Part shown: in pieces, positions 1 to 39,783 of the stretch | Numbering within the stretch: position 1 is the stretch's first letter | Layout of the letters: each line of letters starts with the position of its first letter | Source: a virus | Length of the DNA: 39,783 nt | IMG/VR virus record: IMGVR_UViG_3300031857_000488 | Location: 1-39,783 of that record | Direction: 5' to 3' (one strand) | Translations under genes and position numbers: made by a program | The notes under the pieces: model-generated | Databases searched by the model: none | What the model saw: the letters and a program-made list of their open reading frames with translations, nothing else | What the model was told of the DNA's origin: nothing

Positions 1-1
1 T

Positions 2-2038
2 GTTGAAACACAGATGGCGGGTAAAGACATACTGATGGCTGCTCAGCAGAATTTTGGTGTCGACCCATGGACTGTTAATCCGAATGACCTTCCGGAAAAT
101 GAGAATGAGCTCCAGTTGTTCATGGAAATGAATTACAAGCCGTCCGTAGAGATTGCCCAAGAGGAGGCTATCAATACTATTCTCGAGGACAGTAGATACC
201 ATGACGTGCGCAAAAGGTGCGAGTATGACCTTATGGTATTAGGCATAGGGATTGCCAAGCACGAGTTTAACCCAGGCGATGGTGTCAGGGTTCAATACGT
301 AGACCCTGCCAATGTAGTTTATAGCTATACGGAAGACCCGTATTTCAGGGATTGCTTCTATTGGGGCGAGGTCAAGACCATTCCTATACCCGAGCTGACT
401 AAGCTCGACCCAAATCTGACGAATGAGCAGATGAAGGAGATTTCGAAGTATAGCCAAAGTTGGTATGACTACTTCAATGTCGCTCAGTTTTATCAGAATA
501 GTTTATTCCGTAATGACACGGCAACATTGCTGTTCTTCAATTACAAAACCACCCGCACTTTTGTTTACAAGAAGAAGCGCACTGACCTTGGTGGATATAG
601 GGTAATTGAGAAGGACGCTAATTTCAACCCTCCGGCAGAGATGATGGAGGAGCAGGAGTTTGAGCGCATAACCAAGACGATTGAAGTTTGGTACGAAGGG
701 GTGATGGTGATGGGGACTAATATTGTATTACGTTGGCAAATGATGGAGAACATGGTTAGACCTAAGTCTGCATCGCAAAACGCCATGCCGAACTACGTGG
801 CATGCGCTCCCCGCATGTACAAGGGCAACATTGAGTCCTTGGTGCGTAGAATGATTCCATTTGTAGACTTGATACAGCTCACTCACCTGAAGATGCAGCA
901 AGTTATTGCAAGGGTGGTGCCCGATGGTGTGTTCATTGATGCCGATGGCATTAACGAGGTAGACTTGGGGACAGGCGGGAAGTATACTCCAGAGGATGCT
1001 TTGAGGCTGTACTTTCAGACTGGTAGTGTTGTTGGTCGTAGTTTCACGCAGGACGGAGAGTTTAATCATGCTCGCGTTCCTATCCAAGAGCTCACTACAA
1101 GTTCTGGGGGCCAAAAGTTACAGGCTCTTATTGCGAACTACAACTACTACATGGACATGATTAGGGCGGTCACGGGCCTTAATGAAGCGAGGGATGCGTC
1201 TACTCCGGATTCAAGAACTTTGGTTGGCGTTCAGAAGTTAGCGGCATTAAATTCAAACACGGCAACGCGACATATTTTAGATGCATCCATATATATAACC
1301 AAGACTATTTCAGAGGGATTGGCATGTAGGATATCCGATATTCTCGAGTACGCGCCGTTCCGCGATGAGTTCATCAGTCAGATAGGTAGGTACAATGTGA
1401 CTATACTTGATGAGCTGAAGGATTTGTATATCTATGACTTTGGTATATTCATCGAGGTATCTCCAGATATAGAGGAGCGCGAGAAGATGGAGGCCAATGT
1501 ACAGATGGCCTTGCAGAAGGGGGATATCAATTTAGAGGATGCCATTGACATCCGTGAAATCCGGAATGTAAAGCTCGCTAATCAGTTGCTGAAGATAAGA
1601 AGGAAGCAGAAGCAAGAGTCTGAGCGTGCCTTTAAGATGCAGGAGTCGCAGACGCAGATACAAGGACAGATGGAGTCGCAGAGAATGGCCGCGCAAATAG
1701 CGATGCAGAAGATTGAGTTAGAGGCGCAGGCACAGATGAAGATAGAACAGGCTAAGGTTGCCTTTGGAATAGAGAGGATGAATGCAGAAGCTGGACTAAA
1801 GGCTAAGTTAATGGACCAAGAGTTCCAGTACAACTTAGAGCTTGCCCGGATGGAGGGAAGTGCTTTGCAGCAGCGTGAGTCATATAAGGAAAATGAGAAG
1901 GCTCGTAGAATAGGTATTACAAGTACTCAGCAGTCTCAGTTGATAGACCAAAAGAAAAACAACTTGCCCCCAATGAAATTTGAGAGCAACGAAGATAGTC
2001 TAGATGGGTTCGATTTATCAGAATTTAGCCCTCGGTAA
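2..2038 (+). CDS. Portal protein (5' end outside window)
   Basis: Portal of the head-tail vertex, the dodecameric ring through which DNA is packaged and ejected. The frame is open to the left edge before the first ATG at 14, and no start context is visible, so the true start lies outside the window. The visible 674 residues from that ATG contain the crAss-like portal core (for example YVDPANVVYSYTEDPYFRD near residue 95). From about residue 515 to 630 there is a long Gln/Glu/Met-rich helix predicted to be a coiled coil, as expected for the internal barrel of podovirus portals. It is followed by the putative scaffold and capsid genes, the standard head-gene order. The family assignment rests on remembered similarity and gene order; the truncation is seen directly. 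Confidence 0.85.
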   Translation, partial: VETQMAGKDILMAAQQNFGVDPWTVNPNDLPENENELQLFMEMNYKPSVEIAQEEAINTILEDSRYHDVRKRCEYDLMVLGIGIAKHEFNPGDGVRVQYVDPANVVYSYTEDPYFRDCFYWGEVKTIPIPELTKLDPNLTNEQMKEISKYSQSWYDYFNVAQFYQNSLFRNDTATLLFFNYKTTRTFVYKKKRTDLGGYRVIEKDANFNPPAEMMEEQEFERITKTIEVWYEGVMVMGTNIVLRWQMMENMVRPKSASQNAMPNYVACAPRMYKGNIESLVRRMIPFVDLIQLTHLKMQQVIARVVPDGVFIDADGINEVDLGTGGKYTPEDALRLYFQTGSVVGRSFTQDGEFNHARVPIQELTTSSGGQKLQALIANYNYYMDMIRAVTGLNEARDASTPDSRTLVGVQKLAALNSNTATRHILDASIYITKTISEGLACRISDILEYAPFRDEFISQIGRYNVTILDELKDLYIYDFGIFIEVSPDIEEREKMEANVQMALQKGDINLEDAIDIREIRNVKLANQLLKIRRKQKQESERAFKMQESQTQIQGQMESQRMAAQIAMQKIELEAQAQMKIEQAKVAFGIERMNAEAGLKAKLMDQEFQYNLELARMEGSALQQRESYKENEKARRIGITSTQQSQLIDQKKNNLPPMKFESNEDSLDGFDLSEFSPR

Positions 2039-2047
2039 AAATTGTTA

Positions 2048-2056
2048 TATATTTGC
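2048..2056 (+). promoter_or_regulatory. Putative Bacteroidota promoter -7 box (TATATTTGC)
   Basis: TATATTTGC matches the Bacteroidota -7 consensus TAnnTTTG. It lies in the short gap between portal and scaffold, 18 bases before the scaffold start. A convincing -33 TTG box at the usual spacing is not obvious, so the assignment rests on the -7 element and its intergenic position. Confidence 0.5.
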
Positions 2057-2073
2057 GCGAAATTTAATATACT

Positions 2074-3141
2074 ATGCAAGTACGAATTTTAACTGACGAG
2101 GAGATTAAGTCTCCTTCCGTTCAAGAAAAGGAAACTCAGGCTCAGAAGGAGCTTGAGAAAAAATTAGATGAGACTGGCGGTGAGCCGGGCTCTGGTAGTG
2201 CTGAACCGCCTAAAATCGGCGAGCAAGACGTTCTTTCATTTATTAAAGATAGATATCAAAAGCCCATCAATACTTTGGATGAGTTGTTTGAGTCTCGGGA
2301 GCAAAAGGAAGAGTTGCCAGAAGATGTCGCTGCTTTTTTCCGTTACAAGAAAGAAACAGGTCGCGGATTCGAAGACTATGTTAAGCTAAACCGAGATTTT
2401 AACAACGCAGACCCAGATGAGCTCCTCAGAGAATACGCTTTAGCTACGGAGGAGTTTTTAGAAAAGGATGATGTGGCTGATTTCTTGGCTGAAAAATTTG
2501 GATATGACGAGGATGCTGATGAGGCTGATTCGATAAAGAAGAAGAAGTCGGCTAAGAAACGAGAGGTAGCAAAAGCGAAAAAGTACTTCGAAGGTCTCAA
2601 AGAGCAATATAAGGTTCCGCTTGAGTCAAGGGATACCTTGCCGACTGATACTGAGGAGTACAGAAAGTACAAAGATTACCTAGACAGGGCGTCTAGTGAG
2701 CAGCAAGAAACGCAGCGTAAGAGTGAGTGGTTCAAGAAAAAGACAGAGGAGCTTTTTAACCCTGATTTCAAAGGTTTTGATTTCAGTATTGGAGAGAAAA
2801 AGCTCACCTTCATTCCGGCTGATGCTTCTGAGGTCAAGAATCAAAACTCTTCTCCTATGAACTTTATATCGAAGTTTTTAGATGAGCAGGGGTTGATTAA
2901 AGACCCGGCTGGTTACCATAGGTCCCTATCAATCGCGATGAATCCGGAGAAGTTCGCTAAGTTCTTTTATGAGCAAGGCGCGGCTGATGCGACACAGGAT
3001 TTGGCACAGAAGAGTAAGAACATAAATATGGACGTTCGAACTTTCGGTCAGCCTGTTAGTACCGGTGGATTCAAGGTTGTTGCTGCAAACCCGTCATCGT
3101 CTACATCGGGAGGACTTCGTATAAAAACCCTAAAAACCTAA
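2074..3141 (+). CDS. Scaffold-like capsid assembly protein
   Basis: A 355-residue, highly charged, helix-rich protein between portal and major capsid genes, the position of scaffolding proteins. The N-terminal 60 residues are low-complexity and acidic. The middle, about residues 85-200, has the patch LPEDVAAFFRYKKETGRGFE followed by a Lys-rich helix, which resembles scaffold proteins of crAss-like phages. The C-terminus is Ser/Gly-rich and ends in a basic tail (LRIKTLKT) that could dock on the capsid shell. The ATG at 2074 follows a promoter-like TATATTTGC box. The scaffold role is inferred from position and charge pattern; no catalytic motif is visible. Confidence 0.72.
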   Translation: MQVRILTDEEIKSPSVQEKETQAQKELEKKLDETGGEPGSGSAEPPKIGEQDVLSFIKDRYQKPINTLDELFESREQKEELPEDVAAFFRYKKETGRGFEDYVKLNRDFNNADPDELLREYALATEEFLEKDDVADFLAEKFGYDEDADEADSIKKKKSAKKREVAKAKKYFEGLKEQYKVPLESRDTLPTDTEEYRKYKDYLDRASSEQQETQRKSEWFKKKTEELFNPDFKGFDFSIGEKKLTFIPADASEVKNQNSSPMNFISKFLDEQGLIKDPAGYHRSLSIAMNPEKFAKFFYEQGAADATQDLAQKSKNINMDVRTFGQPVSTGGFKVVAANPSSSTSGGLRIKTLKT

Positions 3142-3147
3142 AAAAAC

Positions 3148-4635
3148 ATGCCAGTTAATGCATCCCCTTCATTTGCCTTGCAGCCATCTGCGTATAGGCA
3201 GACCTTGAATACTAACTACATTGGTAGTTCTAGTTTCAACTTCTTAAATCAATATCTTCCCGACATCTACGAGAAGGAGTTTGAGCGTTACGGTAATCGT
3301 AGCATCTCCGGCTTCTTGCGTATGGTTGGCGCGGAAATGCCATGTTCTTCCGACTTGATTAAGTGGGCTGAGCAAGGACGCCTTCACACCAAGTATACTG
3401 CCTGTACTTGTACTGACCATGCTGCTGGTGTGACGACTTTGACGGTGCCTACAACAAACAACAATGCTGCTTCAGGATATCCACAGGCATCTCAGCAGGC
3501 TCTTACTACTTCAACGGCACCGGGCACAAACTTCAATCTCCGTATCGGCCAAACCTTGCTGCTTCAAAGAGAAAATGGAACCGGCACATTTCACGCTGTA
3601 GTATCCGCAATCACTTATGCCAACTCTCTTGCCGCTCAAACTGCTACTCTTCAAATTTATGAAAATGCAGCAAATATTGCGGGCGGCGTTTTATCTTCTG
3701 GAACCTGGACCGTTTGGGTGTATGGCTCTGAGTTTAAAAAGGGCACGAATGGAATGGCCGAGTCTCTAATGCCTTATGATTTCATTTTTGAGAATAACCC
3801 AATCATCCTTAAGGACAAGTATTCTGTCACCGGTTCTGACATGACTCAAATTGGATGGGTTGAAGTAACTGGTGAGAACGGTGTTTCTGGATACCTTTGG
3901 TATATGAAGGCTGAGCACGACTCTCGTTTGCGTTTTGAAGATTATTTGGAGTCGTCTATGATTGAGGCCGTTCCTGTTGATAGCACAAATAGCGGTGCCA
4001 GTACCCAGGGATTCAAAGGAACAAGTGGTGTATTTCACTCCGTGACTAATCGTGGTAATGTGTTTAGCGGTGGCTATCCTACTAGCTTAATTGACTTTGA
4101 CGCCATCGTTCAACGTCTTGACAAGCAGGGTGCTATCGAGGAGAATGCACTGTTCCTTAACCGCGCAGCTTCATTCGCCATGGATGACTTCTTGGCCGCT
4201 CAAAACTCGTATGGCACGGGAGGAACTTCTTACGGCCTCTTCGACAACAACGAGCAAATGGCACTGAACCTTGGATTCCGTGGATTCCGTCGTGGTTATG
4301 ACTTCTATAAGTCTGATTGGAAATACCTTAACGACCCAACTATGCGTGGTCAGGGCACTGCATCAGGAACTGTAGGAGGCGCTATCAATGGTATGCTTGT
4401 ACCTGCTGGTACAACCAATGTGTATGACGAGGTAATGGGGCAAAACGCTAAGCGTCCATTCCTGCACGTTCGTTATCGCGAAACAGAGCAAGAAAGCCGT
4501 AAGTTTAAGACTTGGGTGACTGGTTCTGCCGGAGGTGCTGCCACGAGCGACTTGGACGCGATGGAGGTTCATTATTTGTCAGAGCGTACTATTTGTACCC
4601 TTGGTGCAAACAACTTCTTCATTTTCCAATCGTAA
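3148..4635 (+). CDS. Major capsid protein (HK97-fold, crAss-like)
   Basis: A 495-residue protein forming the icosahedral shell. Residues 41-60 (YEKEFERYGNRSISGFLRMV) followed by GAEMPCSSD and WAEQGRLH are the conserved N-terminal region I associate with crAss-like major capsid proteins, and the length is typical. The gene starts six bases after the scaffold stop and is followed by a strong intrinsic terminator, consistent with high, separately terminated expression. Codons are varied and the protein ends with an aromatic stretch (NNFFIFQS). The HK97 fold is established for this family and is not directly visible here. Confidence 0.88.
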   Translation: MPVNASPSFALQPSAYRQTLNTNYIGSSSFNFLNQYLPDIYEKEFERYGNRSISGFLRMVGAEMPCSSDLIKWAEQGRLHTKYTACTCTDHAAGVTTLTVPTTNNNAASGYPQASQQALTTSTAPGTNFNLRIGQTLLLQRENGTGTFHAVVSAITYANSLAAQTATLQIYENAANIAGGVLSSGTWTVWVYGSEFKKGTNGMAESLMPYDFIFENNPIILKDKYSVTGSDMTQIGWVEVTGENGVSGYLWYMKAEHDSRLRFEDYLESSMIEAVPVDSTNSGASTQGFKGTSGVFHSVTNRGNVFSGGYPTSLIDFDAIVQRLDKQGAIEENALFLNRAASFAMDDFLAAQNSYGTGGTSYGLFDNNEQMALNLGFRGFRRGYDFYKSDWKYLNDPTMRGQGTASGTVGGAINGMLVPAGTTNVYDEVMGQNAKRPFLHVRYRETEQESRKFKTWVTGSAGGAATSDLDAMEVHYLSERTICTLGANNFFIFQS

Positions 4636-4644
4636 ACTTTAAAC

Positions 4645-4675
4645 GGGGGGGCGGATTCCGCTCCCCCTTATTTTT
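4645..4675 (+). terminator. Rho-independent terminator after capsid gene
   Basis: A ten-base-pair GC-rich hairpin (GGGGGGGCGG / CCGCTCCCCC, three-base loop, one G-U pair) is followed by TTATTTTT. It starts ten bases after the capsid stop and precedes the next gene by about 20 bases. Confidence 0.88.
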
Positions 4676-4693
4676 AAATTAAAAAAAAATCAA

Positions 4694-5413
4694 ATGGAAA
4701 CCAAAGTATACAAACTCATAGGAGGGGCCGCTCCTGACAGTTTCTACCTCGCAAGCAGAAACACAACGGCCAGAAGGCTTTACCACTTCGACGGTAAGAC
4801 AAATAGAGCTCTCAGATATGCTAGAAATCAGAAGAGCCCTTTCGAGGACGAGCAAGACGGTAATTTCATTTTGGAGCCCATTGTCTTTGAGAATGGGTTT
4901 TTGACCGTTTATGAGGATAATCCTGTTCTGCAAAAGTTTCTTGAGGTTCATCCTGACAACGGGAAATTGTTTGAGCTCGTGGATAATCAAAAGGATGCTC
5001 AATCTGAAATTGATGAGTACGACTTGGAGCACGAGGCATTGACTAGGGCTCGGACTATGGAGTTCAAGATGATGGAGGCTATTGTCCGGATAAGTCTTGG
5101 TATTGACCCAGAGAAGATGTCTGTCCCTGAGATTAAGAGGGAGATTTACCGATTGGCCAGGAACTATCCGAGTGAATTGTTGTCTATGGCCAATGACCCT
5201 CATATAGCTCATGAGGGCACGGTATCTAAGATGTTTACGGATGGCTTATTGATTGCCAAGCGCAACACCGTGCACTACAACTTGCCTAATAACAAGAGCA
5301 AGCTGACAAACATTCCTTCGGACCAAACCGCGCAACAGGCTGTTAGTTCTTACTTCCTGACTGAAGAAGGCTCTCAGGCTATGGTGGTATTAGAAAAATT
5401 CATGCATCAATAA
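4694..5413 (+). CDS. Conserved head-region protein of unknown function
   Basis: A 239-residue soluble protein with no signal peptide or membrane segment. It carries the patch LRYARNQKSPFEDEQDGNFI near residues 39-58 and IVFENGFLTV near 63-72. I recognise this pattern as a protein recurrent next to capsid genes of Bacteroidota phages, but no biochemical role is known to me. The C-terminal half is helical, with VHYNLPNNKSKL near residue 196. It sits between the capsid terminator and a promoter-like element, so it is probably expressed with the virion genes by readthrough. A head completion or minor capsid role is only inferred from location. Confidence 0.7.
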   Translation: METKVYKLIGGAAPDSFYLASRNTTARRLYHFDGKTNRALRYARNQKSPFEDEQDGNFILEPIVFENGFLTVYEDNPVLQKFLEVHPDNGKLFELVDNQKDAQSEIDEYDLEHEALTRARTMEFKMMEAIVRISLGIDPEKMSVPEIKREIYRLARNYPSELLSMANDPHIAHEGTVSKMFTDGLLIAKRNTVHYNLPNNKSKLTNIPSDQTAQQAVSSYFLTEEGSQAMVVLEKFMHQ

Positions 5414-5420
5414 AACGTAT

Positions 5421-5429
5421 TATATTTGC
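5421..5429 (+). promoter_or_regulatory. Putative Bacteroidota promoter -7 box (TATATTTGC)
   Basis: TATATTTGC sits in the 29-base gap after the preceding gene, followed by an A-tract and the ATG at 5443. It is the same nonamer as the box before the scaffold gene. No clear -33 box was found. Confidence 0.55.
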
Positions 5430-5442
5430 AAAAAAAAACATT

Positions 5443-5781
5443 ATGGCAAAATTCATAAAATTCAGCGGGACCAATTTTGGCACTGCAGTCAATTTTGATG
5501 CTTACGTTGGGGCTGAAAACATTGCACGCATTACGGCGACTGCCACAACGGTAGTTATTACTTATTTGACTAGTAACAGCGCCACGGACGTATGTACAAT
5601 TACCATTCCGTCTGATACTACTGGCATATTCCAGCGCGAGCTAATAGACTTGATTTTGAATGCAAACTCTGTTAAAAGTGATGGTGGCGTTTCGTATATT
5701 GATGCTCCTGCCACATTTACTAATGGCCAGACTGCAGCAAATAATAAAATTGCGCTTTATGCAGACATTGCGCTAGCCTAA
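5443..5781 (+). CDS. Small predicted beta-rich virion-region protein
   Basis: A 112-residue Thr/Ala/Ile-rich protein with alternating hydrophobic residues (ITATATTVVITYL near residue 30), suggesting a compact beta fold. There are no cysteine motifs, membrane segments or enzyme signatures. It has its own promoter-like box upstream and its own strong terminator downstream, so it forms a monocistronic unit inside the head cluster. That is what one expects for an abundant small structural protein such as a capsid decoration protein. This role is inference only; I do not recognise the family with certainty. Confidence 0.65.
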   Translation: MAKFIKFSGTNFGTAVNFDAYVGAENIARITATATTVVITYLTSNSATDVCTITIPSDTTGIFQRELIDLILNANSVKSDGGVSYIDAPATFTNGQTAANNKIALYADIALA

Positions 5782-5804
5782 TCTCTCTTCCCCTTCTCCC
5801 CGGG

Positions 5805-5838
5805 AGCCACTCTCTGATTTTTCGGAGAGTGGCTTTTT
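5805..5838 (+). terminator. Rho-independent terminator after small structural gene
   Basis: A 13-base-pair stem (AGCCACTCTCTGA / TCGGAGAGTGGCT, TTTT loop, one wobble) is followed by TTTTTG. It lies 23 bases after the stop of the 112-residue protein. Confidence 0.88.
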
Positions 5839-5842
5839 GTTT

Positions 5843-5850
5843 TATTTTTG
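5843..5850 (+). promoter_or_regulatory. Putative Bacteroidota promoter -7 box (TATTTTTG)
   Basis: TATTTTTG matches TAnnTTTG. It lies immediately after the terminator T-tract and only seven bases before the ATG at 5858, so a transcript from it would have almost no leader. It would restart transcription of the ring/muzzle genes. Confidence 0.45.
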
Positions 5851-5857
5851 TGGCATT

Positions 5858-6574
5858 ATGATAAACGAGGTAAGAACGTCAGTGCTAGCGGTTGTCAATA
5901 AGAACAACTATGGGTATATCACCCCTTCTGACTTTAATCTGTACGCTTATCAGGCGCAAATGGATTTGTTCACGCAGTATTTTGAAATGTACAATACTAT
6001 TGTCGTTGCGGAAAATGCGCGTAAATCAGGCACCGACTATGCGAATCTAAAGCAAATAGCCGAAGAAGTAATTGATAGCTTTAGGGTGGATAACACTCCT
6101 GCCATAAGCAATAATTTCTTCCCGGTTCCAGAAGACTGCTACTACCTGACAAATGTATATTATAGCGGCAGGGATGTAGAGAAGGTGTCTCAAGCAAGAA
6201 TTAACATGCTGCTGTCATCGTCTCTCACGACCCCTTCAACGCTCTTCCCTGCTTATGTCATGACCGGCAATGTTATAGCGGCAACAGATACGCTGGCCTC
6301 GAAAATCGCCGTATACCCAACGTCTATTACGAGTGGCATTACGCTTAGTTACGTCAGGTATCCGAAGACGCCGAAGTGGACATATACCACACTTGTCAAT
6401 GGAGACCCTATATACAATCCATCTGCGGCAGACCACCAAGACTTTGAGCTGCCTGACTCCGACATGCCGAATCTTGTCGCTAAAATTTTACAGTATGCCG
6501 GAGTTTCGGTAAGGGAGGAAAACGTCTATGCCTTTGGTAGTAAATTGGAAAATAAAGGAGAGCAACCTCAATGA
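5858..6574 (+). CDS. Connector/ring protein, crAss-like
   Basis: Predicted head-tail connector component. The 238 residues open with INEVRTSVLAVVNKNNYGYI and DFNLYAYQAQMDLF, then FPVPEDCYYL near residue 90, VRYPKTPKW near 166 and DFELPDSDMPNLVAKILQYAG near 204. This pattern matches ring/tail-tubular proteins of crAss-like phages. I chose the ATG at 5858 over an upstream in-frame TTG, because conserved sequence starts here and the TTG lies inside the terminator/promoter region. The stop overlaps the next start by four bases (ATGA), suggesting translational coupling with the adjacent tail-stabilisation protein. Confidence 0.72.
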   Translation: MINEVRTSVLAVVNKNNYGYITPSDFNLYAYQAQMDLFTQYFEMYNTIVVAENARKSGTDYANLKQIAEEVIDSFRVDNTPAISNNFFPVPEDCYYLTNVYYSGRDVEKVSQARINMLLSSSLTTPSTLFPAYVMTGNVIAATDTLASKIAVYPTSITSGITLSYVRYPKTPKWTYTTLVNGDPIYNPSAADHQDFELPDSDMPNLVAKILQYAGVSVREENVYAFGSKLENKGEQPQ

Positions 6575-7494
6575 CATACATAAGTCAGTTTGATTATTAC
6601 GAGAATGGCGGGAATCTGCCACAAGACGCTAATTGGGGCTCGTATCAGTACGTGTCTCTTAAAGATATCGTCAATAACTTCATGTTGATGTATCAGGGCA
6701 ATAACGAGATAATCAACAACATAAACAGATACCAAGTGGTATTTCATGCCAAGCGAGGCATTCAGGAGTTGAATTACGATGCCTTCAAGGAGATTAAGGT
6801 CATTGAAGATGTTATCAGCACCGACCTTAAAATCGTATTGCCTTCCGACTATGTGAACTGGGTGAGGATATCACTAGAAGTGGATGGTGTATTGCTCCCT
6901 CTTAGTGAGAATATACAGACCAACTATGCGCTAGCGTACCTGCGAGACAATGCGGGGCAGCTTCTGTTCGACCAAAACGGGAATGTCTTGTCTCCCCAGA
7001 ATTCCGAGCTGGAGCTTGCTAGAATCAATGGAACGGCGCCAAGCATCTATATGAACCCGAATAGTCCGTATAACGGATACTATGGGTGGTCTATTGATGA
7101 TGTTTGGTATTTCAGGTACGGCATCGGGGGGATATATGGTTTGAACACGGAGACTGCGAATATCAACCCTACGTTTGTTGTTGATAAGCGCGACGGAGTT
7201 ATTAACTTCAGCTCTAATACTAGCGGAAGGCTTTGTGTTATTGAGTATGTTTCTGACGGGATGGAGAATGGCAACGATGCGGATGTGAGCGTCAACAAGA
7301 TGTTCGAGGAGTACATATACGCATACATAAAGTATGCGATTCTGAACAACAAGACTGGTGTTCAGGAGTATGTTGTCAAAAGAGCCAGAGACGACAAGAG
7401 AAACGCTTATAGGAACTCGAAGATAAGGCTCAGCAACATTCACCCTGGGCGATTGCTTATGAATATGCGTGGGCGCGATAAATGGATTAAATGA
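6571..7494 (+). CDS. P22 gp4-like tail stabilisation / ring protein
   Basis: A 307-residue adaptor expected to form a ring below the portal. Key conserved stretches are YVSLKDIVNNFMLMY (about residues 27-41), INNINRYQVVFHAKRGIQEL (48-67) and VLPSDYVNWVRIS (residue 93 onward), typical of the crAss-like ring protein related to P22 gp4. A charged C-terminal segment (RARDDKRNAYRNSKIRLSNI) follows a helix-rich region. The gene overlaps both neighbours by four bases, at its start with the preceding ring protein and at its stop with the muzzle gene, so the three are probably made in step. Confidence 0.78.
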   Translation: MTYISQFDYYENGGNLPQDANWGSYQYVSLKDIVNNFMLMYQGNNEIINNINRYQVVFHAKRGIQELNYDAFKEIKVIEDVISTDLKIVLPSDYVNWVRISLEVDGVLLPLSENIQTNYALAYLRDNAGQLLFDQNGNVLSPQNSELELARINGTAPSIYMNPNSPYNGYYGWSIDDVWYFRYGIGGIYGLNTETANINPTFVVDKRDGVINFSSNTSGRLCVIEYVSDGMENGNDADVSVNKMFEEYIYAYIKYAILNNKTGVQEYVVKRARDDKRNAYRNSKIRLSNIHPGRLLMNMRGRDKWIK

Positions 7495-10400
7495 AGATAG
7501 TATCTACTTTTACGAAGGGCAAGATGAATCAGGATTTAGACGAAAGGCTAATTCCTGAAGGAGAGTATATAACAGCGCAGAATATTAGGTCCGGCTCTTC
7601 AGAGACCACGAATGTAGGCGCGGTAGAAAAAATTAAGGGCAGCACTCAGATTACAACGCTGAAGGTAAGCGGCACTCAGATAAGCGCACTAGCAAAGTGC
7701 ATAGGCGCATATAGAGACGATACAAACGACAGGATTTACTGGTTTGTTCACGATGAAGACCCTATGTACAAGTTTGGTGTCTGCGACCTTATTGTTTCTT
7801 TCAGTCCATTGAACGGAGGGTTGACTTACCATGTTATTGATGAAGATAGGTTCCTGAACTTCAGTTATGACTATCCTATCAACGGGGTTAGTATGATTGA
7901 GGACTTATTGTATTTTACTGACAATCTGAACTCCCCGAAGAAAATCAATGTAAAGTACTCGTATTCAGATATTAGTAACGGAAGGCTAGAGGTGATTGTA
8001 TCTCCTCCGTCTAGCGCACCAGCAACGTTGTTGCAACAAAATTCAACGGCATCCAATTATATTGAAGACCGGTTCTTTGCTTTTGCATATCGGTACAAGT
8101 ATGAGAACGGCGATTATAGTGCGCTGTCTCAATTCAGTGATATTGCGTTCGTCCCCAAGTTATTCGGGATAGACCCGCCCACCATGCTTAATGATGGCAT
8201 GGTCAATTTATACAATCAAGTTGAGATAACGTATAACACGGGTAATAAGTGGGTCACGGAGATTGATATATGCGTCAAGGACTCTCAGTCTAATGAGATT
8301 TTCTTAATAGAAACTGTAAGCAAGAGCAAGGATTCTATAGGGGATAACTTACTCAAGACGGTCATATTCTCCAACAACAGGGCGTATTCTACGCTTCCGT
8401 CTACGGAGTGGTTTCGGCTGTACGACAATGTGCCTAGAAGAGCTTTGTCTCAAATAATCATGGGCAACAGGCTGTTCTACGGCAACTATGTTGAGGGGTA
8501 TGATATAAGCACTAAGTTTAACTATGCCCCTACTCTTATTAGTGAGACGAGCGTGGCGAATGAGGTGGTCATCAACACCACGCTTGCGTCATATTCCTAT
8601 GCGGCAAACTGGTATCAGACGGTAGCGGCTCAAACTGTTTCTAATGCTAGCTTCTCTGTCGATATGACCGGGAGGACGCAGACACCAAAGGGAGCAGTGA
8701 TAACATTTGATATAGATGTTCAGTCTAATAGAATAATTGGTGGCTCTGGACTTACTCAAAAGGCGGGGGTTGCTACAATAACATTTGAGTTTAAGGCTTT
8801 CCAAGATTATAATTCTCTAGACAATCTAATAACTAGCACTGAATTTAAGGCAGCATTAGGCGCTGTTACTATTGTTTCTTTGTTTCCAATTACAAATATT
8901 CCTGTTAATTGTGGCTATCCGTCTTGGGCTGATAAGTTCGTGTGTTGGGTGGGTGGTTCGCGAGATAGTTACTTCACTCGAGTTGTTGGCGGGAACCAAG
9001 TGGTTAATAATGGATTGATTGTAACTAGGTCCGGCAACGTACTGACCTTTACGCTTCCCGCTGTCGGCTATGAGGCGACAGGTCCTGCATATAGGCATGA
9101 GTATTTTAATATCACCTACGCGCCTCAAGTGTCTATATCGTACAGCGGGGCTAATTCCCCGGGTGCCACAAAGAGCCTTCATAGCAACAGGACGTATCAG
9201 CTGGGCATGGTCTATATGGATGATTATGGCAGGTCTTCAACGGTTCAGTTTAGCAAGAACAGCACAATTGACATACCTGCAAGCGCATCGGTAACGAGGA
9301 ATTATATCAGGGCGACTATACCTAAAACGCAACTAGCGCCTACATGGGCGACTAAGTATAAGTGGGTGCTGAAGGCGACAAAGGCAGGCTACGAGACGAT
9401 ATACGCGAACGTATACTATCCAGAGGGCGATTCCGGAAAGGTATGGGTGAAGCTCGATGGCGAGTCCCAGAATAAAATAGAGGTTGGCGATACGTTGGTA
9501 GTGAAGCGTGATTCTTCTGGCGCCACTTCAAATCTATTGAAGGCTAAAGTTCTCGACAAGGAAGCTAAGCCTGATGGATGGCTTCCGTCTGTAAGCGCCC
9601 CTGCTGGCGTCTATATGAGTCTAAAGCCTGAGGGGTGGTCTGCTAAATACAGCCCAGACAATAACAGGGAGACCGGGTATCTTGCGTTTTCATCTGATGA
9701 CCAGGTCGCTGCGCTTGGACATTGTTATGCTAGAATTCCCTTATTTTCTACGGTTGGTTTGACCACTACGAGGTGGGCTGTTCCCGCCGGCGCTACAGTA
9801 AGAGTTTATATATGGGTATTTCGACTTGGCAGAAATTGCGGCGGGAATACCAACAACTGCGGCAGGCGAGAGTCTGTTTTGGACATAACTAAGGTTGCGG
9901 GCACTAATTATGCTAATTTCAAAGATTTCTGGGAAAGAGAGGGCATAGATGTCGCAAATATGATGGTTAAAAGCGACGGTGGATGCCCAGATATAAATGG
10001 TCAGAATACAGATGTCTATAGCAATGTGTTTTTAACTGCCGTTGACGCAATTCCTGCTATAAGCAACGGAGAGAACAAATATCAGTTTGCCGTTGATGCT
10101 CCCGGTGATGTAAGCGACTCTACCAAGCCATTGTACTTAACTATAAGGAATGGAACTCCTGCATGTGGCCGAAGAGACTCAAGGATTGAGGCTTTTGTAG
10201 AGATAAGGAATAATGACCAGTTCTTGGCTTTTGAGACAGAGCCTAATGATGCGCTGCCTAATGTGTTCTACGAGAACAACGAGGTCTTTACTATAAATAA
10301 CAAGTTGCACTCTGGTAACGTACAGACTCAAACGGCGCTTTTGTCATCCATAAGTAACTTAGGATTTTATGACTGCTGGACGTTCGCCAATGGAGTAGAG

Positions 10401-12077
10401 AGCTATAAAATAAGAGATAGTATTGTCGGCAGGACGTTTGGTCTAGGTCAGCGCGTTCACTCCTCTTCTGAAGTTCCTTACAAGGAAGAGCACAGGTCAG
10501 CAGACCTTACTTATAGCGGGGTCTACAATAGAGAGACCAATGTGAATAAGCTCAATGAGTTTAATGCCGGTCTGTTTAATTTCAAATCTCTAGAGATAGC
10601 ATACGGGAGCATACAGAAGCTACACCCAAGAGAAACTGATATTCTGGCGCTTCAAGAGGACCGCGTATCGAAGGTATTGGTGAGTAAGGGTATATTGTCT
10701 GACGTATCTGGAAACAATGCCCTTACGTCTGTCCCTGAAGTCCTAGGCAATCAGGTAATCGTATCTCAGGAGTATGGTATTAGTAAGTCTCCGGAGAGCT
10801 TCTCGCACTTCGGTGATAGCGTATACTTTACTGATATCAGAAGAGGTGCGGTCATAAAATTGGTCGCAGACCAAATGACCGTCATATCTAATATAGGTAT
10901 GCAGAGTTACTTTAGGGATAAGTTCAAGTCTGTTATTGACGCGCCTATAAGAGGTGGTTACGACCCGTATTTGAAAGACTATGTCTTACACATCGGCGAT
11001 AACACCGGCACTTTCCAGGAAACAGTGAAGTGCGGTTTCGTATCGAAGACCATGTACTCTCCTCCCGGCACTAATGTGTACTATCTTTATGTGGATGTTG
11101 GTACCAATATAGGCTCGGTATCGGTTGGCACTAGTATAGCTAATGTATTGGGCGCAACTGCGCTTGTTTATTACAATAGCGTTCTTCAGCATACGCTGTC
11201 TCTAGACGTTAATAACTCAGTTGTTGTAAATAAAAATCTCACGTCCGTTACTCAGGTCCTTATTGAAATATATCCAGCTGCCCCTGATATTGAGTTGGTG
11301 TTTGACATTTCCGTAGGGTGTGTTGTATCTACTTCAATAAATGTATACTTGGTCACGGTAGCTTCTCCTGAGTTCAACGACCAGTCGATACAGCATTACT
11401 ACAACGACCAAGACTCTTATGTGATATTCTCATCGACAACGTCTGCTCCGGCATCTCAGTTTGAGCTTCTCGGTGACGTACAGCAGGGGGGATGGCTTCC
11501 GCAGAACTCGGGCATTATAAACTTGTACTCAGTAAAGAACGGAGATAGCTCTTACACTCCGCAGACGGCTACTGACAGATTCGGGATATTGCGCACAAAT
11601 ACAGTGTATAGCAACACTACCGCTAGCGTAAACAGCTTACTCGGGGCTGCCACTTTTCTGTCGTTTGTTTCGGATACTGAGTACGAGCCGTTTACTGCCT
11701 ACAAGAGGGCGATGACGCTCACTTCATCAGGAAGCAATTTGTATCTTATTTGGGACTATCGTAGGCCAACGCTTATAGATGCGTGCTATGTCGCAGGCAC
11801 CGACCCCTCTGGTGCGTGCTGCGGATGCACGACAGTGTGCCCCACTTGCTTCGAGTATCAGGCATCAGGCGTTTACCTGTCGAGGTGGGAGGCTTGCGCT
11901 GCTCCTATCGTCATGACCATATATGGCAAGCAGTCCGGTCTTGCCGTGGGGGCCATGGTGTACTTTGATAGCGCATGCTCGTTCCCTGCATATCCCGGGT
12001 ACTACAAGATAAATAGTGGCACGAATTATATTCAGGTAAATGGCAGCGGAGTTATATTGACATCAACAACTTGTTAA
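7491..12077 (+). CDS. Tail 'muzzle' protein, P22 gp10-like stabilisation protein
   Basis: A 1528-residue tail-tip protein. The N-terminus (FTKGKMNQDLDERLIPEGEY, residues 7-26, then AQNIRSGSSETTNVGAVEKI) is the hallmark of the P22 gp10-like stabilisation family and of the muzzle proteins of crAss-like phages, which close the distal tail. The body is beta-rich, Asn/Ser/Thr-rich and lacks membrane segments. It includes a Cys-containing insertion near residues 790-900 (several NCG/CGR motifs). The last ~100 residues are Cys-rich (CCGCTTVCPTC), with a terminal stretch ending in a cysteine, a probable separate C-terminal domain at the host-facing end. It overlaps the upstream ring gene by four bases. 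The tail location is well supported by family; the C-terminal receptor role is inference. Confidence 0.82.
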   Translation: MKIVSTFTKGKMNQDLDERLIPEGEYITAQNIRSGSSETTNVGAVEKIKGSTQITTLKVSGTQISALAKCIGAYRDDTNDRIYWFVHDEDPMYKFGVCDLIVSFSPLNGGLTYHVIDEDRFLNFSYDYPINGVSMIEDLLYFTDNLNSPKKINVKYSYSDISNGRLEVIVSPPSSAPATLLQQNSTASNYIEDRFFAFAYRYKYENGDYSALSQFSDIAFVPKLFGIDPPTMLNDGMVNLYNQVEITYNTGNKWVTEIDICVKDSQSNEIFLIETVSKSKDSIGDNLLKTVIFSNNRAYSTLPSTEWFRLYDNVPRRALSQIIMGNRLFYGNYVEGYDISTKFNYAPTLISETSVANEVVINTTLASYSYAANWYQTVAAQTVSNASFSVDMTGRTQTPKGAVITFDIDVQSNRIIGGSGLTQKAGVATITFEFKAFQDYNSLDNLITSTEFKAALGAVTIVSLFPITNIPVNCGYPSWADKFVCWVGGSRDSYFTRVVGGNQVVNNGLIVTRSGNVLTFTLPAVGYEATGPAYRHEYFNITYAPQVSISYSGANSPGATKSLHSNRTYQLGMVYMDDYGRSSTVQFSKNSTIDIPASASVTRNYIRATIPKTQLAPTWATKYKWVLKATKAGYETIYANVYYPEGDSGKVWVKLDGESQNKIEVGDTLVVKRDSSGATSNLLKAKVLDKEAKPDGWLPSVSAPAGVYMSLKPEGWSAKYSPDNNRETGYLAFSSDDQVAALGHCYARIPLFSTVGLTTTRWAVPAGATVRVYIWVFRLGRNCGGNTNNCGRRESVLDITKVAGTNYANFKDFWEREGIDVANMMVKSDGGCPDINGQNTDVYSNVFLTAVDAIPAISNGENKYQFAVDAPGDVSDSTKPLYLTIRNGTPACGRRDSRIEAFVEIRNNDQFLAFETEPNDALPNVFYENNEVFTINNKLHSGNVQTQTALLSSISNLGFYDCWTFANGVESYKIRDSIVGRTFGLGQRVHSSSEVPYKEEHRSADLTYSGVYNRETNVNKLNEFNAGLFNFKSLEIAYGSIQKLHPRETDILALQEDRVSKVLVSKGILSDVSGNNALTSVPEVLGNQVIVSQEYGISKSPESFSHFGDSVYFTDIRRGAVIKLVADQMTVISNIGMQSYFRDKFKSVIDAPIRGGYDPYLKDYVLHIGDNTGTFQETVKCGFVSKTMYSPPGTNVYYLYVDVGTNIGSVSVGTSIANVLGATALVYYNSVLQHTLSLDVNNSVVVNKNLTSVTQVLIEIYPAAPDIELVFDISVGCVVSTSINVYLVTVASPEFNDQSIQHYYNDQDSYVIFSSTTSAPASQFELLGDVQQGGWLPQNSGIINLYSVKNGDSSYTPQTATDRFGILRTNTVYSNTTASVNSLLGAATFLSFVSDTEYEPFTAYKRAMTLTSSGSNLYLIWDYRRPTLIDACYVAGTDPSGACCGCTTVCPTCFEYQASGVYLSRWEACAAPIVMTIYGKQSGLAVGAMVYFDSACSFPAYPGYYKINSGTNYIQVNGSGVILTSTTC

Positions 12078-12078
12078 A

Positions 12079-12990
12079 ATGGCATCATTCTATATAGACA
12101 GCACTTCTTTTGATTCGGCAACAGCCGTATACACTACTAGCACCTTGACTGGAAAAGCAGCAGACGGAGTGTATGCGGTGTGCGGGTATTATAGGACTCA
12201 GCAGTCTGGCGTTTTGCTCCCGGGTATTTTTAGATGCGATGCCGCATGTGCCAGTCCTTGTGGCACAGATGTGGAGCCGACAGATAATCAAAAGGGATGG
12301 TACGAGGGGCATTATGACACCGGCAGTGCTGTTGGGGCTATTAAGGTCACGATGACTAACGCATTGTCGTCTCCAGTGGCCTTTATCGTTGAGTTGGGGG
12401 GCGATGCATATCCAGACCCATCAGTGCCGAGAAGACAGCCTAGAGCTAGTGATGCGCCCGGAGCTGAGTTAAAAAGATGGACGTGTACGGCGAATCCTTG
12501 CAGTCCAGATACTACGGCAATATCTATGACTGTGTATCAGAAAAGTGGAGCAGGGTGGTTTAATACTACCGGCAGTATAACCGAGTATATTGATGATATA
12601 TCTGTTCCCGGGGCGTTGTACACATACTGGATGTATATACCAAAGGTCACTAATCAGTACAGCATTATTGATTATGCTGTCTTGCAACCCTGCACAACAA
12701 ATTATAATGTAACTCTTACTATTGACTGCCCTGTTTTACTACCTTCTTTCAATGCGGCAGGGCCATTTGATACGTCAGCAGCAGCATTAGTAGCTACGAC
12801 ATACCCTATACAAGTTTATCGTGGCGCTACCAATGGGACTGCCGCAACCGCGGCTACTTACGACTTTATGTTTAAAGACCCTTATTCTTCAGAGTTTTTG
12901 GATAACAAGTTTTATAAGTTGCAATCGGGATTCCCTGGGGTAACGCCAGTTATACAAATATCAAATGGACTTATAACAGCATTCTTCTGA
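12079..12990 (+). CDS. Cys-containing tail accessory protein, possible receptor binding
   Basis: A 303-residue beta-rich protein that starts one base after the muzzle stop. The N-terminal ~65 residues (FYIDSTSFDSATAVYTTSTL, then GYYRTQQSGVLLPGIF and CDAACASPCG) look like the small repeat domain found at the tail-tip ends of Bacteroidota phage proteins. Several cysteines recur (TCTANPC near residue 137, PCTTNYNVTLTIDC near 200). There is no enzyme motif, signal peptide or membrane helix. The position after the muzzle and a cysteine content like the muzzle C-terminus suggest a host-contact component. A tail fibre or fibre-tip role is inferred; I do not recognise the full-length family. Confidence 0.68.
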   Translation: MASFYIDSTSFDSATAVYTTSTLTGKAADGVYAVCGYYRTQQSGVLLPGIFRCDAACASPCGTDVEPTDNQKGWYEGHYDTGSAVGAIKVTMTNALSSPVAFIVELGGDAYPDPSVPRRQPRASDAPGAELKRWTCTANPCSPDTTAISMTVYQKSGAGWFNTTGSITEYIDDISVPGALYTYWMYIPKVTNQYSIIDYAVLQPCTTNYNVTLTIDCPVLLPSFNAAGPFDTSAAALVATTYPIQVYRGATNGTAATAATYDFMFKDPYSSEFLDNKFYKLQSGFPGVTPVIQISNGLITAFF

Positions 12991-12994
12991 TAAA

Positions 12995-13738
12995 ATGGCC
13001 GATACATTATCATATAACGAACAGACGGAAGGTTGGCCTTCGTACTATTCATTTTTCCCTGAATGGATGGAGGGGATGAACAACAGGTTTTACAGCTTTA
13101 AGGGTGGTAATCTGCATCTCCATAATTCCAATGACCAACGAGGCACTTTCTATGGTGCTACTAGCTCTGCTATCATTCAATTTTGTGCCAACAAGAGTCC
13201 TTTGGAGGCCAAATTGTTCAAGGCATTGTCCTTGCAGAGCGACACTACATGGGAGGCCACCGTGGCCACTGACGAGGTGACAGGTACCGTTCTTACTAAT
13301 TACTACGAGAAGAAAGAGGGGATGTGGTTTTCAAACATAAGGTTTAACTCAAATTCAGTAATAACCAAGAATAGGTCTTTCGTTGGCATTGGGAATACAT
13401 CTGCTACTGTGGGTGGCTCTGGGGCGACAAGGACCTTCACCTTTGCTTCTAATGTCCCTCAGTCTATAATATCCATTGGAGATACCATATTTTATGGAAC
13501 GACCCCAACTCAAGGAGGCGTCATATCTTCAATAGTAGGTAATGTAATTACTGCTACCGGAAGTACTCTCCCGGCTGTTAACACTGCCATAGGGCTGTTT
13601 GTGATGGCTAGTAAGAACGTCACCGCCGAGTCGTATGGCCTTCTAGGCGACTATGCCGTTGTTACTCTTGTTGAGGACGGCACGAATGCCTCTGAATTGT
13701 TTTCTGTAGAATTTGATGTAATGAAAAGCTATCCATGA
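12995..13738 (+). CDS. Muzzle-associated tail protein
   Basis: A 247-residue protein with N-terminal motifs LSYNEQTEGWPSYYSFFPEW (4-23), MNNRFYSFKGGNLHLHN (28-44) and FYGATSSAIIQFCANKSPLE (50-69). I associate this block with the C-terminal part of gp10/muzzle-type proteins of other Bacteroidota phages, where it is often part of one long chain. Here it is encoded as a separate gene, so this looks like a split muzzle module. The second half is beta-rich with a repeated Gly/Thr-rich stretch. The stop overlaps the next gene by four bases (ATGA). Motif recognition is from memory and would need a profile search. Confidence 0.68.
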   Translation: MADTLSYNEQTEGWPSYYSFFPEWMEGMNNRFYSFKGGNLHLHNSNDQRGTFYGATSSAIIQFCANKSPLEAKLFKALSLQSDTTWEATVATDEVTGTVLTNYYEKKEGMWFSNIRFNSNSVITKNRSFVGIGNTSATVGGSGATRTFTFASNVPQSIISIGDTIFYGTTPTQGGVISSIVGNVITATGSTLPAVNTAIGLFVMASKNVTAESYGLLGDYAVVTLVEDGTNASELFSVEFDVMKSYP

Positions 13739-14133
13739 CCATAAGACCACTGACTGATTCTGATTACAGGGATATTCTTACGGAGTGGTGGGAGTCATGG
13801 GGGTGGACGCCACCACCGCAGGATTATTTGCCCAATACGGGGTTTATCCTTTACGACAATGACGTCCCGGTGTGCGCCGCTTACCTATATATGACAAACT
13901 CCAAGGTGGCTTGGATTGAATGGCTTGTGTCTAATAAGAACTACAGAAAAAAACCGGGTAGACGCGAAGGTATATTATTTTTGCTAAGTTATATGATTGA
14001 AATTGCCAAGCGGTCCGGATATAGTTACATCACTGCTATTGCGGAGAATCGGCATGCAATCGAAATATACGAAACAATAGGATTTATTTCAGATAAAGGA
14101 AAGGCACAAACACTTACACTATGGGCGCAGTAA
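13735..14133 (+). CDS. GNAT-family N-acetyltransferase
   Basis: A 132-residue GNAT protein predicted to move an acetyl group from acetyl-CoA to an amine. Visible elements are the N-terminal TIRPLTDSDYRDIL helix, a central strand SKVAWIEWLVSNKNYRKKPG with the basic pyrophosphate-loop region (KKPGRREGILFLL) and the C-terminal ENRHAIEIYETIGF segment typical of GNAT motif B. The canonical Q/RxxGxG/A loop is changed to RKKPGRR, so CoA binding may be atypical. Both ends overlap neighbouring virion genes (4 bases upstream, 13 downstream), so it is embedded in the late operon. The substrate is unknown; modification of a virion or host protein is possible. Confidence 0.8.
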   Translation: MTIRPLTDSDYRDILTEWWESWGWTPPPQDYLPNTGFILYDNDVPVCAAYLYMTNSKVAWIEWLVSNKNYRKKPGRREGILFLLSYMIEIAKRSGYSYITAIAENRHAIEIYETIGFISDKGKAQTLTLWAQ

Positions 14134-14891
14134 CAGCAGTAACATTAGGATTGACAGCGGCATCGACAGCCGCATCTTTCGCTCAAGCGAGCAAGCAGGC
14201 TCGTGCTGCAAGGGAGGCTAAGGCCGCCGCGCAGAAGTATGTCGACCAGGCAAGGCGCGAGATGAGCGTCAATTATATGAACGAGCTCGCTATTGCCAAG
14301 GAGCCTTATGAGATGCAGCAGAGAGCATTACAGCAGCAGGGGGCAGACATACTTCAGCAGGCAGCTGAGGGCGAGACCCGTGGCGTTGGAGCGGCAGCGA
14401 GTAGGATAATGGCCGCTCAACTACAAGCTCAGGAGCAGCAGCGTGCGCAGATGGCCGCTGACATTCAGGCTTTAGAGCTGACGAAGCGCCAAGAAGACAA
14501 TAGAATCAGGGAGATGCTTTCTGGATTGTCTCTTGGTGAAGCTCAAGGAGCGCAGATGGCCGCTCGCGATGCTGAAAGAGCTCGTGTTGCTGCCGTTCAA
14601 GCTGGTGTTCAAGGTATTACTGAAATGGCTAAATTGGGACTAGAGACTATCCCTTTGGATGAAGGCGAGGGAAAGGGCGGGGGACCAATAGGGGGCAAAG
14701 TGGCCGAAGGAGGGGCCGGGCTCCAGACCTTTAGGCGAGGATACGAGCCAGGAGGACTAATAGACCGAAGGGCATCTAGACGGCAGCCTAAAGGGAGCGA
14801 CGCCGCCTCGGCACAAAGCAGTTTTACTGTTCCTCAAGAAGAGGTAGGAGGGGATATATGGCCCTCATTTGATATGGGGTTAATTTATTAA
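14121..14891 (+). CDS. T7 gp14-like internal virion protein
   Basis: A 256-residue Ala/Gln-rich protein. Residues 3-22 are a small hydrophobic Ala/Thr segment (AVTAVTLGLTAASTAASFAQ), followed by about 130 residues of coiled-coil helix rich in Ala, Gln, Arg and Glu. The tail is Gly-rich and disordered (GEGKGGGPIGGKVAEGG). The hydrophobic N-terminus followed by coiled coil, and its position first of three genes ahead of a giant virion protein, fit the gp14 member of the T7-type ejection set that forms a trans-envelope channel. The ATG at 14121 overlaps the acetyltransferase by 13 bases. Function is inferred from architecture and order. Confidence 0.68.
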   Translation: MGAVTAVTLGLTAASTAASFAQASKQARAAREAKAAAQKYVDQARREMSVNYMNELAIAKEPYEMQQRALQQQGADILQQAAEGETRGVGAAASRIMAAQLQAQEQQRAQMAADIQALELTKRQEDNRIREMLSGLSLGEAQGAQMAARDAERARVAAVQAGVQGITEMAKLGLETIPLDEGEGKGGGPIGGKVAEGGAGLQTFRRGYEPGGLIDRRASRRQPKGSDAASAQSSFTVPQEEVGGDIWPSFDMGLIY

Positions 14892-14908
14892 CAAACAAGC
14901 AAAGACTT

Positions 14909-16360
14909 ATGTCATATTATGGATATGTAGAGAGGAAGCCTGAAGAAATGCAGGTGGATTGGGCGAGTGTAACCAAGGGCATATCAGACTCTTTGTCTGA
15001 ATGGAAGAAGGGGCGCGAAGACCTAAAGGAGAAGCTCGAGAAAGAAGCGCGGGAAACCGCAAAGGCTATAGGCGAAACTCCGGAGGTTCGTGATGAGCCC
15101 ACTCAAACATTTGTATTGGGCGCGGCAAACACCGCCGCTTCTAGGCTGAATGAATTAAACAAACAGCTGAAGAGCAATAAAATTACCCCTAAAGAATATA
15201 CACTGCGTCGCTCCAATATTCAGAGTGATATGAATGAGTTTTATACATTCGTGAAGTCTTTTGACAAAGCCTATTTAGCAAAAGAGCAAAGGGTAAATGA
15301 CAATAAATCTGGTGTTGTGGAGCGTGTTGTTACCGAAGAGGCGCTGAAAAAATTAGAAGGCGGATTAGGAGGTCTGAAGCCGGAAGTTGATGAAACGGGG
15401 ACGCTAATATTCAAGAGTGAAGATGGCAAGACTTCTACAAGCATGAGGGAAATGATGAAGCTAGGCTCGTTCCAGTATAATAAGAAGAACTCATTAGATG
15501 AAATGATGAAACTCGGCAAGCAAATGGCCGCTGTTCAGAAAGGGCTTGCATCATCGTCTAGAGTGAATGATGAGGCGATGAATACTATTAACAGACAAAT
15601 TGACGCTATTCTGCTAAACTCTAATGACGTGGCCGACGTTCTTGAAGACGCAGGCGTGAAAAAAGACTGGAAGGTAAATAACTTCAAGGTAGAAATTACA
15701 GAGACAGACAAAGAAAAGGCGCGTGAAATTCTACGAGAAGCAGCGCTTTCGGCTATGGGCACAAACATAGAGAAGGCTTCCACAGGAGGTGGTTCCGGCA
15801 AGGAATCAACTCAAAGAGAAAAGGATTCGTTCTATTTTGGTCAGGCGTTAAAAGACCCGACCAATAAAGCTAATGCAGCGCTTATTGCCAAAGAATTAAA
15901 CGTTGCAAAAGTCGAATACAACGGCACGATATTGACTATAACGGATAAAGATGGCAGCAAGACAACTCAAAATGTCACTCCTAATGAACTTCCGGACGTC
16001 CTAACTTCTATTAGTGGCCTTGACCAGCAGTATGTAAAGCAAGGGTTTGGCGGCGCAACTAAAATGGGGGCTTTTAGTGGCGGTGCGGGCGTTGGCAAAA
16101 AGCCAGCTGTGCAAATAAATGTGGAGGCTGAGAAGGATGGCGGCGGGAATACGATTGAGCCTACTCCACAGCAACTTCAAAATAAAGTGATTGACATGAA
16201 GAGAGAGAATCCTAGTTATAGTGAAGACTTTAAGTATGAGGACGGGAAGGTAAAAATCCGTTATAAAAATGACAGCGGGCAAACGGTCTGGGGGGCAGCT
16301 GATACAATAAAAGGTTTAAATCAAATGATTACAAAGTGGAATCAACAAAACGCACAATAA
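14909..16360 (+). CDS. gp15-like internal virion (ejection) protein
   Basis: A 483-residue, charged, mostly helical protein between the gp14-like gene and the giant gene; its stop directly abuts the giant gene's ATG. The N-terminus (YYGYVERKPEEMQVDWASVT) is followed by Lys/Glu-rich helices, and the middle has several coiled-coil candidates (residues 25-140 and 180-270). The C-terminal third alternates beta-like and charged stretches (KFEDGKVKIRYKNDSGQTVW-like pattern). There is no membrane segment or enzyme motif. Position and composition suggest the second of three cargo or ejection proteins. This is inference from synteny with T7 gp14-gp15-gp16 and crAss cargo proteins. Confidence 0.62.
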   Translation: MSYYGYVERKPEEMQVDWASVTKGISDSLSEWKKGREDLKEKLEKEARETAKAIGETPEVRDEPTQTFVLGAANTAASRLNELNKQLKSNKITPKEYTLRRSNIQSDMNEFYTFVKSFDKAYLAKEQRVNDNKSGVVERVVTEEALKKLEGGLGGLKPEVDETGTLIFKSEDGKTSTSMREMMKLGSFQYNKKNSLDEMMKLGKQMAAVQKGLASSSRVNDEAMNTINRQIDAILLNSNDVADVLEDAGVKKDWKVNNFKVEITETDKEKAREILREAALSAMGTNIEKASTGGGSGKESTQREKDSFYFGQALKDPTNKANAALIAKELNVAKVEYNGTILTITDKDGSKTTQNVTPNELPDVLTSISGLDQQYVKQGFGGATKMGAFSGGAGVGKKPAVQINVEAEKDGGGNTIEPTPQQLQNKVIDMKRENPSYSEDFKYEDGKVKIRYKNDSGQTVWGAADTIKGLNQMITKWNQQNAQ

Positions 16361-19300
16361 ATGGCTAAACAACTGCGCCCTGGGCAACCTCCTGTTGTAG
16401 ACTTATTCGAAGAGATTAAAAAGCTACCTCGTCCTACAGACAAGGTCAGCGTCCCTATTCTACCGGGGGCAACTAGAGAGGAGGTGCCGACGGTCGTCAA
16501 GCCAGTGCTGCCTACAGGAGCCTCGATAACGAAGGATAGACTAGGGCGGGAGCAACTCACCCTCCCGGGCGTAGAGTATGCGCCCACTGAAGATGAGGCG
16601 TTGATGGAGGAGCAGCGTCAGGAACAGGCTGAATTAGAATTCATGGCGGGGGAGATTGCCAAAGACGAAGAGGACAAAGAGTATATTTTATCCGCAGACG
16701 AAGAGGCGGAGTTAGACCTGTCTATTGAGGATGCCCTGTCGAAATCTCAAGGCGTTAGCTATGACGATAAGTCGGACAAAGCCATAGAAGCCCTGAACAA
16801 AGACATGGGGAAGTATGGTATTCGATTTGTCAACATAGGCGGAAATGTCAGGGCCACGGCAACCAGAACAGGCAAGTCTATTGACGTTGACCTTCAGCAG
16901 GTATTCACCAATATTTTTGACAGGAAGGGGTATTTTGGACTTGCTCCAATGGGAGGTAAAGAAGCCACGCAAGCAGAGCGCGATGAAGCGAAGAAATTAA
17001 AGGACTTCATAAAAAATAACGCCACGTCTCCTATGATAGGCGCGTCAAAATACGAGGACGATAAGATACTAGATAAGTATGCCAAAGTTAATGGCACGCA
17101 GGGACAAGACGTTCAAAGATTTGTAGATGAATTTGAAGAGAGAAACAGAAAGAAGGCGTTTCTTGAAAGTATAGAAGAAAGGAATTTGACCGCGGCAGAA
17201 CAAGCTAGACTATTGAAGAAGGCTGGATACCAAGCTGTTGTTGGCGATGGTCGTGATGTCAGCAGGATATTAGGTGGATTAACAAAGGAGCAAGAACGGT
17301 CATACGCAGCATATCAAGATTTGAAGGATAATGTGCTGAATAAGGCTGACGCAGAAAAACAAAAGATAATTGATGAAAAGAAGGCGCTAATCGCAAAGAA
17401 GTCCAAGGACCTGACTGCTGGCATGAATTTGCTAAAGGATGATTTCCGGAACAGATATGACATGGAATTCAGTGAAGAAACGCTGAAGAACATGGTTTTC
17501 AATAGTCAGGCAGAATTAGATGAGGTAAATAAATATATCAATAGAGCGAATGCATTGGCAGTTCAGGCTAATGAGATTAAGAAGTTATACGACGACTCCA
17601 ACACCTACTTAAATTCAAAGCATGACAAGGAATTTAAGCAGGAGTACGTCGGTGCAATTCAGGGGGCGTTCAATGTATTTAAGAATGCATGGAACGAGGC
17701 CAGGGCAAGTAAAATTATTTTAGCAGCGAAAATAGATAAACTGAATGAAGGCATAACCCCAGAGGACAGGGAGTCGTATAACCGGAGAGTTGCGGAGCTT
17801 ATGAATAAGCCGGAACTTCCTATTACGGCAATTCAGTATGATATGTATAAGGCTATGCAGAGCGGCAATCAATGGGAACTTCTCTCTCTAATTAGCAACC
17901 CGCTTAATTTCATATCTGCCGCAACTACATTGGCTAGTCAGTCTTTCGCTCAAATGATATACCTAACAGGAGCAGAGGGAGGGATTTTAACGGCTTCTGG
18001 TGCATTGATAGGTGGTCTAGCCGGAGGATTGAAATCAAAGAGTCTTGCTGGCGCCAGAGCAGGGGCGGCAGCAGGTTTAAGAACTGCCGGCACAATAAAC
18101 GCTACTGTGGGTAACGTAGCCACCAATCTAGCCATGGAGACTGCGCTTGGTATGTACGGCGCTCTTCAGGAGAAGTATACAGCCGAAGATGTGCTCAATG
18201 GCAAGTGGCTTGATGACCCAGAGATAATGGACAAGGCCTTTCGTCATGGACTGACAAGAGGCTCTACCATAGGGCTGACAGAACTTATCGGATATGGCGT
18301 CATGTCGAGATTTAGAGTTTCGTCAATAGCAAGCACACCCAAAAGACTAGCCCAAACTATTGCCATGGGGTCCGGCGTTGAGATAGCTCAAGAGATGACT
18401 GGCGAGGCATTGGCGCAAGTGGTATCTGGAGAGGACTTGAACGCCATAGAAATAATTGCAGAGGGACTTGGAGCGGTAGGTATGGTCGGCGCCAATCCAT
18501 TCGGGTTTGCTAAAGAAGTATATGAGCAGGTTCGCACGGACTACTACACAGACCTTGCTGATAACATGGCGGCAAGCCGCTCGTTCATAAACAACACCAA
18601 GGACAATGTTGAGGACGTGGCTAGGTGGGCCAAGAACATGAAGCAGTCGGGCAAGATTAGCGAGGATACAGAGCGCAAGATTATAGATAATATCAGCGAT
18701 ATAAGACAGGCTCGTGCGGCAATAGGAGCGATGGAGGATACGGATGCTCAGCGGCAAAAGATTATGGAGAAGGGCACTAATTCAAAGGCCGAGAATAGGC
18801 TTGCGGATTTGTTCGCAGCCAAGAGAAAGCTAGAGAGAGTACCCGACCTAAACAAGCCATTGCAACAGGCTATTAAGGATGAGATTAGCGAGATATCTTT
18901 GAGTAAGAAGGTTCCGAGCAAAGGCGTTGATATAAGCAGCGTTGTAGGGACTGGACCAACGTACAAGTATCGAGGCCAATATGTTACCGGCAGGCAGTTG
19001 CAGAGGTTGATAGTGAACACACCAGACTATGCCTTGGACAGCCTAGAAATAGAGATTGAGGGAGATGAGAAGATGTCTCAGCTTTTAAGGGGTAAGGCTG
19101 AAGAGCGTATAGACTTCGAGTATGACGACATGGGGGAACAGGTCACCTTCGTGGCTGATACCAAGGAGCAGATTCCGGTGCGATTCCGAAAGGATGCTCA
19201 GCTGAACGAGGAGACTGGTATGTATGAGGCCACTGTTGACAAGACGGAGTTGCGCAAGCCCAAGAAAGATGTAAGTGCGTCTGATTACGCCGCGTTTCAG

Positions 19301-22300
19301 GCCGGGAACGTCAGCGAGGCCGTGCTTGACGATATTGCCGATGATATAACCGAGGGGCGTAAACTGACCGAGAAGAAGGCTGAGATATACAAGGCCAACA
19401 AGGAAGGGGTGCTGAAAAGAGCCGGGGATATGTTTAGCATGGCTACTGTTGACTCGGGCAAAAGACTTGATGCTGCCAAGACGAAACTTAGCCGTGGTGG
19501 CGTTGCCTATGCGAAGGACAAGAGAACGGGCAAGGTCTATCGCGTTGATAACGCGGCTGATTTAGACAGAGCATATCGCTCGGGTATGCGGATACTTACC
19601 GAGAAGCCGGTGAGGAAAGTAGAGGGTAAACTAAAACCAAAAAAATATGACAAGAAAAGAGTTGCACCAGTGGGCGAACAGGCCAGAGACAGAGGAGGAC
19701 GGAGAGCGGGCGGAACAATTGCGCCGCTTGAAGGTGCACCAGTTGTTCAAGGGGCGACAGGTCCAGACCCCGGCATCGTCGCGGTCGCGGAAAAGTACGC
19801 CCAAGAAAACGGCATAGACCTTAGAAGGCAGGCGGTATACGTTGAAGTCGACCCGGATTTTGCAAAGAGGTTGGCGGCGGCGTTCGAAAATATGAAGCAC
19901 GACCCTTCCAATCCAAAGGTCAGGGCTGCGTATGATGAGTTAATTAAACAGACAAAGGCTCAGTATCAAGCGCTAGTAGATGCGGGCTATGAGTTCACGT
20001 TTTATGACGGGGACACGGACCCGTATGACGGGAAGCCATGGAGGGCGGTGCGCGACTTAAGGGACAACAAGAGAATGGCTGTTTACGGCACGTATGCTGG
20101 ATACGGTACGGAGGGAATAACTGACGCCGAGTTAGAGAATAATCCCATGCTTAGGGAAACTGGACTGGTTTGGAAAGACCAAAATGGTGTGGACAGGCCG
20201 GTTACTGCAAACGACTTATTTAGGGCTGTTCACGATGCGTTTGGACATAGCATGGAAGGCGCTGGATTTAGAGCTCGAGGGGAAGAGAACGCATGGCAGG
20301 CTCACGTCCGTCTCTATACTGGGGATGCTGTTAAGGCGATGACCACGGAAACGAGAGGGCAGAACTCATGGCTTAACTTCGGTCCGTATGCAGAGCAGAA
20401 TCAAAAAGCAGATGTTCTTGATACGGTGTTTGCTGAAAACAAAATAGGCTTATTACCCGAATGGGCCTGGACTGAAAACATAGCCCCTTCTGAAGAGCCG
20501 TACCAGCAGCAACCCATGGACACGCGGATGAAGTACTCGTTAATCGGGTATCATGCATCTCCGTCTTTATTTGATAAGTTCAGCCTTGATTATGTAGGCA
20601 AGGGAGTTGGGGCAAGTCGCGGTGGTGTTGGAATGTATTTTACATTACAAAAAGAAACAGCAAAAAGATACGCCAATAAATTTGCAAAGGAATACATTGG
20701 AAATAACGAGCGGAAGATTTATAAAGAAGATTATCCGGACCTTTTTAAAACGGTAAAAGAAACGCTTGAAAAAGTAGGCGGAAAGAGAGTTTCATTTGCT
20801 AAGGAAATGCTTAAAAAAAGCAGAGAACTAAGGGATGAAGCTCTATCGGAAAGAAATATTATTCTAAAAGAAATCGGATATTCTGAAGAACAAATAAGAA
20901 ACGGGGATTATGATATGCCCTTTAATTATGAGCTTTATTTAGATGAATATTTCTTTAAGGCGGATGAATATAGAAGCATAGCTAGAATGGCATTGAAAAA
21001 TATGCCACAACAATTAAAAGATGATGCGTACTTATATAAAGTTATTATAGCAGAAACGGGAAATTGGATAGATTTCAGTAAGCCATTGACCGATGCTCAG
21101 TATGATGCAATACTAAATCAGGCGATATTAGAAAATAGCCCATATTTAGATGCCATTAAAAGTTTTGATAGAGATAAATCGGGGCGAGAATTTTATTGGG
21201 GGGTTGGCAATAAAGTTTTCGCTAATGAAAGGAATCTTTCCGCCCTCCTTTCTAGAGCGGGTATAGATGGTAATTTTAACACAGAAGACGCTGGGGAGAC
21301 AATTGAATATGTCGTATTCAGCGAAGACGCCGTTACCATAGAAGAGGCCACTAAGTTCCAGCAAGCTGAGCGGCAGGAGGCGGTCAGGAAGTGGAAGTCA
21401 GCGCAAGAGATAAGCGCGTTCAAAGACTTGGCCACTCGGGTTGCCGGCAGGATAGGGGCTACCGTAAAGTTTATCAATGACCCGAACGAGGAATACAGGG
21501 GGTATTACGACCCACGCATGCATCAAGCAGTGATAAACCTAGCATACGCAACGTCAGAAACTGTCTTCCACGAGATACTAGGCCACCCTATCATACTGGC
21601 CATGAAGTCAAATCCCGAGTATGCCCAATTGTACGAGAACTTAAAGAACGAAGTTCTTAATAGCCCGCTAGGGCAAGAGGTGCTCGCAAACGTCAGGGAG
21701 AAGTATAACTTCAACAACGAAGACGATGTAATGGAAGAGGCTATCGTTCAGTTGCTAGGGATGCGTACTGATGAGGCGTTTTCGGAAAAGGCCAACTTAA
21801 AGCTGCTGTCGCAGATTAAGAAGTGGCTTAAAGAAATGGCCGCATGGGTCAGAGATACACTGCGCAAGCAGGGTATTACAATCGAAGACTTCCCCGTAGA
21901 TGCCACTATTGAGGATATCGGGAAGTTACTCGGGTACTCAAATCAAAACATAATACTTCCCGGATTCGTCCAAGAGTTTAAGACACCAACAGGACTCGTT
22001 ACGGAGAACTATGCTGACGTTCAAGCGGAGATGGCGCTACTAGCCGGTGGCATAAAGGTAGAGAGAACGTCAAAAGTCGATGAGATTACAGCGCTTGAAA
22101 CAAAAATGGCGACTATAATAAGTAGCGATAACAACTACCCGAATAATCCAGAGTATATAAAGGCAAAGAAAGAACTTGAGAAAATTGTCGATGAGCTATT
22201 GACAGACGGGAAGGTGGAAGTCATAAACCACTTCAATGGAATGACGATTACCACAATAGAGTCAAGGGATGGTAAATACTATATAGGCGACGTAGAGGCT

Positions 22301-25300
22301 TCCGCTAGCGATGTATACAAAATGGTGGACGGGTCTAAAAGGATAGCGGAATACATAAAACATAACAGGGATTTTGCTAGAAACAAGTCTATAATATTAA
22401 ATTGGAAAGAGGCAAATGGCATCGTCTACAATCCTGAAGAAGCCTACTCAAGAGGACATGTATTCACATCTGAAATAGGTTTATACTCTAATTTTGACAC
22501 TATTGCATTACTTCAAAATCTAATGGATTTATTAGACGATGTAGATAATGCCGGCGGTGAAATCGTGTTATCAACTGGGCTTCGCGCTGCATACGAGCCG
22601 GATGACGCTGATAATTTAATGAATATTGGTCAGTCCCTTCAGATAATTATGTATCCTGCCCCAGACGATATTCTATGGGCCTCAGACGTAGATGTTATGT
22701 CGGGCACCGTAGCGGAGTCATACAGGATAAACCCTTCGCTGGATGCGGTAGACGAGAGCTTCGCTAAAGCGGTGTCTGGAACGTCTTTGACCAAGTATCC
22801 TGGTGATGATTATTTAGATTCAATTCAGCCAAACATAGCTGATTGCATTTTGCCTAAATCAAAAGTGTATTATAGTGTTAATGAGCAGGCGGTTCGAATG
22901 AACGGAAATAACTGGAGGATTCAATATCGACCAGATGCTCCTTTGGAGTTAAAAAAACTTGCCGATACCATAAATGGCAAGCTAGACGAAAAGTATGGCC
23001 CTATTTCTGCTCCTAAAATAGCAAGGCGGATTCCGTATCAAGTGGGAGACGTCGTAGATATTGAGGGTCAAAAATTTGAGATTTTAGACTCTATGCAGGT
23101 CCCTCCTTCGACTAATATATTTAGTCGCCCAGGTGGTAGACTATCAGATTCAGAAACTGTATTAGGTTCACGTCGTTTCTTATTAAAGCCATTAAGCGTT
23201 ACCGAAAGTGGCATTGAGTCTTTAAGAGCGCGATTCGTGTTACAGAATCGCAATTACTTTAACAGAGATGACTTCAGTCTATCTATTAGTGAACTCGAGC
23301 TGCCAATAAGGCTAGATACTGCGCCAGTGCAGAGAGCGGATACAACTGAAGATTACAGGCCTGCGGATGACGGCGTCTTTAGTGATAGCTTTGAGAATAC
23401 TATGCAGCAGTATGATACTATTATTTCTGAAGCTAAGATTGCTAGCGACATATCTGCTCTTAGGTCTATCCTGAAAAAGTACCCGAGGGCAATGGTGATG
23501 GCTACTTCAAAAATGGTGAATCGCTTTTCGCAAGACATTAGAGAGAAGTTTCAGAAGCTGTCTTCTGCGCTGAAAGATGTAGAAAAACTATTTGAAAGTG
23601 ATAGTAATCTTGCAAGTCAAGTATATGAAGCTCTAGGCTTTAAAATTAAAACATCTGAAAATGAAATTACAAGAAATATAATAGAGATATTGCCATTTAA
23701 GGTAATTGGTGATTATAGTAATATAGAAGAAGGCTTAACTGGTCGTAAGTTTTATGAAGAAATAATAGATAACAATATTTATAGGTTTACAATTTCTACT
23801 TATAATTATGAAAATGAAGATGGCACTTATCAACATTATTATGATATAGATTTTACAGTTAATGGTTCTGAAGAATTAGTAGGGTCTGGATTTTTTAATA
23901 AAGCAGAAAAAGCAAAACAAATTATCCAAGCATTATTAAGTCAAAATTTTGGAAATGATACGGTTAGATTTAATGTAGAAGAATCCCATAAAGGTAAACA
24001 AAGACTTGTTTTATACAAAAGGTTAATGAGCCAATTAGGTTACTCTCCATCCGATACAATGGAATATGCGTTATTTTATAATATAAAAAGAAAAGATTTT
24101 ATAGAAACAACTACCCAACAAAAACAACAAGCATTACAAGCCTATTCTCAATATTTAGAACAAAATCCTAATGGTAATGTAGAACAGTTTAAAAGTTGGG
24201 TTAGCACCAGAGGGGAGTTGTTGTCTCCGCAAGAAACAGACACCCGGGGGCTTCAAGCAACAGGCGTCTTTAGTATCTCGGGAGCGACTGACGAATATAA
24301 CGAGCCAGATTATGAGGCTTATGATGAGGTCAGGAAAATTGCGAAAGAAAGAAACCTTGGCATTACAAGTGACAGGGAGTTATCTTATGTAGCTAGAGAT
24401 AGTAAAGGAAATGTTATTGGTGGTGCCTTCACGTCTTATGACGGAGATGTATACACATTTGACGTTGTTGTGAGCGAACAATATGAAGGCAAAGGACTGG
24501 GCTCTAAATTACTAGACAAAGTAGTAGATGTGCCATATTATATACAAGAAGAGAATCCTAATGTTAAAATTGAAGTAGATGTAGTGAATCCTAAAATGCA
24601 GGAAATGCTATCAAAAAAAGGGTTCGCTATATCTAGAACAATAGAAAAAGACAGGGTTATTATGACTCGCGACACCCGGATAAAATACAGTAAAATTGGC
24701 GTGCCGTCTCCAGGGACAGGCAATACAATGCTAGAGGATTTTCGGGAAGCTAGAGATTTAGGATATCCGGATGATGCAATCGAAAGGATGCTCCTGTCAG
24801 ATGGTTATAAAGAAGACGACGTCGAAGCCCTGATGGAACTGGGGCTGCCGAATGTTATTACAGGCATAAAAGAAGGCGAGACGATTAAACTACCGGCATC
24901 ATTTGCCAATGCAACAGGCGGCGCTGAGGCTGGCACCGCGCTGTATAACAGAGTGAGGAATGGTGCCATAGATGCGTATATCAACAGGAGGAAGGACAGA
25001 GTGGAAGGACAAGCGCCAATAGGCGATAGAATCGTAGACCATTTAGTGGCTACCTTAAAAGCAGACGAGACGTTCAAAGCATCGCCAAAAGACGTACAGC
25101 AGGCTATGCTTGTTGATATAGTGAAGTCCTCCGATGTTAGGCTCACCAAGAACAAGCGGGCGTGGTTTAATAGAGAGAAGATAAAGCAAAAGGGCATAGA
25201 GCAAGGGAAGAGAATAGACGATAAACTAAAGGGCAAGCTGATATCATATATTATCATCAATCTCCCCAAGGCATTCTACACTAGAAATGATGTTAAGCAG

Positions 25301-28051
25301 TTGCTCCAAAAAGTAAAGGCCGCAGAAACGACCAACATAATGGCCATACAAGAAGAGGTCCTTGACTTCGTCACTAAAACCAATGTCGGTATAGTCAAAG
25401 AGAAGATAAATGCTCTTTTAAAGAAGGATACAACCAAGCAAAAGTCAGGTCGCGAGGTAGGCGCTATAAGCATGGCCGCACAAGAGTACATGGATGGCGT
25501 CGAGAAGCTCATGATGAAAGAAGGTGAATCGTCGGGATTGCAGATAGAGTCTAGCATTCAGCGCATAAATGAGCAGTTGAGCGCATTGCTATCCAAATAT
25601 GAGAGTGCACCATATTCGCAGAGAGAAGCGATGGAAAATCAAATGTCGATACTCTATACCGCGCTTATGTATAACTCATCGCTATTGATTGAAGACACGA
25701 ACGACGGTAAGCTAGAAGCGCTGGAAGAGGTATTGGCCGCTATGAAGGAAGTGCTTGCCGAGGGCAAAGCCGATTTCATCGCAGAAATAAAAGCAGCTAC
25801 CGAGAAGTATAACAACATGAAGGCTGCTTTCTTCGAGGACATAACGGGGGGCATGGAAATCGATTATGCGGCATCAGAAAAAGAGAAGCAAGAGGTGATG
25901 TACCAATTAGAGGATATCAAGCAAGGAAGAGAAAATGTTAATTGGCTTCAACGTATAGGGAACTTGTTTATGAGTGCCGTTAAAGGCACGGAAGACCTAG
26001 ACGCACTCTTGGACAGGATAGCGTTACTGCCATCAGAGTTTTTCGAAAACGGCATAGCAAAGTCTATAATATCTGGTAAAATATTTGACTCTAGAAGAGA
26101 ACAAGCTCGCTTGAAGAAAATGACTACCGAAATGATTAGGGATGCAGCAAAAAAAATATTTGGCGAGAACTACAAAAAGGTAATGGCCAATAATGCCAAA
26201 TCCACAATAACAGTCACTGCAAGGAATGGCCGTTCAGTAATAATGTCCTTGAACGAGGCATACTATTACTACAATATGTACAAAGACCCCGCTAATCATC
26301 CTAGTTTCCAGACGACTTTCGGGGATGACTACCATTCAACAATGTATCAAATTATCGACCGGCTTAGCGAGACGCCAAAGATTCTGGATTGGGCAGACTG
26401 GCAGGTGGATGTAATGTATCCGATTCTTTACGATGAGTACAACGCGGTGTACAGGCGCATATACAGGACCGACATGCCATGGAATAGATTTTACGCAGGT
26501 CGGATATACAGGGATGGCGTAGACATGAAGTCTCCTATTGATATATTCTCTCCCACTTCCCCTGGTAGTCAAGAGTATTTTGGGGGCACTAGTACAAAAT
26601 CTCGTAAAGAGAACAAGAATGCCATAAAGCAAGTAGACGGAGATTATGTCTTGTTCAACTACCTTGAAGACATGAACTTCTTTGCGTCGTTCGGAGAGTC
26701 CCTGAGAGACATCAATAAAATACTGAGCGATAAGTATATCGCCAAGGCCATAGAGGCAAAGCACTCTAAAAAAGACTTAAATAATTTAAGGGAAATGATA
26801 AAAAGAATCTATAGCCAAGGGCTAGGAGATTCTAATATATCAGAATTTTTCGGCAGCGGAATGAAAAACTTCATAACTGCCAAGCTGGCCTTTAATCCCA
26901 AGATTATGCTTCAGCAACTTGGGACGTTTATTGGATATGTCCCATTTATCGGGTATACAAACTGGGGTATATATGCCGGGAAGGTGTTTTTTGACAAGAT
27001 TAGAGGCATTAACACATGGAAGGAAATGAAGTCTAACTCTCAGTATCTAACCGACAGGTTCAGCGATATAGATATAAGAGAGGTTTTATCTGGAGTATCT
27101 GCGGGGCGCTCAAAGAAATTGGGGGTTCTTCCTGACGGGACATGGGATAAAATCCTTTCTATTGGTATGCTTTTTATGAGAGCAGGAGACAAAATGGGCA
27201 TCATGGGGGCGATGCCAAACTACCTGTATTATAAAGAATCATTCATGAAGCAGGGGCGCACTGAAGAGCAGGCGATAGCATTCGCTATTCAAAGAATCGA
27301 GAAGCAAACTCAAAAAGTAGCGCAGAGTAACTTTGAAGAAGACAAGGACCTTTATCAAACGGGTAGCGCATTTGCACGGGCGTTTTCTATTTTCGCGTCT
27401 CAGCCAAAGCAGTACTTCCGTCAAGAGGTAAACGCTTTAAGGAATATGTACCGAATTTTGGCTAACACGCCTGGCGCCAAGGGTACATTCAGGCAAAATT
27501 TAAGAGCGTTTATCACATACCATTTTGTGGCTCCACTTATGTTCCAATGGATAGTCAGTGGCTTCCCTAGATGGGCATCTGAATGGGACGATGATGATAC
27601 AGAAGATATGATATGGGCTGCTATCCTTGGTAATATAAATGCTATATTTATTATTGGGGATTTGTTCGTTGGCGTCAAAGATGTAATTACTGGCAAGCCA
27701 TGGGCAGGTAAGATTGATTCACTTCCAGTGCTTATGCAAATAGGAGATGTTTTAGATACATTCTCATCTATGTATAATGCAAAAAAAGAAGAGACGAGAT
27801 GGAAGAATGCAGCGAAGTTGGCATCTCAAATGGCTGAGTTTACCGGATTGCCAGCAGGGATATTTTACCGATATATCATGAACTATATAGAGTTTACTAA
27901 AGACAAGGATAATTTTGGTGAGTCGGTACTTAGGCTTTTGGGGTATAGCGACTATGTCGTAAAAGGAGCCAATAAACAAAAGGAGTCTTCTTCCGCTAAG
28001 TTAAAGACCGACCGTCTAGGGGGAGATTCATTAAAACCTGATAAACTTTAG
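16361..28051 (+). CDS. Giant polyvalent internal virion protein, 3896 aa
   Basis: Probably packed in the head and ejected with DNA, acting early in the host (inference). Domains in order: residues 1-130 acidic linker; 270-480 coiled coil; about 535-600 Gly/Ala-rich hydrophobic segment that could enter a membrane; about 1180-1375 a conserved phage domain with HDAFGH (1291-1296) and TETRGQNSWLNFGP; about 1390-1665 an ART-PolyVal-like domain (YHASPSLFDKF at 1397, GGVGMYFTL, ending EYVVFSEDAV); about 1675-1850 a zincin with HEILGH (1737-1742) and a downstream EEAIVQL glutamate; about 2410-2618 an AT-rich inserted module; about 2640-2770 a GNAT domain (EQYEGKGLGSKLL near 2705); a UBA-like helical motif near 2800; about 3190-3880 the large-polyvalent-protein C-terminal region (RAGDKMGIMGAMP, FARAFSIFASQPKQYFRQEV). 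Polyvalent proteins of this sort are known from phages and conjugative elements, where effector domains are thought to counter host defences. The gene ends with TAG just before the convergence with the leftward block. Confidence 0.8.
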   Translation: MAKQLRPGQPPVVDLFEEIKKLPRPTDKVSVPILPGATREEVPTVVKPVLPTGASITKDRLGREQLTLPGVEYAPTEDEALMEEQRQEQAELEFMAGEIAKDEEDKEYILSADEEAELDLSIEDALSKSQGVSYDDKSDKAIEALNKDMGKYGIRFVNIGGNVRATATRTGKSIDVDLQQVFTNIFDRKGYFGLAPMGGKEATQAERDEAKKLKDFIKNNATSPMIGASKYEDDKILDKYAKVNGTQGQDVQRFVDEFEERNRKKAFLESIEERNLTAAEQARLLKKAGYQAVVGDGRDVSRILGGLTKEQERSYAAYQDLKDNVLNKADAEKQKIIDEKKALIAKKSKDLTAGMNLLKDDFRNRYDMEFSEETLKNMVFNSQAELDEVNKYINRANALAVQANEIKKLYDDSNTYLNSKHDKEFKQEYVGAIQGAFNVFKNAWNEARASKIILAAKIDKLNEGITPEDRESYNRRVAELMNKPELPITAIQYDMYKAMQSGNQWELLSLISNPLNFISAATTLASQSFAQMIYLTGAEGGILTASGALIGGLAGGLKSKSLAGARAGAAAGLRTAGTINATVGNVATNLAMETALGMYGALQEKYTAEDVLNGKWLDDPEIMDKAFRHGLTRGSTIGLTELIGYGVMSRFRVSSIASTPKRLAQTIAMGSGVEIAQEMTGEALAQVVSGEDLNAIEIIAEGLGAVGMVGANPFGFAKEVYEQVRTDYYTDLADNMAASRSFINNTKDNVEDVARWAKNMKQSGKISEDTERKIIDNISDIRQARAAIGAMEDTDAQRQKIMEKGTNSKAENRLADLFAAKRKLERVPDLNKPLQQAIKDEISEISLSKKVPSKGVDISSVVGTGPTYKYRGQYVTGRQLQRLIVNTPDYALDSLEIEIEGDEKMSQLLRGKAEERIDFEYDDMGEQVTFVADTKEQIPVRFRKDAQLNEETGMYEATVDKTELRKPKKDVSASDYAAFQAGNVSEAVLDDIADDITEGRKLTEKKAEIYKANKEGVLKRAGDMFSMATVDSGKRLDAAKTKLSRGGVAYAKDKRTGKVYRVDNAADLDRAYRSGMRILTEKPVRKVEGKLKPKKYDKKRVAPVGEQARDRGGRRAGGTIAPLEGAPVVQGATGPDPGIVAVAEKYAQENGIDLRRQAVYVEVDPDFAKRLAAAFENMKHDPSNPKVRAAYDELIKQTKAQYQALVDAGYEFTFYDGDTDPYDGKPWRAVRDLRDNKRMAVYGTYAGYGTEGITDAELENNPMLRETGLVWKDQNGVDRPVTANDLFRAVHDAFGHSMEGAGFRARGEENAWQAHVRLYTGDAVKAMTTETRGQNSWLNFGPYAEQNQKADVLDTVFAENKIGLLPEWAWTENIAPSEEPYQQQPMDTRMKYSLIGYHASPSLFDKFSLDYVGKGVGASRGGVGMYFTLQKETAKRYANKFAKEYIGNNERKIYKEDYPDLFKTVKETLEKVGGKRVSFAKEMLKKSRELRDEALSERNIILKEIGYSEEQIRNGDYDMPFNYELYLDEYFFKADEYRSIARMALKNMPQQLKDDAYLYKVIIAETGNWIDFSKPLTDAQYDAILNQAILENSPYLDAIKSFDRDKSGREFYWGVGNKVFANERNLSALLSRAGIDGNFNTEDAGETIEYVVFSEDAVTIEEATKFQQAERQEAVRKWKSAQEISAFKDLATRVAGRIGATVKFINDPNEEYRGYYDPRMHQAVINLAYATSETVFHEILGHPIILAMKSNPEYAQLYENLKNEVLNSPLGQEVLANVREKYNFNNEDDVMEEAIVQLLGMRTDEAFSEKANLKLLSQIKKWLKEMAAWVRDTLRKQGITIEDFPVDATIEDIGKLLGYSNQNIILPGFVQEFKTPTGLVTENYADVQAEMALLAGGIKVERTSKVDEITALETKMATIISSDNNYPNNPEYIKAKKELEKIVDELLTDGKVEVINHFNGMTITTIESRDGKYYIGDVEASASDVYKMVDGSKRIAEYIKHNRDFARNKSIILNWKEANGIVYNPEEAYSRGHVFTSEIGLYSNFDTIALLQNLMDLLDDVDNAGGEIVLSTGLRAAYEPDDADNLMNIGQSLQIIMYPAPDDILWASDVDVMSGTVAESYRINPSLDAVDESFAKAVSGTSLTKYPGDDYLDSIQPNIADCILPKSKVYYSVNEQAVRMNGNNWRIQYRPDAPLELKKLADTINGKLDEKYGPISAPKIARRIPYQVGDVVDIEGQKFEILDSMQVPPSTNIFSRPGGRLSDSETVLGSRRFLLKPLSVTESGIESLRARFVLQNRNYFNRDDFSLSISELELPIRLDTAPVQRADTTEDYRPADDGVFSDSFENTMQQYDTIISEAKIASDISALRSILKKYPRAMVMATSKMVNRFSQDIREKFQKLSSALKDVEKLFESDSNLASQVYEALGFKIKTSENEITRNIIEILPFKVIGDYSNIEEGLTGRKFYEEIIDNNIYRFTISTYNYENEDGTYQHYYDIDFTVNGSEELVGSGFFNKAEKAKQIIQALLSQNFGNDTVRFNVEESHKGKQRLVLYKRLMSQLGYSPSDTMEYALFYNIKRKDFIETTTQQKQQALQAYSQYLEQNPNGNVEQFKSWVSTRGELLSPQETDTRGLQATGVFSISGATDEYNEPDYEAYDEVRKIAKERNLGITSDRELSYVARDSKGNVIGGAFTSYDGDVYTFDVVVSEQYEGKGLGSKLLDKVVDVPYYIQEENPNVKIEVDVVNPKMQEMLSKKGFAISRTIEKDRVIMTRDTRIKYSKIGVPSPGTGNTMLEDFREARDLGYPDDAIERMLLSDGYKEDDVEALMELGLPNVITGIKEGETIKLPASFANATGGAEAGTALYNRVRNGAIDAYINRRKDRVEGQAPIGDRIVDHLVATLKADETFKASPKDVQQAMLVDIVKSSDVRLTKNKRAWFNREKIKQKGIEQGKRIDDKLKGKLISYIIINLPKAFYTRNDVKQLLQKVKAAETTNIMAIQEEVLDFVTKTNVGIVKEKINALLKKDTTKQKSGREVGAISMAAQEYMDGVEKLMMKEGESSGLQIESSIQRINEQLSALLSKYESAPYSQREAMENQMSILYTALMYNSSLLIEDTNDGKLEALEEVLAAMKEVLAEGKADFIAEIKAATEKYNNMKAAFFEDITGGMEIDYAASEKEKQEVMYQLEDIKQGRENVNWLQRIGNLFMSAVKGTEDLDALLDRIALLPSEFFENGIAKSIISGKIFDSRREQARLKKMTTEMIRDAAKKIFGENYKKVMANNAKSTITVTARNGRSVIMSLNEAYYYYNMYKDPANHPSFQTTFGDDYHSTMYQIIDRLSETPKILDWADWQVDVMYPILYDEYNAVYRRIYRTDMPWNRFYAGRIYRDGVDMKSPIDIFSPTSPGSQEYFGGTSTKSRKENKNAIKQVDGDYVLFNYLEDMNFFASFGESLRDINKILSDKYIAKAIEAKHSKKDLNNLREMIKRIYSQGLGDSNISEFFGSGMKNFITAKLAFNPKIMLQQLGTFIGYVPFIGYTNWGIYAGKVFFDKIRGINTWKEMKSNSQYLTDRFSDIDIREVLSGVSAGRSKKLGVLPDGTWDKILSIGMLFMRAGDKMGIMGAMPNYLYYKESFMKQGRTEEQAIAFAIQRIEKQTQKVAQSNFEEDKDLYQTGSAFARAFSIFASQPKQYFRQEVNALRNMYRILANTPGAKGTFRQNLRAFITYHFVAPLMFQWIVSGFPRWASEWDDDDTEDMIWAAILGNINAIFIIGDLFVGVKDVITGKPWAGKIDSLPVLMQIGDVLDTFSSMYNAKKEETRWKNAAKLASQMAEFTGLPAGIFYRYIMNYIEFTKDKDNFGESVLRLLGYSDYVVKGANKQKESSSAKLKTDRLGGDSLKPDKL

Positions 28052-28056
28052 TAACT

Positions 28057-28073
28057 GGTGTGTCGGACACACC
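28057..28073. repeat. Palindrome copy A (GGTGTGTC-N-GACACACC)
   Basis: GGTGTGTCGGACACACC is an 8-bp perfect inverted repeat with a one-base centre, six bases after the giant gene's stop. On the + strand it is followed by AAGGTGA. An almost identical palindrome with the same trailing AAGGTGA occurs at 38955-38973. Neither strand has a clean U-run, so it is not a typical intrinsic terminator. A protein-binding operator or RNA-processing hairpin is possible. Confidence 0.8.
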
Positions 28074-28085
28074 AAGGTGATGCTA

Positions 28086-28125
28086 GGTAGAGCAAACGCT
28101 ACCGTGCTTCATTTTTTATTTTCTC
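28086..28125. terminator. Weak hairpin/T-rich region between converging blocks
   Basis: GGTAG-N8-CTACC forms a short stem (28086-28103), followed after eight bases by the T-rich tract ATTTTTTATTTT. The leftward gene's TAG stop lies in the stem. Together with the palindrome at 28057 it may stop transcripts arriving from both directions. The stem is short and the T-tract is displaced, so confidence is low. Confidence 0.35.
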
Positions 28126-28284
28126 TATGTATACGACCGCATCCATCAGTTCCTCCTGCAAGTGCTGAATCCACTCGATGAAGGTCAGGTCATCGCGCTC
28201 CATCGTTGTGCCGTACTTGCGCTTGCCCTGTTCCGCTCTTGTCCTAAATTGGTCAATAACTGACTCGACTATCTTATCGCTCAT
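28099..28284 (-). CDS. Small MazG-like helical phage protein
   Basis: A 61-residue protein with the pattern RTRAEQGKRKYGTTMERDDL, then EWIQHLQEELMDAVVYIEKI. The EWxxHLQEELMDAxxYxE helix resembles a MazG-type helix with metal-binding acidic residues, and similar short proteins recur in tailed phages. At this length it holds only about two helices, so independent pyrophosphohydrolase activity is doubtful. It may oligomerise or act with the MazG-like protein encoded upstream. It is the last gene of the leftward block; its start overlaps the end of the RyR-domain gene by 11 bases, indicating coupled translation. Confidence 0.7.
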   Translation of the reverse strand: MSDKIVESVIDQFRTRAEQGKRKYGTTMERDDLTFIEWIQHLQEELMDAVVYIEKIKNEAR

Positions 28285-28633
28285 GATTGTCTTTTAGCGC
28301 GTTCACAATTGCGCAAAATAAAGCGTCTTTTTTTTGCTGAAATTCAGGTAATTGCTCGAATGGGACGATACAAGGGTGCGTTTTTTTAACGGTATCCTTT
28401 ACCTCCCCATACACCCACCCATCTGAAATCTTTTCCTGCATCCATGCGTTATGCTGTGCATCTTCTTTTGCGTCAGGGTTGTTTAATTTAAAGGCAACAC
28501 CAGAAATGGCGCTGTCTCGCTGCCATTGTTCGGCATCATCCCAATGACTTTGACTAAAGTCCCCGTTTGCTTGGCACCATACTCTATTAGCCTCATGGCA
28601 TGCCTTGGCGATATACTCTATTTTTTTATCCAT
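28274..28633 (-). CDS. RyR-domain protein
   Basis: A 119-residue protein consisting almost entirely of a RyR (ryanodine-receptor repeat) domain. It has IAKACHEANRVWCQANGDFS, WDDAEQWQRDSAISGVAF, a central HNAWMQEKISDGWVYGEVKD and HPCIVPFEQLPEFQQKKDAL. This H..W....DGW.YG..KD...HP...PF..LP..QQ.KD pattern is diagnostic of the family. In phages and bacteria RyR-domain proteins are found near DNA- and nucleotide-related genes; a ligand-binding role, possibly for nucleotide-like molecules, has been suggested, but the function is not settled. I chose the second ATG (28633) because the upstream one adds only MK; either is possible. It lies four bases after the 95-residue gene's stop region and overlaps the next gene. 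Confidence 0.85.
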   Translation of the reverse strand: MDKKIEYIAKACHEANRVWCQANGDFSQSHWDDAEQWQRDSAISGVAFKLNNPDAKEDAQHNAWMQEKISDGWVYGEVKDTVKKTHPCIVPFEQLPEFQQKKDALFCAIVNALKDNHER

Positions 28634-28643
28634 TTTCAATTAT

Positions 28644-28931
28644 TTAGGCAAACAAAAATTGGTGCAGTTCCTCCACCGTGCGGCATACTTCATTGCCATC
28701 CTTGTCCCACATTTGTAAATCCTCACGCCTGCCGAAATCCTTCTCGTACATCCACCAACATAAAGTTTCGTACTGGTCTTCATTTAAGACGTGCTTCAAC
28801 AAAATGCTGATGACTTCCTGTTTTGGCTCATCGAACTCGGATAAGTCGATGCCAAGTTTGTAGGCATCCATTTTACGCTTGTAATCCGTATCTATAAGGT
28901 TCAGCAGGTTTTGTAGTTCAGTTAGGGTCAT
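28644..28931 (-). CDS. Small conserved phage protein, full-length copy
   Basis: A 95-residue acidic, helical protein of unknown function. It begins MTLTELQNLLNLIDTDYKRK and continues with helices containing WWMYEKDFGRREDLQMW and VCRTVEELHQFLF. Its first ~25 residues are clearly related to the 45-residue protein encoded at 30093-30230 on the other side of the methyltransferase gene. Its ATG overlaps the methyltransferase stop by four bases (CAATGACCCTA), the same junction sequence as at the other copy. There are no cysteine motifs or membrane segments. A regulatory or DNA-associated role cannot be argued from sequence. Confidence 0.7.
   Translation of the reverse strand: MTLTELQNLLNLIDTDYKRKMDAYKLGIDLSEFDEPKQEVISILLKHVLNEDQYETLCWWMYEKDFGRREDLQMWDKDGNEVCRTVEELHQFLFA
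28861..28931 (-). repeat. Diverged direct repeat, copy at 3' side of methyltransferase
   Basis: This 71-base 5' coding end of the 95-residue gene aligns without gaps to 30160-30230, with roughly three quarters of bases identical. The best agreement is over the first 35 coding bases and the start junction. Confidence 0.75.
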
Positions 28932-30100
28932 TGCTGTGCGTGTTTAATTCGTGCCTTTGCTATCTCGCAGTATTCTTCTTCGCGTTCAATGCCGATGAAG
29001 CGGAAGCCTTCCAGCACCGCCGCCTTTCCTGTTGACCCTGACCCCATAAACGGGTCGAGCACCGTGCCATCGGGTGGCGTTACAAGCCTGCACAGGTAGC
29101 GCATCAGGTCGGTGGGTTTGACCGTTGGGTGGTTGTTGCCCTCATCCCTGTCGCGTTTGCTTGCCTTGGCGCAGTAGAAGAACCGCGCGGCGGAGCCTGA
29201 ATCGCCATAGGTTTCGGATAGCGGATGCTCTTCATCAAACTTGCCGTAAATGCCATTTGGAGAGCCGTTTGTTGTTCTGTTATTCCAAGGCCCCATTTTA
29301 CCACTCTTGGTATCAGGAAACAACCCCACCACCTCCTCGCTCCCGTCGTGGATGAGGTTCGCGGGCCAGCGGCCATAATCGTAGACTTCCTTGGGCTTGC
29401 TGGTGCCGTACTTGCCGTAAATATCGCTATCGACATTGCGGCCATTGAACCGAGCGCCGGATGTGCCCACCCGACACCCATCAATGTTCAGCCCTCCCGT
29501 CCCCCACTCCATCACGTTTTCGGCTACCGTGCCAGTCAGCGGCTTCCGGGCTACGGTGATAGGCTCCAGCGCGGGCTTGAGGGCGGTGCCCCAGCCTTGC
29601 CATTGCTTTGCGGCATCGGTGGCGGGGGCGGTGTATGGCAGGCTTAATCTTTCCTTTCCTTCATTTTTTATTCCTGAAATTCCGCGACCATTTGATGCGT
29701 TTCCGCGTATGTCTTTTGAAGTGTGTTCTCTGTATCCAACAACTTCTCGCTCCGCCCCTACCGCCTTATCAATCGCCTTACTCACATCGTGCGACTTCGG
29801 AAACCCCGACCCATACACCCATGCAATCATATCCCGAATCTCAAAGCCTGCATCCTCAATCCGCACCGCCATTCGGTGCTGTGTCCTCGTGCCAGCAAAC
29901 GCCAGCAGATGCCCGCCAGGCTTCAACACCCGAAGGCACTCCGCCCACACTTCAACGCTCGGTACGTCGTAATCCCACTTCTTGCCCATAAACGCCAAGC
30001 CGTAAGGGGGGTCGGTAACAATCGCGTCCACGCTGTTATCATCCAGCAGTTGCAAGACCAACAGGCTGTCGCCGTTCACAATCTCAACGCGCTCACTCAT
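28928..30100 (-). CDS. DNA methyltransferase (N4-cytosine/N6-adenine type)
   Basis: A 390-residue SAM-dependent DNA methyltransferase. Motif IV DPPY is at residues 30-33 (VDAIVTDPPYGLAFMGKKW). The SAM-binding FxGxG region is near the C-terminus (LDPFMGSGSTGKAA near residue 357), preceded by HPTVKPTDLMRYL. This IV-before-I order is the beta-type arrangement. The middle, with GRWPANLIHDGSEEVVGLFP, is the likely target-recognition region. I chose the ATG at 30100: it overlaps the stop of the upstream 45-residue gene (ATGAGTGA) and yields the conserved SERVEIVNGDSL start. A longer reading to 30190 would overlap that gene. GC content (locally 60-70%) is far above its neighbours, a sign of recent acquisition. 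No cognate restriction gene is adjacent, so self-protection or modification is likely. Confidence 0.9.
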   Translation of the reverse strand: MSERVEIVNGDSLLVLQLLDDNSVDAIVTDPPYGLAFMGKKWDYDVPSVEVWAECLRVLKPGGHLLAFAGTRTQHRMAVRIEDAGFEIRDMIAWVYGSGFPKSHDVSKAIDKAVGAEREVVGYREHTSKDIRGNASNGRGISGIKNEGKERLSLPYTAPATDAAKQWQGWGTALKPALEPITVARKPLTGTVAENVMEWGTGGLNIDGCRVGTSGARFNGRNVDSDIYGKYGTSKPKEVYDYGRWPANLIHDGSEEVVGLFPDTKSGKMGPWNNRTTNGSPNGIYGKFDEEHPLSETYGDSGSAARFFYCAKASKRDRDEGNNHPTVKPTDLMRYLCRLVTPPDGTVLDPFMGSGSTGKAAVLEGFRFIGIEREEEYCEIAKARIKHAQQ

Positions 30101-30230
30101 CTCCAAATAGCGGCTGTTCGATGTGTACCTTCTGCTCTTGCTTGTCTGCCAAGCCCCTATAAGCATCACGGATTTTCTTGTTATCCGCATCCATCAAATT
30201 CAGCAGGTGTTGTAATTCAGGTAGGGTCAT
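30093..30230 (-). CDS. 45-residue protein, truncated paralogue of the 95-residue gene
   Basis: A short frame not long enough for most gene calls. It starts MTLPELQHLLNLMDADNKKI, clearly related to the start of the 95-residue protein at 28644-28931, then diverges and ends in LFGDE. Start and stop are coupled to the neighbours: its ATG overlaps the MazG-like stop by four bases and its TGA overlaps the methyltransferase ATG by eight. The tight coupling on both sides argues that it is translated. Function is unknown. It may be a remnant left by insertion of the methyltransferase or a short leader peptide that couples its translation. Confidence 0.65.
   Translation of the reverse strand: MTLPELQHLLNLMDADNKKIRDAYRGLADKQEQKVHIEQPLFGDE
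30160..30230 (-). repeat. Diverged direct repeat, copy at 5' side of methyltransferase
   Basis: This is the partner of 28861-28931, in the same orientation. Both copies begin at the sequence CAATGACCCTA, which forms the overlap between the stop of one gene and the start of the next. Confidence 0.75.
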
Positions 30231-30676
30231 TGGTTGTCTTTTACAAATTGTCCGTTAATCATCTGCCCGCTTCTATTTTGTATCACGTTGTAAGCCCCTT
30301 GTAGGCACTCCTCAACAGATACTCCTTGCATTTTAGCCTGTATGATTATAGTGACCAGGATATCTCCTATGGCATCCATAATCTCCTCTTTGTTCCCATC
30401 AAGGATAGCGTTACATAGTTCAGTAACCTCCTCTTGAGTTTTCATCGCCTGTTTGATTGGCGTGGCCTTACTGAGGATGCCCTTCTCTTCAGCCCATACT
30501 TCCACCTTCTCTTCAAGTTTTTTAAATTGTGACATATATTTTATTATTTGAATTGGACTATACCCTGCCCCGGTAGCAACGTCAAGAAACATCCTGCACA
30601 ATGATTCCGGGGGGACTACATTGTAGTCGCTTTCTGATGAGGACCTTTCGCTTCCGCTATAAATTACTATTTTCAT
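30227..30676 (-). CDS. MazG-like nucleotide pyrophosphohydrolase
   Basis: A 149-residue protein whose C-terminal two thirds is a MazG-like fold. EEVTEL (about residues 81-86) and EEIMDAIGDILVTIII (about 96-111) supply the EExxE and ExxD Mg-binding acidic residues, followed by a GQMINGQFVKD tail. These enzymes hydrolyse (d)NTPs to monophosphates plus pyrophosphate and are common in phages, where they may tune nucleotide pools or alarmone levels. Residues 1-47 form an extra segment (PPESLCRMFLDVATGAGYSP) of unknown role. An internal ATG at 30535 could be an alternative start, but the extension looks protein-like, so I keep the long form. It is coupled to the 45-residue gene by a four-base overlap. 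Confidence 0.82.
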   Translation of the reverse strand: MKIVIYSGSERSSSESDYNVVPPESLCRMFLDVATGAGYSPIQIIKYMSQFKKLEEKVEVWAEEKGILSKATPIKQAMKTQEEVTELCNAILDGNKEEIMDAIGDILVTIIIQAKMQGVSVEECLQGAYNVIQNRSGQMINGQFVKDNQ

Positions 30677-30702
30677 TCACTTGTTTTGCCGTCAGGACAG
30701 GA

Positions 30703-31083
30703 TTAAATTCTATATTTTTCATAAGTATTTTTTTGTGATTTCCTATGAGGATATAATTTTACAGTCTTGCCCTTAATTTCTTTTACTGGGATTTTGTACC
30801 AAGCATTTTCTGGAATAACATATATTGCTACATAATCAATGTCTTTATCAGAATATTGTTGTTTGGCATCAGCTCCTGAACAAACTAAACAATTATAACA
30901 ATCCATACCAGATGAAGTATCTTTTCTTGATGTAGATTTAACTTGTATTTTTTCAAGAGTATTTCCAGTATCTACAATCAAATCATATTTGGCATTATCT
31001 CCAAAAGGTTTTGATACAATATAACCTAATTCATGGTTTAATAACATAAATCTCAATTCAGCAGAGTCTCCTTGATGTTTCAT
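30703..31083 (-). CDS. PD-(D/E)XK endonuclease, I-Ssp6803I-like
   Basis: A 126-residue predicted nuclease with E9 (GDSAEL), D34 in AKYDLIVD and the QVK triad at 47-49 (EKIQVKSTSRK). This spacing resembles the PD-(D/E)XK family that includes the tRNA-intron homing endonuclease I-Ssp6803I. Three cysteines (CYNCLVC, residues 62-68) may bind metal or stabilise the fold. The ATG at 31083 is preferred over an in-frame upstream start at 31122, because the family starts near KHQGDSAEL. The gene is very AT-rich (about 70%) and differs sharply from its neighbours, a sign of transfer. It lies just downstream of the tRNA-like gene. Homing activity is inference; a host-directed nuclease or resolvase is an alternative. 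Confidence 0.75.
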   Translation of the reverse strand: MKHQGDSAELRFMLLNHELGYIVSKPFGDNAKYDLIVDTGNTLEKIQVKSTSRKDTSSGMDCYNCLVCSGADAKQQYSDKDIDYVAIYVIPENAWYKIPVKEIKGKTVKLYPHRKSQKNTYEKYRI

Positions 31084-31133
31084 GAATTTATTTTTAATAT
31101 AATACATCAAAAACCATACCAATCAGGACAGAT

Positions 31134-31165
31134 AGCAAACCTGTCAAATTAATGACAGGCTTGCT
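31134..31165 (-). terminator. Strong hairpin just after the tRNA-like gene
   Basis: On the minus strand, AGCAAGCCTGTCA pairs over 13 positions (one G-U) with TGACAGGTTTGCT, with a six-base loop. It starts 15 bases beyond the tRNA-like 3' end. No U-run follows in the leftward direction, so it may act as a 3' processing or stabilising hairpin or as a weak terminator; in the rightward direction TTT follows it. Confidence 0.6.
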
Positions 31166-31180
31166 TTAATCTATCCAATT

Positions 31181-31322
31181 AGCCAGGAACAGGATTCGAA
31201 CCTGTATGAGATGAGGAGTCAACTTAACTATCTCCTACGCTTCCCTTGCACATTTCTACGGACATTACTGTCGGGCATCTCTAACCTAGATAATGTAGCG
31301 TCTACCATTCCGCCACCTGACT
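31181..31322 (-). tRNA. Oversized tRNA-like gene (Leu/class II-like ends)
   Basis: Both tRNA ends are clear. The 5' acceptor AGTCAGG pairs with the 3' CCTGGCT (7 bp, one G-U). The D-arm region TGGCGGAATGGTAGACGC resembles tRNA-Leu, and the T-arm is ACAGG-TTCGAAT-CCTGT. CCA is not encoded. The element is 142 nt, against about 85 for a class II tRNA. ACATT after the D-arm can pair with AATGT, but with a 25-nt instead of a 7-nt loop (which begins ATCTAGG), and 56 nt remain before the T-arm. The interior also holds GACA-GTAA-TGTC, a hairpin with a GNRA-type loop. I therefore cannot assign an anticodon. It could be an interrupted tRNA, a decayed tRNA or a tRNA-like regulatory RNA. The end structure is strong; functional charging is uncertain. 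Confidence 0.6.
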
Positions 31323-31332
31323 GTGTTCTTGA

Positions 31333-31572
31333 TTAGCCTCTTGCTTCTACTATTCCTGATGCTTCGCTTAACTTCTCTGCATTAAAATAGTCAGGAGCAT
31401 AAATTTTGCCAATTTCAAGAGGTTTTTTGACGTACTCTTGCAGGTCGGTAATTGCCTCTTCAGTACTTTCAAAGGCAAACGACTTGCATCCAACTCTAAC
31501 CACGCATCCGCGGTCAAAAAAGTTAATCTCAACGGAGTGGGATTTTAAAAATGAAATTTCTTCTCGTGTCAT
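31333..31572 (-). CDS. Small phage protein of unknown function
   Basis: A 79-residue protein beginning MTREEISFLKSHSVEINFFD. The first half looks beta-rich (VEINFFDRGCVVRVGCKSFAF), with the pattern of a small regulatory or inhibitor fold; the second half has a helix (STEEAITDLQEYVKK) and ends GIVEARG. There are no membrane segments or catalytic motifs. It lies between the tRNA-like gene and a cluster of small early-type genes, with a promoter-like TATATTTGT about 20 bases upstream. I do not recognise the family. Confidence 0.65.
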   Translation of the reverse strand: MTREEISFLKSHSVEINFFDRGCVVRVGCKSFAFESTEEAITDLQEYVKKPLEIGKIYAPDYFNAEKLSEASGIVEARG

Positions 31573-31588
31573 TTAATTTTGGTTTAGG

Positions 31589-31816
31589 TTACAAATATAC
31601 ATTTTCTTCAATCAATTGAACCCTCATCTGCCTCATATCAGTGCTCATCCCTAGTGCGTAGGCTATCTTTATCGCTTCACTGATTGTGAGGTCTCCATAG
31701 GAGGTTTTCTCTCGAAGAATAGACGCCACGTCTGTTCTTAGTTCATGATTTAGCACAGCAAGTTTGTGGTGTGCCTCTGGGGTGATTTGCTCTAAGAGCG
31801 TTTTTGTTTGTGTCAT
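31589..31816 (-). CDS. Small helical phage protein of unknown function
   Basis: A 75-residue, mostly helical protein starting MTQTKTLLEQITPEAHHKLA. The region DLTISEAIKIAYALGMSTDM (about residues 42-61) could be a helix-turn-helix-like pair, but it is too short to call. The gene belongs to a run of short leftward genes, with a 12-base gap after the 74-residue gene's stop. It has no enzyme motif. A regulatory role is only a possibility. Confidence 0.62.
   Translation of the reverse strand: MTQTKTLLEQITPEAHHKLAVLNHELRTDVASILREKTSYGDLTISEAIKIAYALGMSTDMRQMRVQLIEENVYL
31591..31599 (-). promoter_or_regulatory. Putative promoter -7 box (TATATTTGT, leftward)
   Basis: On the minus strand TATATTTGT fits TAnnTTTG and lies 19 bases before the 79-residue gene's ATG, at the very end of the preceding gene. 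It could also drive the tRNA-like gene. No clear -33 box was found at normal spacing. Confidence 0.4.
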
Positions 31817-31828
31817 AATTTAAGTTTA

Positions 31829-32053
31829 TTAAAGTGTAAGTCCTGATTCCCCAAGGATATCCCTAATCTTATCCCTGGTGCTGTCATATATCTTGTACTG
31901 CTCTTCAGATAGATTGTCGTTATACTTCACTTCGCTCCTGAGCCATTGGTCAATCTCCCAGACTACTTGTTTCCACCTCCATCCGTTAACGGCATTGTCG
32001 AAGTTGACCGTATCCTCTCCATCATCCATATTAAATTCTAGAATCGCCTTCAT
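31829..32053 (-). CDS. Small conserved phage protein (MKAILEFN family)
   Basis: A 74-residue protein beginning MKAILEFNMDDGEDTVNFDN, with a second part WEIDQWLRSEVKYNDNLSEE and a helical end. The pattern of a beta-strand start followed by W..DQ.LR...KY....L is a small protein family I recognise as recurrent in phage early regions, function unknown. Its first eleven residues match those of the adjacent upstream 83-residue protein (MKATLEFNMDD). Its ATG overlaps that gene's stop by four bases (ATGA). A tight operon position suggests co-expression with the amidase/DnaA-like region. Confidence 0.75.
   Translation of the reverse strand: MKAILEFNMDDGEDTVNFDNAVNGWRWKQVVWEIDQWLRSEVKYNDNLSEEQYKIYDSTRDKIRDILGESGLTL
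32021..32053 (-). repeat. 33-base repeat at gene start, copy 1
   Basis: This stretch differs from 32269-32301 at two of 33 positions. In each case it encodes the first eleven residues (MKA-T/I-LEFNMDD) of the gene. Confidence 0.85.
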
Positions 32054-32301
32054 ATTTTTCGGGGTTCACAATCACAATTAAACATCTCATTAATCTGACC
32101 GTCAGACCATCCGTGCCCTCTGAGGCAGTCCTTGAGCATATCAGCGAACTCTTGTTTATCTAAGTCATACTTGCTCCTGGTCACGATTGTCTTATGAACA
32201 TCCCCTTCTTCGTAGGATGTTTCTATGGTTATTTTGGTGTAGAGGTGCTCTCTAAAGTTGCCCTCCCTATCATCCATATTAAATTCTAGAGTCGCTTTCA
32301 T
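32050..32301 (-). CDS. Small phage protein sharing its N-terminus with the next gene
   Basis: An 83-residue protein that starts MKATLEFNMDDREGNFREHL, then diverges into a beta-rich stretch (LYTKITIETSYEEGDVHKTI) and a helical end (EFADMLKDCLRGHGWSDGQI, CDCEPRKI). The remainder is unrelated to the neighbouring 74-residue protein. This suggests that the 5' end was duplicated or exchanged by recombination, not that the whole gene was duplicated. It is three bases downstream of the DnaA-like gene. Function is unknown; the terminal CDC motif is too short for a metal-binding claim. Confidence 0.68.
   Translation of the reverse strand: MKATLEFNMDDREGNFREHLYTKITIETSYEEGDVHKTIVTRSKYDLDKQEFADMLKDCLRGHGWSDGQINEMFNCDCEPRKI
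32269..32301 (-). repeat. 33-base repeat at gene start, copy 2
   Basis: Partner of 32021-32053, same orientation and same reading frame, 31 of 33 bases identical. Confidence 0.85.
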
Positions 32302-32304
32302 GTA

Positions 32305-32733
32305 TCAATTTTTATTAAGGCTTAAAATAGGCGTCACCACTCCTCCTTTACTATTAGAATGCGCTGACTCATAATGAACAAAGAACCCGTGGAATGTGCC
32401 ATCGTAAGATATGGTATAACCAATAATGTCGTGCTCGGTCTTGTTTAGATTTTTATACAAGGCCTCTATACTCAAATAAACCCTGCTATACTCCTTGTCG
32501 ATGCCCATGAAGTCGTCATGAGTGGACGTGTAGTATATAATGGTGGTGTGGTTGGTGAGCCCTAGAATTCGGGTTATGTCTTTTAGCGGAAGTAAAGTGT
32601 ATCGTCGCATCAAAGCGGCGCACATCCTTCTCGCGTTTACCGTTTCTCTAGACCTGTGCCCTGAAAAAATTTGACTTTCTGGCACTCCTGTTTTTTCAGA
32701 CACTAGTCTGATTATTAAATTAGATTCTTTCAT
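32305..32733 (-). CDS. DnaA domain IV-like DNA-binding protein without ATPase
   Basis: A 142-residue protein. Residues 10-70 follow DnaA domain IV closely: LVSEKTGVPESQIFSGHRSR, ARRMCAALMRRYTLLPLKDI, then LGLTNHTTIIYY in the place of the DnaA signature (R/N-D/N-H-T/S-T-V). This helix-turn-helix binds DnaA boxes in host initiators. The AAA+ domain is absent, so it cannot be an initiator by itself; it could bind origins to recruit or block host DnaA, or act as a transcription regulator. Residues 80-142 are an unrelated beta-rich tail. I chose the ATG at 32733 over an upstream TTG at 32751; both overlap the end of the amidase gene. Confidence 0.8.
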   Translation of the reverse strand: MKESNLIIRLVSEKTGVPESQIFSGHRSRETVNARRMCAALMRRYTLLPLKDITRILGLTNHTTIIYYTSTHDDFMGIDKEYSRVYLSIEALYKNLNKTEHDIIGYTISYDGTFHGFFVHYESAHSNSKGGVVTPILSLNKN

Positions 32734-33130
32734 ATTCTTTTTTTGCGTCAAACGACGGGCAGGCTTTATTGACCCCGGGGAAGTCCCGGTGCCCTTGTAT
32801 TATGGCGTCTGGGTATTTCTTTCTCCAAGCGTGCAGGACTTGACTGAGTGCGTCTTTTTGCCCTTGAGTGCGGTTGTCAACCGGCTTAACACGCGAATCA
32901 ACACCACCAATATAGGAGACATGAAGACTAACAGAGTTAAACCCAGAGACCCCATTACAAATCTGCTCATCCTGCGCCAAAGTGATAACTTCTCCATTTG
33001 CTTTAATAATTTTATGATAGCCCGGTGACTTCCACCCTAATCGCTCTCGCCAATGCCGTTGAATGCTATCGACCGTTGTTGATTGTGGTGTTGCCGTGCA
33101 GTGTACGACGATAAATCGTATGTCTCGCAT
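32720..33130 (-). CDS. T7-type N-acetylmuramoyl-L-alanine amidase (endolysin)
   Basis: A 136-residue zinc amidase that cleaves the MurNAc-L-Ala bond of peptidoglycan. Zinc ligands are H10 (FIVVHCTATP), H114 (IQGHRDFPG) and C124 (KACPSF). Y38 (GYHKII) and K122 match the T7 lysozyme catalytic Tyr/Lys, with K two residues before the Cys as in T7 (K128/C130). The length is close to T7 lysozyme (151). No signal peptide is present, so it depends on the putative holin two genes upstream. An in-frame TTG at 33139 lies inside a promoter-like box, so I start at the ATG at 33130. It belongs to the lysis cassette with the metallophosphoesterase. Confidence 0.9.
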   Translation of the reverse strand: MRDIRFIVVHCTATPQSTTVDSIQRHWRERLGWKSPGYHKIIKANGEVITLAQDEQICNGVSGFNSVSLHVSYIGGVDSRVKPVDNRTQGQKDALSQVLHAWRKKYPDAIIQGHRDFPGVNKACPSFDAKKEYERI

Positions 33131-33135
33131 ATCGC

Positions 33136-33144
33136 ACAAATATA
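33136..33144 (-). promoter_or_regulatory. Promoter-like box very close to amidase start (TATATTTGT)
   Basis: On the minus strand TATATTTGT ends only five bases before the amidase ATG. If this is the -7 element, transcription would begin at or near the start codon, giving a leaderless or nearly leaderless lysis mRNA. Confidence 0.45.
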
Positions 33145-33147
33145 CAA

Positions 33148-34044
33148 TTAGGTCGTATGAAATTTAGCCTCTACTAATCGCGTATCGCTTTTGCTGCCCT
33201 TGTCTTCCTGAATCATCCTTTTGACCTTTAGGGTCATCCAATACCCACCGAGTGGCTTAACGCCCCTGCCTCGCTCAACATGAAACCCGCTTTCACCTGC
33301 GCCAAATTCCTCCTTGTATGTACTCGTCCGTAGTTGATGCACCCTTCGGTGTCTAATGACTTTATGCATTTTGTTGTAGTAATGCACCATATTGATGTGG
33401 TGATACAGCTCATGAACGTGACCTTGCCACATTAAATCATAGCCCTCTGTGTTGGCCATCATACGTTGGTCTTGAATAACCCCCTTGGTCACTGGGCCAC
33501 CTCCTCCTGAACCATGATAGTAGTGAATGATGAATGCCGTGTTGCGCGTTACGTCATCGTTTGGGGTACTTACGTCCAAGTTAATATGGATAGTGCCTCC
33601 ATATCCGCCAATCTGCACATTTCCTTTATGCTTGTAGTTATATATGGATTGGAAATATTTGAGCGCGTCAAACTCCATGTGCCTTAATACTCCTGTTTCG
33701 TGGTTTCCATAGCCGATTAAAGCAAGGTTATTCGCGTAAGGCGCAAACCAATCCACCGCATCCTCGACCACCGCTTGCAGGTAGTTGCCCTTGTTATGCT
33801 CGGGTCGAATCTCATCCTTGCTTCGCCTTGGGTCGCCCTTCCCTTGCATTAGGCAGAAGAAGTCACCGTTTACTATTATGATAGCGCCACGCTGAACAGC
33901 CTCATCCAAGTCCTTTTTAAGAAGTTCCCGGCCGCACTTTGGGTTATCCCAATGCAAGTCTGAAATCAGTAGAAAATCGCAGGTTCTACCCTTTACAGTA
34001 ATTAGGTGTATGTTCGGGCGTATCTGCTCGATTAGTTGTATCAT
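33148..34044 (-). CDS. Calcineurin-like metallophosphoesterase
   Basis: A 298-residue binuclear-metal phosphoesterase. Motifs in order: LLISDLHWDNP (DxH, near residue 26), IIIVNGDFF (GD, near 56), YGNHE (GNHD/E, near 112), FIIHYYHGSG (near 172) and LMWQGHVHEL (GHxH, near 205). Possible substrates are phosphodiesters in nucleic acid or cyclic nucleotides. Similar phage proteins are often called phage phosphoesterase, but their targets are not known. It lies between the putative holin and the endolysin, six bases after the holin stop, so it is co-expressed with lysis genes. Countering a cyclic-nucleotide-based host defence is a possibility, not a finding. Confidence 0.85.
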   Translation of the reverse strand: MIQLIEQIRPNIHLITVKGRTCDFLLISDLHWDNPKCGRELLKKDLDEAVQRGAIIIVNGDFFCLMQGKGDPRRSKDEIRPEHNKGNYLQAVVEDAVDWFAPYANNLALIGYGNHETGVLRHMEFDALKYFQSIYNYKHKGNVQIGGYGGTIHINLDVSTPNDDVTRNTAFIIHYYHGSGGGGPVTKGVIQDQRMMANTEGYDLMWQGHVHELYHHINMVHYYNKMHKVIRHRRVHQLRTSTYKEEFGAGESGFHVERGRGVKPLGGYWMTLKVKRMIQEDKGSKSDTRLVEAKFHTT

Positions 34045-34050
34045 TTAAGT

Positions 34051-34212
34051 CTATCGCTTTTCCCAGATACTCCATAATACAGAGATGAAAGTAAGGATGA
34101 TACCGGTTAATGAAGCCGTTTCTTCTTCGGTCAAGTATCCTTTATACATAGCGAAGCCACCGATAGCAGAGAGGGCGTGTCTTATAATACCTAGAATTTG
34201 TTCGTTTTTCAT
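34051..34212 (-). CDS. Putative holin, 53 residues
   Basis: A very short frame with two likely membrane helices, residues 9-27 (IIRHALSAIGGFAMYKGYL) and 31-50 (ETASLTGIILTFISVLWSIW), joined by a short acidic turn, with a basic end (EKR). Size, helix layout and the neighbouring amidase fit a small class II-type phage holin that opens the inner membrane for the endolysin. Its ATG overlaps the stop of the zinc-motif gene by four bases (ATGA), and a TATATTTGC box lies just upstream. Identification is by architecture; no sequence family is claimed. Confidence 0.75.
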   Translation of the reverse strand: MKNEQILGIIRHALSAIGGFAMYKGYLTEEETASLTGIILTFISVLWSIWEKR

Positions 34213-34376
34213 CTTTTATTTTTTGCAAATATAGCGTTTTTAGAAGGGGCATCTTTTATGACATTGGTAAGGGGTCCTTGACAAAATGGGCAGTAACATC
34301 CTCTTATCGCTACCATGTCCTTACTTGTCTTGTGAGACACCATGCCGTGCTTATCGCAGTTTCCCTGATACTTCAT
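34209..34376 (-). CDS. 55-residue protein with a Cys/His metal-site pattern
   Basis: A short coding frame starting MKYQGNCDKHGMVSHKTSKD. Cys/His residues are spaced C-x2-H (CDKH), then CYCPFC, typical of a small zinc ribbon or knuckle. The end is basic (FAKNKR). It is coupled to the putative holin by a four-base stop/start overlap and lies downstream of the 60-residue gene. Possible roles include nucleic-acid binding or protein-protein contact; nothing more can be said from sequence. Confidence 0.65.
   Translation of the reverse strand: MKYQGNCDKHGMVSHKTSKDMVAIRGCYCPFCQGPLTNVIKDAPSKNAIFAKNKR
34225..34233 (-). promoter_or_regulatory. Putative promoter -7 box before holin (TATATTTGC)
   Basis: On the minus strand TATATTTGC lies inside the end of the 55-residue gene, 12 bases before the putative holin start. 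It is identical to the boxes at 2048 and 5421 and could give the lysis genes their own promoter. Because it is inside coding sequence, chance is possible. Confidence 0.45.
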
Positions 34377-34533
34377 CTGTTACCTTTTTTATTATTTCAA
34401 GTTTATTATTCGCTGAATCTATAGCCTCTTGGTCTTTAGAGTTTTGAGAGACCCATGTCGCATTAGATTTTTCCTGCTCTAGTCGGGCCTTGGACAATGA
34501 GCCGACCCATGCTTGGTATTGCAAGTCATTCAT
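34351..34533 (-). CDS. Small helical protein of unknown function
   Basis: A 60-residue protein, mostly one or two helices (MNDLQYQAWVGSLSKARLEQ, then NNKLEIIKKVTDEVSGKL). It is acidic-to-neutral with no cysteines. Its ATG overlaps the preceding gene's TGA by eight bases, and its end overlaps the 55-residue gene's start by 26 bases, so the small genes are packed in overlapping series. No family recognised. It could be a phage adaptor or spanin-like part, but no lipobox or membrane helix supports the latter. Confidence 0.6.
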   Translation of the reverse strand: MNDLQYQAWVGSLSKARLEQEKSNATWVSQNSKDQEAIDSANNKLEIIKKVTDEVSGKLR

Positions 34534-34723
34534 CTTTAATTTGATTTATAATGGTTTTAGTTATTTTATTTATCTCAAGCGCACGCTCAATGGTGGCGTC
34601 ATAATCCTCATCTATCCAAGACTCATATAGTTCTGGTAGTAGGTCATTCAACTCGGCCATTACCTTGTTGATGTATTGTACCCTGCTGCTATTCGTTGCG
34701 ATAAACGCGAGCTTCGATGCCAT
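34526..34723 (-). CDS. Small helical protein of unknown function
   Basis: A 65-residue protein reading from MASKLAFIATNSSRVQYINK and continuing with acidic helices (MAELNDLLPELYESWIDEDY). The longer reading to 34774 would overlap the VRR-NUC gene by 86 bases; the ATG at 34723 reduces this to 35 bases, so I prefer it, but the start is uncertain. No motif or family is recognised. It sits between the VRR-NUC nuclease and the 60-residue gene. Confidence 0.6.
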   Translation of the reverse strand: MASKLAFIATNSSRVQYINKVMAELNDLLPELYESWIDEDYDATIERALEINKITKTIINQIKDE

Positions 34724-34931
34724 GTTCTGATAGTTCTTTAATGCGGTGTTTTTGTAACTCGCTGAGCCTACCATCCGGACGTTTTACTTCCACGAATAAA
34801 ACGTCAGAGTTTTTAGGAATCGCGACCAAGTCCGGTATGCCGTTCTTATTGGTCTTGATGAGCTTTATCACATAGTACCCTTGACTCTCAAGGTATTTTA
34901 TATGCTTGCTCTGTATCTGCTGCTCAGTCAT
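34689..34931 (-). CDS. VRR-NUC domain nuclease
   Basis: An 80-residue stand-alone VRR-NUC domain (PD-(D/E)XK superfamily). Catalytic pattern: GIPDLVAI with D34, VLFVEVKRPDGRLSELQ with E48 and K50 (E-x-K) and Q60. In cellular enzymes the same domain acts in flap or Holliday-type DNA processing; small phage forms are found next to SNF2-type helicases, as here. Its start overlaps the helicase stop by eight bases, which supports a joint role in DNA repair, branch resolution or degradation of host DNA. The active-site residues are all present. Confidence 0.9.
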   Translation of the reverse strand: MTEQQIQSKHIKYLESQGYYVIKLIKTNKNGIPDLVAIPKNSDVLFVEVKRPDGRLSELQKHRIKELSEHGIEARVYRNE

Positions 34932-36189
34932 TTGAGAACAAAGTTACTCTATTAAAGTGTCGTATCGTAAAATCTTTCTTGTTGCTCACTACGCCATATA
35001 CATTTGACTCTATGCCCCCTTCAGTAAATATCCAGTATACGTCACTCTCTAGGCTTGTAGATGTAGTCATGCGGTCTCTTGACTGCCAATATGATGTAGC
35101 GCTGAAATCTATGTTGTAGTATACCAACACGTCTGCATTTTTGAGCGATATGCCCTCGCGCCCAGATACTATCTGCAACGCGATATGTTTATTGGTCTGA
35201 TTAAACTCATCCAAATTGTCAGTAACCATATCGCCCATCACCGATTTTATCATCTCGTATTCAGCCTTGAACTTGTAGAATATACCCATTTTCTTGCCCT
35301 GAAATTCATCGAAGATAAATTGAACCTTATGGTCCGAAATTAAAATCGCCTTGCCTGATTCGGAAATGACCGTGCCTCCGCACAACTGATGAATCTTACT
35401 CATCATCTTAACTCCGGTATCTGCTAAAATGACTTCATCTCCAATATAAACAACCTTGTTGTTCTTCAGCTCTCTGATGATGTCTATCACCATGCTTTTG
35501 GGCGGTACGTATTTTATATGCTCGGTTATTTTAGAATTGAATCCCGCCTCCGACTGACTGAAGCTAATCGTATAAGGACTCATAATTCTGACTATCTCCT
35601 GGCTGCCCCTCGAATAATCTCGTATATCAAATCCGTTTATCTTCTTCGTTCGCACTTCTACATAACTATTAGCAAACTGATAGAACGTCTTGAATTTTAT
35701 GAATGGAGACGAAGGTATCCCGTACACCTGATGATACATTTGAGAGTAAGACTCTGGCGTTGGCGTCCCTGACATTAGGATGACGTAGCATTTATTTTTC
35801 GCGACAATGCTAGCCACTGTTTTAGCCCTCTGACTGGGTTTTGGGAACGCACCAAGAGAATGTGCCTCATCAAGGATTAAGATGTCGCATTTTGCGTTTA
35901 TCGTATGAAGAGACTCATAGTTTATGAACCGAGCCTCTACCCACTCGCTGCCGTAAGCAGCAACGTCCGAACTAATGCTTGATATGGCCTTCTTTTTGGT
36001 GACAAATAGCACGTTAAATTTGCGGCCAAACTTCTTGGCTATGTTCTCGCATGTAGCTATTGACGTGAGCGTCTTGCCTGTCCTGACCTCCATGGCCAAG
36101 TAAACAAAGCCATGCTCATATATAATCTCACTCGCCCTTTGGGATATAGACCGCTGATAGTCTCGCAGTTGAATCAATGCAGTATTCAT
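34924..36189 (-). CDS. SF2/SNF2-like DNA helicase
   Basis: A 421-residue DNA-dependent ATPase. Motifs: Q-motif-like LRDYQ (8-12), motif I EVRTGKT (34-40), motif II DEAH (107-110), motif III SGTPT (140-144), and C-terminal IVSGREGISLKNAD near 343 with YWQSRDRMTT as motif VI. The size fits minimal phage SNF2-like helicases that pair with VRR-NUC proteins. The ATG at 36189 is needed to keep the Q motif, which means the start overlaps the end of the 60-residue upstream gene by 62 bases. Roles include remodelling replication or recombination intermediates. Confidence 0.88.
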   Translation of the reverse strand: MNTALIQLRDYQRSISQRASEIIYEHGFVYLAMEVRTGKTLTSIATCENIAKKFGRKFNVLFVTKKKAISSISSDVAAYGSEWVEARFINYESLHTINAKCDILILDEAHSLGAFPKPSQRAKTVASIVAKNKCYVILMSGTPTPESYSQMYHQVYGIPSSPFIKFKTFYQFANSYVEVRTKKINGFDIRDYSRGSQEIVRIMSPYTISFSQSEAGFNSKITEHIKYVPPKSMVIDIIRELKNNKVVYIGDEVILADTGVKMMSKIHQLCGGTVISESGKAILISDHKVQFIFDEFQGKKMGIFYKFKAEYEMIKSVMGDMVTDNLDEFNQTNKHIALQIVSGREGISLKNADVLVYYNIDFSATSYWQSRDRMTTSTSLESDVYWIFTEGGIESNVYGVVSNKKDFTIRHFNRVTLFSND

Positions 36190-36310
36190 TGTCGATTAAA
36201 GTAGAATTACAATAAGTTTTATAGGGGTAGTCCACGCAAAGCATAATGCTGTCGTCGTCTTCGGCAAGCTCTTCTGGGAACTCTTCGATGTACTCGTATA
36301 CTATCTGCAT
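36128..36310 (-). CDS. Small acidic protein overlapping the helicase start
   Basis: A 60-residue acidic protein (MQIVYEYIEEFPEELAEDDD, then a Tyr/Cys-containing middle). Its ATG overlaps the stop of the 82-residue gene by ten bases, which supports translation by coupling. Its last 62 bases are also coding for the first part of the helicase in another frame, which is unusual. No family recognised; the acidity suggests a DNA-mimic or protein-binding partner, but this is speculation. It may be a spurious frame. Confidence 0.48.
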   Translation of the reverse strand: MQIVYEYIEEFPEELAEDDDSIMLCVDYPYKTYCNSTLIDNEYCIDSTARLSAVYIPKGE

Positions 36311-36549
36311 ATTATTCCGTAGTTTATTACAAATAACGCGGTTTGTTGAGTGGCTTGAGACTCGGTCATATTAAGGTCTTCCCGAAAACGACGCTCGCAA
36401 TACGAATACCAATCTCTAAATTGGTCGTGGCTCATCTGATATTTTGACTGCCAATTCTCATCATCTAGGATATCTTTATGGGTGACCCCATCATATCCGG
36501 CTAGACGAAACATTTCGTCTATGCATTCTAAAAAAATTTGTTCTTCCAT
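36301..36549 (-). CDS. Small conserved phage protein of unknown function
   Basis: An 82-residue helical acidic protein (MEEQIFLECIDEMFRLAGYD, then NWQSKYQMSHDQFRDWYSYC and FVINYGIICR). The combination W.SKY.M...QF.DW followed by a helical part and an NYG ending is a pattern of small proteins common in phage replication regions, function unknown. It sits directly downstream of the primase-helicase, with a TACCTTTG box in the gap. Role in replication is only suggested by context. Confidence 0.7.
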   Translation of the reverse strand: MEEQIFLECIDEMFRLAGYDGVTHKDILDDENWQSKYQMSHDQFRDWYSYCERRFREDLNMTESQATQQTALFVINYGIICR

Positions 36550-36557
36550 TATATTTT

Positions 36558-38939
36558 TTATTCAAAGGTAATCCATCTGCCTCCCAAATCCTTCCCTTCG
36601 GTCGGCATTTTTTTATATTTATACATCGAGTACTCCTCAAGCCAACGATAAAACTTGGTCCTGCTAATGGTATACCTCGCTTTTGGGCCATAGTCTGGGT
36701 TCTCTCGACAAAAGTCCTCGTATAGATAGTTCTTATATATCCTGACCTCGCTAGTCAAGCACGAGCTCTCTACCGAGCCGGGCAATATACCGCACCATTC
36801 CGCAAACTCATGGCATGTAGCAGCGCTAAATTGACGCACCGCAAGGTTTACAAACTGACTTTGTATCAATCCTGTCTCAAGGTATTTCATCAGAATCCTT
36901 AGCATATAGTTATCGAATATGCACCACTCTTCTTTATCCCAATCGTCAAACATCAGCTTACCAAACTCATCAATAGGGGTCCTGCCTTTGTGATAGTACT
37001 GGTGTAATTCCAACTCCCACTTGCGCCTAGCGAATGAATTGCCCGTGCCCTTTATGGCGTAGTTCGTGGTTATGGCTATCTTGGGAGAACGAGAGAATGG
37101 TATTTTGATAGCGTCTTTATTCTTCTTCTCCAATGTAAGCCCTTCTGTCACCACGCTAAACAATCTCTCGAAGTCAAAGTATTTCTTAACGTCATCGAAG
37201 AGAATAATCTGAGTATCGGCACTTACCAACTGGTAGGCAAATGAATGCTCAAACTGAAAGGACTTTCCATCTATAGTCACCATCTTTTTGAGCTTGCTTA
37301 TGCCCTTCATCAGAAGGCCCTTGCCGGTCCCTCCCTCCGGATTGTCGCTTATCTGCTCATCATTAAGAATAACCGCAGGGCAATACCCTTGATTCTTATA
37401 TCCGTGCAAGAGAAACCCTATCGTTGATTCCATCGCTGAAACCCTGCCGTCGTTCTGACCGCATATATTCCTCACAAACTTCTGGTAGTCATTGGAAACA
37501 TCTGTGTCAATTAACTCAAAGTCACGGTCAATTACATTGTCTTTCCACACACATCCGCCAAGTTCAAAGTAATCAACCGAAACAATATTGTCTTTAGTAA
37601 CCCTGACCGCGCAATTCCTGTAATAAATATAGGAAACGTCTTTTGTGTCGGCCACAATACTAATGTCAACGCTATCCAAAAGAGTGAGAAAATCCTCCTT
37701 GAAATACTTGGTGTTTTCAGCAAAGTAATTGTACACCTCCGCATCTCCTAGTTCATGAAGGAAATTCAGCACAAAATCTTTTATCACCTTCTCGCTAGTG
37801 TGCTCCACCAAGTTGTGCTGAACCCTTACGAACAAAAAGTTGACCGAACCGGGCGGAGCATACTTAAAAAAACCATTGTCCTCAAGGTACTTCTTGAACT
37901 CAATGTGCACAATCTTCACAGCGTTATTCTTGCCTGTTCTTTCCCAAAACGTAGGAACGCCATCTATCACAGACGCAGACACCACGTCAAGGGCATTGTC
38001 TATCGTTGCCTCATCAAAATCATCGGCCTCTAGTTGCGCCCGAAGCTCTTTGCGAGGCACGCCCCTTCTATACGCTGACTTCATCTCGCTCATCCGCTCC
38101 TCGTCCTCATAGTATTTAGTGCCGAAGTTTTTAGTTTGTCCGTATGCACTATCTATCGTCCTTCTAATCTCAACGGCAGGAAAATCCGCAGACGCATAAT
38201 TCATCAGCACCGACTCACATATAGACTTGTCAATGCCGAAATCATTGGTCGCTGCTGCAAACACATACGCATGTTGGTTTCTAGAACCTTCGTTCATAGG
38301 ATACCTCCTAGTCCACCACTTGAGCAATATGTCCACAATCTTATTCTCATCCTTCATTGGTATCGTAGGGAGGTCCACGCTACCTGTCTGCTGCTCTCTC
38401 TCTTTGAGTTCTAACTTATCAAATAATTCGGAGTCTTTGTTTATGTACATCTTAGGGTCGTAGCTCTCGTAGCACACCCTGCTGACATTTAGACTCGTCT
38501 TGTCAAAGTGCTTATTGGCAAAATGTTTCTCAAGACCTAAAAAGTAATTACGATGCTGCTCAATGCTTGGTGGTATCTTGACAATAACCTTGAGGCCATC
38601 CCCGGAAGGACTGGTGAATATGGCCATAGTGTATGGGTCGGCCATAATCTTTTGTCTATCCGATAGCATCTGCTTCGGAGTATCATAGCCATCAAAGTCA
38701 AGGCATATATACCCACTATGCTCGATGATAGCCGTGTCTGCACGCTTCTTGAATGTCCCGCTAAAACAAATAGCAGGGAGTTTCTTCTTGAGCTCATTAC
38801 GCGCTGACTTACTTTTTTCACCTCTTATCTTCTCAACAATATCTTTTGAAGCCCCAGACTTTATCCTGCTGAGTATAAAATTGACATCCCTATAAAATGG
38901 TACATTGGTTTCGTGTATGTTTTTAAATATAGTTACCAT
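36558..38939 (-). CDS. Primase-helicase (BT4734-type N-terminus, SF3-like helicase)
   Basis: A 793-residue replication protein. Residues 1-170 are a BT4734/VirE-N-like domain (VTIFKNIHETNVPFYRDVNF, ICLDFDGYDTP, FTSPSGDGLKVIVK, LNVSRVCYESYDPKMYIN), associated with primase-type proteins of Bacteroidota elements. About 195-270 is a primase C-terminal-like helical segment (WWTRRYPMNEGSRNQHAYVF). The C-terminal half is an SF3/D5-like helicase with Walker A GGTGKG (near 537), Walker B ILFDD (near 578) and TTNY sensor (near 625). The listed long reading starts with GTG at 38972 inside a palindrome; the ATG at 38939 opens the conserved MVTIFKNI sequence and is preferred. It is expected to prime and unwind phage DNA with the SSB-like protein upstream. 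Confidence 0.85.
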   Translation of the reverse strand: MVTIFKNIHETNVPFYRDVNFILSRIKSGASKDIVEKIRGEKSKSARNELKKKLPAICFSGTFKKRADTAIIEHSGYICLDFDGYDTPKQMLSDRQKIMADPYTMAIFTSPSGDGLKVIVKIPPSIEQHRNYFLGLEKHFANKHFDKTSLNVSRVCYESYDPKMYINKDSELFDKLELKEREQQTGSVDLPTIPMKDENKIVDILLKWWTRRYPMNEGSRNQHAYVFAAATNDFGIDKSICESVLMNYASADFPAVEIRRTIDSAYGQTKNFGTKYYEDEERMSEMKSAYRRGVPRKELRAQLEADDFDEATIDNALDVVSASVIDGVPTFWERTGKNNAVKIVHIEFKKYLEDNGFFKYAPPGSVNFLFVRVQHNLVEHTSEKVIKDFVLNFLHELGDAEVYNYFAENTKYFKEDFLTLLDSVDISIVADTKDVSYIYYRNCAVRVTKDNIVSVDYFELGGCVWKDNVIDRDFELIDTDVSNDYQKFVRNICGQNDGRVSAMESTIGFLLHGYKNQGYCPAVILNDEQISDNPEGGTGKGLLMKGISKLKKMVTIDGKSFQFEHSFAYQLVSADTQIILFDDVKKYFDFERLFSVVTEGLTLEKKNKDAIKIPFSRSPKIAITTNYAIKGTGNSFARRKWELELHQYYHKGRTPIDEFGKLMFDDWDKEEWCIFDNYMLRILMKYLETGLIQSQFVNLAVRQFSAATCHEFAEWCGILPGSVESSCLTSEVRIYKNYLYEDFCRENPDYGPKARYTISRTKFYRWLEEYSMYKYKKMPTEGKDLGGRWITFE
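36563..36570 (-). promoter_or_regulatory. Putative promoter -7 box (TACCTTTG, leftward)
   Basis: On the minus strand TACCTTTG fits TAnnTTTG and overlaps the last codons of the primase-helicase. It is 13 bases before the 82-residue gene's ATG. Because it is coding sequence for the C-terminal TFE, the match may be chance. Confidence 0.33.
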
Positions 38940-38954
38940 ATCATTTGCATTAAA

Positions 38955-38973
38955 GGTGTGTCCCGGACACACC
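38955..38973. repeat. Palindrome copy B (GGTGTGTC-N3-GACACACC)
   Basis: GGTGTGTCCCGGACACACC has the same 8-bp arms as the palindrome at 28057, with a three-base centre, and is also followed by TAAGGTGA on the + strand. It lies 15 bases upstream of the primase-helicase ATG and seven bases beyond the SSB-gene terminator, an operator-like position. Confidence 0.85.
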
Positions 38974-38980
38974 TAAGGTG

Positions 38981-39017
38981 AAAAAAAGAGGCGCCCTGTA
39001 TGGGCACCTCTTCTCGG
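38981..39017 (-). terminator. Rho-independent terminator after SSB-like gene
   Basis: On the minus strand AAGAGGTGCCC pairs with GGGCGCCTCTT (one G-U), with an ATACA loop, followed directly by TTTTTTT. It separates the SSB-like/nuclease unit from the primase-helicase. Confidence 0.9.
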
Positions 39018-39037
39018 GCATTCGGGCTGCAATAATA

Positions 39038-39307
39038 CTAAAATGGGGGCTCCTCTTCTTCAATAGGCTGAATCTTGGCTGGTTTAGCCGGAGCTTCAGA
39101 CTTCTTGTAATTATTGACCTCTAGATAAGCCTTCCCCTCACGACTGTTCTTAATATCTAGAGTGAGCCATCCTGCTTCATTTTGATTATCCTTAATGAAT
39201 TGAATGGCCTCATCTGCTTTAATTTTCAACTTACCCAACACAAATGAAGGGGCGGAAGAATCGGGCTTGCTGAAGAAAATCCCGTTGGCAAAAATTTTGT
39301 CTGACAT
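39038..39307 (-). CDS. Small SSB-like single-stranded-DNA-binding protein
   Basis: An 89-residue protein. About residues 5-68 are beta-rich (KIFANGIFFSKPDSSAPSFV, LKIKADEAIQFIKDNQNEAG, AYLEVNNYK), then a Pro/Ala/Lys linker and an acidic tip ending EEEEPPF. That tip resembles the SSB C-terminal peptide (DDDIPF) that recruits partner enzymes. Small phage proteins of this pattern are thought to bind ssDNA. It lies three bases after the RecB/Cas4-like nuclease and is followed by a strong terminator; the primase-helicase is next. OB-fold membership is inferred, since the domain is shorter than E. coli SSB. Confidence 0.68.
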   Translation of the reverse strand: MSDKIFANGIFFSKPDSSAPSFVLGKLKIKADEAIQFIKDNQNEAGWLTLDIKNSREGKAYLEVNNYKKSEAPAKPAKIQPIEEEEPPF

Positions 39308-39310
39308 AGT

Positions 39311-39781
39311 TTATAAAGTTTGGTTAAGAATGAATTGTGTGATGTCGTGTGTGGCGTCCTTGCCGAAGAACATATCGTAGACCTCAAGAGCCCTACGCAC
39401 CTTCTCCTCTCCATAAGACACGAACTGCTCGGAGACGTTAAATATACCCATCGTGTGGGTCTTCTTGTCAATAGCTACAAAAGCAAGAGGCCTGCCGAAT
39501 AACTGCTGGTATATGTAGGCCTGGCTATCGTAGTTATACTTACGTGCGCTATACTTAAAATCATTTATATCGCTCGTGGTCTTGATGTCTACAAGCAAGT
39601 CAGAATGAACAATATCTGCCTTGCCCTTGAACATACGGCCTTGTATCTCCCCTATTGCCGGTTCTTCGTACAGCGACCCCTTGCGATATATCATATCACA
39701 AATTTCCATATTGCCCTTCATCGTTTGAGACATGGCAATTAAATCTTGCGCCTCTGATTGTAGCAGCAGCATGGGTTGTTG
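39311..39781 (-). CDS. PD-(D/E)XK (Cas4/RecB-like) exonuclease, truncated by the window edge
   Basis: The C-terminal part of a nuclease; the frame is open to the right window edge (PQQ before the first visible Met at 39772), so its start is outside. Catalytic pattern: D53 in KGKADIV, D62-I-K64 in LLVDIKTT and the QxxxY-type helix YDSQAYIYQQ (81-90), numbered from that Met. This arrangement is typical of RecE/Cas4-like phage exonucleases that resect dsDNA for recombination or replication. It is immediately followed by the SSB-like gene, consistent with a recombination/replication pair. No recombinase is visible in the window, but one could lie upstream, outside it. Confidence 0.82.
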   Translation of the reverse strand, partial: QQPMLLLQSEAQDLIAMSQTMKGNMEICDMIYRKGSLYEEPAIGEIQGRMFKGKADIVHSDLLVDIKTTSDINDFKYSARKYNYDSQAYIYQQLFGRPLAFVAIDKKTHTMGIFNVSEQFVSYGEEKVRRALEVYDMFFGKDATHDITQFILNQTL

Positions 39782-39783
39782 AT

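Follow-up and report, generated by a model that had tools for sequence, protein, structure and literature searches.

A tRNA-like element carried by a tailed phage was found to belong to a large, mainly phage-borne family in which a near-invariant shell of tRNA-Leu type encloses a middle that changes from one member to the next. The explanation we prefer, at a probability of about 60%, is that these elements form a natural 'tRNA scaffold' RNA family combining this shell with an exchangeable hypervariable domain, by the mechanism described below. The element lies in the window (the whole stretch of DNA analysed, the 39.8 kb IMG/VR record IMGVR_UViG_3300031857_000488), which represents a tailed phage with a portal protein of phrog_6547 and encodes a primase-type protein with a BT4734-like domain.

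The element, its parts and its neighbours are listed in Table 1. The 79-aa ORF, the element, the hairpin and the endonuclease gene follow one another in that order on the minus strand, and the hairpin of a relative (L436) has base changes with the pairing kept. The adjacent small ORFs at 31829–32053 and 32050–32301 in the window have near-identical starts (MKAILEFNMDD and MKATLEFNMDD), apparently from a tandem duplication of the start.

Table 1. Coordinates in the window of the tRNA-like element, its parts and the flanking features
Feature	Coordinates	Strand	Remarks
79-aa ORF	31333..31572	-	Stop codon 10 nt before the element
Whole tRNA-like element	31180..31322	-	143 nt including discriminator A73; nt 1 is 31322
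Acceptor stem, 5' strand AGTCAGG	31316..31322	-	7/7 pairing with 31181–31187
tRNA-Leu type D-arm GCGGAATGGTAGACGC	31298..31313	-	Commonest D-arm of the family (29/140)
Hypervariable middle, 92 nt	31206..31297	-	Replaces the anticodon and variable arms
T-arm ACAGG-TTCGAAT-CCTGT	31189..31205	-	Perfect, 5/5 T-stem
Extra U, 3' arm	31188	-	Between the T-stem and the 3' acceptor strand
Acceptor stem, 3' strand CCTGGCT, and discriminator A	31180..31187	-	A is 31180; CCA not encoded
Strong hairpin, 12-bp class	31134..31165	-	Between the element and the endonuclease gene
PD-(D/E)XK (PDDEXK_5) endonuclease gene	30703..31083	-	ATG start at 31083; I-Ssp6803I-like

The preliminary description, made from the sequence alone, had called a tRNA-like gene with ~57 nt of excess length and convincing acceptor, D- and T-arms, and this was borne out. 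The two acceptor strands pair throughout, with one G-U pair, and are followed by T8G9 and then by the D-arm GCGGAATGGTAGACGC, a bacterial tRNA-Leu motif; the T-stem is complete with a TTCGAAT loop, and 92 nt stand where a canonical anticodon arm, which is absent, and a variable arm would be expected. The span given there, 31181–31322, captured a real element, but this runs on the minus strand from 31322 to 31180, and the extra U had gone unnoticed. A strict detector that required a 7-bp acceptor stem, a 5-bp T-stem, a TTCRA loop and a D-stem with a GG loop, with one bulge allowed, had this element as its sole match in the window, and 150 dinucleotide shuffles gave no match. When the bulge was disallowed, there were no matches in the window. 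The element was missed by both ARAGORN and Rfam at the gathering cut-off, the Rfam tRNA model giving a partial match of 16.9 bits, below its cut-off of 29.

Further odd tRNA-like genes sharing both arms were reached via relatives of a neighbouring methylase gene, and the family was then collected by scanning IMG/VR with the 5' arm pattern and, in a second scan, with the 3' arm, the resulting counts being lower bounds. Most of the 5' arm matches listed go on to carry the corresponding T-arm and 3' acceptor strand. Among the matches listed, the family comprises at least 226 distinct elements at at least 160 loci, with at least 182 clusters of middles, of which 159 are singletons. Its scaffold reads AGTCAGG-TG-GCGGAATTGGTAGACGC ... 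ACAGGTTCGAATCCTGT-CCTGACT-A, in which ACAGGTTCGAATCCTGT is the T-arm, and the unaltered 3' arm is CCTGTCCTGACT. The window element, with an AGTCAGG-type acceptor, a Leu-type D-arm, a T-arm and a non-tRNA middle, is a member. In the first 140 members, the AGTCAGG/CCTGACT acceptor occurs almost throughout, the D-arm and T-arm are near-invariant, and the middle is 17–229 nt long; across the family its length ranges from ~13 to 230 nt, with a median of 56 nt for the 182 cluster representatives. The same seven bases, AGTCAGG, form the acceptor strand in 199 of the 226 members among the matches listed, in a family sampled via this commonest acceptor. In scaffolds that have a different acceptor, its two strands still pair (GAGATAG/CTATCTC, AGCCAAG/CTTGGCT, AGCAGAG/CTCTGCT and GGCTATG/CATGGCC). 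Additional scaffolds enclosing non-tRNA middles, namely GGCTATG...CATGGCC, AACCGAA... and TTCTATT...AATAGAA, were seen beside the first one (L443 after 5238, L082 at 10407 and L535 at 11190). Four members (L197 at 484, L273 at 4212, L209 and L262) have inserts in the D-loop that are nested tRNA-like modules, and a T-arm-like hairpin closes the insert of L273 itself.

In 24 phage records, the 5' pattern (with up to two mismatches) was present up to nine times per record, always on one strand within each, and in some phages the elements are interspersed among near-complete sets of canonical tRNAs. No gene family was found to recur beside the elements when neighbouring genes were compared across the family, and none of the elements was linked to a defence system. 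Among annotated phages, the window element has no direct DNA relatives, and a search of them with the concatenated scaffold returned no record in which both halves were well matched; it returned only ordinary tRNAs, integrase-linked fragments of tRNA-Leu in cyanophages and an element in Caulobacter phage Cr30. In cyanophage S-TIP37, a truncated tRNA-Leu-like sequence (L401, 1501–1560) is located 88 nt after an integrase gene and is probably a phage attachment site. The Cr30 element (L402, ~993–1150) is an unannotated tRNA-Leu-like gene of ~155 nt in which the anticodon stem (ACAGA/TCTGT) and the variable arm look normal and a large insert interrupts the anticodon loop; it could be a truly interrupted tRNA. 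In bacterial genomes, ~80 loci with the 5' pattern were listed, and family members were found in three among the matches listed, all of them metagenome-assembled genome (MAG) contigs (Sediminibacterium, Flavobacterium and a Neisseriaceae bin). The two of these MAG contigs that were examined carry phage-type genes, such as those for ERF recombinase or DnaB helicase, so these members do not represent a known host tRNA.

The positions on which the tRNA elbow depends are kept across the family: A14A15 in 93%, the GG of the D-loop in 91%, T48 in 86%, TTC in 98%, and R57A58 and the G53-C61 pair in 100% of elements, with A73 in 87%. The shell clearly has its origin in tRNA-Leu. Retention of A73 and of A15-U48 is no more than suggestive with regard to charging by LeuRS or use by the ribosome. 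When the Rfam tRNA model was applied as an independent judge to three arrays, many members were called, mostly at 35–45 bits, compared with 42–74 bits for the canonical tRNAs in those arrays. ARAGORN called part of the family as tRNA, with scattered isotypes.

As a set, the middles are structured. The mean minimum free energy (MFE) z-score of 104 non-redundant middles was -0.78, and 22 GNRA or UNCG hairpins were found in middles against 8.8 +/- 2.8 expected. The one subfamily represented by six homologs has, at the position of the anticodon stem, a helix of 8 bp in which three pairs are changed on both sides. Over the whole structure of this subfamily there are seven such pairs, including some in the T-stem, and 97.6% of cells are paired; none of 500 shuffles scored as high for pairing, and the score was far above that of slid controls. 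For the window element, the structured interior that had been claimed did not hold up, since its middle folds as expected by chance (z = +0.3) and the element as a whole has a z-score of 0.0. The two features cited for it exist but carry less weight than was given to them: when the middle is shuffled, a 7-bp complementarity like that of ATTATCT with AGATAGT appears in 41% of cases and a GNRA-type hairpin like GACA-GTAA-TGTC in 5%. As the window middle folds no better than its shuffles, no specific fold is proposed for it. No homolog of this middle was found either, there being no exact 18-mer match in IMG/VR and no match of more than 11 nt in the rest of the window.

The middles are exchanged at fixed loci. 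Downstream of homologs of the 79-aa gene that precedes the window element (L441–L453), the same scaffold recurs but encloses different middles; it also stands upstream of homologs of the endonuclease gene (L436–L439), again with differing middles. The normal tRNA of ~85 nt that the preliminary description had named as the outcome speaking against its reading was not seen at this locus in relatives, which have equally abnormal interiors. Where both flanks are homologous, 28 pairs of loci have different middles versus 14 with the same middle, and inclusion of one-sided homology gives 75 distinct pairs with differing middles. In the sister phages G018 and G022 (L532 and L533), the flanks are ~99% identical and the middles differ at three positions, while the middle AAGCCTAATAAGCAAGCTGATATT occurs at different loci in the two; one middle is present twice within one phage. 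The replaced stretch extends from within the D-arm to the T-arm. Middles are probably swapped by recombination or gene conversion via the conserved arms. Some of the swaps could be assembly chimeras between the repeated arms.

The protein encoded downstream of the window element belongs to PDDEXK_5 (Pfam, 81 bits versus a cut-off of 26) and matches PDB entry 2ost (E = 2.6e-7), which we take to be I-Ssp6803I. I-Ssp6803I is the homing endonuclease of a tRNA intron, and the protein in the window likewise adjoins a tRNA-type gene; its gene, however, is free-standing, outside a group I intron, and the T-arm/acceptor would be its target. Of six homologs of this endonuclease in hand, five adjoin an element and the sixth adjoins what reads as a tRNA-Leu; a profile scan for further homologs returned the same five only. 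The 3' arm of all five endonuclease-linked elements has a 1-nt insertion, compared with an indel in 4 of 169 others (Fisher p ~1e-7), though the five come from related phages, with linked endonucleases 87–89% identical in amino acid sequence to that of the window, and so are not fully independent. The inserted base is found at three positions, CCTGT[T]CC in the window and L438, CCT[T]GTCC in L436 and L437, and CC[A]TGACT in L439, and close pairs among the five differ in the position inserted. The insertion looks like target-site immunity with the 3' arm as the putative target, as a free-standing homing endonuclease requires an alteration of this kind to spare its own chromosome. Homing endonuclease ORFs of the GIY-YIG (SegB-like) type lie between tRNAs and elements in L533 (2206–2835, identified by Pfam, and 4233–4871) and in L184 (4327–5085).

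In the scaffold mechanism that we propose, an element would be co-transcribed with genes or tRNAs beside it, then excised by host RNase P and RNase Z, with CCA addition. These three activities read mainly the acceptor/T/D half of a tRNA; the shell should suffice for them, so a stable RNA presenting the middle would be expected. This product would be unable to decode as a normal tRNA, as is apparent from the sequence, because a canonical anticodon arm is absent from the window element and rare in the family. Middles would be replaced as cassettes, in the pattern seen at the fixed loci, through recombination between conserved arms; homing endonucleases such as the I-Ssp6803I-like neighbour would help this exchange, and the 1-nt insertion in the 3' arm would spoil their target. 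The stable product would then present its variable domain to host factors. The function we favour, as possible rather than probable, is that of a decoy: it would act on defence nucleases or toxins for which the anticodon/variable half is the part of a tRNA that they recognise, and this would account for the diversification of precisely that half. Septu and retron-Eco7 cleave the variable loop of tRNA-Tyr (PMC13096335), and phage tRNAs have been proposed to evade anticodon nucleases (PMC10264068). Possible alternatives to a decoy role are binding of different protein ligands, antisense action and existence as a purely selfish DNA cassette. The wider proposal, to which we give well under even odds, is of a widespread phage RNA class in which a fixed tRNA-Leu shell processes, stabilises and presents shuffled domains, with exchange driven by homing endonucleases, as an arsenal against tRNA-recognising host factors.

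Other explanations of the family were weighed against the scaffold reading. The elements might be selfish DNA cassettes originating from tRNA-Leu, with the arms serving as a landing site that is cut by homing endonucleases and spread or homogenised by gene conversion, and the middles as cargo or debris. Adjacency of the I-Ssp6803I-like gene, the altered 3' arms in five of five linked copies, a GIY-YIG-type ORF within an array, and an acceptor whose seven bases are themselves near-invariant, beyond mere pairing, all point that way. However, this is at odds with the tRNA tertiary positions that are kept, with the pairing of the rarer scaffolds with other acceptors, and with the structure signals and compensatory changes in the middles; moreover, most elements have no endonuclease neighbour and the copies within a genome are all on one strand. 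We consider this explanation unlikely. Rather lower in our estimate are decoding tRNAs of Leu type, degenerate or fast-evolving, with oversized anticodon/variable arms selected for escape from anticodon nucleases. The Leu-type D-arm, A73 and A15-U48 fit such tRNAs, as do the ARAGORN calls for part of the family and canonical anticodon arms slightly above expectation: a 7-nt loop on a 5-bp stem lies in the canonical place in 10 of 179 (4.5 expected), and a canonical arm somewhere in the middle in 9 of 179 (4 expected), so that a few tRNA-like members may in fact decode. Against this, U33 is at the level of chance (38 of 125 members) and not conserved, the anticodons are scattered, and the shortest members have hairpins with 3- or 4-nt loops, such as CGGGCTC-GAAA-GGGCCTG, at the place of the anticodon arm, while normal tRNA-Leu genes are present in the same arrays.

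Small antisense RNAs capped by a tRNA shell, with a middle that pairs with mRNA of the host, of a rival phage or of the phage itself, would account for hypervariable, unique sequences that are present several to a genome and have A-rich unpaired stretches (33% A). The window middle has no such partner in its own window above the 11 nt already mentioned, and comparison of middles with the fetched loci found mostly other copies of the elements, the remainder being matches of ~17–20 nt; we rate a role of this kind about as low as decoding. Lowest of all stands the interpretation as tRNA genes with small, unusual spliced introns, which the preliminary description had offered as one option and which we judge scarcely credible. 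The excess length suggests it, and the Leu-type gene of Cr30, with its intact anticodon stem and variable arm and its large anticodon-loop insert, shows what such a gene would look like. In the family, however, neither the anticodon arm nor the variable arm, nor U33, is constant among the 182 clusters of middles, so there is no exon to restore; the inserts of 13–230 nt share no motif, no Rfam intron matches, and the shortest members are too small to hide an intron. For group I introns in particular, Rfam gave no match at the gathering cut-off and none up to E = 10 around the window element. An interrupted tRNA was therefore rejected for this family of 182 clusters on one scaffold. The other option put forward at that stage, a tRNA mimic or novel RNA, fared better, as the element proved to be part of a large unnamed family with a hypervariable interior that is exchanged between phages.

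Several known RNAs share features with the family. T4 stable RNAs C and D (rnaC, 139 nt, and rnaD, 119 nt) are of comparable size and also lie beside a tRNA array, one that holds the GIY-YIG homing endonuclease gene segB as arrays of the family hold such ORFs. T4 rnaC (L539, 1409–1547) has a perfect T-arm, CCGGG-TTCGAAT-CCCGG, near its 3' end as in the family but, unlike it, has no clear D-arm and no 7-bp acceptor. To our knowledge, T4 RNAs C and D have no known function, and we know of no hypervariable, exchanged family of RNAs of this type. Canonical phage tRNA-Leu (RF00005) has the acceptor, D-arm, T-arm, A73, A15-U48, array location and strand in common with the family, which differs in its very varied middle lengths and its want of a constant anticodon or variable arm. 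Like tmRNA, the elements have tRNA-like ends, a long interior and no anticodon, but they keep a full D-arm; tmRNA was rejected, as ARAGORN and Rfam found none in the window and many members are far too short. In engineered tRNA scaffolds, the outer half of a tRNA reportedly stabilises a foreign RNA placed at the anticodon arm, which is the same layout, though artificial, whereas the family is natural and massively diversified. Such a scaffold has been described for recombinant RNA (PMC3753655). GOLLD and ROOL are phage RNAs of unknown function found near tRNA islands (PMC12286853), as are the elements, but are much larger and have conserved folds, and their Rfam models matched neither the window nor the three arrays examined. 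In the available part of the account of SegB, this homing endonuclease, located in tRNA arrays as here, drives change of phage tRNA loci under selective pressure from tRNA-targeting defences (PMC13096335); there SegB amplifies intact tRNA genes, and that part contains no hypervariable tRNA-like RNAs. Apart from the general tRNA model, no Rfam family fits the elements, and the literature searched yielded no account of a family like this, although most subscription journals lay outside it and an earlier description is possible. The system, an invariant tRNA shell with a hypervariable, swapped core, was rated as new in category, with the shell derived from tRNA-Leu.

Current annotation tools miss the genes of this family or call them odd tRNAs. 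If the scaffold reading is correct, phages would have long used the 'tRNA scaffold' that biotechnology invented, one into which any structured RNA could be slotted to be matured by the host. The elements would also make up a new class of non-coding RNA, hypervariable and with a visible route of diversification, namely the swapping of cassettes and a homing endonuclease whose own site is altered. The purpose of phage tRNA arrays would then become directly testable, because the hypervariability falls on the half of the tRNA that is cut by bacterial defence nucleases.
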